This document shows positions 1 through 64,000 of a stretch of 64,000 nucleotides of DNA, one piece after another. Location: the NCBI GenBank assembly GCA_002166865.1, contig NHTQ01000002.1, positions 706,133 through 770,132 of the forward strand, in the 5' to 3' direction. Numbering within the stretch: position 1 is the first letter of the stretch; each line of letters begins with the position of its first letter. The notes beneath the pieces are model-generated. The model worked only from the letters and a program-made list of their open reading frames with translations. It made no database searches and was not told the origin of the DNA. Made by a program: the position numbers and the translations under genes. The DNA comes from Rhodobacteraceae bacterium WFHF2C18 (lineage in GTDB: Bacteria; Pseudomonadota; Alphaproteobacteria; Rhodobacterales; Rhodobacteraceae).

Positions 1-460
1 CCTCGTCCGGGCGCGCATTGAAACGGCGGACGGGATCGGACATGAGATCGCGGAAGACCTGCGTGCCGCTGACATCCAGGCGTATGCCGGTGGAGGAGCA
101 GGTGATCTGGCCCTCGGCATTGATGAACCCGGCGAAGGAAAAGTTGTCGTCGGCGGCGACGAGCCGCGCCATGACGCTATCGCAGGTGGCCTGGTCATCA
201 CGGAAAACGGGGATCGCGGCGGCGACGGCATCCGCGGCCCCGAAGGCCGACTGCACCAGTTGCTGTTCGCGCCCGGCGGCCTTTTGGGTCCGGTCCAGCA
301 GCGCGGCCTCGGACAGTTCGCGCGACTCCTCGATCACCTGGGCCGTCTGGTAGACCGAGATCAGGCCCAGCGGCAGGATTGCGATGGTCAGGATGAACAG
401 AAGCCGCAGCGCCAGACCGGACTTCGAAGGCGCTCGGCCTTGCCAAGTCTGGCGCGTCAT
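1..460 (-). CDS. Membrane sensor histidine kinase, N-terminal part (cut by window edge)
   Basis: This reading frame starts with ATG at 460 and stays open to the left edge, so only about 153 residues are visible. A short basic N-terminus is followed by one hydrophobic segment (about residues 16-40, rich in L, I and F) and then an extracytoplasmic-looking region with two Cys. The start codon overlaps the ecfG stop codon as ATGA, so translation is probably coupled to the sigma factor. In alphaproteobacteria the gene in this position is usually a HWE/HisKA_2 sensor kinase (PhyK-type) that phosphorylates PhyR. The kinase domain lies outside the window, so the assignment rests on membrane topology and context. 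Confidence 0.6.
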   Translation of the reverse strand, partial: MTRQTWQGRAPSKSGLALRLLFILTIAILPLGLISVYQTAQVIEESRELSEAALLDRTQKAAGREQQLVQSAFGAADAVAAAIPVFRDDQATCDSVMARLVAADDNFSFAGFINAEGQITCSSTGIRLDVSGTQVFRDLMSDPVRRFNARPDE

Positions 461-1011
461 GCAGCCGGTTTGCCGGAAATTACCGCGGCGGTAGCGTTGT
501 CGGTCATCTCGAACTCCTCGGATTCGTCGAGAGCCATCAATTCGGCCAGCCGTTTGCGAGCCCGGTTGGTGCGGCTCTTGATCGTCCCCACGGCGCAGCC
601 GCACATCTCGGCCGCATCCTCGTAGGAAAAGCCCTCGGCGCCCACGAGAACCAGGGCTTCGCGCTGCTGGTCGGTCAACTGCGCGAAGGCCCGGCGGAAA
701 TCCTCCATCGCAAGCCGCCCGTCGTGGTGGGGTTTTTCCGACAGCGTGTCAACCAGGGCGCCTTCGGGGTCTTCCACTTCGCGGCGGCGCTTGCGGTGCA
801 GGGAATAGTAGGTGTTGCGCAGGATCGTGAACAACCACGCTCGCAGGTTCGTGCCCGGTTCGAACTTGTCGAAGTTGCTCCACGCCTTGACGATGGCCTC
901 CTGAACCAGGTCGTCGGCGGTGGAGGGATTGCGCGTCAAGCTGATGGCGAAGGCGCGCATCGCCGGCAGGTGTTCCACCAATTCGTCGCGGGGATCGGAA
1001 ATGTCAGTCAC
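457..1011 (-). CDS. ecfG: EcfG-type sigma factor of the general stress response
   Basis: This 184-residue ECF sigma factor has only regions 2 and 4. Region 2 is marked by DLVQEAIVKAW near residue 34. Region 4 is marked by the helix-turn-helix YEDAAEMCGCAVGTIKSR in the C-terminal third, as in the ECF15/EcfG family. It would direct RNA polymerase to GGAAC-N16/17-CGTT promoters, several of which are readable in this window. Its start overlaps the nepR stop (1008-1011) and its stop overlaps the downstream kinase start, giving a tightly coupled nepR-ecfG-kinase operon. Activity is expected to be controlled by NepR sequestration and release by phosphorylated PhyR. The family match and the context agree completely. 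Confidence 0.93.
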   Translation of the reverse strand: MTDISDPRDELVEHLPAMRAFAISLTRNPSTADDLVQEAIVKAWSNFDKFEPGTNLRAWLFTILRNTYYSLHRKRRREVEDPEGALVDTLSEKPHHDGRLAMEDFRRAFAQLTDQQREALVLVGAEGFSYEDAAEMCGCAVGTIKSRTNRARKRLAELMALDESEEFEMTDNATAAVISGKPAA

Positions 1012-1202
1012 TTGTCCTCACCATTTCCGCCATTTTCGGGCGATTTGTTCTCTTGCTCCTGCTCGTGCTCCTGCTTGCGCAACTTCTGGAGCAGTTCGGT
1101 GAACCGTTCCGGAACCGGCTCTTCTGCTGCCTGCGAGTACACACGCCGCAGGTTGTCGTCGATTTGCTGGTTCAACTTCGATGTCCTGGTCTTCCTGGTC
1201 AT
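1008..1202 (-). CDS. nepR: NepR anti-sigma factor
   Basis: This 64-residue protein matches NepR. A basic N-terminus precedes the first helix (LNQQIDDNLRRVY), then the conserved EPVPERF turn and second helix ELLQKLRK, then an acidic low-complexity tail rich in E, N and G. NepR binds EcfG between its two domains and is titrated away by the sigma-like domain of phosphorylated PhyR. It is the first gene of the minus-strand operon and shares an ATGA with ecfG. The upstream region holds an EcfG-type promoter reading toward it, so it is probably autoregulated. Confidence 0.9.
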   Translation of the reverse strand: MTRKTRTSKLNQQIDDNLRRVYSQAAEEPVPERFTELLQKLRKQEHEQEQENKSPENGGNGEDK

Positions 1203-1257
1203 TACGGCCCGTGCTTTGCCTTCTTGGTGCGGAATCCTTATAGTCTTTCGATGGCCG

Positions 1258-1282
1258 GGAACCTAACACGGACGTCGGCGTT
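1258..1282 (+). promoter_or_regulatory. EcfG promoter of phyR
   Basis: GGAAC at 1258-1262 and CGTT at 1279-1282 are separated by exactly 16 bases, the EcfG consensus. Transcription would start near 1289, about 30 bases before the phyR ATG. It occupies nearly the same DNA as the nepR promoter on the other strand. Confidence 0.85.
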
Positions 1283-1289
1283 CGGTTCC
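1265..1289 (-). promoter_or_regulatory. EcfG promoter of nepR-ecfG operon, overlapping the phyR promoter
   Basis: Read on the minus strand, GGAAC (1289-1285) is followed after 16 bases by TGTT (1268-1265). The -10 element has one mismatch to CGTT. The start point would be near 1258, about 56 bases before nepR. The two promoters share the same 32-bp stretch on opposite strands. Confidence 0.7.
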
Positions 1290-1318
1290 TCGGGACACGA
1301 AAAAAATCGAGGACAGAC

Positions 1319-2137
1319 ATGACCGACACACAAGGCCTGGGTGACCTTTCTGCCAAGATCGCCAAGGAGCTTCCTTTCCTCAGGCGCTACGCGCGCGCCC
1401 TTACGGGCAGCCAGACCACGGGCGACAATTACGCGGCGGCCGCGCTTGAGACGATCCTTGAGGATAACAGCGTTTTCGACCCAGGGCTGTCGCCGCGGGT
1501 GGCATTGTTCAAGGTTTTCAACGATATCTGGTCCTCGTCCGGGGCGCCGGTGGAAAAGCCCGAAGAGGGCGGACTGGCCGAGGAGCGGGCCCAGTCCCGG
1601 CTGGCATCGCTCACGCCCAACACGCGCGAGGCGCTGCTGCTGCACGTGATCGAGGGGTTCGAGGTCGGCAGCGTAGCGACCATCATGGGTATCTCGGCGG
1701 CGGAGGCGCAGGAACTGGTCGATATCGCCCGTGCCGAGATGCGCGATTCCATCCAGGGGAGCGTGATGGTGATCGAGGACGAGGCCATCATCGCCATGGA
1801 CATCACCTCGATCGTCGAGCAGGCCGGGCACGAGGTCACGGGCGTCGCCCGCACCCGCGACGAGGCCGTGCGCCTGGCCGATGCCACGCTGCCGGACCTG
1901 GTGTTGGCCGACATCCAGCTGGCCGACAAATCCTCGGGTATCGACGCCGCGAACCAGATCATCGAGAACCTCGGTGAGGTTCCGATCATCTTCATCACTG
2001 CTTTTCCGGAGCGATTGCTGACCGGCGAACGCCCCGAGCCGGCCTTCCTGATCACCAAGCCCTTCACCGTGGAACAGGTGCATTCGGCGATCAGCCAGGC
2101 CATGTTCTTTTCCAGCACGGAAACGTTGCAGGCGTGA
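1319..2137 (+). CDS. phyR: PhyR anti-anti-sigma response regulator
   Basis: This 272-residue protein has an N-terminal ECF-sigma-like domain (about residues 8-145) and a C-terminal receiver domain (about 148-265), the PhyR architecture. Receiver residues are visible: acidic pair E153/D154, phospho-acceptor D198 in VLADIQL, T227 and K247 in ITKPF. When phosphorylated, the sigma-like domain binds NepR and frees EcfG. The gene is divergent from nepR-ecfG and has its own EcfG promoter 30 bases upstream. All key residues are present and the length is typical. Confidence 0.94.
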   Translation: MTDTQGLGDLSAKIAKELPFLRRYARALTGSQTTGDNYAAAALETILEDNSVFDPGLSPRVALFKVFNDIWSSSGAPVEKPEEGGLAEERAQSRLASLTPNTREALLLHVIEGFEVGSVATIMGISAAEAQELVDIARAEMRDSIQGSVMVIEDEAIIAMDITSIVEQAGHEVTGVARTRDEAVRLADATLPDLVLADIQLADKSSGIDAANQIIENLGEVPIIFITAFPERLLTGERPEPAFLITKPFTVEQVHSAISQAMFFSSTETLQA

Positions 2138-2143
2138 GGGGAT

Positions 2144-2172
2144 CGGCGCGGCGGAGCGTCTCCGCCGCGCCG
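2144..2172. terminator. GC-rich hairpin between convergent phyR and DUF1328 gene
   Basis: A perfect 12-bp stem (CGGCGCGGCGGA pairing with TCCGCCGCGCCG) encloses a 5-base loop, starting 7 bases after the phyR stop and ending 7 bases before the stop of the convergent gene. No T-run follows on either strand, so it is a stable transcript end or barrier rather than a classic intrinsic terminator. Confidence 0.6.
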
Positions 2173-2179
2173 TGTGCCG

Positions 2180-2350
2180 TCATGGGCCGCGCCCGCGCAC
2201 GACGCGGGCGACCAGTGCCACGACGAAGAGCAGCAGGAAGATGAAGAACAGGATCTGCGCGATCCCGGCGGATGCCGACGCGATTCCGCCGAAGCCGAAA
2301 ACCCCGGCGATGATCGCGACGATAAGAAAGATGAGTGCCCAGTAGAGCAT
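2180..2350 (-). CDS. DUF1328-family small membrane protein
   Basis: This 56-residue ORF starts at ATG 2350. It begins [20 protein letters not shown], continues with a [12 protein letters not shown] linker and a second hydrophobic helix (about residues 31-49), and ends in a basic tail. This is the DUF1328/YtjA-like two-helix family. Its function is unknown, but such genes are repeatedly found in stress regulons. A good EcfG promoter on the same strand (2387-2412) would start transcription about 30 bases upstream. It is convergent with phyR and divergent from the DUF883 gene. Confidence 0.85.
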
Positions 2351-2386
2351 TGAAGCCTCCTTGCCATATCCTTGGATCTGGAGAAT

Positions 2387-2412
2387 AACGCTGTGGGATG
2401 GTCAGGCGTTCC
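2387..2412 (-). promoter_or_regulatory. EcfG promoter of DUF1328 gene
   Basis: On the minus strand, GGAAC at 2412-2408 and CGTT at 2390-2387 are separated by 17 bases. This is an exact match to the EcfG consensus, about 37 bases from the DUF1328 start codon. Confidence 0.85.
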
Positions 2413-2434
2413 CCAGGGCTGGCCGAACCGGTAT

Positions 2435-2459
2435 GGAACTTCGCGACGGGGGCGGCGTT
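2435..2459 (+). promoter_or_regulatory. EcfG promoter of DUF883-holin-like operon
   Basis: GGAAC at 2435-2439 and CGTT at 2456-2459 have a 16-base spacer. The predicted start point is near 2466, giving a leader of about 38 bases before the ATG at 2504. It lies divergent from the DUF1328 promoter, 22 bases away. Confidence 0.85.
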
Positions 2460-2503
2460 GGCGCGGCGGAGTAAAGAGCATTCCAGACGAAAGGGAGTTG
2501 GAG

Positions 2504-2824
2504 ATGGCAGAGAGCAAAGGCGACGCAGGATCCGAGACGCAGCAACTTTCGGAACAGATTGCCGCGCTGAAAGAGGATGTCGCGGCGCTGTCGCAGACGC
2601 TGTCCGACATGGGCGCGGCGCGCCGGGACGCGGCGATCGAGGGCGCGCGCGAACGGGCACATGACCTGCGCCAGCGCGGCGAGCAGCAGTTGCAGGGCGC
2701 GCAACGCCAAGCCGAGGAAATGGGGCATACCGCGGCCGAGACGATCCGGCAGCAACCTGCGACCGCCATTGGCCTTGCCGTTGGTCTTGGGTTTCTGGTG
2801 GGCTTTCTCAGCGCCCGGAAATAA
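2504..2824 (+). CDS. DUF883/YqjD-like membrane-anchored stress protein
   Basis: This 106-residue protein has a long charged, Ala/Gln-rich amphipathic helix (about residues 10-80, coiled-coil-like) and a C-terminal glycine-zipper membrane helix ending GFLVGFLSARK. This is the DUF883 pattern, typified by YqjD/ElaB, which are tail-anchored inner-membrane proteins reported to associate with ribosomes in stationary phase. The start at 2504 is chosen because AAGGGAG lies 6 bases upstream and because it falls downstream of the EcfG promoter. The next gene follows after 3 bases, so they are co-transcribed. Confidence 0.85.
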   Translation: MAESKGDAGSETQQLSEQIAALKEDVAALSQTLSDMGAARRDAAIEGARERAHDLRQRGEQQLQGAQRQAEEMGHTAAETIRQQPATAIGLAVGLGFLVGFLSARK

Positions 2825-2827
2825 CCC

Positions 2828-3190
2828 ATGATCAAGTTGTTCGAAGGGATAGGACAGGAAGCGCGGGCAACCGCCCGCGCGGCCGCCGTGTCCTTCGCCG
2901 CAATGGTGCTGATCCTGATCGGGGTGGGGTTTCTGACGGTGGCCCTGTGGATGTTCATCACGATCCACGAAAGTGCCCTTTTCGCCGCGACGGCGATCGG
3001 CGCGCTTTATTGCGCCGTGGGGTTCATTGTGCTGGCCATCAATCTTTCGGGGCGCAAGACGATCCGCGACACGGGCACCCCGCGCGAGGCGCCCCAAGCC
3101 CCGCCGGAGCCGCGCGACCCCATCGCGCAGGTCGTCGAGGGGTTCATGATCGGGCTGCAGGCGGGCCGCTCCAGCGCCCGCCGCGACTGA
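2828..3190 (+). CDS. Putative Actinobacteriophage-holin-III/YqjE-like membrane protein
   Basis: This 120-residue protein has two hydrophobic segments (about residues 22-46 and 50-74) joined by a short loop, and a proline-rich hydrophilic tail. This resembles the phage_holin_3_6/YqjE family, which commonly follows YqjD-like genes. It lies 3 bases downstream of the DUF883 gene and should share the EcfG promoter. The name holin reflects fold similarity only; there are no phage genes nearby. Its molecular role is unknown. Confidence 0.75.
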   Translation: MIKLFEGIGQEARATARAAAVSFAAMVLILIGVGFLTVALWMFITIHESALFAATAIGALYCAVGFIVLAINLSGRKTIRDTGTPREAPQAPPEPRDPIAQVVEGFMIGLQAGRSSARRD

Positions 3191-3197
3191 CGGCGGC

Positions 3198-3581
3198 TCA
3201 GTCTCGCAGTGCCGCGAGCAGCGTTGCCTCGGAAAAGGGCCGATGCAAAAGGCGCCATCGCGCGTTGTGCGGCGGTGCCAAAGCCTCGCCACGCGTCAGG
3301 ACGACCAGCGCGCCGCTCTGGTCCAGCAACGCGCCGGCGCTGCTTGCCATCACCGTATCCTGATCCAGACCGATGATCGCCACCGCGAGGCTTGGCATTG
3401 CCGCGACCGCCTTCGCCAGGGCCGCGGCATCGTGGACCTGCCGGACATCGGCCGTTCCCAAGCCCTGCAATGCCGCCACGAGGTCATCCGCGACAAGCGG
3501 ATCGGGCTCGAAGACCAGGTAGACAGGATGTTGGTTATCACGGCTTTCCTTCGCATGCGGTTTTTCCAAAAGGGTTTCCAT
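3198..3581 (-). CDS. Degenerate receiver-domain protein
   Basis: This 127-residue protein appears to be a stand-alone receiver domain. The beta1 acidic pocket is weak (E25, D27 in VFEPDPL), D73 in IIGLDQD is the only candidate phospho-site, T96 is kept (VVLTRG), and the invariant Lys is Arg114 in LLHRPF. It is probably either a pseudo-receiver or one with altered chemistry. It is divergent from the Crp/Fnr gene with only 69 bases between start codons, and it converges on the stress membrane operon. FixJ/CheY-like small receivers next to Crp/Fnr genes are common in Rhodobacterales, but its partner is unknown. Confidence 0.65.
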   Translation of the reverse strand: METLLEKPHAKESRDNQHPVYLVFEPDPLVADDLVAALQGLGTADVRQVHDAAALAKAVAAMPSLAVAIIGLDQDTVMASSAGALLDQSGALVVLTRGEALAPPHNARWRLLHRPFSEATLLAALRD

Positions 3582-3650
3582 CCTTGCAACTCCGTGTATG
3601 GTCGCAGCATGGCGTATAGCCGCGAAGGCAGCATTCAACTGTGACATAGC

Positions 3651-4391
3651 ATGAAGAAAATGCGCATTCCCTGCCGCCGGTGTCCGCTGCGCAGCAAGCC
3701 CGCCTTTTCGGAGATGACGGACCACGAAGTCGATTTCATGGAGCGCTTCAAGGTCGGCGAACTGCGGGTGGAGGCGGGCACGACCCTGATGATCGAGGGC
3801 GCGAGCAGCCCGCAGCTCTATACGGCGCTGGAGGGGATGGCGCTGCGCTACAAGACGCTGGCAAAGGGGCGGCGTCAGGTCATCAACTTCGTCCTGCCGG
3901 GCGATTTCATCGGGTTGCAGGCCGGCGTGATGCAGGAAATGCAGCATTCCGTGGTGGCGGCGACGGACATGATGCTGTGCGTTTTCAATCGTCGCGATCT
4001 GTGGCGGCTGTTTCGCGAAACGCCCGAGCGGGCCTTTGATATCACCTGGCTGTCCGCGGTGGAGGAGCAGTTCCTGGGCGACAACCTTGCCGCGATCGGG
4101 CAGATGAGCGCGCTGGAGCGGGTGGCCTATGCCCTTGTCACGTTGTATCAGCGGGGTGAGGCGCTGGATCTTGTCGAAAAGAACAGGATGCACCTGCCGG
4201 TGCGCCAGCAGGACTTGGCCGATGCCATCGGTCTTTCGCTGGTGCATACCAACAAGACGCTCAAGACCCTGCGCAACCGGCAACTGGCCTACTGGACCGA
4301 CGGCATGCTGAAGATCGGCGATTTCGCGGGGCTGTGCGAGATCGCGCAGATCGATCCGGATGCGCCCGTGGAGAAACGGCCGCTCATCTGA
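3651..4391 (+). CDS. Crp/Fnr-family transcriptional regulator
   Basis: This 246-residue protein has an N-terminal cyclic-nucleotide-binding-type beta-barrel (about residues 25-140) and a C-terminal winged helix (about 155-235) with the recognition region LADAIGLSLVHTNKTLKTL. The N-terminus carries CRRCPLR, with only two Cys close together and none at the other positions needed for an Fnr-type 4Fe-4S cluster, so oxygen sensing by a cluster is doubtful. The dimerisation helix and DNA-binding domain look complete. The effector and targets cannot be read from sequence. It is divergent from the degenerate receiver gene. Confidence 0.85.
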   Translation: MKKMRIPCRRCPLRSKPAFSEMTDHEVDFMERFKVGELRVEAGTTLMIEGASSPQLYTALEGMALRYKTLAKGRRQVINFVLPGDFIGLQAGVMQEMQHSVVAATDMMLCVFNRRDLWRLFRETPERAFDITWLSAVEEQFLGDNLAAIGQMSALERVAYALVTLYQRGEALDLVEKNRMHLPVRQQDLADAIGLSLVHTNKTLKTLRNRQLAYWTDGMLKIGDFAGLCEIAQIDPDAPVEKRPLI

Positions 4392-4407
4392 ATGCCCGCG
4401 CGCGGAG

Positions 4408-6066
4408 CTACTCCTGGGTTGCGGCCGCGGCCGCCTCGTTTCGGGGCGTGTCGACACGTTCGCGCGGCCACCAGTCGGGATGCGTCTGGCGCACGTGGTC
4501 CAGAAGGTGTTCGCGCAGGCGCATCGCGGCGAACCACCCCGTCGAGGGGTCGGGGGTCATCACGTAGAACGTCATTTCCTGGCCCGTTTCGGAATGGTCC
4601 GTCACGTGGGCGAAGGCCCGGTCGGGCTGGATCACACCCTTGTCCGCGCGCACCGCCTTCTCGAAGACCTCTTGCAGTTCACGGATGTCGGCGCTGTGGT
4701 CCAGGGTCAGGCGGATCGTCTTCATCAGATGCGCGTTCTGGACAGACCAGTTCTCGAAGGGCTGCGAGACGAAGTACTTGACCGGCACCACGATGCGCCG
4801 CTCGTCCCAGGTGCGCAGGCGCAGGAAGGTGTAGAAGATGCTTTCGATATAGGCCCAGTTGCCCTCGAAATAGACGCTGTCGCCGATCCGCACGGGCTTG
4901 GCCAGGGCGATCTGGAGCGACGCCATGATGTTGCCCAGCACGGCCTGGCCGGCGATGCCCACCAGCACGGTCAGGACACCGGCCGATGCCAAAAGGGTCA
5001 TGCCGACCGACTGGAACAGATCGAGCCGGATGAGCACGAGGAAGACCGCGAACCCGACCATCAGCAGAACGATCACCCGCCGCAGCGCGTAGATCGAGGT
5101 ATAGAGTTCGCGGTCGTCCACGCTGCGGGTGTCGTCGATCTCGCCCACGTAGCGGACGGTGACATGATCGAGGATCGCGTCGAGGATGCGCAGCGCGGCG
5201 ATTCCAACACCGGCGACCATGACGATGGTCAGCGCCGGTCGCAGCACGTTGGTGATCGCGCCGGAGAAGGAAACGCCCAGTTCCAGAAGGACATGGGCGG
5301 CGAAAGCGGTGGTCACCAGCGCCAGCGGCACGCCGGCGCGGGCAAACGCCTTTTGCAGGAAAAGCCGTCTGGCCCGCCGGGCCAACAGGCTCACGACCTT
5401 GTTCGTCAGCCAGCCCAGGCCGAAAAGAAAGGCCAACAAGACCGGCAGCGCCACCCATTCCCAGATGCGCAGGTTGCCGACGCGCGCTTTCATGTCGGGC
5501 GGGATATAGGTTTCGAAGGCGCGCGGGCCGAAGGCATCGTAGAGCACGTCGATGTTGCGCACCGTCTGGGGCGTGAACAGCCAGACCGCCGTGTCCAGCC
5601 CCGGCGCCTTGTAGCGCGAGATGCGGATGCCGTAGGCGCGCCCCTCGACCTCCAGAAGCTTGATTTGCAGATTGCGCCGGGCCGTTCCCGCGCGGGGGGT
5701 CTTGCCCGAGGGATCCTCGATCATGGCATCGGGGCGCCCCGGCAGGTTCAGCCAATCCACCCAGACACGCCTGTCGATGACCACGGACAGCTTTCGCGCT
5801 AGGTTGGGCCCGCGGCCGGCCTGTTCGTCCCGCGGCAGGTGGGTGAGGTTGAGCAGATGCGCCGCCGTTTCGTAGTCGCCGGTTTGCGCGGCTTCCAGGA
5901 AGTGGCGCAGCGCGGTGCGCGGTGTCGAGCGGTCCAGCGCCTCCGGCGGCGGCCCGAGGCCGGGGTTCAAATCCTCGACGTTGTACCAAGCCTCCGGCTG
6001 GGTCTGGGCGAGCGTCGCCCAGACCAAAAGTGCAACAGTGCAGAGCCCTCGCGCAGCCAAGTGCAT
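4408..6066 (-). CDS. MscS-family mechanosensitive channel with signal peptide
   Basis: This 552-residue protein has an N-terminal signal peptide (MHLAARGLCTVALLVW...), a periplasmic domain of about 150 residues, several transmembrane helices, the MscS pore helix (GIAGQAVLGNIMASLQIAL), the following KPVRIGDSV beta domain and a cytoplasmic C-terminus. It would release solutes during hypo-osmotic shock, which fits the osmolyte genes later in the window. The open frame extends to a TTG at 6120, but an exact EcfG promoter lies at 6074-6098, so translation should begin at ATG 6066. That codon falls about 8 bases after the -10 element, implying a leaderless or nearly leaderless mRNA. Confidence 0.85.
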   Translation of the reverse strand: MHLAARGLCTVALLVWATLAQTQPEAWYNVEDLNPGLGPPPEALDRSTPRTALRHFLEAAQTGDYETAAHLLNLTHLPRDEQAGRGPNLARKLSVVIDRRVWVDWLNLPGRPDAMIEDPSGKTPRAGTARRNLQIKLLEVEGRAYGIRISRYKAPGLDTAVWLFTPQTVRNIDVLYDAFGPRAFETYIPPDMKARVGNLRIWEWVALPVLLAFLFGLGWLTNKVVSLLARRARRLFLQKAFARAGVPLALVTTAFAAHVLLELGVSFSGAITNVLRPALTIVMVAGVGIAALRILDAILDHVTVRYVGEIDDTRSVDDRELYTSIYALRRVIVLLMVGFAVFLVLIRLDLFQSVGMTLLASAGVLTVLVGIAGQAVLGNIMASLQIALAKPVRIGDSVYFEGNWAYIESIFYTFLRLRTWDERRIVVPVKYFVSQPFENWSVQNAHLMKTIRLTLDHSADIRELQEVFEKAVRADKGVIQPDRAFAHVTDHSETGQEMTFYVMTPDPSTGWFAAMRLREHLLDHVRQTHPDWWPRERVDTPRNEAAAAATQE

Positions 6067-6073
6067 GACGATC

Positions 6074-6098
6074 AACGCATGTCCATGCGCCGGGTTCC
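6074..6098 (-). promoter_or_regulatory. EcfG promoter of MscS-family gene
   Basis: On the minus strand, GGAAC (6098-6094) and CGTT (6077-6074) are spaced by 16 bases. Seven bases separate the -10 element from the ATG at 6066, so the transcript would begin at or next to the start codon. Confidence 0.75.
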
Positions 6099-6125
6099 CG
6101 GCTTGCGAGAGATTGTGCAAGCCGC

Positions 6126-6617
6126 TTACGCCAGTTCGAGGACTTCGTGGCGGCCCAGGTCGGGCTCGTCCTTTTCGCCGGCCGCGGCGCGGGCGATCTC
6201 GACACCGAACTGGAAGCTGTCGGCGTCTGTCGTCCAGACGGCCGCGTTTTCGGGAACCATTTCCAGAAGGGTCACCTTGGGGTCGTCGCGGCCTTCCTCG
6301 AAGAAGGCGGCGGCGACGATCGACCAGAGTTCGTCCAGCTTTTCACCATCCTCGCTGATCGAGATGGGCCCCGTGATGCAGGCGTAGAAGCTTTCGTCCG
6401 GCGTCTGGAACGTGAAACAGGCGCGATCAGCCTTGGGCAGGGCGCCGACCAGTTCGGTATCCGACGAGACGATGAAATAAATCCTGTTCGCTGCCTGGTC
6501 TGGGTAAGGGGTCATCGGCTGCATGTGCAGGCGATTGTTTTCCAGCCCCAGCATCCCGGCGCGCTGGTTCTTGAGCCGTTTCCACAAGCGGGTTTTCAGG
6601 TCGGTTGTTTCGGTCAT
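6126..6617 (-). CDS. Pyridoxamine-5-phosphate-oxidase-fold general stress protein
   Basis: This protein of about 163 residues has the split-barrel flavin-binding fold of the PPOX/general stress protein 26 family: early RLKNQRAGMLG, a central NRIYFIVSSDTELV strand and FYACITGPISI. Such proteins bind FMN, FAD or F420; the substrate is not predictable. ATG 6617 is preferred over a TTG one codon upstream, with GAGGCAG as ribosome site. It follows csbD by 10 bases and should be the second gene of that stress operon. Confidence 0.8.
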   Translation of the reverse strand: MTETTDLKTRLWKRLKNQRAGMLGLENNRLHMQPMTPYPDQAANRIYFIVSSDTELVGALPKADRACFTFQTPDESFYACITGPISISEDGEKLDELWSIVAAAFFEEGRDDPKVTLLEMVPENAAVWTTDADSFQFGVEIARAAAGEKDEPDLGRHEVLELA

Positions 6618-6627
6618 CAATGCTGCC

Positions 6628-6825
6628 TCACACGCCTCGAGCCCAGGTATCGACTTCTTTCTCGGCCTGTTCCTTGGTCTTGCCGTAGCGTTCCTGAACG
6701 AGGCCGACCAGCTTTTCGCGGTCGCCCTCGATCTTTTCGAGTTCGTCGTCGGTCAGTTCGGCCCAAGATACCCGGGCGCTGCCCTTCAACTGGTTCCATT
6801 GGCCCTTGATCTGTTCCCAGTTCAT
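6628..6825 (-). CDS. CsbD-family stress protein
   Basis: This 65-residue hydrophilic protein starts MNWEQIKGQWNQLKG and continues with WAELTDDELEKIEGDREKLVG, the signature of the CsbD/YjbJ family. These small proteins are strongly induced by general stress in many bacteria; their biochemical role is unknown. An open frame continues upstream, but the MNWEQIKG start matches the family exactly. A candidate EcfG promoter lies 38-62 bases upstream. The PPOX-fold gene follows directly. Confidence 0.9.
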   Translation of the reverse strand: MNWEQIKGQWNQLKGSARVSWAELTDDELEKIEGDREKLVGLVQERYGKTKEQAEKEVDTWARGV

Positions 6826-6862
6826 TGCGTTTCCTTTCCATTTATTCGGTGGTCGCCACCTC

Positions 6863-6887
6863 AATGCGCGGTGCCCCGATGGGTTCC
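6863..6887 (-). promoter_or_regulatory. Candidate EcfG promoter of csbD operon
   Basis: On the minus strand, GGAAC (6887-6883) is followed after 16 bases by CATT (6866-6863), one mismatch from CGTT. The distance to the start codon matches the other stress genes here (leader about 32 bases). Confidence 0.55.
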
Positions 6888-6955
6888 ATACCGTGGGCGG
6901 CCAAGCGCCCCCCTGCGGGGCCAAGATCGGGCGTGTTCGCGGCGCGGGAAAAGGA

Positions 6956-6979
6956 TGCCCCCGCCTTGCGGCGGGGGCA
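6956..6979 (-). terminator. Probable terminator of the YihY operon
   Basis: A perfect 10-bp stem (TGCCCCCGCC pairing with GGCGGGGGCA) encloses a TTGC loop. On the minus strand it is followed by TCCTTTTCCC. It lies about 107 bases downstream of the YihY gene stop. The rest of 6888-7085 shows no gene. Confidence 0.55.
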
Positions 6980-7085
6980 CGGCACCCCGGGACAGGGGAG
7001 GGTGCCTTGCTCAGAGCCGGGGCCGGGGAACTGTGCGGCCGGGTCTGAGGACGATGCCGGCGTCGTCGCGCCGGGCGTCGCGTCC

Positions 7086-8135
7086 TCAACGATCCGACGG
7101 CGGATTGGTTCCTTCCGTCGTGTCATCGTTTTCCGCCGCGCGGCCGGACGCCGCGACCGGTTCATCGGCCCGGTGAACCTCCCCTTCCGTCCCGACGATG
7201 TTGTCGGCGACATAGGCCCGGCGGTGGCCCGGTGGCCGCTCTTGCCCGATCGTGGTGTCATGGCCCGTAACGAGTTCCAGCTCGGCGTTCAGCTGGGCGC
7301 CCATCAAGACCACGTAGGCGCTGATGTAAAACCACAGGAGCAGGATGATGACCGCCCCCAGCGAGCCGTAGATCTCGTTGTAGTTGCCGAAATTGCGCAG
7401 ATAGACCGAGAACGCCAGCGATCCGAGCGCCCAGAACAGCAGGGCCAGCACCGCGCCCGGCGTGATCCAGGGCAGGCGCGGCCCGCGGCGATTGGGGCCA
7501 TAGCGGTAGACCACCCCGATCCCGAAAAGCACGATGACCAGCAGCACCAGCCATTTGACCGCGGCAATCGCGGCTTCCATCGCGAAGGGGAAATTCAGGT
7601 GGCCGAAGATCGCCGGCAGGATCACCACCGCCGCGAAGGCAAGGATCGCTACCACGATCAGCACCACGGTCAGCAGGATGGCCATGCCATAGCGGTGAAG
7701 GGTGCTCTGCCGGTGTTCCTCGCGATAGATCGAGTTCAGGCCGCGCATCATCGCGGCCACCGCGTTTCGCGCGGTCCAGACGGCCACCAGGATCGACAGC
7801 AGGCTTGTCAGTTGCAGGGTCGAGGAATTGGTCGAGATCAGGTCGGCCACCTGTTCCTCAAGGATTCCGTAGGCCTGCTCGGGCAACAGACGCTGCGCCA
7901 TGTTCAGCTGTTCCTGGATGATGCCGGGGTCGGCGAAAAACCCCCAGAAGGCGATCAGCGCCGCCAGCGCGGGAAAGATGGAAACCAGCGCATAGAAGGC
8001 GATCCCGGCCGCGACGAGGCCGAGATTGCGGCGGTCGGATTCGTAGACCACCCGCATCAGCACCCGCCACCAATCCCGCAGGCGGATGTGCCAGGGTCGC
8101 TTGGCCGCCGCCGAGGACGAGAACTTCACGCTCAT
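7086..8135 (-). CDS. YihY/BrkB-family inner-membrane protein
   Basis: This 349-residue polytopic protein has about six hydrophobic segments between residues 35 and 285. It carries the family features: AAGIAFYALVSIFPALAAL in the first helix, an interfacial LNSIYREE motif, and YRYGPNRRGPRLPWITPGA before the last helices. The C-terminal 60 residues are hydrophilic. The family (formerly annotated as RNase BN) is of uncertain function, possibly transport. Its ATG shares one base with the TGA of the upstream PLDc_N gene, so the two are translated as a pair. Confidence 0.85.
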   Translation of the reverse strand: MSVKFSSSAAAKRPWHIRLRDWWRVLMRVVYESDRRNLGLVAAGIAFYALVSIFPALAALIAFWGFFADPGIIQEQLNMAQRLLPEQAYGILEEQVADLISTNSSTLQLTSLLSILVAVWTARNAVAAMMRGLNSIYREEHRQSTLHRYGMAILLTVVLIVVAILAFAAVVILPAIFGHLNFPFAMEAAIAAVKWLVLLVIVLFGIGVVYRYGPNRRGPRLPWITPGAVLALLFWALGSLAFSVYLRNFGNYNEIYGSLGAVIILLLWFYISAYVVLMGAQLNAELELVTGHDTTIGQERPPGHRRAYVADNIVGTEGEVHRADEPVAASGRAAENDDTTEGTNPPSDR

Positions 8136-8323
8136 CAGTCCAGCCGGGCCGATCGCGGGCCGGCGACCAGCCAGATGATAAAGCCGATGATGGGCAAGAG
8201 CAGCACAAGCAGGACCCAGAGCACCTTGGCCCCCGTTCCCGCGGTCGATCCCAGGATGGACACGATCGCCCAGACGTCCAGGGCCAATACGATCAGTCCC
8301 ACCAATCCGCCGATTTCAGACAT
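8135..8323 (-). CDS. PLDc_N-domain small membrane protein
   Basis: This 62-residue protein has two hydrophobic helices (about residues 6-26 and 33-54) around a short loop, with KVLWVLLVLLLPIIGFIIWL, the pattern of the phospholipase-D-nuclease N-terminal (PLDc_N) family. There is no catalytic domain; these are small membrane proteins of unknown function often found in stress regulons. It precedes and overlaps the YihY gene by one base. A weak EcfG-like element lies upstream. Confidence 0.8.
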   Translation of the reverse strand: MSEIGGLVGLIVLALDVWAIVSILGSTAGTGAKVLWVLLVLLLPIIGFIIWLVAGPRSARLD

Positions 8324-8364
8324 GATGCGCCTCCGTTGCCTGCGCCGACTTCATCCAAGGGATA

Positions 8365-8389
8365 AATCGTCTCGCAGTCCAGAGGTTCC
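8365..8389 (-). promoter_or_regulatory. Weak EcfG-like promoter of PLDc_N-YihY operon
   Basis: On the minus strand, GGAAC (8389-8385) is followed after 16 bases by GATT (8368-8365), which has two mismatches to CGTT. Position relative to the gene fits the set, but the -10 match is poor. Confidence 0.35.
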
Positions 8390-8482
8390 TTTCCCGGGCC
8401 CGCTGCGGCACTCCATCCGGGGCGCTTGACGCCTCTGGGGGGCGAGGCGTTACGCTGCGACGACAGCATGGGAGGATCGGAC

Positions 8483-9073
8483 ATGACGGGCAAGGCAAGG
8501 GGCGTGATCGCGGCGATCCTGATGCTGCAGGCAGGGCCCGCCGTGGCGGGCGAAATCGACAGCGTCTATACCCGCTATGACTGGCAAGCCGACTGCGAGG
8601 TCGTGCGCGCCGATCCGCAGCGCGCTTCGGCCAGCCTTGTCTGCCCCGGGCCGGAGGGGCTCAACCTGCTCCTGGCCGATGACGACGCGCGCATGTCGCT
8701 GGATTACCGCAGCGACCGGAGCTTCGGGCCGTGGGAGAGTTTCGCGACCTTCAACAGCGTCCATGACGTGGTCGAATGGCGCCGGCACAGGCTGAACGGG
8801 GCCCTGCAGCCGATCGCGACGATCCATCGCTGGTTCCTGCAGGGACAGGGCGAGGAACGGCAGCTTCTGGTGGTCAGCACCGTGGCCCGGGCCCCGGATG
8901 CCGAAAGCTGCATGGTGGGCTGGATCGATGCCACGGCCACGCCCGGGGCGAACCGCCTTGCCCGCGAAGTGGCCGACTCGCAAGCCGCCGGATTCGCCTG
9001 CGGCACCGACAGTCCGCAGCAATACGGGAAGACGGGGCCGCGGCGCCCACGACACGTGCGCGCGTCGCGCTGA
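8483..9073 (+). CDS. Hypothetical exported protein
   Basis: This 196-residue protein has a clear signal peptide (MTGKARGVIAAILMLQAG..., cleavage likely after AVA near residue 22) and a mature part of about 175 residues with three or four Cys (for example DCEVV, LVCPG, SCMVG, FACGT) that could form disulfides. The start at 8483 is chosen because GGAGGA lies 7 bases upstream; earlier in-frame ATGs lack this. I do not recognise a family. It is convergent with the amidohydrolase gene 11 bases downstream. Confidence 0.65.
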   Translation: MTGKARGVIAAILMLQAGPAVAGEIDSVYTRYDWQADCEVVRADPQRASASLVCPGPEGLNLLLADDDARMSLDYRSDRSFGPWESFATFNSVHDVVEWRRHRLNGALQPIATIHRWFLQGQGEERQLLVVSTVARAPDAESCMVGWIDATATPGANRLAREVADSQAAGFACGTDSPQQYGKTGPRRPRHVRASR

Positions 9074-9084
9074 GGGCTCGTGCC

Positions 9085-10752
9085 TCAGGCTTCACAGGTG
9101 ACGCGCCCCCCGCACAGGGTGAGCGCCGCGCGCGCCGTGTCCAGCGTATCGGGGTCCATTGCCTCGAGGTCGTGGGACATCATCACGACATCGGCCATCA
9201 TGCCCGGCGCCAGCCGGCCCTTGCGGTCCTCGCTGAATTCCAGCCAGGCGTTGTCGGCGGTGTAGCTTTCCAGCGTGTCCAGAAGGCTCTGGCGCTGCAC
9301 GTGCCAGGGGCTGGCCATGTGCATCGGCGCGACCGCCGCCTTGATGTTGGGCATCACGTCCACCGGGATCACCGGCCAGTCGGTGGAGAAGGCCAGCCGC
9401 GGGGCGCTTGCGCGGATATCGGACCAGGCGAAGGTCAGCGGGATCTGCGCGGGGTGGAGCACTTCCTCCAGCCCCGCGGGCGGAAAGATGCCGCCGAAGG
9501 GCGCGTGGCCCGGCTGCATCGAGGCGACAACGTCCAGGTCGCGGAACCGCGGCAGGTCGTCGGGGTGCAGCACCTCGATATGCTCGATCCGGTGGCGGGC
9601 ATCGCGCGCCCCGTTGGCGGCGCGGGCGGCCGCGAAGCCGTCGAGCGTGCGGCGGATCGCCAGATCCCCGATCGCGTGGACGGCGATCTGCAGGCCCATG
9701 GCGTCGGCCCGCATGCAGGCCGCGTTGAAGTGATCGGGATCGAAGACCGCGTCGCCGATGTGATCGGTGCCGGGATAGGGCTGGAGCATCAGCGCGGTGC
9801 GGCTTTCGGTGACGCCGTCCATGAACATCTTCACGCGGTTGCACCAGACCATCTCGCCGGCGTATCGCCGGCGCATCTCCTCGGCTTCCTCGAAGCGGTC
9901 AAGGGAATCGAAGCTCTTGTAATGGAAGGGCACCTCGGTACGGCAGAGCAGATCGCCCGCCTCTTCCAACTCGCTGAGAAGCTCAAGCTGGTAGAAGTTG
10001 CCGTCCATGTTGTGCAACCCGGTGATCCCGTGGCTGGCGCAATGCTTGAGCCCGCGGGCGATGGCCGCGCGGTCCAGCGCCCGGTCCTCGGCCGTGGGGG
10101 CCGGGTCGGGGTTGGCGCCGGTTATCAGGCCCATCATGTCCCGTCCGCCGTGCCGCGTCAGGCGCAGCACCGGTGCGTAGGCCGAGGGTTCCTGCAATTC
10201 GCCGGTTGCCTTGCCGTCGTCGCCCATGACGATCTGCGCGCCGGCGTCCACCTTGCCGCCGTGAAGGATGCCCGCGGCCTCCAGTGCGGCGGTATTGGCC
10301 CAGATGGTGTGATGGTCGGGTGCGAACATGGCAAAGGGCCGGTCGGGCAGCACCCGGTCCAGATCGTGACGCGTGGTATGCCGCCCGGGCCCCATGATGG
10401 CATAGTCGGCCTGCACGGCGAAAACGACGCGATCCTCGGGGCACTTGCCGGCCCAGTCGCGGACCGCGGCGGTCAGTTGCTCCTCGCCCTGGATACCGTA
10501 GAGATCCAGGTAGCCCAGTTCGACCGAGCCGCCGAACAGGTGCACATGGCTGTCGATGAAGCCGGGCAGCACCGTCGCACCGCCGGCGTCGACGACCCGT
10601 GTTCCGGGCCCGGCAAGTTCGCGAATCTCGGCCGTGCTGCCCACGGCGGCGATGGTGCCGCCGCTGATCGCCAGCGCCTGCGCACGGGGGCGGGCCGGGT
10701 CGAAGGTGATGAGACTGCCATTGAGAATGACGGTATCGGGCGCCTGCGCCAT
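9085..10752 (-). CDS. Amidohydrolase family protein (YtcJ-like, amidohydrolase_3)
   Basis: This protein of about 555 residues shows the metal-dependent hydrolase pattern: HVH in GFIDSHVHLFGG near residue 70, a conserved HAIGDLAI, RIEHIE and the late FSTDWPV with the metal-ligand Asp. YtcJ-like enzymes hydrolyse cyclic amides or related bonds; the substrate is unknown. ATG 10752 is preferred since GGAG lies 6 bases upstream, although ATG 10764 is possible. It lies 67 bases after the solute-binding-protein gene of the ABC transporter, so it probably acts on the imported compound. Confidence 0.8.
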   Translation of the reverse strand: MAQAPDTVILNGSLITFDPARPRAQALAISGGTIAAVGSTAEIRELAGPGTRVVDAGGATVLPGFIDSHVHLFGGSVELGYLDLYGIQGEEQLTAAVRDWAGKCPEDRVVFAVQADYAIMGPGRHTTRHDLDRVLPDRPFAMFAPDHHTIWANTAALEAAGILHGGKVDAGAQIVMGDDGKATGELQEPSAYAPVLRLTRHGGRDMMGLITGANPDPAPTAEDRALDRAAIARGLKHCASHGITGLHNMDGNFYQLELLSELEEAGDLLCRTEVPFHYKSFDSLDRFEEAEEMRRRYAGEMVWCNRVKMFMDGVTESRTALMLQPYPGTDHIGDAVFDPDHFNAACMRADAMGLQIAVHAIGDLAIRRTLDGFAAARAANGARDARHRIEHIEVLHPDDLPRFRDLDVVASMQPGHAPFGGIFPPAGLEEVLHPAQIPLTFAWSDIRASAPRLAFSTDWPVIPVDVMPNIKAAVAPMHMASPWHVQRQSLLDTLESYTADNAWLEFSEDRKGRLAPGMMADVVMMSHDLEAMDPDTLDTARAALTLCGGRVTCEA

Positions 10753-10819
10753 GGGGGGCTCCATCAATGTCGGGGGATAGGGGCGCGGCCCTGCCGCGGG
10801 GCCGCGCCGGTGGAGGCGG

Positions 10820-11845
10820 TTACTTCTTCACCTCGGTCCAGATCGCGCTGTAGATCTTCTGCACGTCGGGTGGGCAGGTCTTGGCGATATAGCCCGCATC
10901 CGCCAGCTCGTCGGGGATGTTGACCTCGGGGGCGTTGGCCATGACCTCGTCCATGTACTTCTCCGACCCCTCGATGCCGTTGGCGTAGCGCGCGAAGTTG
11001 GACAGCATCGCAGCCTTCTCGGGGTCCATGATGAAGTTGAGGAACTTCTTGGCGTTCTCGACATTCTCGGCGTCGGCCAGGATGGCGGCGTTGTCCATCC
11101 AGATCGGGAACCCGGTCTGCGGGTAGCCGAAGGCGATGTCCTCGTTCTGCAGCCGCGCGCGCAGGCTGGCGCCGTTCCAGTTGATGCCGGCGGCAAGGTC
11201 GCCCTTGGCGTATTTCTCGATGTTGCCATAGGCCATCGAGATCCAGTGCTCCTTGGCCTCGACCAGCTTGTCGCGGACCTTCCTGAGCACCTCCTTGTCG
11301 TCGGTGCACTGCTCGCCGCCCAGGTAGTGGATCGCCTGGCCCATCACGTCCTGCATTTCCGGCACCACGTTGATCTTGCCTTTCAGTTCCTCGGGCGGAT
11401 CGAAGATAAGGGCGGCGTCGTGGATGTTGCCGCCATAGATCGACGTGTTGACCGTGATGCCCACGGTGCCCCACTGCCAAGGCACGGTGTACTGGCGGCC
11501 GGGGTCGAACTCCACGTCAACCCAGCGGGGATCCATGTGCTCGAAATTCTCCATCTCGTTGGGATTCGACTTCATCAGAAGCCCTTCCTCGATGAAGATC
11601 GGAACATAGGTGCCGGAGGGCACGACGATGTCAAAGCCGTGACCGCCCGCCTTGACCTTGGCCAGCGCGGTGTCGTTGCTGTCGTAGTCGGTCAGGGTGA
11701 CGTCCACATCGTATTCCTGCTCGAACAGTTCGATCAGCTCCGGACTTGTGTAATTGCCCCAGTTGTAGATGTTGAGCTCGCCCTCGGCCCAGGCGCCGCC
11801 CGCGGCCAGTGCCAGCGCGGCGGATGTTGCCAATGCGTGTTTCAT
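10820..11845 (-). CDS. Polyamine-type ABC transporter substrate-binding protein
   Basis: This 341-residue periplasmic protein has a signal peptide (cleavage after AWA near residue 20) and the PotD/PotF opening [20 protein letters not shown], plus a conserved [10 protein letters not shown] segment. The family binds spermidine, putrescine or related cations. It is the fourth gene of a potABCD-type minus-strand operon, 43 bases after the permease. The linked GMC oxidoreductase, enolase-family and amidohydrolase genes make a plain polyamine substrate uncertain. Confidence 0.85.
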
Positions 11846-11888
11846 GAGTGGTCCTCCTGTTGGGTTGGGATGGTTTTTGCGTGCCGGA

Positions 11889-12692
11889 TCATTCGCGCGT
11901 CCGGCTGAGAAAGAAGAAGGCGGTGACCAGTATAACAGAGATTGCCAGCAGGGCCGTGGAAATCGCGTTGATCTCCGGGGTGATGACGCGGCGCAACTGT
12001 CCCAGCATGTAGGTGGGCAGCGTGTCCTGCCCGGCGGACTTCACGAACTCGGTGATGACCACATCGTCCAGCGAGATCACGAAGGCCAGCATCGCCCCCG
12101 CCAGGATTCCCGGCCAGAGCTGCGGCAACGTGATGTGCCGGAACACCTGGAGCGGCGTGGCATAGAGATCGGCGCCGGCCTGTTCGAGGCTGAGGTCCAT
12201 GCCCTGCAGGCGCGCACGCACCGGCATGTAGGCGAAGGGAATGCAAAAGGCCGAGTGCGCGATGATGAGATAGCCAAGGCCGGTGTAGCCCGTCTGCACC
12301 TTGATGATGGCGAAAAAGATCAGCAGCGAGACGGCGGTCACGATCTCGGGCACCATGAGGGGCTGGTTGATGAGCGCGAAGGCCGCCGTCTGGCCGCGCC
12401 AGGGCTTGGTCCGCGTCGTGGCGAGCGCCGCAAGCACGGCGGCGAAGGTCGAGATGAGCGAGGCGGCCGTGGCGATCACAACCGAGCGCACGGTCGCCGC
12501 CTGCACGCGCTCGTTCTCCCAGGCAGAGACGTACCACCGCCAGGAGAAGCCTTCCCAGATGGCGATCGAGGAGCCGGCGTTGAAGGAATAGACCACCAGA
12601 AGGATGATCGGCAGATACAGCACCACGAAGCACAACAGCGCCAAGGTGGTGAAGCCGGTCTGCCGGCGGACGTCGAAACCGCGGCTAGACAT
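11889..12692 (-). CDS. ABC transporter permease (PotC-like)
   Basis: This 267-residue inner-membrane protein has about six transmembrane helices and the binding-protein-dependent permease loop near residues 160-190 ([23 protein letters not shown]), which contacts the ATPase. It is the PotC/PotI type. Its start overlaps the end of the PotB-like gene by 8 bases, showing translational coupling. It pairs with the PotB-like permease to form the channel. Confidence 0.88.
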
Positions 12693-13596
12693 TGCTCTCT
12701 CCTTCCCGGCTGACGGCGCGCACGTAGAACAGCAGCGCGACCATGACGATCGCCAGAAGCGATAGCGACAGCGCGGCCCCCAAGGGCCAGTTGCGCAGCT
12801 GGCCGAACTGCAACTCGATGAGGTTGCCCAGCATCAGCTGCTTGCCGCCGCCCAGCACCCGCGGCGTGACGTAGGCGCCCAGGCAGGGCACGAAGACCAG
12901 GATCGAGCCGGCCACGACGCCGGGTTTGACCAATGGGAAGATGATCTTGGTCAGGACCTTCAGGCGGCTGGCATACAGGTCGTAGCCCGCCTCGACCAGG
13001 GAGAAGTCCAGCCGTTCCATCGAGGCGTAGATGGGCAGGATCATCAGCGGCAGATAGACGTAGGTCATGCCCAGAAGCAGCGAGAACTCGGTGAACAGCA
13101 TCTGGATCGGTTCGTCGATGAGGCCCATGCCGATCAGCGCGGTGTTGACCGTACCCTGATTGCGGATCAGTTCCATGATCGCGAAGGTGCGGATCAGCAG
13201 ATTGGTCCAGAAGGGGATCATGATGAGCAGCATCCAGATGTCACGCTGCTTCTTCGGCCGGGTGGCGATGAAATAGGCCGTCGGAAAGCCGAAGATGAAT
13301 GCCAGGATCGCCGTCAGGATCGACAGTTTGATCGAGCGCCAGAAAACGCTGAGATGCGCGTCGGCAAAGCGCAACTCGTCGGTGAAGAAGTCGCGCTCGG
13401 CCACCACGTTGAACCAGGCCTTGAGCGAGAATTCCCATTCCACGCCGCCGTAATCGCCCGGCGTGAGGAAGGAATAGATCACCACGATGATGAGCGGCCC
13501 GCTGGCGGCGAAAACGAGAATCGCCATCGCCGGGGCGAGCAGGAGCGCACGGGCCTTGCGGGTGGCGCGGGCGCGGGTTTCGGCCAGGGTGGTCAT
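12685..13596 (-). CDS. ABC transporter permease (PotB-like)
   Basis: This 303-residue permease has an N-terminal cytoplasmic stretch, six predicted transmembrane helices and the coupling loop VEAGYDLYASRLKVLTKIIF near residue 210. It also carries a long first periplasmic loop, as in PotB/PotH. It starts 4 bases after the ATPase gene ends and overlaps the next permease, so it is an internal gene of the operon. Confidence 0.88.
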   Translation of the reverse strand: MTTLAETRARATRKARALLLAPAMAILVFAASGPLIIVVIYSFLTPGDYGGVEWEFSLKAWFNVVAERDFFTDELRFADAHLSVFWRSIKLSILTAILAFIFGFPTAYFIATRPKKQRDIWMLLIMIPFWTNLLIRTFAIMELIRNQGTVNTALIGMGLIDEPIQMLFTEFSLLLGMTYVYLPLMILPIYASMERLDFSLVEAGYDLYASRLKVLTKIIFPLVKPGVVAGSILVFVPCLGAYVTPRVLGGGKQLMLGNLIELQFGQLRNWPLGAALSLSLLAIVMVALLFYVRAVSREGESNV

Positions 13597-13600
13597 CGGA

Positions 13601-14677
13601 TCAATCCTTCAGAACCTGGCCGATACCGGGGGCGAAGCTCACGCCCACGCGCTCGCCCGTCTGGCGGTGGTGCTGCTGGTCGGGTTGATTCTGCTGGCGC
13701 ACCACGAAGCTGCCGCCGCTGTCCAGATCCACGTGGTAATGGGTGTCCGTGCCGAAATAGACAACGTTGCCGAGCGTGCCGGGCAGCAAAGCGCCCTCGG
13801 TTCCGTTCAGCCGGGCGTGTTCGGGGCGCACCGCGATCGTGACGTCGCCGCCGGCCTTCTGCCCGCCCGTGGCCGCGCGCGCCTGCGTCTCGACGCCGGA
13901 GGGCAGGCGGATCCGCGCGCTTTCGCCCTCGGTGGACAGAAGCTCCGCCGGCAAGAGGTTGGTGTCGCCGATGAAATCCGCCACGAAGCGTTCGGCGGGG
14001 TGGTCGTAGATGTCGCGCGGCCCGCCGATCTGGCGGATCTCTCCGTGGTTCATCACGGCAATCCTGTCGGACATGGTCAGCGCCTCGTCCTGGTCGTGGG
14101 TGACGAAAACGAAGGTGATCCCCGTCTCCGCCTGCAGCCGCTTGAGCTCCAGCCGCATGTCCTTGCGCAGCTTGAAGTCCAGGGCCGACAGCGGTTCGTC
14201 CAGCAACAGGACCTTGGGCCGCGGCGCCAGCGCCCGGGCCAGCGCCACCCTTTGCTGCTGCCCGCCCGATATCTGGCTGGTCTTGCGGTCGGCCATTTCG
14301 GTCATGCGCACCAGTTCCAGCATTTCCTCGACGGTTGTCGTGATCTCGCGCCGGGGCTTGCCCAGCATCTTTAGGCCGAAACCGATGTTCTCGGCCACGG
14401 TCATGTGCGGGAACAAGGCATAGGATTGGAAAACGGTGTTCACCGGGCGCGTGTAGGGTGGCAGCGTGAGAAGGTCCCGGCCCTCCAGTGTCACCCGGCC
14501 CTCGGTGGGGTCGGTGAAGCCGGCAATGACCCGCAAAAGGGTGGTCTTGCCACAGCCCGAAGGCCCCAGAAGGGTGAAGAACTCGTTGGAATCGATGGTG
14601 ATCGAGACATCACCCAGCGCCGTGAAGGAGTCGCGTCCTTCGCCGAAGACCTTTCTGACGCCCTCGATCTCGATCAT
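13601..14677 (-). CDS. ABC transporter ATP-binding protein (PotA-like)
   Basis: This 358-residue ATPase has Walker [10 protein letters not shown] (about residue 38), the signature [13 protein letters not shown], Walker [12 protein letters not shown] and a C-terminal TOBE domain (about residues 270-350), the PotA/MalK-type layout. The start is ATG 14677 with GGAGGG upstream; the open frame extends further but lacks a ribosome site. It is the first transporter gene, followed by both permeases, the binding protein and the amidohydrolase. The enolase-family gene upstream is separated by 155 bases. Confidence 0.9.
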
Positions 14678-14832
14678 GTCCGTCCCTCCACGAGTCTTTT
14701 GATCAAATTGGCGGGAGGATCTCGGTACTGTCAAGCCACTTGGCGGCCCGCACGCTCACAGCGCTAGGCTGGCGGCGCTTGGGGGTCAAGCACGAAGCAG
14801 CCCGCACATGTCGAAAACGGCGCTGCCCCGGG

Positions 14833-15951
14833 TCACAGGGTGCTGGCCTGGTATTGCGACCGCGCCAGCCATTCGGGCGAGACCTCCACGCCCCATCCCG
14901 GGGCCTCGGTGACCTCCACATGCCCGTCTTGCACACGGTAGGGGGACTCGACGAAGAGGTGCTCTTGCCAAGGGTAGTACTCGGGACCTTCGATCGAGAA
15001 TTCCAGGTATTTCCCGGCATTCGGGATCGCGCGGAGCAGGTGCATCGTGAAAAGCGTGACCATCGACAGGTTCGCGCAGTGCGGCGTGCAGGGCAGGCCG
15101 GCCTCCGCGCCCATCCGGGCCACTTCGAGGCTGCGCAGCATGCCGCCCAGGTACAGGACGTCGGGCTGGATCACGTCCACCGCCCGCATGGCGATCATGT
15201 GCCGCCAGACCTCAAGGTCGCAGTCCTGCTCGCCGCCCGTGACGTCTAGGTCAAGGGCCCGCGTGACCTGTGCGGTTTCTTCGAGGCGCCAGTAAGGGCA
15301 GGGTTCCTCGAAGTGTTCGACGCCGTGATCCTGCAAGAGCCGGCCCACCTCGATCGCGCGGGCGGCTGAGAATCCCGAATTGGCATCGACCAGCAGCGCG
15401 GCCTCCGCACCCAGGGCGCGGCGCATGGCCGGCACGATCGCCTCGGTCCGGCCGGGCCATTCGTCCCGGTCCTGGCCGCATTCCGCGCCCACGCGGAATT
15501 TGAAGGCGTCGAAACCCGCCGTGTCCCGCAGCCGGGCCAGGCGCGTGGCCTCTTCCTCGGGGGTGATGTCGCGCCGCATCGAGGAGGCATAGGCCCGCAG
15601 CGGGCCGGGCGTGCCGCCCAGCAGGGCGACGACGGGTTGTCCCGCGGTCTTGCCCCGCCAATCCCAGGCCGCGGTATCCAGCCCCGACAAGGCGCGCCGC
15701 AGATAAGAGCCGGGGAACTTGTGTTCGCGCAGCGGGATCTCGGCCACGAGCGCTTCCAGATCGTCCACGTCGCGGCCCAGGGCCCACGGGGCGATCTGTC
15801 GGTGAAAGACCTGTGCGCTGATGTCGGCATTGTAGGTGGACAGTTGACCCCACCCTTGCCGCCCGCACGCGGTGGTCAGGCGCACGAAGCCCACCAATTC
15901 GTTGCAGAAGGTCTCAAGCCGCGTGATTCGGCCGCCGGTCTCCGTTCTCAT
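14833..15951 (-). CDS. Mandelate racemase/enolase-superfamily enzyme
   Basis: This 372-residue protein has the two-domain enolase-superfamily layout. Visible active-site elements are KFR (in FDAFKFRVG), metal ligands in [18 protein letters not shown] and VTGGEQDCD, the Asp of [10 protein letters not shown] and the His of TPHCANLS. This order (KxR, D, E, E, D, H) places it in the mandelate-racemase subgroup, probably a dehydratase or racemase on an acid sugar or similar carboxylate. Its ATG overlaps the stop of the GMC oxidoreductase gene (ATGA), so the two likely act in one pathway. The substrate is unknown. Confidence 0.82.
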
Positions 15952-17555
15952 GTCTCCTCCAGGATAAAGCCGGCGGCCCGCCAGGCCACCATCATGGTGG
16001 GGGCGTTGGTGTTTCCCGAGGTGATAGCCGGAAATACCGAGGCGTCGATCACCCGCAGTCCCTCCGCCCCGTGCAGGCGCAACCGCGAATCCACGACACA
16101 CGTTTCGGCATCGCGACCCATACGGCAGGTGCCAACGGGGTGGAAGACCGTGCCGCAGCGCGCCCGGAAATCCTCCAGCAGGGCCGCATCGTCCATGTCG
16201 CGCGGATCGCTGTCCTTCGGGCCGGCGACCAATCGGTCGAGCGGCGCTGTCGCGAGCAACTGCTGACACAGGCGCGCCCCGGCGATCACGCCGGCGCGGT
16301 CGGCCGCGCTGGCCAGTGAGTTGGGGGTGATCCGTGGCGGGCTGGCCGGGTCGGCATCCGTCACCGCGATGGTGCCGCGGCTGGTCGGGCGGGTCGGCTG
16401 GAAGCCCAGGATGAAACCGGGAAACGGGTCGGGATTGACGACGCTCCGCCGGCCCTTGGGCGTCGTGGTGTAGCTCACGGGGTTGAAGTAGATCTGCTGG
16501 TCGGCGCGTGTCGCCCCGGGGGCGGAGCGGAAGAACCCCCCGCATTGGTTGACGCTGAGCGCAAGCGGCCCTCGTCGGGTGAGCGCGTAGCGCAGCGCCG
16601 CGCGCAGCTTGCCGCCGAGCGGCGCCAGATCGCCGTTCAACGTGGGTTCGCAGGCGCGGAACGTGTAGTTGATGCCCAGATGGTCCTGAAGCTCCGCGCC
16701 CACCTTGGGCTGGTCCAGGTGCACCGTGATACCGGCGGCCTCCAGCGTGTCCGGCGCGCCGACCCCGGAACGCTGCAGGATCGCGGGCGAGCCGATGGCG
16801 CCGGCCGCAAGGATGATCTCGCGACGTGCCCGGGCGATGCGCGGTTGGCCGCGCGTGCGGTAGTGCACGGCCACGGCACGGGCGCCGTCGAAGGCGACCC
16901 TGTCGACCAGGGCCCCGCTGTGCAGCGTGAGATTTCCCCGCGCGAGCGCCGGCTTGAGGCACATCTCGGCCGAGGAGGCGCGCAACCCCGCCCGCGTGGT
17001 CACGCGGTAGGTGGTCGCCCCCTCGGGGTCCGTGCCGTTGCAGTCGTGGGTCACCGGGTGGCCCAGGTCCCGCGCCGCGGCGAAGAAATGGCGGCTGAGC
17101 GGGTGAACCTGGTCCGAGACATCCTGAACGGTGATGGGCCCTGTGCCGGTGCGGTGGCCGTCCGCCCGCACGCGGGTCTCGATCTCGGAAAAGGCGGGGG
17201 CCACGTCCCGCCAGGCCCAGCCGGTGGCCCCCGATGCGGCCCAGTCATCGTAATCACCGGGCAGGCCGCGCGCGTAGACCAGCGCGTTGATCGCGCCCGA
17301 TCCGCCCACCACCTTGCCGCGCGGCCAATACCCGCGCCGGCCGTTCAGCGCGGGCTCGGGCTCGGTCTGGTATTTCCAGTTCACCTTGGGATCGAAGAAG
17401 GTCTTGCCATAGCCGAGCGGCAACTTCAGCCAGGGTGAGCGCCCGCGGCCGCCGGCCTCGATCACGAGGACGGAGTGCCGGCCCGACGCGCTGAGCCGGT
17501 CGGCGAGGATGCAGCCGGCCGAGCCCGCGCCGACGATGACGAAATCATAGTGCAC
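15948..17555 (-). CDS. GMC-family FAD oxidoreductase
   Basis: This 535-residue flavoprotein starts at GTG 17555, where the dinucleotide-binding motif [17 protein letters not shown] begins almost at once. The GMC signatures follow: [14 protein letters not shown] near residue 85, [17 protein letters not shown] and the C-terminal [10 protein letters not shown] with the catalytic His region and a second His/Asn in [10 protein letters not shown]. The family oxidises alcohols (choline, glucose and others). Because it sits with an enolase-family enzyme rather than betaine aldehyde dehydrogenase, I do not call it BetA. It is divergent from the LysR gene. Confidence 0.85.
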
Positions 17556-17615
17556 TGCCGCGCGCCTCCTTCCAGTGCGCGGCAACCTGTCAGAAATGCC
17601 CGCTTGACCCGTAAC

Positions 17616-17650
17616 GAATAATTTTTTGCTGTAACCATAAAAATTTTCGC
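17616..17650. promoter_or_regulatory. AT-rich inverted repeat in the GMC/LysR divergent promoter
   Basis: ATTTTT (17621-17626) and AAAAAT (17639-17644) flank 12 bases in an otherwise GC-rich region just before the LysR start. LysR regulators usually bind AT-rich interrupted dyads in such divergent spacers, so this is a candidate operator. Confidence 0.4.
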
Positions 17651-17664
17651 GACATAAACGAAGA

Positions 17665-18540
17665 ATGTTCAATAACCTTCCGCCCCTGGCATGGTTGCGG
17701 GCCTTCGAGGCGACGGCGCGTCTGGGCAATTTCACCCGCGCGGCCGAGGAACTGGGGCTCACGCCCTCGGCCGTCAGCTACCAGGTCCGCGCGCTCGAGG
17801 CCGACCTTGGCCAGCCGCTGTTCCGGCGGCACCGGCGGATGCTGTCGCTCACCCCGGCGGGTCAGGCCTATCGGCCCGTGGTCAGCCGAGCCTTTGCGGA
17901 TATCGACGCCGGAACCGGCGGGATCTTCGGGCAGGGCCGGGGGCAGCCGGTGACTATCAGGTGCGTGAGTTCGCTGAACATTCTGTGGCTGGTGCCGCGC
18001 CTGTCGGACTTCCGCCGCGCGCACCCCGGGATCACGCTCCGGGTCCTGTCCGCGTCCTGGACCGAGGGGACGACCGGGGACGCAATCGACGTGGACATAA
18101 GGTTCGGCGACGGCTCGTGGAGCGATGCCGAGGTGCGGCCCCTCATGCAGCATGCCATCGTGCCGGTGGTCCGCGCCGACATGGCCACGCACGGGGCGGC
18201 CGACCTTCCGTCAAGCCCCTTGATCGAGGTGGCGGGCGTCAGTGACACGTGGCGCCACTTCTTCGCCCGGATCGGCCAGGAGGATGTCGAGGTGCGCCCG
18301 GCTATCACCGTCGACCAGTCCCTCGTCGCGCTGGAACTGGCCCGCCAGGGGCTGGGGATGGCGCTTGTGGCGGAGGTCTTTGCCCGCCCCTACCTGGCGG
18401 ATGGGCGGCTGGTGCGGGCACATGACGCGTGCCTACCGGCCACCGGGGCGCACTACCTGGCGTTTCCCCACGGCGGCCAGGCGTATCGGCGCGAGGTGAC
18501 CACCCTGGTGGACTGGCTGCAGGACGCCGCGGCCCGATAG
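17665..18540 (+). CDS. LysR-family regulator (GcvA-like)
   Basis: This 291-residue regulator has an N-terminal winged helix-turn-helix (FTRAAEELGLTPSAVSYQVRALE, about residues 22-44) and an effector-binding domain (about 90-290). The opening PPLAWLRAFEATARLGNFTRAA resembles the GcvA/AmpR branch. It is divergent from the GMC oxidoreductase/enolase operon with about 110 bases between starts, so it probably controls that operon in response to its substrate or an intermediate. Confidence 0.88.
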   Translation: MFNNLPPLAWLRAFEATARLGNFTRAAEELGLTPSAVSYQVRALEADLGQPLFRRHRRMLSLTPAGQAYRPVVSRAFADIDAGTGGIFGQGRGQPVTIRCVSSLNILWLVPRLSDFRRAHPGITLRVLSASWTEGTTGDAIDVDIRFGDGSWSDAEVRPLMQHAIVPVVRADMATHGAADLPSSPLIEVAGVSDTWRHFFARIGQEDVEVRPAITVDQSLVALELARQGLGMALVAEVFARPYLADGRLVRAHDACLPATGAHYLAFPHGGQAYRREVTTLVDWLQDAAAR

Positions 18541-18549
18541 GGGGGATTG

Positions 18550-18954
18550 TCAGGTTCCCGTTTGGCGGTTCGCCTGCTCCAGAGACGCCCAGATCCCGCG
18601 GATCTCGTCGGCAAGCGTCATCGGATCGAAGGGTTTGGTGATGACCGACAGCGCGCCCTCGTCGCGCAGCTGCTTGGTGAAATCATCCTCGGCCTTGGCG
18701 GTGACGAAAATGGTGTGCACGTCGCGCAGCCCCTCCAGCTTGCCGATCTCGGCACGGACGTCCTGCCCGCTCATGTTGGGCATCATCACGTCCAGGAGCA
18801 GAAGATCGGGTTGGAACTCCCGCGCGGCCTCGATGGCGCTCGGGCCGTCGGCGCATTGCTTCAGCTCGAAGCCGCCAACGACCTCGAGCGCGACCTGGAC
18901 GATCGTGCGGATGTCTTCGTCGTCATCGACGTGGAGGATTCGGTTAAGTTCCAT
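18550..18954 (-). CDS. Single-domain CheY-like response regulator
   Basis: This 134-residue protein is a stand-alone receiver: acidic residues D10-D12 (ILHVDDDED), phospho-acceptor D55 (LLLLDVMMPN), T85 and K107 (VITKPFD). There is no output domain. It is the last gene of the phosphorelay cluster and overlaps the upstream kinase gene by 11 bases, so it is the likely phospho-target or phosphate sink of that kinase. Confidence 0.88.
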   Translation of the reverse strand: MELNRILHVDDDEDIRTIVQVALEVVGGFELKQCADGPSAIEAAREFQPDLLLLDVMMPNMSGQDVRAEIGKLEGLRDVHTIFVTAKAEDDFTKQLRDEGALSVITKPFDPMTLADEIRGIWASLEQANRQTGT

Positions 18955-20719
18955 GGGCTTTCCTCGAGGCTAGCGATGCGATGTCCGTGATCTCGGCAGA
19001 GGGCTGAGAGCTCGGCGCATCGGCGATGTTGTCGACCTTCGGTGGCTCCTTGGGCCTGGCGTCTTCGGCCGGCAGGTCGAAATAGAACTCGGTTCCGACG
19101 CCCACTTCGCTGGTGAAGCGCAGGCGTGACTGATGATGTACCAGGATCTTCTTGACGATCACCAGGCCCAGCCCGGTGCCCTCGCGTTTCTTGCCGTCGG
19201 CCGAACTGTGCTGCGAAAAGGGCTGCCCGATCAGCGAGCGCACCTTCTCGGGAATGCCGGCACCGCGGTCCGTCACGCGCACGCGCCAGGTTTCGGTGCG
19301 CCGTTCCAGCGTGATATCGACTGCCTCGTTTTGGGGCGAGAACTTGATGGCGTTGGACATCAGGTTGGTCATCACCTGGATCAGCCGGTCGTAGTCGCCG
19401 GTGATCGTCGCCGATTCCTCGGGCATGTGGCGCGACAACTTCACCTTGTACTTGTCCGCGTAGGCCAGGTTCATCCCGATCGCGTCGTCGATCAGCGCGA
19501 TGAGGTCCACCTTGTCCCGGGCGAATTCCATCTGTCCCGAGCCGATCTTTTCCAGATCCAGGATGTCGTTGACCAGCAGCAGGAGCTGGTCGCTGTTGCG
19601 CGCGGCGATGTCCACGATCGGCGCGGCCTTCTCCGGCAGGTCGCCCACGGCGCCGGATTGCAGCAGGCGCAGCGATCCCTTGATCGATGTCAGCGGCGAG
19701 CGCAACTCGTGGCTGACCGTGGCGATGGACTCCATTTTCGCGCTTTCGATGACCTTCCTGTGGGAGAGATCGCGCAGCACCGACAGGAAGTGGCGTTTGC
19801 CGTCCATGCCCGTGATCACGCGGGTGGTGATCTCGACCGGGCCCTTGGGGTGCATCGCCTCGATCGTCACAAGCTTCTTGCTGCCGTCGAAGAGCGGTTG
19901 GGTATGCTTGCGGAACAGGCCCGTGTCGAAATTCGGGGCCGTGTCCGAGATACGCTTGCAGCGGGCTTCCTCGATCGACCATTCGCAGCGCCGGCGTGCC
20001 GACCGATTGAGGTACCGGATGGCCAGGGTGTCGACATCGAACACATAGATCTCGTCCTGGAGCTCTTCGAGCATGGTCGACAGGAAGCGTTCGGTGTCGG
20101 CCGTCCGGCGGACGGTCACGTCCGTCAGCATGAAGACGGTGCGCGTGTGGCGGCCCTTGGTGTTGAACTGCGGGATCACCGTCGCGTTGACGAAGATCGG
20201 CTCGCCGGATTTCGAGACCATCTTCTGCTCGCCCGTCCAGACGCGATCTTCTTCGAGGGCGGCCTCTATGTCGCGGTGCTGGGGGTCCTGCTTGCCCTCG
20301 CCGAACAGGACGGAGTGATGTTCGCCTATGATCTCGTCCTGGGAATAACCGAAAGTGGCCTCGAAGTTCTCGTTGGCCTCGATGATGACCCCGCCGCTGT
20401 CGGAAACGCAGAGCACGGTGTGCAGGTTGATTGCCGTCTGGTGAAAGTCGATCTCGCGCGTGTACCGGTCGTTCAGCGCCGATTTCTGGGCCTGCAGGCG
20501 TTTGATCGCCAGCGAAAACACAGCATAGAGCGTGCTGGCCAGGCACAGGGAAACCGCCAGGCTGATCAGGAGCTGTGTCCAGAGGAATTGCTGGGCCTGG
20601 TTGGAGTCCACGATCATTGCCGTGTAGAAATACATGCGCGTTCCGAAAACCAGGAACACTATGCTTAGGAAGGCGCTGATGACTGCAAAGACCCGTACGA
20701 AATCCCTGTTGAAATTCAT
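18944..20719 (-). CDS. PAS-domain sensor histidine kinase
   Basis: This 591-residue protein has two N-terminal transmembrane helices (about residues 8-36 and 45-75), two PAS-like domains (about 95-205 and 212-325), a HisKA domain with H337 in TVSHELRSPLTS, and an HATPase domain with N-box LMSNAIKFS and G-box GTGLGLVIVKKIL, then a 50-residue tail. The start is ATG 20719, with GGAG 7 bases upstream, rather than an in-frame TTG at 20731. It overlaps the downstream CheY-like gene. The signal sensed is unknown. Confidence 0.88.
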   Translation of the reverse strand: MNFNRDFVRVFAVISAFLSIVFLVFGTRMYFYTAMIVDSNQAQQFLWTQLLISLAVSLCLASTLYAVFSLAIKRLQAQKSALNDRYTREIDFHQTAINLHTVLCVSDSGGVIIEANENFEATFGYSQDEIIGEHHSVLFGEGKQDPQHRDIEAALEEDRVWTGEQKMVSKSGEPIFVNATVIPQFNTKGRHTRTVFMLTDVTVRRTADTERFLSTMLEELQDEIYVFDVDTLAIRYLNRSARRRCEWSIEEARCKRISDTAPNFDTGLFRKHTQPLFDGSKKLVTIEAMHPKGPVEITTRVITGMDGKRHFLSVLRDLSHRKVIESAKMESIATVSHELRSPLTSIKGSLRLLQSGAVGDLPEKAAPIVDIAARNSDQLLLLVNDILDLEKIGSGQMEFARDKVDLIALIDDAIGMNLAYADKYKVKLSRHMPEESATITGDYDRLIQVMTNLMSNAIKFSPQNEAVDITLERRTETWRVRVTDRGAGIPEKVRSLIGQPFSQHSSADGKKREGTGLGLVIVKKILVHHQSRLRFTSEVGVGTEFYFDLPAEDARPKEPPKVDNIADAPSSQPSAEITDIASLASRKAHGT

Positions 20720-20879
20720 ATGAAACTCCAAGACGTTATACGCCCTTCTGCTCGGCCGTGGTTCGACTGATACCCTTGGACTTATACAGGATTAGCCGCA
20801 GACTGTGAGGGGGGAAGGGCACGAAGTGGTCTAAAATGTGATCTTTTGATTGCCCCGGGAATTCCCGGCGGCGCGTGCC

Positions 20880-22919
20880 TCACGCAACCAGGGTCATCTC
20901 GTCGGCCGCCGGCAGTATGATGACGAACCGGCTTCCAAGCCCCAGCATGCTTTCGACTTCGATTCGTCCACCGTGATTGTGGATGATGTCACGCGAGATC
21001 GGCAGCCCGAGGCCCGAGCCCCCGTGTTCGCGCGTGATGGTGGTGTCGGCCTGTTTGAACGGTTCGAAGATCTCTTCGAGCTCGTGCTCGGCAATGCCGG
21101 TTCCGGTGTCTTCGACGATGATCCGCAACTCGCCGTCAGCGAGTTCGGAATAGACCTTGACCGTCCCGTCCGAGGTGAATTTCAGGGCATTTCCCACAAT
21201 GTTCAGCAGAACCTGGCGCAGGCGCACCTCGTCTCCCCAGACGTGGCCGCCAGCGGGTGCGGATTGCAATTCGATGCCCTTTTCGTCCGCTATGACGGAG
21301 AGTTGCTCGACAACCGAATTCAACAGCTTGTCCAGCGCGACCCGTTCGTTGGCAGGGGCGCGATTGTCGCTGCGGGTGCTGGTCCAGTAAAGGATGTCAT
21401 TGATTATGTTCAGCAGGTGCTGGCCGTTCCTGTCGATGCGCGCGGCCGCGCTCTTGACCGAGGTCACCAGCCCGTCGAAGGCCTTGCGCCCGCCCTCGGG
21501 CGCGTTCTGTGCGGTCACCGCCGTGGACAGGTCGCGATAGGCGGGCAGAGCTTCCAGCTTGGACAGGATCGAGGCATAGCCCAGCACGGCCGACAGGGGG
21601 GTGCGCAACTCGTGGCTGACGGTGTTGAGGAAATCGGTTTTTGCCAGATTGGCCTTCTCGGCTGCCTGTTGGGCCCGTTTCAGCTCGGTCACGTCCACGC
21701 GGAAACCGGCGGTGCTGCCATCCGGCAGCTTCTTTTCCGAGACCTTCAGCCAACGGCCATCACAGAGCTGCTGTTCCACGGGCCTTTCGGGGTTAGCGTG
21801 CGCGGCCAGGCGTTCCTGTATCCATTCCTCTTCACGGCCGATGGCATCCCTGTACTGGCCGTTGGCCACCCCGCCGCGGATGATGGACTCGAAGGTCGCG
21901 CCTTCCTGCATCAGGTGTGCGGAGGCATTGTAGAAGGACTTGTACTTCTGGTTGGCCAGTATCAGCCGGTCTTCGGCATCGTAGAGCGCGAAACCGTCGT
22001 CCAATGCCTCGATCGCCTCGCCGAGTTGGCGCCAGGTTCGCTGTTTTTCCTGAATGATCCGGCGGAACAGGAAGATCACGATCAGGAGCAGGCAGCCCAG
22101 AGCGGCGGCCGCCGCCCATATGTCCTGCCGCCAGGCCGAGGCCGTCGGCCATCCGCCCGCGGGCAGGACGCCGATTTCCCAGGCACCCTGGCGAAAGGTG
22201 GCCCGTTGCAGAACCGGGTCCTCGTCGAAGACGGCCGGGTCGCCCCAGAAGACCTGGTGCCGCGCGCCATGAAGATCGACGTTGCGCACCGCCACGCGCA
22301 GATCGTCCTGCTGCGAGAAGCGAGCGGATCGCATCATTTCCGGCAGGCCGCTGACCAGCGACACCACCCCCCATAAGCGATCATGCCCGTCGTCGCGGTC
22401 GGCCACGAAGACGGGCGCCCGCGTGATAAGGCCCTGCCCGCCCTGAACCAGGTCGACGGGGCCCGTGAAGACCAGCCGCCTGCTTTCGATCGCGGCTTCA
22501 ACGGCCGGCCACTGGTCTGGTACTTTCCGGTAGTCCAATCCGATGACCGTGCTGTTGGGGGCGGGTGGGTAGACATAGCTCACCACCAGGTCCGGGGCGG
22601 CCGCCACGTTGATCAGTGACGGCGAATTCTGCATGAACCGCCGCACCATGTCGGTGAAATCGAGCTGCGTCAGATTCGGCATGGCCGCCACCGCGTTGGC
22701 GACCGCGTTGGCGCTGAACTGGTGGTGGGAGACCTCCCGCTGAAGGGCCGAGGCCAGTTCGAAGGCTTCCTGCCGGACATGTTCGCGCGTGTTTTCGCGT
22801 TCCGCTTGCAGGAACCGGCGCTCGATGAGATGTCCGCCAAGCACCGCGCCCAGAGCCGTCACAATGACCAGTGCAGCGCTTACGAAGGAATTGAGAAGCA
22901 GCGCGTCTCTCTTTGCCAC
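20880..22919 (-). CDS. CHASE-type sensor histidine kinase
   Basis: This 679-residue kinase starts at GTG. A first transmembrane helix (about residues 9-30) and a second (about 265-286) bracket a periplasmic domain of about 230 residues with the CHASE-like pattern (VIGLDYRKVPDQWPAVEAA, LVSGLPEMM). A PAS domain (about 300-412), HisKA with H436 in TVSHELRTPLS, and a full HATPase domain (GNALKF, GSGLGLPISRDI) follow. It has no receiver domain. CHASE domains bind small extracellular ligands. The next kinase gene begins about 160 bases downstream. Confidence 0.87.
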   Translation of the reverse strand: MAKRDALLLNSFVSAALVIVTALGAVLGGHLIERRFLQAERENTREHVRQEAFELASALQREVSHHQFSANAVANAVAAMPNLTQLDFTDMVRRFMQNSPSLINVAAAPDLVVSYVYPPAPNSTVIGLDYRKVPDQWPAVEAAIESRRLVFTGPVDLVQGGQGLITRAPVFVADRDDGHDRLWGVVSLVSGLPEMMRSARFSQQDDLRVAVRNVDLHGARHQVFWGDPAVFDEDPVLQRATFRQGAWEIGVLPAGGWPTASAWRQDIWAAAAALGCLLLIVIFLFRRIIQEKQRTWRQLGEAIEALDDGFALYDAEDRLILANQKYKSFYNASAHLMQEGATFESIIRGGVANGQYRDAIGREEEWIQERLAAHANPERPVEQQLCDGRWLKVSEKKLPDGSTAGFRVDVTELKRAQQAAEKANLAKTDFLNTVSHELRTPLSAVLGYASILSKLEALPAYRDLSTAVTAQNAPEGGRKAFDGLVTSVKSAAARIDRNGQHLLNIINDILYWTSTRSDNRAPANERVALDKLLNSVVEQLSVIADEKGIELQSAPAGGHVWGDEVRLRQVLLNIVGNALKFTSDGTVKVYSELADGELRIIVEDTGTGIAEHELEEIFEPFKQADTTITREHGGSGLGLPISRDIIHNHGGRIEVESMLGLGSRFVIILPAADEMTLVA

Positions 22920-22975
22920 AATGCCGTCTCGCAGTTCAGATCCCGCCCCAGGTGACCACGAACCTTCTTAAAGCT

Positions 22976-23004
22976 CCGTTGAATGATTCTACTCAACTCA
23001 ACGG
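22976..23004. repeat. Inverted repeat between Hpt and CHASE kinase genes
   Basis: CCGTTGA (22976-22982) and TCAACGG (22998-23004) form 7-bp arms around 15 bases, in the 132-bp AT-richer gap before the CHASE kinase. It could be an operator or a transcript hairpin. Evidence is the repeat alone. Confidence 0.35.
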
Positions 23005-23051
23005 CGAAATGGCAAAAGAAAACGTCAGCAAGGCCCAAGATTTTGCGGGCC

Positions 23052-23405
23052 TCAGTCGAGAAGCTGCTCCATCTCGTCGAGCAGGGTGTCGACTTCGTTG
23101 AGCAAGGGGGCCACGTCATCGGCGGTTTCGGACTTGCGGTAGGACTCCGCCGCCAGTTCGATCCGGTTCGCGCGCTGGCCGAGGCTTTGAAACCCCAAGG
23201 AGGGGGCGAGCCCCGCGATCTTGTGCGCGCCGAAAGAGATGCGGGCCATCAACTCGTCCCGGTTTCCGGTGCTGCGGTAATCCTGCAACGCCGCTTCGAA
23301 GAACAGGATGCGATCTTCCATCTGGGTCAGGAACTTGCGGCGGATCGTCTCGACCGTGCGGTCGATGCTGCCATCCTGTCTGGTACCATGACCGTCGGCT
23401 AGCAT
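23052..23405 (-). CDS. Hpt-domain phosphotransfer protein
   Basis: This 117-residue helical protein has the Hpt signature around H61 (FGAHKIAGLAPSLGF), a variant of the usual HxLKGxAxxLG, preceded by the acidic helix region. It would relay phosphate between kinase and receiver proteins. Its ATG shares a base with the TGA of the upstream receiver-GGDEF-like gene, so the two are co-translated. It acts in the cytoplasm, plausibly linking the neighbouring kinases and receivers. Confidence 0.82.
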   Translation of the reverse strand: MLADGHGTRQDGSIDRTVETIRRKFLTQMEDRILFFEAALQDYRSTGNRDELMARISFGAHKIAGLAPSLGFQSLGQRANRIELAAESYRKSETADDVAPLLNEVDTLLDEMEQLLD

Positions 23406-24367
23406 CAGGCGGCTCCCGTGGCTTCTTGCGGTTGGGCGGCGGCGGTGTCAGCCGCCTTGCGGGCTGCACCGATCGCCTTGTAGAGCAGGTGGGTCGGGTC
23501 GTTGAACGACAGGAGGCCCGAGGTCGCGGGCGCGCCGATGCGGACGCGCGGCGAGACGCAGTCGGGGAAGGCCTGGCTTTCCATGATGCGCGCGAGGCGG
23601 TCGTTGAGCAGAACCTCGGCCTCGCCGCGGTCGAAGGAGCTCAGCCGCGGCATCACGCAGCAAAAGTCACCCGACCCGGCGTAGGCCAGGAAGTAGTCGT
23701 TTCCGCGCAGCGCCTCCCCGATCGCCGCCGCCACGTTGGCCAGGATGTCGACAAAATCCAGGCGACCCGTCCGGGCATAGATGTCGGCGGCGTTGGTCAC
23801 GTGAAAACCCACGGCCATGCTGGAGAAAAGCCGCAGGTTGCCAAGCCGCAGAACGTAGTTCTCGAGCGTGCCGAGGGGCACCACCTCGGGTGTGTCGGGC
23901 AGCGCGACCGGGTCCTCGAACCGCACCTTGGCCCCGAACGAGTGTTCGGAATCGCTGAGTTGCTCGACGAGCAGCCCGGAATGCTGGCGCTCGGACAGCA
24001 GCGCCTCGACCATGCCCATCCGGGCCGTGATCTCGATCTTGTCGATTGGCTTGGTCAGGTAATCGTTCGCGCCGGCATGAAAGGCGCTGTCGACATAGGA
24101 TTTCTCGGTCATGGTCGTGACCATGACGATCGGCGTCTGGTGGTGCTGCGGCAGCGCGCGGATGCGCTTGCACAATTCGATGCCATCCATGCCGTCCATG
24201 CGGATATCCAGCAGGAAGCAATCGAAGGGCGTGGACTGCGCCTCGATCCGTGCCAGGGCTTCTTCGCCCGAGTTCGCGCTTTCGATGTCTTCATAGCCGA
24301 TGGACGCGAGCGTGCGAGCGAACAGCTCGACGAACATCTGCTCATCATCGACAATAAGGATTCTCAT
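23405..24367 (-). CDS. Response regulator with degenerate GGDEF-like output domain
   Basis: This 320-residue protein has an N-terminal receiver (about residues 1-118; D54 in CFLLDIRMDG, K106 in LTKPID). A C-terminal domain (about 160-305) resembles a diguanylate cyclase fold, but the signature is GSGDFCCVMP, not GGDEF. Synthesis of cyclic di-GMP is therefore unlikely, and the domain may act by binding. ATG 24367 is chosen because GAGGGG sits 5 bases upstream; a GTG at 24373 would have no spacing. It heads the Hpt-kinase-kinase-receiver cluster. Confidence 0.75.
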   Translation of the reverse strand: MRILIVDDEQMFVELFARTLASIGYEDIESANSGEEALARIEAQSTPFDCFLLDIRMDGMDGIELCKRIRALPQHHQTPIVMVTTMTEKSYVDSAFHAGANDYLTKPIDKIEITARMGMVEALLSERQHSGLLVEQLSDSEHSFGAKVRFEDPVALPDTPEVVPLGTLENYVLRLGNLRLFSSMAVGFHVTNAADIYARTGRLDFVDILANVAAAIGEALRGNDYFLAYAGSGDFCCVMPRLSSFDRGEAEVLLNDRLARIMESQAFPDCVSPRVRIGAPATSGLLSFNDPTHLLYKAIGAARKAADTAAAQPQEATGAA

Positions 24368-24672
24368 CGTCACCCCTCAGGAATGGTCGGCCCGGGCGGG
24401 GCCGCGCACTTTCTCGATCTTGCTCAACCTTAATTCCAAATGTGGCCAATTGAGGGCGCTGCGCCCAATTTCTCGAAAAGGAAGGGAAAAATTTTCCGAA
24501 CGCTCCCGCGCAGCGTGCTTTGCCGTGGCGGCGAGGCGGCGGCCCTTCGGCGAAAGCGACGGTCAGGAATGGCGCAGGTCGGCCGGCATGGAACCCCTGC
24601 CGCCTGCCGGGACTTGTTCCGCGTACAGGGTGTGAAAGGGACTCGCCGGGATATCCGGGGCCGAGGTGTGAT
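24368..24672. other. Divergent intergenic region
   Basis: This 305-base spacer separates the phosphorelay cluster (minus) from the MBL-fold gene (plus). It holds an AT-rich patch near 24428-24452 and a dyad GGAAAA-A-TTTTCC at 24485-24497, both plausible promoter or operator elements. I found no EcfG, LexA or other named site and no coding potential beyond short shadow frames. Confidence 0.4.
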
Positions 24673-25395
24673 GTGAAACTGACATTCCTGGGCACGCGGG
24701 GAGAGATCGAGGCGCGCAGCGCCCTGCACCAGCGTCATTCGTCACTGCTGGTCGAATACCACGGCCGCCGCGTGATGATAGATTGCGGCGCGGACTGGCG
24801 GGGGCTGCTTGCCAATGTCGCCCCCGAGGCCATCGTTCTGACCCATGCGCATCCCGATCACGCCTGGGGGTTGAAGGGCGGGGCGCCATGCCCCGTTTAC
24901 GCCACACCGGCAACATGGGAGGACATCGCGGCCTATCCCCTGGACGACCGGGAGGAAATCCACGACCGCAGGCCCCGCGAGATCGCCGGCATCGGCTTCG
25001 AGGCCTTCGCCGTGGAGCATTCGACCCGCTGCCCGGCCGTGGGTTATCGGCTGACGGCGGGGCGGGTGGTCGTCTTCTATGGCCCCGACCTTGTCTATAT
25101 CCACGATCGCGAGGACGCGTTGCGCGGGTGCCGGTTGTACATCGGCGATGGCGCCACGCTCGACCGCTCCTTCGTGCGCCGCAAGGGCGCGCATCTGATC
25201 GGGCACACGCCGGTCCGCACCCAGTTGACATGGTGCCGGAAACTGGGCGTGCCCGAAGCCATCGTCACCCATTGCGGCACCCAGATCGTCGAAGCGGCGG
25301 AGAGCGAAATCCAGTCGAAACTGGCCGAATGGGGCCGCGAACGGGGGGTGGGTGTCACCGTGGCCCACGACGGCTTGACCCGTGTCCTGCGCTGA
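24673..25395 (+). CDS. MBL-fold metallohydrolase
   Basis: This 240-residue protein starts at GTG 24673 (GAGG 7 bases upstream) and opens with KLTFLGTRGEIEARS. The metallo-beta-lactamase motif LTHAHPDHAWGL (HxHxDH) lies near residue 57, with later metal-ligand regions EHSTRC, GDGATLDRS and GHTPV. It is related to the RNase Z/PhnP-like branch that cleaves phosphoesters. The downstream uracil-DNA-glycosylase gene overlaps its end by 14 bases, suggesting a DNA or nucleotide repair role, which is inference. Confidence 0.78.
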   Translation: MKLTFLGTRGEIEARSALHQRHSSLLVEYHGRRVMIDCGADWRGLLANVAPEAIVLTHAHPDHAWGLKGGAPCPVYATPATWEDIAAYPLDDREEIHDRRPREIAGIGFEAFAVEHSTRCPAVGYRLTAGRVVVFYGPDLVYIHDREDALRGCRLYIGDGATLDRSFVRRKGAHLIGHTPVRTQLTWCRKLGVPEAIVTHCGTQIVEAAESEIQSKLAEWGRERGVGVTVAHDGLTRVLR

Positions 25396-25951
25396 ACGGC
25401 AGTTGAGTTCTCTGCATCGCGGTATCCGGCGCTGCCGCAAGTGTCGGCTGAGCGACCACCGAGAACACGCGGTGCCCGGCGAGGGGCCGGCGATCGCGCC
25501 TTTCATGTTCGTGGGCGAGGCGCCCGGCGCGCAGGAGGACGCCACCGGGCGGCCCTTCTGCGGACGTTCGGGACGGTTCTTCGACGACCTTCTGGATCAC
25601 GCGGGCCTCGACCGCGGGGCGGTTTTCGTGACCAGCAGCGTCAAGTGCCGGCCACCCGGCAACCGTGACCCGCGCGTGGACGAGTTGCGCCTGTGCCGGG
25701 AGGCCTGGCTGGAGCGGCAGGTCGCTTGTGTGGGGCCGCGCCTGATCGTTCTGATGGGAACGGTACCGGTCCGGCAGATGCTGGGGCGGACGACCCCGTT
25801 GAAATCCCTGCGCGGTACCCCGGTGCGCCGCGCCGGCCGGATGTTCCTGCCGACCTATCACCCCGCTGCCGGCATGCGGTTCCCCGCCATCGCGGCGGCG
25901 CTTCGCGAGGATTTCTGCCGGTTGAGAATCCACGCCGAGACGGGGCGCTGA
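25382..25951 (+). CDS. Uracil-DNA glycosylase, family 4/5 type
   Basis: This 189-residue protein shows the iron-sulfur UDG pattern: early Cys pair IRRCRKCRL, motif 1 GEAPGAQEDATGRPF, conserved VKCRPPGNRDP with a third Cys, a fourth Cys in LRLCREAW, and a late TYHPAA motif. It should excise uracil from DNA. It begins at GTG 25382 inside the end of the MBL gene, so translation is coupled. The gene that follows is convergent, 7 bases away. Confidence 0.83.
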   Translation: MSCAERQLSSLHRGIRRCRKCRLSDHREHAVPGEGPAIAPFMFVGEAPGAQEDATGRPFCGRSGRFFDDLLDHAGLDRGAVFVTSSVKCRPPGNRDPRVDELRLCREAWLERQVACVGPRLIVLMGTVPVRQMLGRTTPLKSLRGTPVRRAGRMFLPTYHPAAGMRFPAIAAALREDFCRLRIHAETGR

Positions 25952-25958
25952 GCCGGGA

Positions 25959-28424
25959 TCACCGGATCAGGCGATCCCAATCCCCGTAGCTCTCGTGAAC
26001 CGGGCCGCGCGGAATGCTGAGCGCGATGAGGACGATGCCGCCCAGGATCGCGGCGATGAAGGCCAGCCAGCCGCCCCCCGCGATGAAGGGGGCAAAGACC
26101 AAGGCGACCCCGATCACCATGTTGAGCACGCGGGCCAGGCGGGCGACGGGCGCGAAGGCGATGACCGCCACGGTAATCGCCAGCGCGCCGCTGATGTGGA
26201 ACACCGGCGACATCGGGTTGTCCCAGGTGATGAGCGCCGGCACCAGCATGAGCACAAGGCCCAGCATGGCGCTGCCCGCCAGCGTCCAGTTCGGCGCCAT
26301 GCCGCCGGAAATCATGTCGTGAATGGTGGTCTGCGGCTTGCGCTCGAAGCTTACCGTCTGTTTTTCGGTGGGTCCTTCGTCGGTGTCGCCGGTGAAAAAG
26401 ACCTTCAGCCAGGGCTGTCCGGCGCGGTGTCGGCGGCGCAGGAACTGGTAGGTGGCGACCAGTTCGTCGATCGAGAAGGGGATCTGGAACAGCATCGCCA
26501 GGGCGGCAACCAGGCAGAGCGTGCAGTAGGTGCCGATGACGATGGGCTGGATCACGATGAAGAAGATCGATACCGACCCGAGCGGCACGATCATGATCCC
26601 GAAAAGGGTGGTCAGCCAGGGCATGGTGCGCCACCGGCGCGCCGACCCGATGGCGCCGACCACGATCTCAAGCGCATAGGTGACAGCGCCCAGGCCGGCA
26701 TCCGGCACCGGCCAGGATTCGGAGACCTGGGAGGTGATGATGGTTTCCGTCCCGTTCATGGCGGGGTCCGGCCCGGCGAAGAAGGGCTCCCAGACACCCC
26801 CGATGCTGCCCAGTTGATAGGCCGTGAGGTAGCGCGAGATCAGCAGGCCCACGACGGCAAGGATGATGACCGGCAGTCGTTGGAACCAGTCCGAGGGCGA
26901 ATAGCTCCATCCCTTCGGGACGGATGGTCCCGTCTCCGCGGCGGCTGCGGAAACCCCGGGCGGCGGGCGGACCGCCACGGCAAAACTCATGACAAGCAGC
27001 CCCACCAGTGTCCCGTTCAGGTAGGCCCCGGTCGTCGGCGCCCACAACACGAGCGGCGCGAACATCACCCAAAGACCAAGGGCCGCGGTGATCCAACGGG
27101 CCTGCCACAACCGCCACGACATCGACAGGAGGGCGAAGACCAGGATCAATGCCCCGGCGATCACGTCGCTCAGGACCATCCAGGAATCGACATAGCCCAG
27201 AAGCGGCGGCGAGGTCATGAGCCACACGCCCAACCCCGCGTTGGCCCAGTGGGCCCAGAGGCTTCGGGCATGGGCGGCGCGATAGTTCCGCTCGTGCCGG
27301 GCGCGCACGGTTTCGGGGTTGGCGACCTTTTCATCGGCGGCGCGCAACCAGGGGGGCGGGGTGATCCCGTTGTTTTCGTACCAGCCGACGGGGTCGCCCT
27401 TGAGCGACTCGATCAGCGCCTCGATATCGGTCTCGATGCTGTGCTCGGGCTCCCAGTCCAGGTGTGTGCGCGCGCGGCTGATATCCAGTGCGTAGTGATC
27501 CGAAGCCATGTCGATCATGAACGGCCGCACGAAGGGAGGCTCGCCTTCGTCCAGCGCATCGGGCACGGCGGGTTCGGCTTCCACCTGGGCGCGCGCGCCG
27601 GCCTTGGCCAGGGTGGGGGGCAGGGCGATCGTTTCCCAGTCGGGCTCGCCGTGAACGAGGTCCGCGATGCGGCGCTGAAGATCGTCATAGCTCATGGCCT
27701 CGGGCTCGCCGGCCAGGATGACGAGATCCGGATCCAGCGTGTCCCGCCGGTCCACCGCCCGAACGAAAAGCTCGACCATGTCCTCCTGATGCAGAAGCGC
27801 CTGCCCGGCCTGCGGGTCCCCGGCGAACAGATGCGACTCCAGCGTGCGTTCGTAGATCCGCGCAATCTGGTGAGACAGGGTGGGCACGGCCGTCTGCGCG
27901 TCGTAGACGCCCGCGAGGCGCAGATAGAGGACCGGAATCTCCCCGGCCTCTTCCGCGATCACCTGTTCGGTCTTCAGTTTCGATTCCGGGTAGGCCCATT
28001 GCGGGTCGAGCGGCGAGTCCTCGTCGATGCGCTCGCCCGGGACACCGGGTTGGTGGACCAGCATGGTCCCCGAATAGATGAACTGGCCGACCTCGAAGTC
28101 CTGCAGCCCGCGCAGAAGTCCGCGCGTTCCTTCGACGTTGACCGCGTCGTAGAGCGGGCTTTCCTTGCCGCTGAAATCGAAATAGGCGGCCAGATGGATG
28201 ACCGAGGCGATGCGCTCCCCGTATTTCTGCCGAAGATCGCGAAAGGCCAGTTCGCGCGAGGCCGGGTTGGTGATGTCGCAGGCCAGGACCCGCTCGCCAT
28301 CCGCCTGGCTGGGCAGGTCGAATCCCACGACCGTGTAGCGATCGGACAAGCGCTTTGTCAGCTCTTGGCCGATCTGGCCCATTGCGCCGGTTATCAGCAC
28401 GACATCACTGTCGGTCTGCTGCAT
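25959..28424 (-). CDS. SDR epimerase - SPW repeat - VKOR-like fusion membrane protein
   Basis: This 821-residue protein combines three parts. Residues 1-320 are an extended-SDR/NAD-epimerase domain (VVLITGAMGQIGQEL dinucleotide motif; VIHLAAYFDF). Residues about 385-470 form two SPW-like membrane repeats (WANAGLGVWLMTSPPLL and ITAALGLWVMFAPLVLW). Residues about 500-690 resemble vitamin K epoxide reductase, with the redox motif YCTLC in a membrane helix. The VKOR shuttle cysteines in the preceding loop are missing. A second SPW-like pair closes the protein. It lies 120 bases after the YciF-like gene and is probably co-transcribed from its EcfG promoter. ATG 28424 is preferred over an upstream TTG. 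Confidence 0.78.
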   Translation of the reverse strand: MQQTDSDVVLITGAMGQIGQELTKRLSDRYTVVGFDLPSQADGERVLACDITNPASRELAFRDLRQKYGERIASVIHLAAYFDFSGKESPLYDAVNVEGTRGLLRGLQDFEVGQFIYSGTMLVHQPGVPGERIDEDSPLDPQWAYPESKLKTEQVIAEEAGEIPVLYLRLAGVYDAQTAVPTLSHQIARIYERTLESHLFAGDPQAGQALLHQEDMVELFVRAVDRRDTLDPDLVILAGEPEAMSYDDLQRRIADLVHGEPDWETIALPPTLAKAGARAQVEAEPAVPDALDEGEPPFVRPFMIDMASDHYALDISRARTHLDWEPEHSIETDIEALIESLKGDPVGWYENNGITPPPWLRAADEKVANPETVRARHERNYRAAHARSLWAHWANAGLGVWLMTSPPLLGYVDSWMVLSDVIAGALILVFALLSMSWRLWQARWITAALGLWVMFAPLVLWAPTTGAYLNGTLVGLLVMSFAVAVRPPPGVSAAAAETGPSVPKGWSYSPSDWFQRLPVIILAVVGLLISRYLTAYQLGSIGGVWEPFFAGPDPAMNGTETIITSQVSESWPVPDAGLGAVTYALEIVVGAIGSARRWRTMPWLTTLFGIMIVPLGSVSIFFIVIQPIVIGTYCTLCLVAALAMLFQIPFSIDELVATYQFLRRRHRAGQPWLKVFFTGDTDEGPTEKQTVSFERKPQTTIHDMISGGMAPNWTLAGSAMLGLVLMLVPALITWDNPMSPVFHISGALAITVAVIAFAPVARLARVLNMVIGVALVFAPFIAGGGWLAFIAAILGGIVLIALSIPRGPVHESYGDWDRLIR

Positions 28425-28544
28425 GAACAAGCTCCCTCGATCGATATCTGGCAGGGTGCGGGCCGGCGGGCACGCGGGCGCAAGCGTGAACCGCCCGCCG
28501 CCGCGCCCCGGCAGGTGGCGTCATCGCCCGCGGACAGCGGCCGT

Positions 28545-29036
28545 TCAGGCGAATGCGACGGGATTGATCGTGTCGCGTGCCAGCCGCGTCAGGGTGGCGT
28601 CGGCCTGTTTCTCGCTTTCAAGGATGCCTTCCAATGCCTTGCCATCCTTCTGGAACCCGGCCTTTTCGGCCCAGTTGGCCAGCGATCCCGAGACCGCCAT
28701 TTCGTAGTGCTCCATCCGTTGCAGCGACGCGATGATCCCGGCGTCGCGCAGGGCCGGGTCCTCGACAGCGTCCGCCCAATCGCTGGCCTCCTGCAGCAGG
28801 GTGGTCATGGAGCTGTCCTTGTGCGCGTCTTCCCGGGCATCATGCTCGGAAATCATCGAATCGAGGTCGCGCCGGTGCGCTTCGGTCTCGGCGCGATGCT
28901 CGAGGATGGCGTCGCGCAGGGCAGGGTTGTTTGCCCTCTGTGCGAAATCGGTCAGGTTCTCGGACAGTTGTGCCTTGGTGGAGCGGAGTTCCTGCAACTC
29001 GCTCAAGTACAGCTTGTTGAAATCATCGACTTTCAT
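28545..29036 (-). CDS. YciF/DUF892-type ferritin-like stress protein
   Basis: This 163-residue all-helical protein starts MKVDDFNKLYLSELQELRS, typical of the YciF (DUF892) ferritin-like family. It has acidic/His pairs spread over four helices (for example EHRAETEAHRRD and RMEHYEMA) that could bind two metal ions. Family members are induced by osmotic and general stress. The start at 29036 is fixed by the EcfG promoter at 29074-29099; an earlier in-frame start at 29075 would precede the transcript. It is first in a two-gene operon with the SDR-VKOR fusion gene. Confidence 0.83.
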   Translation of the reverse strand: MKVDDFNKLYLSELQELRSTKAQLSENLTDFAQRANNPALRDAILEHRAETEAHRRDLDSMISEHDAREDAHKDSSMTTLLQEASDWADAVEDPALRDAGIIASLQRMEHYEMAVSGSLANWAEKAGFQKDGKALEGILESEKQADATLTRLARDTINPVAFA

Positions 29037-29073
29037 GGAACGGTCTCCGTCATCATGGTGGATCTGCCGGGGC

Positions 29074-29099
29074 AACGACGCCGGGGCGGGGGTTGTTCC
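29074..29099 (-). promoter_or_regulatory. EcfG promoter of YciF-SDR/VKOR operon
   Basis: On the minus strand, GGAAC (29099-29095) and CGTT (29077-29074) are separated by 17 bases, an exact consensus match. The start point near 29067 gives a leader of about 31 bases. Confidence 0.82.
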
Positions 29100-29206
29100 C
29101 GCCGCCGTGCCGGCAGCACGGGAAGCATTCGCGCGGTGCCCAATGCCCGGGCGCTCTGCCCGGCTCTTGTGCGGCGACCTCGGCGGGATTAGTCAGGCGG
29201 CGGGAA

Positions 29207-29225
29207 GGTCAATAAAAATTTGACC
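29207..29225. promoter_or_regulatory. Inverted-repeat candidate operator before BMP transporter
   Basis: GGTCAA and TTGACC flank TAAAAAT, a perfect dyad 87 bases before the binding-protein start, in the only AT-rich patch of this spacer. The layout suits a GntR- or LacI-type regulator or a promoter -35 overlap. The regulator is not in the window. Confidence 0.45.
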
Positions 29226-29311
29226 AAACGTTAAAATAAACTCAAGGTACCGGTGCAAGCATCGCCAAGTATGCGCGGGGACCCACCCGCCCGAACCAAC
29301 AGGAGAGAAGA

Positions 29312-30307
29312 ATGACACGCATCTCGAAGCCCCTGGGCCGCCGCATGTTCATGGCCGTCGCCGCGGCGACCGCGGCCCTGTTCACGCTGCCTGCCGCCGC
29401 CGAGGAAAAGGCCGACGTCGCCGCGATCTACACCGTGCCGGTGGAACAGCAGTGGGTCAGCCGCATCCACAAGGCGCTGAAAGCGGCCGAGGCGGAGGGC
29501 CGCATCACGTATGAATTTTCCGAAAACGTGGCCAATACCGATTACGAGCGCGTGATGCGCGAATACGCCGAGGCCGACAAGGACCTGGTTGTCGGCGAGG
29601 CCTTCGCGGTCGAGCGCGCCGCGCGCAACGTCGCGGCGGATTACCCCGAGGTGGCGTTTCTGATGGGATCCTCCTTCGGTCCCGCCAAGCCCAACTTCGC
29701 GGTCTTCGACAACTGGATCCACGAACCCTCCTACCTGACGGGAATGATCGCGGGGGAGATGACGGAATCGGACAAGATCGGCATGGTCGGCGGCTTCGCG
29801 ATCCCCGAGGTCAACCGCCTGATGCATGCCTTCATGGCCGGGGCGCGCGAGGTGAACCCGGAGGTCTGCTTCATGGTGAGCTTCATCAACTCCTGGTACG
29901 ACCCGCCCAAGGCAAAGGAGGCGGCATTTGCCCAGATGGATGCCGGCGCCGACATCATGTATGCCGAACGCTTCGGGGTTTCCGACGCGGCCGTCGAGCG
30001 GGACGTGAAGGCGATCGGCAACGTGATCGACACCGCCGGGGACTATCCCGACACGATCCTGGCCTCTGCCATCTGGCACATGGAACCCACCATCGACCAG
30101 GCGATCGAGGATGTGGCCAGCGGCGATTTCGAGGCCGCCGATTATGGGCAGTACAGCTTCATGGCGCATGGCGGCGGCTCGATCGTCATCGATGAATCGC
30201 TCGTGCCCGAGAAGGTCGTCGAGGAGGTGGAGGCGACCAAGCAGGAAATCCTCAACGGCATGTTCCGCGTCAATGTGAACGACGAGGAACCCTCCTCGGA
30301 CTGCTGA
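29312..30307 (+). CDS. BMP-family ABC transporter substrate-binding protein
   Basis: This 331-residue exported protein has a twin-arginine-like or Sec signal (RRMFMAVAAATAALF..., cleavage near AAA at residue 31) and the basic-membrane-protein fold (VAAIYTVPVEQQWVSRIHKAL, GSSFGPAKPNFAVFDN, PSYLTGMIAGEM). BMP proteins bind nucleosides or nucleobases. A stem-loop follows its stop. With the downstream ATPase, two permeases and a cytosine-deaminase-like enzyme it forms one uptake and use operon. Confidence 0.87.
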   Translation: MTRISKPLGRRMFMAVAAATAALFTLPAAAEEKADVAAIYTVPVEQQWVSRIHKALKAAEAEGRITYEFSENVANTDYERVMREYAEADKDLVVGEAFAVERAARNVAADYPEVAFLMGSSFGPAKPNFAVFDNWIHEPSYLTGMIAGEMTESDKIGMVGGFAIPEVNRLMHAFMAGAREVNPEVCFMVSFINSWYDPPKAKEAAFAQMDAGADIMYAERFGVSDAAVERDVKAIGNVIDTAGDYPDTILASAIWHMEPTIDQAIEDVASGDFEAADYGQYSFMAHGGGSIVIDESLVPEKVVEEVEATKQEILNGMFRVNVNDEEPSSDC

Positions 30308-30317
30308 GACGGCGACC

Positions 30318-30340
30318 CGGGGCGCCGGCGCGGCGCCCCG
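30318..30340 (+). other. Stem-loop between binding protein and ATPase genes
   Basis: A 9-bp GC stem (CGGGGCGCC pairing with GGCGCCCCG) encloses a 5-base loop, located 10 bases after the stop of the binding-protein gene. Such hairpins usually stabilise the upstream mRNA and reduce read-through, giving more binding protein than transporter. Confidence 0.55.
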
Positions 30341-30365
30341 CTCCCGACAAAGACGGTGATAGGCG

Positions 30366-31898
30366 ATGAGCACGGAGCCCTCGGCCCCGGTCGTGCTGCG
30401 CATGACGGGCCTGACGAAGCGGTTCGGCACGGTCCTGGCCAATGACGGGGTCGATCTCGATCTCAGGCGGGGCGAGGTTCTTGCCCTTCTTGGCGAGAAC
30501 GGGGCCGGCAAGACGACGCTGATGAACATGCTGTTCGGTCACTATCTGCCCGACGCCGGCGAGGTGGCGGTGGCGGATCAGGCCGGGCGTCTGATCCCGC
30601 TCGCGCCGGGGGACCCCGAGGCCGCCCTGGAGGCCGGCGTGGGCATGGTGCATCAGCATTTCACGCTGGCGCTGAACCTGACCGCGCTGGACAACATCGT
30701 GCTGGGCGCCGAACCGCTTTGGCGCTTGCGCCGCGACAAGGTGCGGCTGCGCCGGCGAGTCGACCAGATCATGGAGGACAGCGGCCTGCGGGTGCCGCTG
30801 GGGACGCTGGTCAGCGACCTGTCGGTCGGCGAACGCCAGCGGGTGGAGATCCTCAAGGCCCTGTACCGCGACGTGCGGGTCCTCGTGCTGGACGAGCCGA
30901 CCGCCGTCCTGACCCCGCAGGAGGCCGAGGGCCTGTTCGCGACGGTCCGCCAGATGGCCGAGCGCGGGCTGGCAGTCATCTTCATTTCCCACAAGCTGCC
31001 CGAGGTCCTGGCCTTCTCCGACCGGATCGCGGTCCTGCGGCATGGCCGGAAAATGGGCGAGATGCCCACGGCCGAGGCCGACCAGGCGGCGATCGCGCGG
31101 CTGATGATGGGCGCGGAGTCCGAGACCGAGGAGCGCGCGCCGATCGCCCCCGGCGCGCCGGTGCTGGACCTGGTGAACGTGGATCTGCAGGGGCCGGACG
31201 CCCGGCGCAGCCTGCACCGGATCTCGGTGACCGTGCACCGCAACGAGATCGTCGGCGTCGCCGGCGTCTCGGGCAATGGCCAGGCGGCGCTGGCCGCGCT
31301 GCTGTCGGGGCTGGCCGCCCCCGACCGCGGCGAGGTGTGGGTGGACGGAACCCGCGTGGCCCGTTTCGATCCCGCGTCGTTCATCGCGCGTGGTGTGGGC
31401 CGGATTCCGGAGGACCGCCACCACGAAGGGGTCGTCGGCACGATGAGCGTGGCAGAGAACCTGGTGCTTGAGGACCTGGGAAGTCCCGAGGTGGCCCGCT
31501 GGGGTATCCTGCGCGGTGCTGCGATCCGGCAGCGGGCCGATGCGGCCATCGCGGATTACGACGTGCGCGGCCCCGGCCCGGAGGCCCCCGCTCGGCTGCT
31601 GTCGGGGGGCAACCTTCAGAAACTGATCCTGGCGCGGGTCTTCGGTCATGCGCCGCGTCTTATCCTGGCCAATCAGCCAACCCGCGGCCTGGACATAGGG
31701 GCGGCGCACGCGGTGGCCCGGCGGCTTCTGGAGGCGCGCGGCCGGGGGGCGGGCGTGGTGCTGATCTCGGAAGACCTTGACGAGATCCTCACCTTGTCGG
31801 ACCGCATCCTGGTGATCCACGATGGCCGGATCGTCGAGGCGCCCAGCCGGAACCGCGCGCGCATCGGGCTGATGATGGCCGGGGAGGCGGCGGCATGA
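30366..31898 (+). CDS. Double-domain ABC transporter ATP-binding protein
   Basis: This 510-residue protein has two ABC ATPase halves. The first has Walker A GENGAGKTT, signature LSVGERQRVEILKAL and Walker B VLVLDEPTAVL. The second (after residue about 260) has a changed Walker A, GVSGNGQAA, but the signature LSGGNLQKLILARV. This RbsA/YufO-like arrangement is standard for nucleoside and sugar importers. It overlaps the first permease by 4 bases (ATGA). Confidence 0.9.
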   Translation: MSTEPSAPVVLRMTGLTKRFGTVLANDGVDLDLRRGEVLALLGENGAGKTTLMNMLFGHYLPDAGEVAVADQAGRLIPLAPGDPEAALEAGVGMVHQHFTLALNLTALDNIVLGAEPLWRLRRDKVRLRRRVDQIMEDSGLRVPLGTLVSDLSVGERQRVEILKALYRDVRVLVLDEPTAVLTPQEAEGLFATVRQMAERGLAVIFISHKLPEVLAFSDRIAVLRHGRKMGEMPTAEADQAAIARLMMGAESETEERAPIAPGAPVLDLVNVDLQGPDARRSLHRISVTVHRNEIVGVAGVSGNGQAALAALLSGLAAPDRGEVWVDGTRVARFDPASFIARGVGRIPEDRHHEGVVGTMSVAENLVLEDLGSPEVARWGILRGAAIRQRADAAIADYDVRGPGPEAPARLLSGGNLQKLILARVFGHAPRLILANQPTRGLDIGAAHAVARRLLEARGRGAGVVLISEDLDEILTLSDRILVIHDGRIVEAPSRNRARIGLMMAGEAAA

Positions 31899-32965
31899 TC
31901 CGGATCGAACCGCGTGAACCCTCGGCGCTGACGAACGTGGCGGTCCCGGTGGGGGCGGCCGTCATCTCGCTTGGCCTTGCGGCGGTGCCGCTGGCGCTGG
32001 CCGGGGCGGACATCCTGGCGGCCTTCGCGCTGATGTGGGGGGGCGTCTTCGGCTCGCTCTTCGCCTTCACCGAGACGCTGACCCGGGCCACGCCGCTGAT
32101 CCTCACCGGCCTGGCCGCGGCCGTGGCCTTCCGCGCGCGGCTGTGGAACATCGGCGGGGAGGGGCAGCTCTACCTAGGCGCGCTGGCGGCGGTCGCCATC
32201 GGCTCGGGCGCGGTGGCGGGGCCGGCCTGGGTTCTGCTGCCGCTGGTGATGGTGGCCGGCGCACTGGCCGGCGCGGCGGCGCTGGTCCTGCCCGCCTGGC
32301 TCAAGACGCGCTTCGGCGCGGACGAGGTGGTCACGACCCTGCTCTTGAATTTCGTGATCCTTCTTTTCGTCCAGATGATGCTGGAAGGTCCCCTGCAGGA
32401 TCCGATGGGCATGGGCTGGCCCCAATCGGCCCCCGTGGTTGAGGAGGCGACCCTGCCGCAACTCCTGGACCGGATGCGCCTGCACGCGGGCCTCTTGGTG
32501 GGGCTGGCCGCCGCGGTGATCCTGCACGGCGTGATGACCCGCACCACCTGGGGGCTGCGCATGCGCGCCGTGGGCGAGAATGCCCCGGCGGCGCGCCACG
32601 CCGGGATCCCGGTGACGCGCACGCTGCTCTGGGTGGCGGTGCTGTCGGGCGCGCTGGCCGGCCTTGCCGGGGTCGGCGAGGTGGCCGGGCTCAAGGGGTA
32701 TCTTACTGCCGATCTCTCACCCGGCTATGGCTACGCGGGGATCGTGGTGGCCATGCTCGCCCGGCTTTCGCCCCTCGGGGTGGTGCTTGCGGCGCTTTTC
32801 GTCGCGGCGGTCTTCGTGGGGGCGGATACCATGAGCCGGGCGATCGGGGTTTCCAGCTACCTGGCCGACCTTGTGGTCGCAACCTCGCTGCTGACCGTTC
32901 TGGTCGGGGGGTTCGTGGCCCGCTACCGCGTCGTGCGCGTGCGGACCGGGGAGGCCCGTCAATGA
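31895..32965 (+). CDS. Nucleoside-type ABC transporter permease 1
   Basis: This 356-residue protein has about eight to nine hydrophobic helices and the family motifs FTETLTRATPLILTGLAAAVAFRARLWNIGGEGQLYLG near residue 50 and LRMRAVGENAPAARHAGI near 225. It is the YufP/NupP-type permease. It overlaps the ATPase and the second permease by 4 bases each, so the three are co-translated. Confidence 0.88.
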   Translation: MIRIEPREPSALTNVAVPVGAAVISLGLAAVPLALAGADILAAFALMWGGVFGSLFAFTETLTRATPLILTGLAAAVAFRARLWNIGGEGQLYLGALAAVAIGSGAVAGPAWVLLPLVMVAGALAGAAALVLPAWLKTRFGADEVVTTLLLNFVILLFVQMMLEGPLQDPMGMGWPQSAPVVEEATLPQLLDRMRLHAGLLVGLAAAVILHGVMTRTTWGLRMRAVGENAPAARHAGIPVTRTLLWVAVLSGALAGLAGVGEVAGLKGYLTADLSPGYGYAGIVVAMLARLSPLGVVLAALFVAAVFVGADTMSRAIGVSSYLADLVVATSLLTVLVGGFVARYRVVRVRTGEARQ

Positions 32966-33906
32966 TCGAGATCCTTGAAATCCTGGCCAACCCCAACTTC
33001 TGGGCCGCGACCATCCGCATCGCGACGCCGCTCGTCTTCGGGGTGCTGGGCGCGCTCTTGTGCGAGCGGGCGGGCGTGCTCAACCTCGGGATCGAGGGCA
33101 TCTTCACCGCCGGCGCGATGGCCGGCTGGATGGCGGCCTGGCTGGGCGCGGGGCTCTGGGGGGGCGTCCTGGTCGCCGCCGTCGCGGGGGGGCTGTTCGG
33201 CCTACTGCATGCCGTCCTGACCGTTCCCCTGGGGCTGTCGCAGCATGTCTCGGGCCTGGGGGTGACGCTGCTGGCCACCTCGGTGGCCTATTTCGGGTAT
33301 CGCACGGCGCTGCCCGATGTCTCCTCGCCGCCGCGGATCGAGCCCTTTCCGCCGCTCGATGTGCCCCTGCTGTCGGAGTTGCCGTTTTTCGGCCCCGCGC
33401 TGTTCCAGCACACGGCGCTCACCTGGCTGGCCCTGGGGATGGTGGTGGTCGTCTGGTGGGTGATGACCCGCACGCCGCTGGGGCTGGCGATCCGGGCGGT
33501 GGGGGACAATCCCGACGCCGTGGATGCGCAAGGGCTGTCGGTCTACGGGCTGCGCATCGGGGCAGTTATGGCCGGTTCCGCGTTGATGGCCGTTGGCGGC
33601 GCCTTCCTCACCATGGCGGCCTTCGACGCCTTCTTCTTCGGGATGGTGAACGGGCGGGGATGGATCTGCATCGCGCTGGTGATCTTCGCCTCCTGGCGGC
33701 CCTGGAAGGCGCTGTTCGGGGCGCTGCTCTTCGGGGCGTTCGATGCCTTCCAGGTGCGGCTGCAGACGGCCTTCGGCGAGGAGGTGCCGGGCCAGTTGTT
33801 CCTGATGACGCCCTACATCCTGTCGATCATCGCGCTCGTGGTGGCGGCCCGGCGGGCCGATTACCCGCGCGCATTGCTGGCGCCCTGGTTCAAGGGACAA
33901 CGTTAA
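32962..33906 (+). CDS. Nucleoside-type ABC transporter permease 2
   Basis: This 314-residue permease has about eight helices and the motif LCERAGVLNLGIEGIFTAGAM near residue 35, plus LGLAIRAVGDNPDAVDAQGLSV, typical of YufQ/NupQ proteins. It pairs with permease 1 in the membrane. The deaminase-like gene follows 9 bases later with a strong AAGGAGGG site. Confidence 0.88.
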   Translation: MIEILEILANPNFWAATIRIATPLVFGVLGALLCERAGVLNLGIEGIFTAGAMAGWMAAWLGAGLWGGVLVAAVAGGLFGLLHAVLTVPLGLSQHVSGLGVTLLATSVAYFGYRTALPDVSSPPRIEPFPPLDVPLLSELPFFGPALFQHTALTWLALGMVVVVWWVMTRTPLGLAIRAVGDNPDAVDAQGLSVYGLRIGAVMAGSALMAVGGAFLTMAAFDAFFFGMVNGRGWICIALVIFASWRPWKALFGALLFGAFDAFQVRLQTAFGEEVPGQLFLMTPYILSIIALVVAARRADYPRALLAPWFKGQR

Positions 33907-33915
33907 GGAGGGTCC

Positions 33916-35229
33916 ATGGCTTTCGACCTGATCGTGACGAACGCCACGCTGCCCGACGGGCGCGCGGGGCTGGATATCGGCTGCCGCGACGGGCGGATCG
34001 TCGCCATCGAGCGCGGCCTGGCCGCCGAGGCCGCGGAAACGGTCGAGGCCGGCGGGCAGCTTGTCGCGCCGCCCTTCGTCGATCCGCATTTCCACATGGA
34101 TGCGACCCTGTCGCTGGGCCGGCCGCGCATGAACGTCTCGGGCACCCTGCTGGAAGGGATCGGACTCTGGGGCGAACTCAAGCCGTTGCAAACGCGCGAG
34201 GAGATCGTCGAACGCGCACTGCGCTACTGCGACCTGGCCGTCAGCCAGGGGATATTGGCGATCCGCAGCCACGTGGACGTCTGCGATGACAGCTTGAAGG
34301 GCGTCGAGGCCTTGCTTGAGGTCCGCCGCAAGGTCGCGCCCTACCTGGACCTGCAACTGGTCGCCTTTCCTCAGGACGGGCTCTACCGCGATCCCACGGC
34401 CGAGGCGAACCTGCTGCGGGCGCTCGACATGGGCGTGGACGTGGTGGGCGGGATCCCGCATTTCGAACGCACGATGGAGGCCGGCGCCGCCTCGGTCGAA
34501 CGCCTGTGCGAGATCGCCGCCGAACGCGGCCTGCGGGTGGACATGCACTGTGACGAGACCGACGATCCCCTGTCGCGGCACGTGGAAAGCCTTGCCTACC
34601 ACGCGCAGCGTCTGGGCCTGCGGGACAGGGTGGCCGGGTCGCACCTGACCTCGATGCACTCGATGGACAATTACTATGTCTCCAAGCTGGTGCCGCTCAT
34701 GGCCGAGGCCGGGCTGGCCGCGATTCCCAATCCGCTCATCAACATCATGATCCAGGGCCGGCACGACAGCTATCCCAAGCGGCGCGGGCAGACCCGCGTG
34801 CCCGAACTGCGCGACGCGGGCCTCGCGGTGGCCTTCGGGTCCGATTGCGTGATGGACCCGTGGTATTCGCTGGGCAACGCCGACATGCTGGAGGTGGCGG
34901 CGATGGGGCTTCACGTGGGCCAGCTTTCCGCGCGGGCGGACATGGCGTGGTGCTTCGAGGCAGTGACCAGCCAGCCCGCCGGCATTCTGGGGCTGGACGG
35001 CTATGGGCTGGCCCCCGGCAAGAACGCCGACATGGTCCTGCTGCAGGCCCGCGACCCGGTGGAGGCGATCCGGCTCAAGGCCACGCGCCTGGCGGTCATC
35101 CGCCGCGGCCGGGTCATCGCGCGGACGCCGGCGCGGCGCACCGCCCTGGATCTTCCCGGCCGGCCGGGGGTGGTCGATCCGGCGGACTACGCCCCCTCGG
35201 AACAGGCCGATGGCATCGCGGGGTCGTGA
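33916..35229 (+). CDS. Cytosine-deaminase-like amidohydrolase
   Basis: This 437-residue protein has the CodA pattern: metal ligands DPHFHMDATL (about residue 57), SHVDVCDD, HCDETDDPLSR (about residue 211), SHLTSMHSM and FGSDCVMDPWYSLGNADM. E. coli CodA has GHDD in the last motif where this has GSDC; the key first Asp is kept. It probably removes an amino group from cytosine, isoguanine or a related ring imported by the adjacent transporter. The exact substrate is inference. Confidence 0.82.
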   Translation: MAFDLIVTNATLPDGRAGLDIGCRDGRIVAIERGLAAEAAETVEAGGQLVAPPFVDPHFHMDATLSLGRPRMNVSGTLLEGIGLWGELKPLQTREEIVERALRYCDLAVSQGILAIRSHVDVCDDSLKGVEALLEVRRKVAPYLDLQLVAFPQDGLYRDPTAEANLLRALDMGVDVVGGIPHFERTMEAGAASVERLCEIAAERGLRVDMHCDETDDPLSRHVESLAYHAQRLGLRDRVAGSHLTSMHSMDNYYVSKLVPLMAEAGLAAIPNPLINIMIQGRHDSYPKRRGQTRVPELRDAGLAVAFGSDCVMDPWYSLGNADMLEVAAMGLHVGQLSARADMAWCFEAVTSQPAGILGLDGYGLAPGKNADMVLLQARDPVEAIRLKATRLAVIRRGRVIARTPARRTALDLPGRPGVVDPADYAPSEQADGIAGS

Positions 35230-35391
35230 TCGCGCGTGATTGCGCGGAACGCCCCTGATCCCGCATCCTGACGGACCAGTCGGGCCGCGCATTCGCGTTG
35301 CCGACGCTTTGTCCCGCCGGACGGGCGAACCCGCGCGGGGGGCTGCGAGTTGAGGCGTATCATGCAACGCCAGTCCAGGAGCCGTGCCGAG

Positions 35392-37317
35392 ATGCCCAAT
35401 GTCACGCAGAAACTCATCGAAAGCCACCTTGTCTCCGGGGAGATGACGCCGGGGGAGCCGATCGAACTGCATATCGCGCAGACACTGACCCAGGATGCCA
35501 CCGGAACCCTGGTCATGCTTGCCTTGGAGCAGCTGGATCCCGACCAAGTCAGCACCGATCTGTCGGTGCAATACGTGGACCACAACCTACTGCAGACCGA
35601 CAACAAGAACGCCGATGACCACGCCTTCCTGGAATCGGCTTGCCGCCGCTATGGACTTTGGTTCAGCCGCGCCGGCAACGGGGTCAGCCATCCGCTGCAC
35701 ATGGACTATTTCGGACGGCCCGGCGCCTCCCTTCTGGGGTCGGACAGCCACACGCCGGCCTCCGGCGCCATCGGCATGCTGGCCATCGGCGCCGGCGGGC
35801 TGGACGTGGCCATGGCGATGGTGGGCAAACCGTTCCGGCTGAAGATGCCCGAGGTCTGGGGCGTGCGGCTGACAGGGGACTTGCCGGCGTGGGTCAGCGC
35901 CAAGGATGTCGTGCTTGAGATGCTGCGCCGCCACGGGGTCTCGGGCGGCCGCGGCCGGGCAATCGAATACTATGGCCCCGGGCTGGAGCGCCTCAGCGCG
36001 ATGGACCGGCACGTGATCGCCAACATGGGCACCGAACTGGGTGCCACGACGACCGTCTTTCCATCCGATGAAACGGTGCGCGCCTACCTTGAGCGCAACG
36101 GCCGCGGCGATGCCTGGCAGGAGCTGACGGCCGATGACGGCGCGAGCTACGACCACCACGACGAGATCGACCTTTCCACGCTCGAACCGCTGATCGCCAA
36201 GCCCTCCAGCCCGGGCAACGTGGTCCCCGTGCGCGAGGTCGCCGGCGAGGAAATCGCGCAGTCCTACATCGGATCCTCGGCCAATCCGGGGTTTCGGGAC
36301 ATCGCCGTGGTGGCCGAAATGGTGCGCGACAGGCACATCGCCGACGGCGTGTCGCTGGACATCAACCCGGCCTCGCGCGACAGCCTCAGGCAATTGACGA
36401 AAAGCAGCCACCTCGCCGCGCTTCTGTCGGCGGGGGCGCGTCTGCATCAGGCGGGGTGCAACGGCTGCATCGGCATGGGGCAGGCCCCCGCCATCGGCCG
36501 CAACAGCCTGCGCACAGTGCCGCGCAATTTCCCCGACCGGTCCGGCACGCCGGAGGACAGCGTGTTCCTGTGCAGCCCCGAAACGGCCGCTGCATCGGCC
36601 CTGACCGGCAAGATCACCGACCCGCGCGACACCCAAGGCTCCGCGCCCGAGATTCCGCAGCCCGAGCCGGTGACCGACATCGACCAGTTCGTCGCACCCC
36701 TGCCGTTGGAGGAAGCCAGGCAGGCCGAGATCGTGAAGGGGCCGCATATCGACGAGATGCCGGTCTTCGACCCGCTGCCCGACCGGCTGGAACTGCCCGT
36801 GCTGCTCACGCTGGGCGACGACATCTCGACCGACGAGATCATGCCGGCGGGCGCCGATGTGCTGCCCTTCCGCAGCAGCGTTCCCAAGATCTCGGAGTTC
36901 GCGTTCACCGTGGTGGACAAGACCTATCCCGAACGGGCCATCGAGGCCGGCGAACCGGGGCATGCCGTCGTCGCCGGCGAGAACTACGGCCAGGGATCCA
37001 GCCGCGAACACGCGGCGGTGGCGCCGCGCTATCTGGGATTGCGGGTCGTGCTGGCGCGCTCTTTCGCGCGCATCCACCTGGCCAACCTCGCCAACTACGG
37101 TGTGATCCCGCTTCGCCTGACCGAGGATTGCCCGGCGCCGGAGGCCGGGGATGTGATCGTTCTGGACGGACTGCGCGATGCCCTGACGTCCGGTAGCGCC
37201 CCCGAGGGCCGGATCAAGGGCGGCGGGGATCTGTGCGTTGAAAACATCGTCTCCCCGCGCGAGGCCGAGGAAATTCTCGCCGGCGGCCTCATCAACTGGT
37301 GGCGGGGCGATGGCTGA
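35392..37317 (+). CDS. Aconitate hydratase (Aquifex type)
   Basis: This 641-residue protein contains the aconitase swivel and catalytic domains: SHTPASGAIGMLAIG, the cluster-ligand region AGCNGCIGMG, ISTDEIMPAG and the GSSREHAA swivel motif. It is shorter than AcnA (about 890) and matches the compact aconitase lineage described from Aquifex and Geobacter. It should interconvert citrate and isocitrate, or a homologue of these. ATG 35392 is chosen with AGGAG upstream and a normal N-terminus; the frame continues earlier. The patatin gene overlaps its end by 8 bases. Confidence 0.85.
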   Translation: MPNVTQKLIESHLVSGEMTPGEPIELHIAQTLTQDATGTLVMLALEQLDPDQVSTDLSVQYVDHNLLQTDNKNADDHAFLESACRRYGLWFSRAGNGVSHPLHMDYFGRPGASLLGSDSHTPASGAIGMLAIGAGGLDVAMAMVGKPFRLKMPEVWGVRLTGDLPAWVSAKDVVLEMLRRHGVSGGRGRAIEYYGPGLERLSAMDRHVIANMGTELGATTTVFPSDETVRAYLERNGRGDAWQELTADDGASYDHHDEIDLSTLEPLIAKPSSPGNVVPVREVAGEEIAQSYIGSSANPGFRDIAVVAEMVRDRHIADGVSLDINPASRDSLRQLTKSSHLAALLSAGARLHQAGCNGCIGMGQAPAIGRNSLRTVPRNFPDRSGTPEDSVFLCSPETAAASALTGKITDPRDTQGSAPEIPQPEPVTDIDQFVAPLPLEEARQAEIVKGPHIDEMPVFDPLPDRLELPVLLTLGDDISTDEIMPAGADVLPFRSSVPKISEFAFTVVDKTYPERAIEAGEPGHAVVAGENYGQGSSREHAAVAPRYLGLRVVLARSFARIHLANLANYGVIPLRLTEDCPAPEAGDVIVLDGLRDALTSGSAPEGRIKGGGDLCVENIVSPREAEEILAGGLINWWRGDG

Positions 37318-38482
37318 CGGGTCGGCACGGGCAGAGGGGCCTACCGGCCTTGTCCTGCAGGGCGGCGGCGCGCGCGGTGCCTATCAGATCGGCGTTCTCA
37401 AGGCGATTGCCGAGATCACCGGCGCGCGCCATTCGCCCTTTCCCATCATCTCGGGGACCTCGGTCGGCGCGATCAATGCCGCGCCCCTTGCCGTGTGGTC
37501 CCCGAGTTTCCAGCGCGGTGTCCGGCACCTTGAACGGCTGTGGCGCGGGTTGCATTGTTCCTCCGTCTTCCGGACGGACCCCTGGGCGGTGATGTCCAGC
37601 GGGGCGCGCTGGCTGATCACGCTGACATTGGGTGGCCTCGGCGTGCGCAACCCCTGTTCGCTTCTGGACAACAGCCCGTTGGAGCGCTTGCTCAGGACCG
37701 AGTACAAGCCCGACGGTGTGCGCGCCGCGGTGCGCGCCGGCGCCCTGCGTGCCTTGTGCATCACGGCCTCAAGCTACAGCAGCGGGCAGTCGATCACGTT
37801 CTACCAGGGGGCCGATGACATCCTGGAGTGGGACCGCGCCCGCCGCCACGGCCGCCGCGCCCGGATCGAAGTGGATCACCTGATGGCGTCGTCTGCCCTG
37901 CCGTTCATGTTTCCGGCCGTGCCGCTGGAAGACGGCTATTTCGGTGATGGCGCGCTGCGCCTGACCGCCCCGCTCTCGCCCGCGATTCGTATGGGCGCGC
38001 GCCGGCTGTTGGTCATCGGCGGCCGGGACGATCAGAACGACGCGGGCCCCACCGAGCCCAGCTATCCCACCATCGGTGAAATGGCCGGTCATGCGTTGGA
38101 TATTCTGTTCAACGACAATCTCGATGCCTACCACGAACGCCTGAGCCGGATCAACAAGACAGTGCGCCTTCTGCCGCAGGAGGCCCTGGATCAGACTGAC
38201 CTGCGCGTCATCGAGACGCTGATGCTTGAGCCGTCGCGCGACCTGAGGGAAATCGCGGTGCAATATGCGGACGAAGTTCCCGGCACCATCAAGCTTTTGA
38301 TGCGCAGTATCGGCAGCTGGGGCCAGGAGGGGCGCCTTTCCAGCTATCTGCTGTTCGAGCCGGGTTACGTCGGCGCGTTGGTCGATCTGGGGTACTCGGA
38401 TACCCTTGATCGGGCGGAGGAGGTACGCGAGTTCCTGGCGCCATCCCACGATCCCGCGGACCAGGCGCCCAAGGCGGGGTGA
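37310..38482 (+). CDS. Patatin-like phospholipase
   Basis: This 390-residue protein has a complete patatin core: oxyanion motif GGGARGAYQIG (about residue 18), nucleophile GTSVG (about residue 49) and the Asp of GDGAL near 215. It should act as a lipid acyl hydrolase, with a DUF3734-like C-terminus. Its ATG lies inside the end of the aconitase gene, so it is translated in the same transcript. A terminator-like hairpin follows. Confidence 0.87.
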   Translation: MADGSARAEGPTGLVLQGGGARGAYQIGVLKAIAEITGARHSPFPIISGTSVGAINAAPLAVWSPSFQRGVRHLERLWRGLHCSSVFRTDPWAVMSSGARWLITLTLGGLGVRNPCSLLDNSPLERLLRTEYKPDGVRAAVRAGALRALCITASSYSSGQSITFYQGADDILEWDRARRHGRRARIEVDHLMASSALPFMFPAVPLEDGYFGDGALRLTAPLSPAIRMGARRLLVIGGRDDQNDAGPTEPSYPTIGEMAGHALDILFNDNLDAYHERLSRINKTVRLLPQEALDQTDLRVIETLMLEPSRDLREIAVQYADEVPGTIKLLMRSIGSWGQEGRLSSYLLFEPGYVGALVDLGYSDTLDRAEEVREFLAPSHDPADQAPKAG

Positions 38483-38519
38483 CGGACTCCATTGTGCCTG
38501 TCGCTATTGTTACGGAAAA

Positions 38520-38550
38520 ACAGATTTCAAAGAAATCTGTAACGTTTTTT
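38520..38550 (+). terminator. Intrinsic terminator after patatin gene
   Basis: A 9-bp stem (ACAGATTTC pairing with GAAATCTGT) with a 3-base loop is followed by AACG and six T residues. It separates the aconitase-patatin unit from the paa operon and stands out as AT-rich. Confidence 0.75.
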
Positions 38551-38581
38551 CTTGCGCCGAATCGCTTGATCGAATACCTCG

Positions 38582-38599
38582 ACCAAACGGTCGGCCAAT
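38582..38599. promoter_or_regulatory. Candidate PaaR operator A, before paaJ
   Basis: The 18-base site ACCAAACGGTCGGCCAAT lies 47 bases before the paaJ start. It matches site B at 47607-47624 at 15 of 18 positions, with only transitions between them. The core is a near-palindrome of the kind TetR regulators bind. Confidence 0.65.
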
Positions 38600-38645
38600 T
38601 CTTGCAGCGATCGGGCGCGGCCGAGACAAGGCGGGAGACGAATTG

Positions 38646-39848
38646 ATGGATGCATTCATCTGCGACGCGATACGCACGCCGATAGGCCGGTATGCCGGGG
38701 CGCTGTCCTCGATCCGCACCGATGATCTTGCGGCGTTGCCCATCGAGGCGCTCATGGACCGAAACCCGCAGGTTGATTGGGCCAGCGTCGACGACGTCAT
38801 CATGGGCGATGCGAACCAGGCCGGCGAGAGCAACCGCAACGTCGCGCGCATGGCCGCGCTGCTGGCCGGGCTGCCCATCGACGTGCCGGGAACGACGATA
38901 AATCGGCTCTGCGCCAGCGGGATGGATGCCGTCGGCATGGCGGCGCGCGGGATCAAGGCCGGCGATTACGACATGACCATCGCCGGCGGCGTCGAGAGCA
39001 TGAGCCGCGCGCCCTTCGTGATGCCGAAGGCGACCAGCGCCTTCAGCCGGGCCAACGCCGTTTACGACACCACCATCGGCTGGCGTTTCGTCAATCCGAA
39101 GATGCAGGAGCAGTACGGCACCCACTCGATGCCCGAGACTGGTGACAACGTTGCCGAGGACTACAACGTGAGCCGCGAGGATCAGGATGCCTTCGCTGCG
39201 CGGTCCCAGGCCCGTTGGGCGGCCGCGCACGAGGCCGGCATCTTCGGCGACGAGATCATCCCTGTCACCGTCCCGCAGCGCAAGGGGGATCCCTTGATCG
39301 TCGACACCGACGAACACCCGCGCCCCGGCACGACGGCCGAGAAGCTGGCCGGGCTGAAGGGCGTCAACGCTCCCGATCTCAGTGTCACCGCCGGCAATGC
39401 TTCGGGCGTGAACGACGGCGCCGCCGCGCTGCTGCTGGCGGGGGCCGAGGCCGCCCGGAACAACGGGCTGGAGCCGATGGCGCGGGTCGTCGGCATGGCC
39501 ACGGCGGGCGTGGCACCGCGTATCATGGGCGTGGGGCCGATCCCGGCCACGCGCAAGGTTCTGGCGCGCACGGGGCTGAGCATCGACCAGATGGATGTCA
39601 TCGAACTGAACGAGGCTTTTGCCAGCCAGGCCCTTGCGACGCTGCGGGAGCTTGGCGTGGCCGATGATGCGCCCCATGTTAATGCCAATGGTGGCGCCAT
39701 CGCCATGGGCCATCCCCTGGGCATGTCGGGGGCGCGGCTGGTCTTGACGGCGGCCTATCAGTTGAAACGCACAGGCGGGCGCTACGCCCTTTGCACCATG
39801 TGCGTTGGAGTTGGTCAGGGGGCCGCCCTGATATTGGAACGCGTGTAG
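38646..39848 (+). CDS. paaJ: 3-oxoadipyl-CoA/3-oxo-5,6-dehydrosuberyl-CoA thiolase
   Basis: This 400-residue thiolase has the nucleophilic Cys in INRLCASGMDA (about residue 91), the His in GGAIAMGHPLG and the second Cys in CTMCVGVGQG. The sequence matches the PaaJ/PcaF group that cleaves 3-oxoadipyl-CoA to succinyl-CoA and acetyl-CoA. It is the first gene of the paaJABCDE run, with operator A just upstream. GGGAG lies about 9 bases before the ATG. Confidence 0.9.
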   Translation: MDAFICDAIRTPIGRYAGALSSIRTDDLAALPIEALMDRNPQVDWASVDDVIMGDANQAGESNRNVARMAALLAGLPIDVPGTTINRLCASGMDAVGMAARGIKAGDYDMTIAGGVESMSRAPFVMPKATSAFSRANAVYDTTIGWRFVNPKMQEQYGTHSMPETGDNVAEDYNVSREDQDAFAARSQARWAAAHEAGIFGDEIIPVTVPQRKGDPLIVDTDEHPRPGTTAEKLAGLKGVNAPDLSVTAGNASGVNDGAAALLLAGAEAARNNGLEPMARVVGMATAGVAPRIMGVGPIPATRKVLARTGLSIDQMDVIELNEAFASQALATLRELGVADDAPHVNANGGAIAMGHPLGMSGARLVLTAAYQLKRTGGRYALCTMCVGVGQGAALILERV

Positions 39849-39866
39849 GAAGGGAGGAGACCCCAA

Positions 39867-40871
39867 ATGTATGCACAGATGGTTAAGAGCTCGGGCAAAG
39901 GCGTGAAATCCCGCGAGGAAATGACCGAGCAGGAACGGGACTTTCAGGACCGGATCGATGCCGACGTCAAGATCGAGCCGCGCGACTGGATGCCCGAGGA
40001 ATACCGCAAGACTCTGGTCCGCCAGATCGGCCAGCATGCGCACTCGGAAATCGTGGGCCAGCTCCCCGAGGGCAACTGGATCACCCGCGCGCCCACGCTT
40101 GAGCGCAAGATGATCTTGCTGGCCAAGGTGCAGGACGAGGCGGGCCACGGCCTCTACCTTTACTGCGCGGCGGAAACGCTGGGGGTCAGCCGCGACGACC
40201 TGACCGAGGACCTGCTGTCGGGCAAGATGAAGTATTCCTCGATCTTCAACTATCCCACGCTGAATTGGGCCGACATCGGCGCGGTCGGCTGGCTGGTCGA
40301 CGGGGCGGCGATCATGAACCAGGTGCCGCTTCAGCGCACCTCATACGGGCCCTATTCCCGCGCGATGATCCGCATCTGCAAGGAGGAAAGCTTCCACCAG
40401 CGGCAGGGCTACGACATCATGATGAAGATGGCGCAGGGCAGCCCGGAACAGAAGCGCATGGCGCAGGATGCGCTCAACCGTTTCTGGTACCCCTCGCTGA
40501 TGATGTTCGGCCCCTCCGACAAGGACAGCGTGCACTCCGCGCAGTCGATGGCCTGGAAGATCAAGATCAACACCAACGACGAGCTGCGCCAGAAATTCGT
40601 CGACCAGACGGTGCCGCAGGCCGAATACCTCGGGCTTTCGATCCCCGACGAGGATCTGAAGTGGAACGAGGAAACCGGCCACTACGATTTCACCGAGCCC
40701 GACTGGAAGGAATTCTTCGACGTCATCAAGGGCAACGGGCCGTGCAACACCGAACGGATGAACGACCGCACGCGCGCCTGGGAAGACGGCAAGTGGGTGC
40801 GTGAGGGGCTGCTGGCACATGGCCGCAAGAAGGCTGCGCGGAAGTCAGCCGCGAAAGTGGCAGCCGAGTGA
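39867..40871 (+). CDS. paaA: Phenylacetyl-CoA epoxidase catalytic subunit PaaA
   Basis: This 334-residue ferritin-like protein keeps the di-iron ligand motifs of Paa[13 protein letters not shown] (ExxH) in one helix and [10 protein letters not shown] in another. It is the catalytic subunit of the multicomponent epoxidase that forms ring-1,2-epoxyphenylacetyl-CoA from phenylacetyl-CoA and oxygen. Length and motifs are typical. It lies 18 bases after paaJ and before paaB. Confidence 0.95.
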
Positions 40872-40896
40872 CCGATTTGCAAGGAGGAGGCAAGCC

Positions 40897-41235
40897 ATGA
40901 GTTCCGTCAGCCCGTCACCCTATCCCGAAACCGAAAGCAAGGAGAAGACCGACCGCAAGGAATGGCCCCTGTGGGAAATCTTCATCCGCGGCCAGCACGG
41001 CCTGAGCCACCGCCACGTCGGTAGCCTGCACGCGCCCGACGCCGAAATGGCGATCAAGAACGCCCGTGACGTCTATACCCGCCGCAACGAGGGCGTCTCG
41101 ATCTGGGTGGTCGAATCGCGCCACATCTCGGCCACCGCGCCGGGCGAGAAGGGCCCGCTTTTCGAACCGTCGGAGAGCAAGGTCTACCGCCACCCGACGT
41201 TTTTCGACATTCCCGACGAAGTGGGGCACATGTAA
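40897..41235 (+). CDS. paaB: Phenylacetyl-CoA epoxidase subunit PaaB
   Basis: This 112-residue protein has the PaaB pattern EWPLWEIFIRGQHGLSHRHVGSL. PaaB is a small structural subunit needed for a functional epoxidase complex. The start has the strong site AAGGAGGAGG. Its stop codon shares a base with the paaC start (TAATG). Confidence 0.93.
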   Translation: MSSVSPSPYPETESKEKTDRKEWPLWEIFIRGQHGLSHRHVGSLHAPDAEMAIKNARDVYTRRNEGVSIWVVESRHISATAPGEKGPLFEPSESKVYRHPTFFDIPDEVGHM

Positions 41236-42002
41236 TGGCTGATACGGACAAGCAGGCCCTGCTGCAGTTCCTGCTGCGGATGGGCGACAACACTCTGATC
41301 CTGGGGCATCGCGTTTCCGAATGGTGCGGCCATGCGCCGGTCCTGGAGGAGGACATCGCGCTCGCCAACACCGCGCTCGACCTCATCGGGCAGACGCAGA
41401 TGTGGCTGGACTACGCCGCCGAGGTGCAGGGCGAGGGCAAGTCGGCAGACGATCTGGCCTTCCTCCGCGATGCCTGGGATTTCCGCAACGTGCTGCTGGT
41501 GGAGCTTCCCAACGGGGACTTCGGCCAGACGCTGATGCGCCAGTTCCTTTTCGATGCCTGGGCCTCGATCATGCTGGGCCGGCTGCAATCGTCGCGGGAC
41601 GAGCGCGTGCGCGAAATCGCCGAGAAGGCCAGCAAGGAAGTGGCCTATCACGTCGAGCGGTCGGCCGACACCGTCGTCGGTCTTGGCGACGGGACGGAGG
41701 AGAGCCACGCACGCATGCAGGCGGCGTTGGACTATCTCTACCCCTATGTGGGCGAGTTGTTCGAAAGTGACGCGGTCGATGCCGCCATGGCCGAGGCCGG
41801 GATCGCGCCCGATCCGGCAAACCTGCGCGCGGAATACGACGCGCTGGTGGGGCGGGTGCTGGCTGATGCCACCCTGCAGGTGCCGGAGGGCGCTTTCGTC
41901 CATCGCGGCGGCCGTGACGGCGCGATGCATACCGAGCATCTGGGCCATCTTCTGTGCACGATGCAGTGGCTGCAGCGCGCCTATCCCGGTTGCCAGTGGT
42001 AA
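41235..42002 (+). CDS. paaC: Phenylacetyl-CoA epoxidase structural subunit PaaC
   Basis: This 255-residue ferritin-like protein has the PaaC pattern DNTLILGHRVSEWCGHAPVLEEDIALAN. PaaC pairs with PaaA but lacks a working di-iron centre and mainly stabilises the complex. It overlaps paaB by one base and precedes paaD by 20 bases. Confidence 0.93.
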   Translation: MADTDKQALLQFLLRMGDNTLILGHRVSEWCGHAPVLEEDIALANTALDLIGQTQMWLDYAAEVQGEGKSADDLAFLRDAWDFRNVLLVELPNGDFGQTLMRQFLFDAWASIMLGRLQSSRDERVREIAEKASKEVAYHVERSADTVVGLGDGTEESHARMQAALDYLYPYVGELFESDAVDAAMAEAGIAPDPANLRAEYDALVGRVLADATLQVPEGAFVHRGGRDGAMHTEHLGHLLCTMQWLQRAYPGCQW

Positions 42003-42022
42003 GATGCCGCGGAGGCGAGAGC

Positions 42023-42484
42023 ATGACCCATCCGAGTGTGGAACAGGTCTGGGATTGGCTGGGTGAGGTTCCCGATCCCGAGATTCCGGTCATAACGCTG
42101 ACTGATCTTGGGATCATCCGGGATGTGGCGTGGCAAGACGATACGCTGGTCGTCACGGTCACGCCGACCTACTCGGGCTGCCCGGCGACGTCGCTCATCA
42201 ACTTCGAGATCGACCGCGCCCTGCGCGAAAAGGGGGTCGAGAACATCGAGCTCAAGCGACAGTTGAGCCCGGCATGGACGACCGACTGGCTGACCGAAGA
42301 GGGACGCGCGAAGCTGGAGGAATACGGGATCGCCCCGCCGCAACCGGCGGGGGGCCCCGAACGGTGCCCGCGCTGCGGCGGCACAGACCTCGAGAAGTTG
42401 AGCCAGTTCGGCTCCACCCCCTGCAAGGCCCAGTGGCGTTGCCGCGAGTGCCTGGAGCCCTTCGACTATTTCAAGTGCATCTAG
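42023..42484 (+). CDS. paaD: Phenylacetate degradation protein PaaD
   Basis: This 153-residue protein has an N-terminal DUF59 (MIP18/SufT-like) domain with VPDPEIPVITLTDLGI, and a C-terminal zinc ribbon with CPRCGG and CRECLEPF. PaaD is needed for epoxidase activity, probably in iron-sulfur or metal-cluster maturation of PaaE or PaaA. The start is set by GGAGG 7 bases upstream. It lies between paaC and paaE. Confidence 0.92.
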   Translation: MTHPSVEQVWDWLGEVPDPEIPVITLTDLGIIRDVAWQDDTLVVTVTPTYSGCPATSLINFEIDRALREKGVENIELKRQLSPAWTTDWLTEEGRAKLEEYGIAPPQPAGGPERCPRCGGTDLEKLSQFGSTPCKAQWRCRECLEPFDYFKCI

Positions 42485-42497
42485 GGAGGAGACCCAA

Positions 42498-43574
42498 ATG
42501 CCGCGATTTCACGACCTCGAAGTCACCGACGTGCACAAGACGATCCGCGATGCGGTGGTCGTCACCCTGCGCCCGGTGAACGGGGCGGCCGAGGAATTCG
42601 ATTTCATCCAGGGCCAGTATCTGACCTTCCGCCGCGAGTTCGACGGCGAGGAGTTGCGCCGCTCCTACTCGATCTGCGCGGGCAAGGATGACGGGGTGCT
42701 TCAGGTGGGCATCAAGCGCGTCGAGGGCGGCGCCTTCTCGACCTGGGCCAACGAGGAACTGAAGGTGGGCGATACCCTGCAGGCGATGCCGCCGATGGGC
42801 TCGTTCCATACCGACCTGGATCCCAATACGGAACGCCATTACCTGGGGTTCGCGGGCGGGTCGGGCATCACGCCCGTCCTGTCGATTCTCAAGACGACGC
42901 TGGCGCGCGAACCCAGGTCGACCTTCACGCTGGTCTACGCCAACAAGGGCGTGAACACGATCATGTTCCGCGAGGAGCTTGAGGACCTCAAGAACCAGTA
43001 CTTGGGCCGTCTGAACGTCATCCATGTGCTCGAAACCGATACCCAGGACATCGAGCTTTTCACCGGCCTGGTGACCGAGGAGAAGTGTGACCAGCTGTTC
43101 AAGAGCGGTTTCATCGACATCGATACCGTCGATACCGCTTTCATCTGCGGCCCCGAACCGATGATGCTGGGCATCGCCAGCGCCCTGCGCAACGCCGGTC
43201 TTGAAGAGCGGCAGATCAAGTTCGAACTCTTCGCCTCGGCCCAGCCGGGCCGTGCCAAGCGCAAGGCTGTCTCGAAAGAGGCCGCGCGCTCGGCCAACCA
43301 GACGAGCGTGTCGATCACGCTCGACGGGGCCACCCAGACCGTGGACATGCCCAAGGACATGCCGATCCTTGACGCCGCGCTTGAGAACCGGATGGACGCC
43401 CCCTACGCCTGCCGCGCCGGTGTTTGCTCGACCTGCCGCTGCCGCGTCGTCGAGGGCGAGGTTGACATGGTCGCCAACCACGCCCTTGAGGACTATGAGG
43501 TAGAGAAGGGCTATGTGTTGTCGTGCCAGTCCTTCCCGGTGACTGACAAAGTCGTCGTCGATTACGACCAGTAA
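42498..43574 (+). CDS. paaE: Phenylacetyl-CoA epoxidase reductase PaaE
   Basis: This 358-residue reductase has an FAD-binding domain (RSYSICAG), an NAD(P)-binding domain (GGSGITPVLSIL, CGPEPMML) and a C-terminal plant-type 2Fe-2S ferredoxin with CRAGVCSTCRCRV and the distant fourth Cys in YVLSCQS. It passes electrons from NADPH to the di-iron centre. It directly follows paaD. Confidence 0.94.
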   Translation: MPRFHDLEVTDVHKTIRDAVVVTLRPVNGAAEEFDFIQGQYLTFRREFDGEELRRSYSICAGKDDGVLQVGIKRVEGGAFSTWANEELKVGDTLQAMPPMGSFHTDLDPNTERHYLGFAGGSGITPVLSILKTTLAREPRSTFTLVYANKGVNTIMFREELEDLKNQYLGRLNVIHVLETDTQDIELFTGLVTEEKCDQLFKSGFIDIDTVDTAFICGPEPMMLGIASALRNAGLEERQIKFELFASAQPGRAKRKAVSKEAARSANQTSVSITLDGATQTVDMPKDMPILDAALENRMDAPYACRAGVCSTCRCRVVEGEVDMVANHALEDYEVEKGYVLSCQSFPVTDKVVVDYDQ

Positions 43575-43587
43575 GGGAGGACCGGGA

Positions 43588-44346
43588 ATGGCCGAAGACA
43601 TGAGCATCCAGAACTATCTCGCCGAGGGCGGGATGCTGACGAACCCCGCCAACGTGCCGCCACGCTACCGCGCCGAGCTTCTCAAGCTGATGGCGACCTT
43701 CGTCGACAGTGAACTGGCCGGGGCCGCGGGCTTTGCCGACATCATCAACGACGGCCCGGGGATCAAGGAACGCATCGCGGCGGCCAAGATCGTGCTGGAA
43801 AAGACCGACAACGCCGACAAGGTGCTGCGCATCATGGGGGATTTCGGCGCCGATACCGTGCGCTACGCAAACCACCACCCCTGGACCGCGCGACTGAGCC
43901 GCGAGGCGGACATCGGCACCACGCGCAGCGAGCACGACATGCGTCTGGCGGTGTTCAACTACCCGCTCGAAGGCTGGGGCGACGCGGTGGTCATGAACCT
44001 GCTGATGGGGCGCGCGGTCACGATCCAGCTTGGGGAGTTGCGCCGCGTCTCCTACCAGCCCCTGGCCGAGGCGTTCCGCGCCATCGCCCCGATCGAGGCA
44101 CATCACGCCGAACTGGCGGAAGAAGGCATGACGCGCCTGCTGGAGGATGGCGACAAGACGGCCCTGCAGGCCTCGGTCAATTACTGGTGGCCGCGCGTTG
44201 CCGTCTCTTTCGGGACGACGGATTCCGAGAAGTTCGACAGCCTGAAGGCCATGGGCCTGCGGCACGAGACGAACGAGACCCTGCGCGAACGCTGGGAGGC
44301 CGACATGGCCGAACGGCTGACGAAACTGGGCCTGAGCGCCGGGTGA
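43588..44346 (+). CDS. Extra PaaA/PaaC-like ferritin-fold protein
   Basis: This 252-residue protein belongs to the phenylacetic-acid-catabolic (PaaA_PaaC) family but is neither of the two canonical subunits. Where PaaA has [10 protein letters not shown], this has AKIVLEKTDNA, so the ExxH His is lost. The second pair, in PIEAHHAEL, still has an ExxH. It is the last gene of the operon, 13 bases after paaE. It may be a regulatory or assembly partner or a specialised oxygenase subunit. I know of similar extra genes in Roseobacter paa clusters but not of a proven function. Confidence 0.75.
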   Translation: MAEDMSIQNYLAEGGMLTNPANVPPRYRAELLKLMATFVDSELAGAAGFADIINDGPGIKERIAAAKIVLEKTDNADKVLRIMGDFGADTVRYANHHPWTARLSREADIGTTRSEHDMRLAVFNYPLEGWGDAVVMNLLMGRAVTIQLGELRRVSYQPLAEAFRAIAPIEAHHAELAEEGMTRLLEDGDKTALQASVNYWWPRVAVSFGTTDSEKFDSLKAMGLRHETNETLRERWEADMAERLTKLGLSAG

Positions 44347-44366
44347 GCGAAGCAGGTACCCAAGAG

Positions 44367-44394
44367 AAAGCCTCGGCCCTCGGCCGGGGCTTTT
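44367..44394. terminator. Bidirectional terminator between the paa operons
   Basis: A 12-pair stem (AAAGCCTCGGCC pairing with GGCCGGGGCTTT, one T-G pair) has a 3-base loop and is followed by TTTT on the plus strand and by TTTCTCTT on the minus strand. It lies between convergent genes. Confidence 0.75.
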
Positions 44395-44413
44395 CAGGTC
44401 GGACGGGGAAGGG

Positions 44414-45010
44414 TCAGATCCCCTTGATTCCGTGCAGCGTCAGATCGGCCACTAGGCGCGCGTAGGATTCGCGTGCCTCGTTGCCCGCACCAGAATTCCA
44501 CATGTAATACCAGTTCAGCATGCCATAAACCGACATGGTGGCGGCCCGCAGCTTCGCCGGATCCTCGGCCAGCACGTCTGGTGCGTTGTGCTTGAGGATG
44601 CCGCTGAGAAAGACCACCATGTCCCGCTGGTATCCGCGCAGGATCTTCTGCTGCTCGGGCGGAAGTCGCGAGACCCCGTTGACCTGAACCCGGTGCTCGT
44701 AGTCCGAGCCCTGGTAGGCGAAAAGGATTTCGCGAACGGTTTTGCGCAGCTGCTGTTCCGGGCTCAGCCCGGTCAGGTCCGTCCCGCAGATCAGATCGCG
44801 CAGCCCCGCCAGGTAGCTTTCCAGGATGTCATAGAGGATGGCATCCTTGCTGGTATAGTAATGGTAGATGTTGGCCTTGGAGATACCGCACTCCTCGGCC
44901 AACTGGGTCATCGAGGCGCGGTCGAAGCCCTCCGTCGCAAAGACCTTCGCCGCGGCTTTGAGGATCTGCGTGCGCTTCTGGTCGTGGTCCTTGGCGATCG
45001 TCCGGGCCAC
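44414..45010 (-). CDS. paaR: TetR-family regulator of phenylacetate genes (PaaR-like)
   Basis: This 198-residue TetR protein has an N-terminal helix-turn-helix (MTQLAEECGISKANIYHYYTSKDAI, about residues 34-58) and an effector-binding helical domain. It sits 4 bases after paaK in the same operon, as paaR does in many bacteria. TetR-type PaaR normally represses paa genes and is released by phenylacetyl-CoA. Two good shared palindromes in this cluster are its likely binding sites; this is inference. Confidence 0.82.
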   Translation of the reverse strand: MARTIAKDHDQKRTQILKAAAKVFATEGFDRASMTQLAEECGISKANIYHYYTSKDAILYDILESYLAGLRDLICGTDLTGLSPEQQLRKTVREILFAYQGSDYEHRVQVNGVSRLPPEQQKILRGYQRDMVVFLSGILKHNAPDVLAEDPAKLRAATMSVYGMLNWYYMWNSGAGNEARESYARLVADLTLHGIKGI

Positions 45011-45014
45011 GGCG

Positions 45015-46325
45015 TCACCCCTTGTCGCGGTTGTCGATCACGCGCTTGGCCTTGCCCTGGCTGCGCTCGATCTCGCCGGGGTCACGCACGTCGATCTCGG
45101 ACGAGATGCCCACGACGTCCTTGATGTGCTTGTGCAGCATGCGTGCCGCGGCGGTCTTCGACGCCTCGTCGGTGGAATCCTCGGCCGCCTCCACGTGCAC
45201 GCGCATCGCATCCATGCGGCCCGCGCGGTAGAGTTCGATCTGGAAGTGGTTGGTCAGCCCGCCGGTGGCCAGCACCTGCTCCTCGATCTGGGTGGGGAAG
45301 ACGTTGACGCCGCGCAGGATGATCATGTCGTCGGAGCGGCCGGTGATCTTCTCCATCCGCCGCATGCTGCGCGCGGTGCCGGGCAGCAGGCGGGTCAGAT
45401 CGCGCGTGCGGTAGCGGATCATCGGCAGGCCTTCCTTGGTCAGGGTGGTGAAGACCAGCTCGCCCAGTTCCCCGTCCTCGACCGGTTCGCCGGTTTCGGG
45501 ATTGATGATCTCGGGGAAGAAATGGTCTTCCCAGATGTGCAGGCCGTCCTTGGTTTCAACACATTCGTTGGCAACGCCCGGCCCCATGATCTCGGACAGG
45601 CCGTAGATGTCCACGGCATGCATGTCGAAGGCGTCCTCGACCTCTTGGCGCATGGCGTTGGTCCAGGGCTCGGCCCCGAAGATGCCCACCTGCAAGCTGC
45701 TTTCGCGCGGGTCCAGGCCCTGCTTGTGAAACTGTTCCAGGATGTTGAGCATGTAGGACGGCGTGACCATGATCGTGCTGGGCTTGAAGTCGTTGATCAG
45801 GGTCACTTGCCGTTCGGTCATACCGCCGGACACCGGAACGGTCGTGCATCCCAGACGCTCCGAGCCGTAGTGCGCGCCCAGGCCGCCCGTGAACAGCCCG
45901 TAGCCATAGGCCACGTGCACCAGGTCGCCGGGCCGTGTGCCGCTGGCGCGCATCGAGCGGGCGACCATGTCGGCCCACATGTCGATATCGTTGCGGGTGT
46001 AGCCCACGACCGTCGGCTTGCCCGTCGTGCCCGACGAGGCATGGACGCGCACGATCTGATCCCGCGGGACGGCGAACAGCCCGAAGGGGTAATTGTCCCG
46101 CAGGTCCGTCTTGTAAGTGAAGGGGAACTTGGCAAGATCGCTGAGTTGCGTGAGATCGTCGGGATGCACGCCCGCCGCGTCGAAGCGCTGACGATACATC
46201 GGCACGTTCTCGTAGGCATGGCGCAGCGACCATTTCAGGCGGTCCAGTTGCAGCCCCCGGATCTCGTCGATCGAGGCGACCTCGATCGGGTCCAGGGTGG
46301 ATTTTTCGGGGGTCAGATCCTTCAT
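45015..46325 (-). CDS. paaK: Phenylacetate-CoA ligase
   Basis: This 436-residue AMP-forming ligase has the P-loop-like VHASSGTTGKPTVVGYT (about residue 95), YGLSEIMGPGVANEC, and the late ITGRSDDMIILRGVNVFPTQIE. These are diagnostic of PaaK, which activates phenylacetate to phenylacetyl-CoA, the first step of the pathway. It follows paaI by 21 bases and precedes paaR by 4 bases. Confidence 0.94.
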   Translation of the reverse strand: MKDLTPEKSTLDPIEVASIDEIRGLQLDRLKWSLRHAYENVPMYRQRFDAAGVHPDDLTQLSDLAKFPFTYKTDLRDNYPFGLFAVPRDQIVRVHASSGTTGKPTVVGYTRNDIDMWADMVARSMRASGTRPGDLVHVAYGYGLFTGGLGAHYGSERLGCTTVPVSGGMTERQVTLINDFKPSTIMVTPSYMLNILEQFHKQGLDPRESSLQVGIFGAEPWTNAMRQEVEDAFDMHAVDIYGLSEIMGPGVANECVETKDGLHIWEDHFFPEIINPETGEPVEDGELGELVFTTLTKEGLPMIRYRTRDLTRLLPGTARSMRRMEKITGRSDDMIILRGVNVFPTQIEEQVLATGGLTNHFQIELYRAGRMDAMRVHVEAAEDSTDEASKTAAARMLHKHIKDVVGISSEIDVRDPGEIERSQGKAKRVIDNRDKG

Positions 46326-46346
46326 AGCGTGCTCCTCACCGATCCT

Positions 46347-46772
46347 TCATTCATCGAAAAGGCGGCCCGTGATCGCGCGGGAGAACCCCCGGAATTCCGC
46401 GATCCGCGTGCCGTCCTGGTTTGTCACCGTGACATCGTAGATACCGTTGCGCCCGTTCAGGCTGACCTCGCGCGCCGTCGCCGTCAGAACGTCGCCAACC
46501 CGCCCGGGGGCGAGGTAGCTGATCACGTTGTGCTGGGCGACGGTGGACTGGTTGCGGCTGTTGCAGGCGAAGGCGAAGGCGCTGTCGGCCAGTGCGAAGG
46601 TGATTCCGCCGTGGCACAGGTCGTGGCCGTTGGCGTGCTGGGGCTGCACCGTCATTTTCAGCGTCGCGGTGCCCTCGTCCACCTCGGCGATCGCCATGCC
46701 CAGCGACTGGCTGGCGGCGTCGCCCTTCCACATGGCGGCGGCGGACCTCTCTGCGCGTTCCTTGGGTGTCAT
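46347..46772 (-). CDS. paaI: Hotdog-fold thioesterase PaaI
   Basis: This 141-residue hotdog-fold protein has HGGITFALADSAFAFACN, the PaaI motif with the catalytic Asp region. PaaI hydrolyses stalled or dead-end CoA thioesters of the pathway and recovers CoA. Its start overlaps the end of paaG by 4 bases (ATGA), so they are co-translated. Confidence 0.92.
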   Translation of the reverse strand: MTPKERAERSAAAMWKGDAASQSLGMAIAEVDEGTATLKMTVQPQHANGHDLCHGGITFALADSAFAFACNSRNQSTVAQHNVISYLAPGRVGDVLTATAREVSLNGRNGIYDVTVTNQDGTRIAEFRGFSRAITGRLFDE

Positions 46773-47563
46773 GAGCGCCGCCGTCCGCTGAAGCCGGGTT
46801 TGCGCTTGTTCAAAAACGCGCTCACGCCCTCGGCATAGTCGGGGCTTTCGCCGCAGATCTTCTGGCTTTGCGCCTCCAGTTCCAGCTGCTCGGCAAAGGA
46901 ATTGGTGCCGGCCGCCTGGATTGCCTGTTTCGTCAGGCCCAGGCCGACGGTGGGGCCCTCGGCGAAGCGCGCGGTCAGCTTGCGGGCCTCGTCCATCAAC
47001 TCCGCGTCGGGCAGGGCGCGCCAGATCAGGCCCCAGTCGGCCGCGCGTGTGGCGGGAAGCGGCTCGCCGGTCAGCGCGAGGCCCTTGGCGCGGGCTTCGC
47101 CCAGCAGGTGGGTCAGCGACCAGGTGCCGCCGGCATCCGGTACAAGGCCCACGTTGGCGAAGCTCTGGATGAATTTCGCGCTTTCGGCCGCCAGGACGAT
47201 ATCACAGGCCAGCGCGATATTGGCGCCCGCCCCCGCCGCGACGCCGTTGACCGCACAGACCACGGGCATCTCCAGAGACCGCAAGAGGGTGACGAGCGGC
47301 GCGTAGAAGGTGCGGATGGTTTCGCTGAGGTCGGGGGGCGTCTCCATCTTGGCCGGGTCGCGATCGCCCAGGTCCTGGCCGGCACAGAAGCCGCGGCCGG
47401 CCCCGGTCAGCAGGATGGCCCGGGCACCCGAATCGCGCGCGGCTTCGATCTGCCGGCGCAGGGCAAGGTGCATCTCATCATTGAAACTGTTCAGACGATC
47501 GGGACGGTTGAGGGTGATTTCCACCCATGTCCCATGATCCTCGGCAAGAATTGTGTCGCTCAT
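46769..47563 (-). CDS. paaG: 1,2-epoxyphenylacetyl-CoA isomerase
   Basis: This 264-residue crotonase-fold protein has the oxyanion regions RGFCAGQDLGDRD and NGVAAGAGANIALAC, and Asp in VGLVPDAGGTW rather than Glu. Lacking the two hydratase Glu residues, it fits the PaaG isomerase, which converts the epoxide to oxepin-CoA. It is the first gene of the paaG-I-K-R operon. Operator B lies in the divergent spacer upstream. Confidence 0.9.
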   Translation of the reverse strand: MSDTILAEDHGTWVEITLNRPDRLNSFNDEMHLALRRQIEAARDSGARAILLTGAGRGFCAGQDLGDRDPAKMETPPDLSETIRTFYAPLVTLLRSLEMPVVCAVNGVAAGAGANIALACDIVLAAESAKFIQSFANVGLVPDAGGTWSLTHLLGEARAKGLALTGEPLPATRAADWGLIWRALPDAELMDEARKLTARFAEGPTVGLGLTKQAIQAAGTNSFAEQLELEAQSQKICGESPDYAEGVSAFLNKRKPGFSGRRRS

Positions 47564-47606
47564 CGCATACCAGCCATTCGAAGATTACAAATCACTCCTT
47601 GCATAA

Positions 47607-47624
47607 ACCGAACGGTTGGTCAAT
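47607..47624. promoter_or_regulatory. Candidate PaaR operator B in paaG/fadB-like divergent promoter
   Basis: ACCGAACGGTTGGTCAAT lies between the divergent paaG start (47563) and the fadB-like start (47635). The core ACCGAACGGTTGGT is a near-perfect dyad, and the site matches operator A with only three transitions. Confidence 0.7.
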
Positions 47625-47634
47625 AAATTACGGC

Positions 47635-49692
47635 ATGAACGATTCTCGATCAGCGGACAGCTTCCCGATGGCGCAGGCAGAGACGGTAACGGTTCAGCAC
47701 GCGGGCGGCATCGCCTGGGTGACCATCGACAACCCCCCGGTCAACGCCACCTCCAACGCGGTGCGCGCCGATCTGGCGCGCGCGGTGTCGCAGGTTGCCG
47801 GGGCCCGCGCGGCGATCCTGCGCTGCGCCGGGCGCACCTTTGTCTCGGGCGGCGACATGACCGAATTCGACGCCCCGCCTGTAGAGCCGCACCTGCCCGA
47901 CGTGGTGCAGATGATCGAGGACTCGGAAGTGCCCTTCATCGCCGCGATGCACGGCAACGTGCTGGGCGGCGGGTTCGAGATCGCCATGGCCTGCGCGTGG
48001 CGCATCGCCGCGCCGGGCACGGGCTTCGGCCTGCCCGAGGTCAACGTCGGCCTGATCCCGGGGGCGGGCGGCACGCAGCGGCTGCCGCGCCTGGTCGGGA
48101 TGGACAAGGCGATCGATATCGCCTGCAACGGCCGCATCGTGAAGGGCGAGGATCTCAAGGCCCTGGGCGCGATCGACATCGTGGCTGACGACCCAGAGGC
48201 CGCGGCCCGGGCACTGGCCGAGGATCTGCCCGCGCGCCCCGTGCCCGTTTCCATGCGCGACGTGCCGCCCTTCGATGCCGACCTGGTGGAGGCCACACGC
48301 GGCGCCCTGGTGAAGAAGAGCCGCGGACAGCAGTCGCCGTTGGAAAACCTTGCCGCGCTGCAATGGGCGCTGGAACCCTTCGAGATCGGCCAGCCCCGCG
48401 AGCGGGAGCGCCACCTGGAACTTCGGCATTCGGCCGAAAGCCGCGCCCTGCGCCATGCCTTCTTCGCGGAGCGCAACGCGACCCGCCCCGCCGCGATCGA
48501 GGGGGCGACCGCGCGGGACGTCGAGCGCATCGCCGTCGTCGGCGGCGGCATGATGGGCGCGGGGATCGCCGCGTCGGCACTGCTGGCCGGGCTCGAGGTT
48601 CGGCTCGTCGAGCGTGACGCCGAGGCCGCCGCGGCGGCCGAGGACCGCGTGGGCGGCCTGCTGGACGGCGCGGTGGAGCGGGGCAAGATGAGCCCCGACG
48701 CGCGCAGCGCCGCGGCCGAGCGTTTCGCGGCTGCCGGCGACTACGCGGTCGCGGCCGGGGCGGATCTGGCCATCGAGGCCGTCTTCGAGGACGTGGCGGT
48801 GAAACGCGCAGTCTTTGCAAGCCTTTCGGAGGTGATGGACAAGGACGCGATCCTGGCCACCAATACTTCCTATCTGGACCCGCGCGATATCTTCGCCGAG
48901 GTGCCCGGCCCCGAGCGCTGCCTGGGCCTGCATTTCTTTTCGCCGGCGCATGTCATGAAGCTGCTGGAGGTGGTCAAGACCCCGCGGACCAGCCCCGGGA
49001 CGCTGGCCAGCGGTTTCGCGCTGGCCAAACGGCTGCGCAAGGTGCCGGTGCTGTCGGGTATATGTGACGGGTTCATCGGCAACCGCATCCTTGCTGCCTA
49101 CCGCCGCGCGGCCGATTACCTGCTGGCCGACGGCGCGTTGCCCTATCAGGTGGATGCGGCGATGCGGGCCTTCGGCATGCCCATGGGCCCCTACGAGGCG
49201 CAGGACATGGCCGGGCTTCAGATCGCCTGGGCGAATCGCAAGCGCCAGGCCGCCACGCGCCCCGCGCAGGAACGCTATGTTCCCGTCGCCGACTGGCTTT
49301 GCGAGCGTGAACGCTTCGGCCGCCGCAGCGGCAAGGGCTGGTACGATTACGGCGCCGATGGACGCACCCCGCAGCGCTCCACCGAGGTGGAGGAGCTGAT
49401 TCTCGCCTATGCGCGGGAACAAGGCATTACCCGGCGCGATTTCACCGAATCCGAGATCAGCGAGCGTTTGCTGGCCGTCATGGCCAACGAGGGCGCCCGC
49501 ATCGTCGAGGAAGGGATCGCCGAACGTGCCGGCGACGTTGATATTGTCGAGATCCACGGCTACGGCTTTCCCCGGTGGCGGGGCGGCCCGATGCACTACG
49601 CCGGGGAAATCGGCTGGGAGGTTACGAAACGGACCATGGAATTGGTGGCGGAGGAGAGCCCCGATTCCTGGACCCTGGCCTCGCGCTTCTGA
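47635..49692 (+). CDS. Fused enoyl-CoA hydratase / 3-hydroxyacyl-CoA dehydrogenase
   Basis: This protein of about 685 residues joins a crotonase domain (about residues 15-190; both hydratase Glu, in GGGFEIAMAC and LPEVNVGLIPGAGGTQ) to a 3-hydroxyacyl-CoA dehydrogenase (NAD motif IAVVGGGMMGAGIA near 300, HFFSPAHVMKLLEVV, and two C-terminal HCDH domains). In this cluster it probably replaces PaaF (hydratase) and PaaH (dehydrogenase), since neither exists separately here. The start is uncertain: ATG 47635 or 47668, neither with a good ribosome site. It is divergent from paaG. Confidence 0.83.
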   Translation: MNDSRSADSFPMAQAETVTVQHAGGIAWVTIDNPPVNATSNAVRADLARAVSQVAGARAAILRCAGRTFVSGGDMTEFDAPPVEPHLPDVVQMIEDSEVPFIAAMHGNVLGGGFEIAMACAWRIAAPGTGFGLPEVNVGLIPGAGGTQRLPRLVGMDKAIDIACNGRIVKGEDLKALGAIDIVADDPEAAARALAEDLPARPVPVSMRDVPPFDADLVEATRGALVKKSRGQQSPLENLAALQWALEPFEIGQPRERERHLELRHSAESRALRHAFFAERNATRPAAIEGATARDVERIAVVGGGMMGAGIAASALLAGLEVRLVERDAEAAAAAEDRVGGLLDGAVERGKMSPDARSAAAERFAAAGDYAVAAGADLAIEAVFEDVAVKRAVFASLSEVMDKDAILATNTSYLDPRDIFAEVPGPERCLGLHFFSPAHVMKLLEVVKTPRTSPGTLASGFALAKRLRKVPVLSGICDGFIGNRILAAYRRAADYLLADGALPYQVDAAMRAFGMPMGPYEAQDMAGLQIAWANRKRQAATRPAQERYVPVADWLCERERFGRRSGKGWYDYGADGRTPQRSTEVEELILAYAREQGITRRDFTESEISERLLAVMANEGARIVEEGIAERAGDVDIVEIHGYGFPRWRGGPMHYAGEIGWEVTKRTMELVAEESPDSWTLASRF

Positions 49693-49730
49693 ACGCAGAC
49701 GACCGCCATCATTATCCAAGGGAGGACCAA

Positions 49731-50753
49731 ATGGCTCAACACCGCAAACTCACTTCGCTTCTGGCCGGCGCGGCGCTCGCGCTGACCGGCACGGCCGGCT
49801 GGGCGGCTGACTATACGCTCACGATCTCCAGCTGGGCGCCGCCGACGCACAACATCAATGCCAAGATGTGGCCGAAGTTCACCGAGATGGTCGAGGAGGC
49901 CACCGACGGCCGCGTGACCACCGACCTCAAGCTGGGCCTGGCCCCGCCGCCGGCGCAGATGGACCTGATCCAGGACGGCGCGGCCGACCTGTCGATCATC
50001 TTCCACGGCTATCAGGCGGGCCGCTTCGTCACCACCAAGCTGATCGAGCTGCCCGGTTACTCGGGCAACGCCGAAGAGGCCTCGGTTGCCTACTGGCGCG
50101 CCTACGACAAGTACCTGTCGAACGCCAACGAGCACCGCGGCGTCAAGGTCGTGGCCCTGCACACGCACGGCCCGGCGCAGCTGCACACGGCCGACAAGGT
50201 CACCGAACTGGACCAGATCTCGGGGCTCAAGCTGCGGGTGCCTGGCGGAGTCGGCGGTGACGTGGGCGATGCGCTCGGCGCCACGGGGATCAAGGTGCCC
50301 GCGCCGAAGGTCTACGAAACGCTGGCCTCGGGCGCCGCGGACGGCGTTGTGATGCCCGTCGACTCCCGCCAGGGCTTCAAGTTGACCGAGGTCGCGCCGC
50401 ATCTCTACGAGATGCCCGGCGGCTTCTACCGGGGGTCCTTTGCCTTCATCATGAACGAAGGCTCCTTCCAGCGCTTGCCCGAGGACATCCGCACCGCCCT
50501 GGAAGAAGAGGTCTTCGGCGAACCGATCAGCCGCGAGATCGGCAAGATCTGGGACGCCGGCGACCAGAACAGCGTCGAGTTGACCAAGGAGACCGAGGGC
50601 AACACGATCACCACCGCCTCGGAAGCCGATCAGGAGAAGTTCGACGAGATCTCTGCGAGCATCATCAACTCGGTCATCGAGGAAGTGGGCGAAACCGGCG
50701 TCGATGCGCAGGCGGCCTACGACATGCTCAGCAGCGAGCTGTCCGAGGACTGA
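49731..50753 (+). CDS. TRAP transporter solute-binding protein
   Basis: This 340-residue exported protein has a signal peptide (cleavage after GWA near residue 25) and the DctP-family mature start DYTLTISSWAPPTHNINAK. TRAP binding proteins capture carboxylates in the periplasm. It starts 38 bases after the fused dehydrogenase gene with GGGAGG upstream and sits inside the paa cluster, so an aromatic acid such as phenylacetate is a reasonable but unproven ligand. Confidence 0.88.
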   Translation: MAQHRKLTSLLAGAALALTGTAGWAADYTLTISSWAPPTHNINAKMWPKFTEMVEEATDGRVTTDLKLGLAPPPAQMDLIQDGAADLSIIFHGYQAGRFVTTKLIELPGYSGNAEEASVAYWRAYDKYLSNANEHRGVKVVALHTHGPAQLHTADKVTELDQISGLKLRVPGGVGGDVGDALGATGIKVPAPKVYETLASGAADGVVMPVDSRQGFKLTEVAPHLYEMPGGFYRGSFAFIMNEGSFQRLPEDIRTALEEEVFGEPISREIGKIWDAGDQNSVELTKETEGNTITTASEADQEKFDEISASIINSVIEEVGETGVDAQAAYDMLSSELSED

Positions 50754-50767
50754 TCCCCGCATCCCAT

Positions 50768-50792
50768 GCCCCGGCGGCGCCGCCGCCGGGGC
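50768..50792 (+). other. Stem-loop between TRAP binding protein and small membrane subunit genes
   Basis: A perfect 11-bp GC stem (GCCCCGGCGGC pairing with GCCGCCGGGGC) has a 3-base loop, 14 bases after the binding-protein stop. It likely protects the upstream mRNA and lowers expression of the membrane subunits. Confidence 0.6.
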
Positions 50793-50831
50793 ACATCCCC
50801 CAACCCTTCCCGCGCTCCGGAGGCCCGCGCC

Positions 50832-51338
50832 ATGAGACGCCTGCTGAACGCCGTTCGGAAACTGGACCGGATTCCGATTTTGGTCGCCTGTGTCGCCCTG
50901 TTCGGGCTGATGGTCATGACCTTCTTCGACGTGTTCCTGCGGTCGACGTTCAACGCACCGATCGAGGCCGCGACGGAGCTGACCCGCATCGCCGTGGCCG
51001 TGATGGTCTTCGCCGTGCTGCCGCACGTGTCGGTGACGAACTACCATATCTCGGTCGACCTGACCGACCCGGTTTTCCGCCGCTACCGGCTGGACCGCCT
51101 GCGCGACGGCGTGATCCTGATCGCCTGCGCGGTGATGATGATCTGGCCCACCCAAAGGGTCATCGTCCTGGCCGAACGCACGCGCAGCTACGGCGACGTG
51201 ACCGAATACCTGGGGCTGCCGCAGTTCTACATCATGTGGTTCATCGCGATCGCGACCGGCATCGCGGCCCTGTCGATGGCCGTGGCGGGACTGCTGACAC
51301 TCTTCGCCCCGCAACTTCTGAGGGATGACACGCAATGA
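50832..51338 (+). CDS. TRAP transporter small membrane subunit (DctQ type)
   Basis: This 168-residue protein has four hydrophobic helices and the family pattern MTFFDVFLRSTFNAPIEAATELTRI near residue 35. DctQ joins the large DctM subunit in the inner membrane. GGAGG lies before the ATG at 50832, and the gene overlaps dctM by 4 bases. Confidence 0.88.
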   Translation: MRRLLNAVRKLDRIPILVACVALFGLMVMTFFDVFLRSTFNAPIEAATELTRIAVAVMVFAVLPHVSVTNYHISVDLTDPVFRRYRLDRLRDGVILIACAVMMIWPTQRVIVLAERTRSYGDVTEYLGLPQFYIMWFIAIATGIAALSMAVAGLLTLFAPQLLRDDTQ

Positions 51339-52687
51339 CCGCCGCGCTCATCGGATTCGCCCTGGTCCTGGTTCTTGTACTCATACGCATGCCCATCGTC
51401 TTCGCGATGGGGCTGGTGGGCACCTTCGGCTTTGCCTACGAGCGCAGCGGCAGCCTGTTCGACGCCTGGGGCCTGCAGGCGGCCATGTCCATGGTCGGTC
51501 GCCAGGTCATCGACACCGCGCAGGATTACGGGCTGTCCGTGGTGCCGCTGTTCATCCTGATGGGGCTTTTCGTGAACAAGGGCGGGATGGCGCGCGAACT
51601 CTATGCCGTTTCCAACGCCTTCCTCGGCCACATGCGGGGCGGGATCGCCATGGCCACGGTGGCCGCCTGCGGCGGGTTTTCCGCGATTTCGGGCTCATCG
51701 CTGGCCACGGCGGCCACCATGTCCAAGGTCGCCATGCCCGAGATGCGCCGCTACGGCTATTCCGACCGGCTCTCGACCGCCTCCATCGCGGCCGGCGGCA
51801 CCCTGGGCATCCTGATCCCGCCCTCGGTGATCCTGGTGATCTACGGGCTGATGACGGAAACCTCGATCGGCAAGCTGTTCATGGCCGGCATCATCCCCGG
51901 CGCCCTGGGCATCCTGTTCTACCTTTTCGCCGTGCGCTACACGGTCTGGCGCGATCCCGACGCCGGACCCGCCGGCACCCGGTACAGCTGGCCCGAGCGG
52001 CTCTCGGCCCTGCGCTCGGTCTGGGCGGTGCTGCTTCTGTTCATCCTGGTGATCGGCGGTCTTTACGGGATCTTCGACGTCTACCCCATCTATCTGACCT
52101 TCTCGCCCACCGAGGCGGCCGGCATGGGGGCAATGGGGGCCTTCCTGATCGCGCTGTCGCGGGGCGGGCTGACGGTCTCCGACACCTTCGAGGTGCTCAG
52201 GGACACCACCCTGACGGCCTCGGCGCTGTTCGCGGTGCTGATCGGCGCGCAGATCTTTTCCAATTTCGTCAACCTCGCCGGCCTTCCCGAGGCGTTGATC
52301 GGGATCGTGACGGCCTACGAGGTGCCGCCCTACGCGGTCATGATGATGATCCTGCTGATCTACGTGATCCTGGGCTGCGTCTTCGAATCGCTGTCGATGC
52401 TGCTGCTGACGGTGCCGATCTTCTTCCCGCTGGTGACGGAACTGGGCTATGATCCGATCTGGTTCGGCATCGTGGTGGTCGTCGTGACCGAGATCTCGCT
52501 GATCACGCCGCCGGTGGGGCTCAACGTCTTCATCCTCAAGGGCGTGGTCGGCGACGTGACCACCGGCACGATCTTCCGCGGGGTCACGCCCTTCTGGATC
52601 GCCGACATCATCCGCCTGACACTCATCGTTCTCATCCCCTGGCTGGTGCTGGTGCTGCCCGAACAGATGGGCGCGATGGGGCATTGA
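51335..52687 (+). CDS. TRAP transporter large membrane subunit (DctM type)
   Basis: This 450-residue protein has about 12 hydrophobic helices and the DctM signatures GGFSAISGSSLATAATM (about residue 112), GGTLGILIPPSV and TPPVGLNVFILKG near the end. It is the ion-driven channel subunit that imports the substrate. It overlaps the small-subunit gene by 4 bases and is followed by a GC-rich 158-base spacer before paaZ. Confidence 0.92.
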   Translation: MTAALIGFALVLVLVLIRMPIVFAMGLVGTFGFAYERSGSLFDAWGLQAAMSMVGRQVIDTAQDYGLSVVPLFILMGLFVNKGGMARELYAVSNAFLGHMRGGIAMATVAACGGFSAISGSSLATAATMSKVAMPEMRRYGYSDRLSTASIAAGGTLGILIPPSVILVIYGLMTETSIGKLFMAGIIPGALGILFYLFAVRYTVWRDPDAGPAGTRYSWPERLSALRSVWAVLLLFILVIGGLYGIFDVYPIYLTFSPTEAAGMGAMGAFLIALSRGGLTVSDTFEVLRDTTLTASALFAVLIGAQIFSNFVNLAGLPEALIGIVTAYEVPPYAVMMMILLIYVILGCVFESLSMLLLTVPIFFPLVTELGYDPIWFGIVVVVVTEISLITPPVGLNVFILKGVVGDVTTGTIFRGVTPFWIADIIRLTLIVLIPWLVLVLPEQMGAMGH

Positions 52688-52766
52688 CCCGCGGCCCGCG
52701 CGCCCCGGCGCGCAGGCCCCCGACATCCGCGTGCCGCGCCCCGGGGCGGGCCGCGATCACAAGACC

Positions 52767-52780
52767 ATCGAACGGTCCGG
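52767..52780. promoter_or_regulatory. Weak PaaR-like site before paaZ
   Basis: ATCGAACGGTCCGG matches the core of sites A and B at about 11 of 14 positions, 65 bases before paaZ. The dyad is poorer, so it may be chance. Confidence 0.3.
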
Positions 52781-52845
52781 GGCCGGACGGCGCGGTCGCA
52801 CGGCGGGGCGCGGCGCCCCGGGCCACCTGAAGCGAGGATAGAACC

Positions 52846-54876
52846 ATGACGATTCAACAGGTATCAAGCTTTGCCGCCGGTGAGTGGGTGGCTCCGGGCG
52901 AGGGTGCCCGGAATATCCCGAGCGCCGTCACCGGCGAGGTCATCGCCAGCGCCGGGAACGCGGCCCTGGACGTCCAGGCGATGCTCGATCACGCCAAGTC
53001 CCTCGGCGGGCCGGCGCTGCGCAAGATGACGTTCCACGAGCGCGCCAAGATGATCAAGGCGATCGCGGTGCATCTGGGCGAGCACAAGCAGGAACTCTAC
53101 GACCTGTCTTTCGATACCGGCGCGACCCAGACCGACCACCTGATCGACATCGACGGCGGGATCGGCACACTGTTCGTTTTCGCCTCCAAGGGGCGGCGCG
53201 AAATGCCCGACGGGCACGTCTACCTTGACGGTGACGTCGAGCAGTTGTCGCGGCACGGCACCTTCCTGGGGCAGCACGTCTGCACCCCGCTGCAAGGGGT
53301 GGCGGTGCATATCAACGCCTTCAATTTCCCCGTCTGGGGGATGCTGGAGAAGCTTGCGCCGACCCTTCTGGCCGGTGTGCCGGCCATCGTGAAGCCGGCG
53401 ACTAGCACCTGCTACGTGACGGAGCGCTGTGTGAAACTGATCCTGGACTCCGGCCTGCTGCCGCAGGGGGCGCTGCAATTCGTGGCCGGCGGCCTGGGCG
53501 ACATGCTGGACCGGCTGGGCAGCCAGGACGTGGTCAGCTTCACCGGTTCGGCGGACACCGCGCTCAAACTGCGCTCGGCGCCCAACATCCTTGAGAACTC
53601 GGTGCGCTTCGTGGCCGAGCAGGACAGCCTCAACGCCTCGATCCTGGGACCGGACGCCGTGCCGGGCAGCCCCGAATTCGACCTTTTCGTCAAGGAGGTC
53701 TGCCGCGAGATGACGGCCAAGGCGGGGCAGAAGTGCACCGCGATCCGCCGCATCTTTGCCCCTCAGGCCAACGTCCAGGCGGTGATCGAGGCCGTGTCCG
53801 ACCGGCTGTCGAAGACCGTCATCGGCGATCCGCGGCTGGAAACCACCCGCATGGGCGCGCTGGTCAGCAACAGCCAGAAGCACGACGTCCTGGAGAAAGC
53901 CGCCACCCTGGGCACCGAGGCGGAACGCGTCTACGGCGATCCCGACAACTTCGAGGTCTCGGGCGCCGACGCCGAAAAGGGTGCTTTCCTGCCGCCGATG
54001 CTGTTTCACTGCGGCGATCCGGACAACGCCGTGCGCGTTCACGATACCGAAGCCTTTGGTCCCGTCTCGACGGTGATGGGGTATCGCGATCTGGACCACG
54101 CGGTTGAACTGGCCAACAAGGGGCAGGGTTCGCTCGTCGCCTCGGTCATCACCCACGATCCCCAGGTTGCCCGCGAGGTGACGATGAAGGCCGGCGCCTA
54201 TCACGGGCGGCTGTATTTCAACAATCGCGACTCGATGAAGGAATCCACCGGCCACGGCTCGCCCCTGCCGCACATGGTGCATGGCGGCCCCGGCCGCGCC
54301 GGCGGCGGCGAGGAGATGGGCGGCGTGCGCGGCGTCAAGCACTACATGCAGCGCACCGCGGTGCAGGGATCGCCCGATATCCTCACCGGCATCGGCCAGA
54401 AATGGGTGCCGGGCGCGACCGAGATCGAGGCGGCCGCGCATCCCTTCACCCGCCGCTTCGGCGAGCTGCAGATCGGGGAAACCCTGCACACCGCGCCGCG
54501 GCAGGTGACGCTGGAGGACATCGAACACTTCGCCGAGTTCACCGGCGATACCTTCTACGCGCACATGGATCAGGCCGCGGCCGAGCGGAACCCCTTCTTC
54601 CCCGGGCGCGTGGCGCATGGCTATCTGCTGATCTCCTTTGCGGCGGGGCTTTTCGTGGAACCGGCCGAGGGGCCGGTGCTGGCCAACACGGGCCTGGACA
54701 ACCTGCGCTTCATGAAGCCGGTCGAGGCCGGGGACAGCATCAAGGTGCGTCTGACGGTCAAGAAGAAGACCCCGCGTAACGAGGACTACGGCGAGGTCCG
54801 CTGGCACGTCACGCTGACCAACCAGGATGACGAGATGGTGGCGGAATACGATCTGCTGACCATGAACGCCTATTGA
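52846..54876 (+). CDS. paaZ: Oxepin-CoA hydrolase / 3-oxo-5,6-dehydrosuberyl-CoA semialdehyde dehydrogenase
   Basis: This 676-residue bifunctional protein has an aldehyde dehydrogenase domain (about residues 1-510) with E258 in VAEQDSLN and nucleophile C297 in [10 protein letters not shown], and a C-terminal MaoC-type hydratase (about 530-676) with the catalytic [11 protein letters not shown]. PaaZ opens the oxepin ring and oxidises the aldehyde product. Both active sites look complete. It follows the TRAP genes and precedes the PaaX-family regulator. Confidence 0.94.
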
Positions 54877-54887
54877 GGCGGGGGCAC

Positions 54888-54907
54888 GGCCCGACTATAG
54901 TCGGGCC
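54888..54907. promoter_or_regulatory. 20-bp perfect palindrome touching the PaaX-family start codon
   Basis: GGCCCGACTATAGTCGGGCC is a perfect dyad that ends one base before the ATG at 54908 and begins 11 bases after the paaZ stop. It contains TATAGT, near a -10 element. It could be an autoregulatory operator or, in RNA, a hairpin hiding the start of the next gene. Confidence 0.6.
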
Positions 54908-55714
54908 ATGCAAGCCTCTGGCACCCAAGAAAAAATTGACTGCCTGACCGGCTGCGGCCCGCTCAAGGTCTGGTCGGTGGTCATGACGGTGCTGGGCGAT
55001 CTGTGCCGGGACCGCCACGATCGCGTGGGCGGCAAGCTCCTGACCGTTCTGGGCGACCGCATGGGGATCTCGCCGCAGGCGATGCGCGTGGCGCTCCACC
55101 GCCTGCGCCGTGACGGATGGATCGAAAGCGAACGCATCGGGCGGGAATCGGAATACTTCCTGTCCGATTTCGGCTGGCAGGAAACACAGTCCGTCCGGCC
55201 GCGCATCTATTTCGACGAGGAGCGGCGTAACCGGACGCCGATCCTGATCGTCGCACCGCCGCAGGTTCCCGCGACCGATTTCGCGGATTCCCTTCCCGGG
55301 GACGCGAACGTGATCGCGCCGCGGACCGCGCTCGCCGTTCAGCCCTGCGACGATTTGCCTGCGGCGTATCTCGTGACCGACCTGCGCGCCACGCCGGTCC
55401 CCGAATGGATCGTGGACATGGTCGCCGGCGAGGATTTGCGCAGCGAATATGCCGCGCTCGCCGATTGCGCGGCGCGCGTCGCGGCCGCGCCGGCCCCCGA
55501 TGACCTGGTGGATGCGACGGTGCTGCGGCTGCTGGTCCTGCATCACTGGCGGCGCCTGCGCCTGCGCCACGGCGATCTGCCGGCGCTGTTGCTGCCGCCG
55601 GATTGGGAAGGCGCAAGGGCAGGGCGGGCCGTGAAGGCTACCCTGGAACGGTTTCCGCGCCCGACGCTGGCGGCGCTGTCAACGGCCCGGACGCGCGACA
55701 AACTGCGCACCTAG
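54908..55714 (+). CDS. PaaX-family transcriptional regulator
   Basis: This 268-residue protein matches the PaaX family: an N-terminal winged helix with MGISPQAMRVALHRLRRDGWIESER (about residues 57-81), a central domain and a C-terminal helical domain with WRRLRLRHGDLPALLLPPDW. In E. coli PaaX represses paa genes and responds to phenylacetyl-CoA. Here the cluster also has a TetR-type PaaR, so the two may split control. No ribosome site is visible before the ATG; a palindrome abuts it. Leaderless translation is possible. Confidence 0.82.
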   Translation: MQASGTQEKIDCLTGCGPLKVWSVVMTVLGDLCRDRHDRVGGKLLTVLGDRMGISPQAMRVALHRLRRDGWIESERIGRESEYFLSDFGWQETQSVRPRIYFDEERRNRTPILIVAPPQVPATDFADSLPGDANVIAPRTALAVQPCDDLPAAYLVTDLRATPVPEWIVDMVAGEDLRSEYAALADCAARVAAAPAPDDLVDATVLRLLVLHHWRRLRLRHGDLPALLLPPDWEGARAGRAVKATLERFPRPTLAALSTARTRDKLRT

Positions 55715-56192
55715 GCGGTTCCGTCCGTCCGGGGGAACTGCATTCGGCTTGATGCCTGGAGCGGCCGGTGCATCCGCCCGAATACCACCCCTGACCCGCC
55801 CGGACCGCGTCTCCCGCGATGCTGCTTCGCGGCACTGTTTGCGCACAGACGTTCATCATCCGAAATTTTGGTTCGTCACTTTAAGAATATGTTTGACGTC
55901 GATGTCGCACACAGACCTTGAAATGGCGAAAATGGTGTGCAGTATGACGGTCACAGGGCGGGAAGCCGGCAGAATCGCTTTGATGTGCGAAATAAAGGTC
56001 GGTGCCATGATTGACTGACGCGCGACGTTTCGCGCGCACCGCCTGGGAAAACCGCGCAACTGCGCGGACAAGATCGAAAGAATTCTTTGCGGCTGCAGCA
56101 TGCCCTTCACGCTGGGGCTTGGCCGCATCCTGCCGGACGACAGCGCCGCAAGAGCGCGCCGGCCCCACGCTAGGACGGAGTGAAGTAACGTC
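55715..56192. other. Long leader/promoter region before the betaine operon
   Basis: This 478-base gap has no convincing gene. The part from about 55860 to 56010 is AT-richer than its surroundings and probably holds the promoter. Two adjacent hairpins follow: GCGCGA/TCGCGC at 56020-56035 and CCGCGC/GCGCGG at 56052-56067. I looked for SAH and SAM riboswitch cores and did not find them. No EcfG promoter is present. An osmotic-stress promoter or a structured 5' leader is likely. Confidence 0.45.
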
Positions 56193-57878
56193 ATGAACGA
56201 TTACCAAGCCGAGAACGCGGAACTGACGATGACCGACCAGGTCTACAGCGAAGATCCGCTGGCCGATCGCGAGACCGACCATTACCGCAAGGAATATGTC
56301 CGGACCTTTGTGGACAAGTGGGACGAGCTGATCGACTGGCGCGGCCGCGCCGAGAGCGAGGGCCAGTTCTTCATCGACATCCTGCGTGCCCGTGGCAAGG
56401 AGCGGGTGCTCGACGTGGCCTGCGGGACCGGCTTTCATTCGGTCCGCTTGACCGAGGCGGGATTTGACGTGACCGCCTCGGACGGGGCGGCCTCGATGGT
56501 GGCCAAGGCCTTCGAGAACGGGCAGGCGCGGGGCCTCATCCTCAAGACCGCGCAGGCCGACTGGCGCTGGCTCAACCGCGATATCCACGGCAAGTACGAC
56601 GCGATCGTCTGCCTTGGCAACTCCTTCACTCACCTGCACAAGGAATCCGAACGCCGCCGCGCGCTGGCCGAATTCTACGCCGCGCTCAAGCATGACGGGC
56701 TTCTGATCCTGGACCAGCGCAATTACGACGCGATGCTCGACAGCGGTTATACGACCAAGCACAAGTATTACTATTGCGGCGACCAGGTCACCGCCGAGCC
56801 CGACCATGTCGACGAAGGGCTGTGCCGGATGCGCTATTCTTTCCCCGACGGGTCGGAATACACGCTGAACATGTGCCCGATCCGCAAGAACTATATGCGC
56901 CGCCTGCTGTCCGAGGCGGGGTTCGAGCGCGTGCGCACCTACGGCGATTTCCAGGAGACCTATGCCGAGGATGACCCGGATTTCTTCATCCACGTGGCCG
57001 AGAAATCGGCGTTGCATCTCGTGCGCTGGGGCACCACCTCCGAGGATGGAAAAGAAGACATCCGCGACATCACCGAGGATTACTACGACAGTGATGACGC
57101 GGACACGTTCTATTCCACCATCTGGGGCGGCGAGGACCTGCATATCGGCCGCTATGCCGAAACGCCGGATATCCGCACTGCATCGGACCGCACCATCGAG
57201 TCGATGATCGACCGTTTGCCCAGGCTGGACGCCTCGGCCCGGGTTCTCGACATGGGCGCGGGCTACGGCGGGGCGATGCGCACGCTGGTCCGCAAGACCG
57301 GCTGCGAGGCGGTCTGCCTGAACATTTCCGAGACCCAGAACGAGTATAACCTGGGCAAGATCCGCGCCGCCAAGCTGGCCGGCAAGATCTCGGTGCGGCA
57401 CGGCGTGTTCGAGGACGTGCCTGAGGCCGATGCCAGCTGCGACGTGGTCTGGAGCCAGGACGCCTTCCTGCATTCCGATCAGCGCGCCGGCGTGCTGGCC
57501 GAGGCGTGGCGCGTGCTCAAGCCCGGCGGGCACCTGATCTTCACCGACCCGATGCAGGCTGACGACGTGCCCGAGGGCGTGTTGCAACCGGTCTATGACC
57601 GCCTGCAACTGAACAGCCTCGGCAGCCCCCGGTTCTACCGCGAAGCGGCCGAGGCGCTCGGCTTCGAGACCTTGGAACAGGAAAATGCGGTCAGCGACCT
57701 GCGCACCCACTATTCCCGCGTCCGCGAGGAACTGCTGGCCAATTATAACACCCTGCGCGAGGCCGGGGCCTCGGCGGAGTATCTCGACAAGATGGCCGTG
57801 GGACTGGAAAACTGGGTGAAGGCCGCCGATGACGGGCATCTCGCCTGGGGCATCCAGCACTTCCGCAAGCCCGAATGA
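56193..57878 (+). CDS. Fused glycine/sarcosine and sarcosine/dimethylglycine N-methyltransferase
   Basis: This 561-residue protein contains two SAM-dependent methyltransferase domains. The first (about residues 20-285, motif I VLDVACGTGFHS at 72) matches glycine/sarcosine N-methyltransferase. The second (about 300-561, motif I VLDMGAGYGGA at 351) matches sarcosine/dimethylglycine N-methyltransferase. Together they carry glycine through sarcosine and dimethylglycine to glycine betaine, using three SAM. In Ectothiorhodospira-type halophiles these are two genes; a fused form is known from Actinopolyspora. It heads an operon that recycles SAM. The start could also be residue 13. Confidence 0.9.
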   Translation: MNDYQAENAELTMTDQVYSEDPLADRETDHYRKEYVRTFVDKWDELIDWRGRAESEGQFFIDILRARGKERVLDVACGTGFHSVRLTEAGFDVTASDGAASMVAKAFENGQARGLILKTAQADWRWLNRDIHGKYDAIVCLGNSFTHLHKESERRRALAEFYAALKHDGLLILDQRNYDAMLDSGYTTKHKYYYCGDQVTAEPDHVDEGLCRMRYSFPDGSEYTLNMCPIRKNYMRRLLSEAGFERVRTYGDFQETYAEDDPDFFIHVAEKSALHLVRWGTTSEDGKEDIRDITEDYYDSDDADTFYSTIWGGEDLHIGRYAETPDIRTASDRTIESMIDRLPRLDASARVLDMGAGYGGAMRTLVRKTGCEAVCLNISETQNEYNLGKIRAAKLAGKISVRHGVFEDVPEADASCDVVWSQDAFLHSDQRAGVLAEAWRVLKPGGHLIFTDPMQADDVPEGVLQPVYDRLQLNSLGSPRFYREAAEALGFETLEQENAVSDLRTHYSRVREELLANYNTLREAGASAEYLDKMAVGLENWVKAADDGHLAWGIQHFRKPE

Positions 57879-57887
57879 CGCGGGGAA

Positions 57888-57913
57888 GGCGGGGCGGCCC
57901 AAGCCGCCCCGCC
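57888..57913 (+). other. Stem-loop between methyltransferase and metF
   Basis: A perfect 11-bp stem (GGCGGGGCGGC pairing with GCCGCCCCGCC) encloses a CCAA loop, 10 bases after the methyltransferase stop and 36 before metF. It may protect the first-gene mRNA and lower metF expression. Confidence 0.55.
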
Positions 57914-57948
57914 CGACGATCCACTACGTCCAGCAACGGAGCGAACAC

Positions 57949-58827
57949 ATGACGGGGCAGCATCCCGACCGCGACACAGCGGTCTCCTTCGAGCTTTTCC
58001 CGCCGAAGACGGAGGCCGGGATCGAGGCGCTTGAGCGCACGGTCGACGCGTTGGCCACCGCCGGCCCGGGCTACTTCTCGGTCACTTACGGCGCAGGTGG
58101 CACGACCCGCGATCGCACCGGCCGCATCGTGGAGATGGTCCGGCGCCGGACCGGGCTGCCGGTGGCCCATCACCTGACCTGCGTGGGCGCGGATCGCGGC
58201 GAAGTCGATGACCAGGCGCGCGCCCTGTTGGACCAAGGCGTGCGGCACGTGGTGGCGCTGCGCGGCGATCTGCCAGAGGGCGAGACGCTAAGGGCGGACG
58301 GCTACCGCGACGCGGCTGAGTTGGTGGCCGGCCTGCGCCGGATCGGGGACTTCGACCTCTCCGTCGCCGCCTACCCCGAGGTCCACCCCGAGGCGGCGAA
58401 CGCTCAGGCCGACCTCGACCACCTCAAGCGCAAGATCGACGCCGGCGCGAACCGGGCCATCACGCAGTACGCCTTCGACACCGAGACCATCCTGCGCTTC
58501 ATCGACCGCGCCCGCGGCGCCGGGATCGAGGCGCCCATCGTCCCCGGCATCATGCCCGTGGCCAATTTTGCCGGTCTCAAGAAATTCTCGGCGAACTGCG
58601 GCGCCAGCATCCCCCCCTGGATGGAAGAGATGTTCGCCGGTCTCGACGACAATCCGTCCATGCGCGACATGGTGGCCACCAGCGTCGCGAGCGAACAGTG
58701 CCGGCGTCTCATGGCCGAAGGTGTCACCGAGTTCCATATCTATACCCTGAACAAACCGGCGGTCACTCTTGCGATCTGTCGTGCGCTCGGCTTGCCTGCC
58801 GAGGCCCGCCAGGATCGCGCCGCATGA
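57949..58827 (+). CDS. metF: Methylenetetrahydrofolate reductase
   Basis: This 292-residue protein has the MetF motifs [11 protein letters not shown] near the start, [14 protein letters not shown], and [18 protein letters not shown]. It reduces 5,10-methylene-THF to 5-methyl-THF, supplying the methyl group for MetH. GGAG precedes the ATG at 57949. It is the second gene of the betaine operon. Confidence 0.93.
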
Positions 58828-58843
58828 AAAAGGTGGAGAACAC

Positions 58844-59910
58844 ATGACAGCCGATATCGAACGCCACGCGGCCGAGCGCATCCTCGTGCTCGATGGCGCC
58901 ATGGGCACGATGATCCAGCAAAACAAGCCGGACGAGGCCGCCTACCGCGGCGAAAGGTTCAAGGGTCATCCCGCCGACGTGGGTGGAAACAACGAATTGC
59001 TCAGCCTTACGCAGCCCGACATGATCCGGCAGATCCACGCCGATTTCCTTGAGGCCGGGGCCGACATCCTGTGCACCAATACCTTCGGCGCGAACGCGAT
59101 CAGCCAGGCCGATTACGACATGACGGATCTGGTGTACGAAATGAACGTCGAAAGCGTACGGCTGGCACGCGAGGCGGCCGATGCCGCAGCCACCGCTGAG
59201 CGGCCCCGCTGGGTTGCCGGTGGTATCGGGCCCACGAACCAGACGGCCAGCATTTCACCGGACGTGAACGACCCCGGCTACCGGGCCGTCGTTTTCGACG
59301 ATCTGGCACGCGCCTATGGCGACGCGGCGCGTGCTCTGATCGAGGCGGGGGCCGACCTGATCCTGCTGGAGACGATCTTCGACACGCTGAATGCCAAGGC
59401 GGCGATCTTCGCCATCGAGGCGTTGCGCGACGAGGGCCTGCCCGTGCCGCCGCTGATGATCTCGGGGACCATCACCGACCGCTCGGGGCGCACGCTGACC
59501 GGGCAGACGCCCGAGGCGTTCTGGGTGTCGATGAGCCACGCGCGGCCCTTTTCCATCGGGCTGAACTGCGCGCTTGGCGCGGGCGAGATGCGGAGCCACG
59601 TGCGCACCCTGTCCGAGGTGGCTGACACCCGCGTCAGCGCCTACCCCAACGCGGGCCTGCCGAACGAGATGGGCGGCTACGACGAGACGCCCGAGGAGAC
59701 GGCCGCGCATCTGGGCGAATGGGCTGACGCGGGGCTGGTGAACATCGTGGGCGGCTGCTGCGGCACCACGCCCGACCACATCCGTGCCATCGCCAAGGCG
59801 GTAGAAGGCAAGGCGCCGCGGCCGGTGCCCGACAAGGTGCGCCACATGCGCCTGAGCGGGCTTGAAATGTTCGAGGCCGCCAGCGCAGGACAGCAGAACA
59901 AGGGGGCCGC

Positions 59911-59914
<4 letters not shown>
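58844..59914 (+). CDS. MetH homocysteine-binding module (split methionine synthase, part 1)
   Basis: This 356-residue protein is the zinc and homocysteine-binding domain that normally forms the first module of MetH. It begins [14 protein letters not shown] and has the zinc ligands C242 (GLNCALG) and C305/C306 (GGCCGTTP). It has no folate or cobalamin domain, so it must work with the next gene product. Its stop overlaps the part-2 start (ATGA), which would favour assembly. Annotations may call it betaine-homocysteine methyltransferase, but the MetH part next door argues against that. Confidence 0.85.
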
Positions 59915-62580
<2,666 letters not shown>

Positions 62581-62617
62581 CAGGGATCGGGCGCAACTTC
62601 GAAAGGAGAGGAACGAG

Positions 62618-63802
62618 ATGAGCGACAGAACCTGGCTTTTCACCAGTGAATCGGTGTCAGAGGGACACCCGGACAAGGTCTGCGACCGGATCTCCGACGC
62701 CGTGCTGGACGCCTACCTGGCAGCCGACCCCCAGTCGCGCGTGGCCTGCGAGACGCTGGCGACCACCGATCGCGTTGTCATTGCCGGCGAGGTGCGCGGC
62801 CCCGACGACGTGCGCCAGCACGTCGAGGAACTGGCCCGGCAGGCGATCAAGGACATCGGTTACGAGCAGACGGGCTTTTCGTGGAAGACCTGCGCGGTCG
62901 AGAACCTGTTGCACGAGCAGTCCTCCGATATCGCCATGGGCGTCGACGAGGGCGACAAGGGTGAGGAAGGCGCCGGCGACCAGGGCATCATGTTCGGTTA
63001 CGCCTGCAACGAGACCGACGAGCTGATGCCGGCGCCGATCCAGTTCTCGCACCGCATCCTGCGCCGCATGGCCGAGGACCGCAAATCGGGCGCCCAGCCG
63101 AAGTTCGGCCCGGACGCGAAAAGCCAGGTGACGCTGGAATACCGCAACGGCCAGCCCGTGGGCCTGGACACCGTGGTGGTCTCCACCCAGCACCTCGAGG
63201 GCGTCAGCCAGGACGAGGTGCGCGAGATGGTCAAGCCCTACATCGAGAAGGCGTTCCCGGCCGACTGGAAACTGCCCGACGACAAGCTGATCGTGAACCC
63301 GACCGGCAACTTCGTCATCGGCGGCCCCGATGGCGACGCCGGGCTGACAGGCCGCAAGATCATCGTGGATACCTACGGTGGCGCGGCCCCGCACGGCGGC
63401 GGCGCGTTCTCGGGCAAGGATCCGACCAAGGTGGACCGCTCGGCGGCCTACGTCGCGCGCTATCTGGCAAAGAACGTCGTGGCGGCCGGGCTGGCCGACA
63501 AGTGCCAGATCCAGTTGGCCTATGCCATCGGCGTGCCCGAGCCGGTCGCGCTCTATGTCGAGACGCTGGGCACTGGCCGCGTGGACGAGGACAAGCTGGC
63601 CCGGACCCTGCGCGAGGTGGTGCGGCTGACTCCGCGCGGCATCCGCGAGCATCTGGACCTGCTCAAGCCGATCTATGCCCGCACAGCGGCCTACGGCCAC
63701 TTCGGGCGCGCCCCCTCGGACGACGGCGGCTTCTCCTGGGAGAGGACGGATCTCGCCGACGAACTGGCCCGCGCCTTCGGCGCCACCGCCGCGGCTGAAT
63801 GA
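62618..63802 (+). CDS. metK: S-adenosylmethionine synthetase
   Basis: This 394-residue enzyme has the MetK signatures [32 protein letters not shown] and [19 protein letters not shown]. It makes SAM from methionine and ATP. AAGGAGAGG lies before the ATG. It follows metH by 37 bases and supplies the donor for the betaine methyltransferase. Confidence 0.95.
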
Positions 63803-63842
63803 GCCGGACCACGCCACGGAATTTCGAAAGGAAAGACACGAG

Positions 63843-64000
63843 ATGAACAAACCCGAGACACCCACACCCGAGGACTGCGCGATCCGCGACATTTCCCTGT
63901 CGGATTACGGCCGTCGGGAGATTGCGATTGCGGAGACGGAGATGCCGGGGCTTATGGCCCTTCGGGAAGAGTATGGCGATGCGCAGCCGTTGAAGGGGGC
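63843..64000 (+). CDS. ahcY: Adenosylhomocysteinase, N-terminal part (cut by window edge)
   Basis: The first 52 residues are visible from ATG 63843 to the window end. They contain [30 protein letters not shown], split here as [22 protein letters not shown] and REEY, the conserved N-terminus of S-adenosylhomocysteine hydrolase. The enzyme splits SAH into adenosine and homocysteine, relieving product inhibition of the betaine methyltransferase. It is the last visible gene of the operon, 40 bases after metK. Confidence 0.9.

Follow-up and report, generated by a model that had tools for sequence, protein, structure and literature searches.

The window (the whole 64,000-nucleotide stretch analysed) closes with a tight run of genes on one strand, hereafter the cassette, which encodes in order a fused methyltransferase, metF, the two parts of metH, metK and the start of ahcY (Table 1). 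Genes for MTHFR, MS and MAT lie directly 3' of the fused methyltransferase gene on the same strand, and the spacers in gene order measure 70, 16, -4 (an ATGA overlap), 37 and 40 bp. Terminator-like sites were absent between cassette genes, the four sites returned by the scan all lying outside these spacers. A sigma-70 promoter scan returned one site (54873-54901), no more than shuffled sequences gave, and none in the gap before the cassette. From this layout we infer that the six genes are carried on one transcript.

Table 1. Genes of the run and its upstream element, in window coordinates (run 56193-64000). Contigs, loci and genomes elsewhere in the text carry our own labels (C, L and G).
Feature	Position	Strand	Length	Matches and remarks
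Conserved direct-repeat element TGTCGCACACAGACCTTGAAATGGCGA	55903..55929	+		290 bp before methyltransferase start; candidate operator/promoter element
Fused glycine/sarcosine + sarcosine/dimethylglycine N-methyltransferase	56193..57878	+	561 aa	NF051855, PDB 5gwx, 2o57
metF, methylenetetrahydrofolate reductase	57949..58827	+	292 aa	TIGR00676, PF02219; GGAG ribosome-binding site
metH part 1, homocysteine S-methyltransferase domain	58844..59914	+	356 aa	PF02574, 335 bits
metH part 2, pterin-binding + B12-binding + activation domains	59911..62580	+	889 aa	PF00809, PF02607, PF02310, PF02965
metK, methionine adenosyltransferase	62618..63802	+	394 aa	TIGR01034, 511 bits; without SAM/SAH riboswitch
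ahcY, S-adenosylhomocysteine hydrolase	63843..64000	+	first 52 codons	PF05221 positions 2-42

The N-terminal half of the fused enzyme was assigned to glycine/sarcosine N-methyltransferase (GSMT; NF051855, 461 bits against an NCBIfam cut-off of 350) and matched GSMT structure 5gwx at 398 bits. It also matched glycine N-methyltransferase structures, which we take to be animal enzymes, at 82-87 bits. The C-terminal half scored 289 bits against the sarcosine/dimethylglycine N-methyltransferase family (SDMT; NF041675), under the family cut-off of 550, and 215 bits against the putative SDMT structure 2o57.

The metF start was corrected to 57949, where the ribosome-binding site lies, and its product scored 301 bits against TIGR00676 (cut-off 294). 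The domain set of classical cobalamin MetH is complete, with PF02574 in one open reading frame and the other four domains in the next (part 2 against TIGR02082, 1205 bits). Pterin, B12 and activation domains are held in one frame, so the cassette MetH is not of the split Mtg type, and it is 28-32% identical to the Mtg-like parts of its own genome. In the MetH tree, 19 cassette proteins form one clade, and the 20 non-cassette MetH of this family fall outside it. For the survey, 394 genomes were drawn, of which 12 carried the fused enzyme. Classical MetH was found in 11 of these 12 and in 56 of the 382 without it (Fisher p = 1.7e-8; the over-cut-off MetH domain matches counted include two short fragments, in G124 and G273), and lay within ~6 kb of the fused enzyme in 9/12.

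Rfam returned no match at E <= 1 in window positions 54500-64000, so the SAM/SAH riboswitch aptamer RF01727 is absent before the cassette metK. At L018, by comparison, RF01727 was matched at 2109-2157 (56.1 bits) and ends 4 bases 5' of the housekeeping metK start. Seven of the 12 fused-enzyme genomes have another metK besides that of the cassette; RF01727 lies before this other gene in 7/7 and before the cassette gene in 0/7. Across cassette metK regions it was found in 0/17 (Rfam, E <= 1 or gathering score), and it was not found in G331 or G341, where no metK turned up outside the cassette. An Rfam-known control element on the cassette metK was also considered and rejected, the sole riboswitch match in the gathering-score scan being SAM_alpha at L051:2625-2702, more than 7 kb from that cassette. 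All 25 cassette MetK in the tree fall in one clade, apart from 10/10 non-cassette copies. Lacking the SAM/SAH riboswitch, the cassette metK would likely keep working at high SAM or SAH. This does not exclude other feedback on cassette MetK, such as on the enzyme. The riboswitch could also have been missing from the outset in the lineage from which cassette MetK descends; 'escape' is therefore to be read as an effect and not as a proven loss.

Contig C5 and the window stop at the same position, which cuts ahcY off after 52 codons. The final 119 bases of this fragment recur unchanged at the end of contig C6, where a second ahcY begins. Cassette and housekeeping copies look near-identical, and the AhcY step is thus not a specialised isoform. 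A complete SAHase gene is present in the cassettes of relatives (L026, L029, L030, L039, L041 and L049), and in some relatives ahcY is followed by an adenosine kinase-like gene. No such kinase was seen beside ahcY in the window genome, where a search at E <= 1e-15 found a single related kinase (C8:100530, 38% identity). No ahcY besides that of the cassette was found in G199, G331 or G341, although assembly collapse could hide an identical second copy.

Besides the cassette, the window genome carries a second metK (C1:122679, 66% identical to cassette MetK), a second metF (C5:365791, 47% identity), a split Mtg-type methionine synthase with its parts on C1, and the second ahcY. A third MetK-like gene lies at C1:9162. 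The first-pass annotation had described a co-directional, self-contained operon for betaine synthesis with a complete SAM-recycling set. Positions, strand and family matches bear out the co-directional genes and the full set of functions, with ahcY incomplete in the assembly. 'Self-contained' is to be used with caution: a housekeeping SAM cycle is also in the cell, and glycine and methylene-THF must come from outside the cassette. Among 18 distinct metH-bearing alphaproteobacterial loci, MetF was absent from 5 and AhcY from 3, so the full set is common and not obligatory.

A direct-repeat element was located 269-306 bp upstream in 13/18 metH-bearing cassettes and was weak or absent at the other five (5/18). 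With the full matrix, the window element scored 32.9 against 6.3 for the next best site (64-kb window, both strands). The full-matrix background still contained true sites; p values were therefore set aside and leave-one-out scoring was used instead, which gave 26.9 against 21.5 for the best background position. The element, with its TGTCGC repeats, may serve the cassette as an operator or as part of its promoter.

Taken together, these data suggest, with a probability of roughly three in four, that the run makes betaine from glycine and rebuilds SAM with a second enzyme set of its own, including a metK without the housekeeping riboswitch. All three SAM-dependent methylations from glycine to betaine would be performed by the one fused enzyme, at a cost of three SAM per betaine. 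MetF would supply methyl-THF, the two-part MetH would methylate homocysteine and MetK would return SAM. AhcY would clear inhibitory SAH, in some relatives with adenosine kinase pulling the reaction. The whole cassette may be expressed as one unit under osmotic control via the upstream element. A SAM cycle of this kind, reserved for betaine synthesis and released from feedback, would be the betaine counterpart of Ask_Ect, an aspartate kinase encoded in ectoine clusters and free of feedback.

The presence of a dedicated MetH might instead be explained by a conflict with catabolism: the housekeeping split Mtg synthase would double in betaine demethylation, and a classical MetH would avoid drawing on or opposing that enzyme. 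Mtg proteins of Ruegeria do serve in both methionine synthesis and betaine demethylation (PMC12478193). An MtgC homologue was found in 9/9 genomes with cassette MetH, and no match in G083 or G233, which carry the fused enzyme with MetH elsewhere. MtgC is, however, present in 363/394 genomes overall and in 43/58 with non-cassette MetH, so its co-occurrence with cassette MetH is not significant (Fisher p = 0.19, MtgC only); the idea that the two exclude or require one another was rejected on the same figures. This explanation is doubtful. Less probable still is that the neighbours of the methyltransferase are ordinary methionine and SAM genes clustered by chance, with no dedicated cycle. Consistent with chance clustering are G331 and G341 with their single metK, the three genomes with a single ahcY (collapse being possible there) and the 119 bases shared by the two ahcY copies of the window genome; against it stand that genome's second metK, metF and ahcY, its different type of methionine synthase, and the placing of cassette MetK and MetH in clades of their own. 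A role as a methyl sink or SAM:SAH balancer, comparable to animal glycine N-methyltransferase and with betaine a by-product and not an osmoprotectant, is very improbable, as the resemblance of the N-terminal half to glycine N-methyltransferase structures is far weaker than its match to 5gwx, the SDMT half that follows would take methylation on to betaine, and a pure sink would have no need for adjoining MetF, MetH and MetK.

The evidence is about evenly balanced on whether betaine cassettes of this group form a portable, insulated second SAM cycle. On that view their metK and metH lineages would move between orders together with the fused methyltransferase, controlled by an upstream operator of their own and free of the SAM/SAH riboswitch, and in some hosts would have replaced the housekeeping metK that the riboswitch controls. 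If so, hosts with a displaced housekeeping metK would be left without the SAM/SAH-riboswitch brake. To the physiological question of how a cell can pay three SAM per osmolyte molecule while SAM and SAH normally restrain SAM synthesis, the sequence offers a direct and testable answer in a separate SAM cycle with a switch-free metK. Engineered methylation pathways could also draw on the cassette as a SAM-regeneration module that is ready to use.

The first-pass annotation knew of no earlier account of an operon holding the whole cycle; the cluster type has in fact been known since 2020, when fusedMT-MTHFR-MS-MAT-SAHase was reported in Roseivivax roseus and Roseovarius nitratireducens (Imhoff et al., 2020; PMC7824335). 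As described there, these clusters share with the cassette the five functions, the identical order and the broad bacterial group; they list MS as one item, whereas metH is two reading frames here. The words 'riboswitch' and 'adenosine kinase' each occur 0 times in the text of PMC7824335, and its passages on the clusters hold neither an upstream element nor a comparison of cluster genes with other copies. New here are the second SAM cycle, the separate MetK and MetH clades, the riboswitch contrast, the adenosine kinase-like gene and the upstream element. The Halorhodospira cluster GMT-DMT-MAT-SAHase-MTHFR, in the same account, likewise sets SAM-cycle genes beside betaine synthesis, but with separate methyltransferases, another order and methionine synthase elsewhere in the genome. 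That paper's passage on ectoine clusters presents ask_ect as a pathway-specific precursor isoenzyme outside housekeeping feedback. The cassette would resemble it in having a pathway-specific isoenzyme that is not subject to the feedback on the housekeeping copy; in ask_ect the enzyme itself is exempt, whereas the difference seen here is the missing riboswitch. The SAM/SAH riboswitch controls metK in 13 of the 15 Rhodobacterales genomes studied by Leyn et al., 2014 (PMC4239095), whose passages on its regulon mention no second, riboswitch-free metK. No link between this riboswitch and betaine clusters appeared in titles or abstract starts among the literature matches listed.

The fused enzyme had also been called rare outside actinobacteria. 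Among the best 80 genome loci, 67 were single-frame and 12 of these 67 actinobacterial, which counters that claim (fused, a single open frame of at least 549 codons, stop to stop; phylum by record title). The ranking followed similarity to a query from the Alphaproteobacteria, and the set does not give a frequency; several titles denote metagenome bins. A usual plasmid location of the cassette was rejected, the fused enzyme being found in 1 of 72,556 plasmid records (E <= 1e-50), that of Roseinatronobacter sp. S2, although this does not prove that the cassette is chromosomal in the window genome. Seven actinobacterial loci (L091, L100, L105, L108, L109, L110 and L114; Prauserella, Phytoactinopolyspora, Tamaricihabitans and others) were compared with the cassette. 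The fused enzyme, metK, a metH-like gene and ahcY are shared by 7/7, a metF match is present in 3/7, and the one checked for it, L110, has an adenosine kinase-like gene. These clusters differ in gene order and in their divergent MetH, which is one reading frame (checked in L110), and the three included in the MetK tree have a MetK distant from that of the cassette. The same idea seems to have been put together there independently.

The window (C5 706133-770132) runs to the end of its contig, in a genome of 3.36 Mb and 12 contigs. The six-gene forward-strand run from 56193 to the contig end, read in the first-pass annotation as a betaine synthesis and SAM-recycling operon (here, the cassette), was borne out by coordinates, NCBIfam and Pfam families and solved structures, with intergenic gaps of 70, 16, -4, 37 and 40 bp in gene order. 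For ahcY this held for the start of the gene and not for the whole.

Genes of the betaine cassette and the sources of their assignment (window coordinates)
Gene	Position	Strand	Assigned by
fused methyltransferase	56193-57878	+	NCBIfam, solved structures
metF	57949-58827	+	NCBIfam, Pfam
metH-1	58844-59914	+	Pfam
metH-2	59911-62580	+	NCBIfam, Pfam
metK	62618-63802	+	NCBIfam
ahcY	from 63843, broken off after 52 codons by contig end	+	Pfam

Directly upstream, the same strand encodes a bifunctional enzyme of the PaaZ type and a PaaX-like regulator that scores 84 bits, under the TIGR02277 cut-off (52846-55714); a connection with the cassette is unlikely.

An operon with the complete cycle had been proposed as undescribed. 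This was overturned by Imhoff et al., 2020 (PMC7824335), who list fusedMT-MTHFR-MS-MAT-SAHase in two Rhodobacteraceae and smaller sets in others, and reason for Halorhodospira that such enzymes provide methyl groups and clear SAH. These Rhodobacteraceae clusters are of the same type as the window's, which is thus a real operon of an already described type. In the portions of the literature searched, betaine clusters were not found tied to a missing riboswitch or to adenosine kinase. Separate enzyme lineages and an upstream element did not turn up there either, in searches aimed at other subjects. What is new is a proposed mode of regulation that can be tested, in which a dedicated SAM cycle runs beyond the cell's SAM/SAH riboswitch control.

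Outside the cassette, the genome carries a housekeeping metK (C1:122679; 66% identity to cassette MetK), a housekeeping metF (C5:365791; 47% identity to cassette MetF) and a split methionine synthase (Mtg) with MtgC-like (NF047996, 203 bits, under the cut-off of 370), MtgD-like (NF005719, 407 bits) and MtgE-like (NF005718, 608 bits) parts. The split type is used in Ruegeria pomeroyi for methionine synthesis and betaine demethylation, according to PMC12478193. In a family draw of 394 genomes (approximately one per genus), an MtgC homologue was present in 363/394 and a classical MetH domain over cut-off in 67/394, from which we infer that the split enzyme is the commoner methionine synthase of the draw. 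A third, divergent MetK homologue (C1:9162-10283, or L019:2163-3284, minus strand), with 36% identity and a TIGR01034 score of 243 bits that falls short of the cut-off, adjoins an apparent P-type ATPase, as judged by eye; a similar homologue occurs in genome G062 (C5:79365).

The SAM/SAH riboswitch RF01727 was matched before the housekeeping metK of the window's genome (56.1 bits, E 1.5e-9), ending 4 bases short of the start codon; this element is reported upstream of metK in 13/15 Rhodobacterales by Leyn et al., 2014 (PMC4239095). An Rfam scan of the cassette region (54500-64000) gave no match at E <= 1. The fused enzyme was present in 12/394 genomes of the draw, and in the seven of these with both a cassette metK and a second one RF01727 was found at the second copy in 7/7 and at the cassette copy in 0/7. 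G142 and G233 carry a single metK, outside the cassette and with the riboswitch; the single metK of G083, ~57 kb away from the fused enzyme, gave no riboswitch match. As the whole-genome scan scored 150 candidates per genome, 16 metK neighbourhoods were checked separately at E <= 1, and the riboswitch was found at 0/8 cassette copies and 7/8 others (exception G083). RF01727 was also not found in eight more cassette loci at the gathering score, and all scans together (E <= 1 or gathering score) gave 0/17 cassette metK regions. From sequence, a cassette metK lacking RF01727 is predicted to escape shut-off by SAM or SAH via that element. In G331 and G341 the cassette metK was the only metK found and no SAM/SAH riboswitch was found in either, as if the housekeeping metK had been replaced by the cassette copy. 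The sole riboswitch match among the eight further loci was SAM_alpha (38.0 bits; L051:2625-2702), which precedes the cassette of Rhodosalinus sediminis by >7 kb.

Classical MetH was present in 11/12 genomes with the fused enzyme versus 56/382 without (Fisher p = 1.7e-8, kinship ignored). In 9/12 the two genes were no more than ~6 kb apart, and in G083 and G233 MetH lay elsewhere; G142 had no MetH. In a quick tree, 19 rows of cassette MetH-2 formed one clade and 20 rows of non-cassette MetH, drawn from 20 of the 58 genomes of the family draw that carry it, formed another (SH-aLRT 100%). In a second quick tree, cassette MetK (25 rows; named rows from five NCBI families) formed one clade (support 99) and 10 non-cassette MetK another (92). 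Chelativorans, of another order, was placed within both cassette clades, with some weak inner branches, which suggests transfer of the cassette. In G278, of the same genus as the window's genome, no fused enzyme was found; it carries an MtgC homologue and an apparently two-part non-cassette MetH, which groups with the non-cassette clade.

Gene content was compared over 18 distinct metH-bearing alphaproteobacterial loci including the window (excluding same-genome duplicates L037 and L048 and truncated L107). All six genes were present, at least in part, in 11/18 (window, L024, L025, L026, L029, L039, L040, L041, L046, L049, L075). MetF was missing in L027, L030, L031, L032 and L051, AhcY in L031, L045 and L051, and L038 breaks off within metK. 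The AhcY match of Chelativorans xinjiangense (L046:8883-9221) covers residues 1-113 only, though the locus extends beyond, and is either a broken gene or an assembly fault. Within the flanks examined, Roseibium and some others carry the fused enzyme with metK only; in three Rhodospirillales loci (L070, L072, L074) a distant metK precedes the fused enzyme; and seven actinobacterial loci have an arrangement of their own. The latter (L091, L100, L105, L108, L109, L110, L114) hold the fused enzyme, metK, a divergent MetH and ahcY, with metF in 3/7, and are apparently a second, independent set. Among 72,556 plasmid records (E <= 1e-50), the sole fused-enzyme match (85% identity) was on a plasmid of Roseinatronobacter sp. 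S2 from an alkaline spring (NZ_CP121116.1:18058-19740).

The last 119 bases are common to the ends of C5 (L004) and C6 (L016), both within the start of ahcY, and the start of C8 (L017) falls within an ahcY 3' end, indicating two ahcY copies near-alike enough for assembly collapse; no contig of this genome yielded the central part of ahcY. The C6 copy adjoins a RegA-like regulator (judged by eye) and was taken for the housekeeping site. In G282, two contig ends match over 1303/1303 bases, and their identity ceases almost exactly at the stop codon, a few bases away at most; the ahcY 5' parts agree at 99.3% over 403 bases. Copies agree at 99.5% over 376 bases in G354 and at 97.8-100% over stretches of 137-232 bases in G253, whereas ahcY of different genera is ~78-88% identical. 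Cassette and housekeeping labels did not sort apart in a poorly resolved DNA tree (13 ahcY rows; 4 changes). Such copies could have arisen by gene conversion or by recent duplications that recurred; as they were compared at contig ends, where assembly may inflate identity, the breaks and the likeness may partly be an assembly effect.

The SAH hydrolase reaction is reversible, and removal of adenosine would draw it forward. Five alphaproteobacterial loci have a complete cassette ahcY with contig sequence beyond it, and the next gene belongs to the PfkB family in 4/5 (L026, L029, L030, L039) but is phosphoglycerate mutase-like in L049. In L041 the PfkB-family kinase is present up to residue 169, near the contig end; in G282 the gene comes after an ahcY copy that sits on a different contig, and in G315 it lies at a contig end. 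Its closest solved relative is 3ubo, annotated as adenosine kinase (213 bits), and no NCBIfam model over cut-off gave it a name. At E <= 1e-15, the only homologue in the window's genome was C8:100530 (38% identity). In the actinobacterial cluster L110, a kinase matches structures named adenosine kinase (373 bits).

Alignment of 11 cassette upstream regions gave one well conserved block (by eye), 270-303 bp before the start, with consensus TGTCGCAnACAAAGGTTGAAnnGTCG. A matrix was built from these 11 cassettes, which were themselves scored with leave-one-out matrices, against 1,490,616 background positions, with the 99.9% level set for 500-bp stretches. The best background position, within the metH gene of L046, was exceeded by 11/18 metH-bearing loci and 2/22 loci in which no metH was seen, and the 99.9% level by 13/18 and 3/22, respectively; with two closely related Roseovarius loci among them, these are not all independent cases. 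Of nine metH-bearing loci outside the matrix, five (L031, L032, L041, L049, L051) had a site 269-306 bp before the start that passed the 99.9% level, L040 scored weakly, and the element was absent upstream of L030, L045 and L046. Matrix member L029 scored 5.3 when left out. TGTCG words repeat at a spacing of 21 bp, or roughly two turns of the helix, and in L073 a further match overlaps the first at an offset of 21 bp, a pattern that fits a candidate site for a direct-repeat-binding protein.
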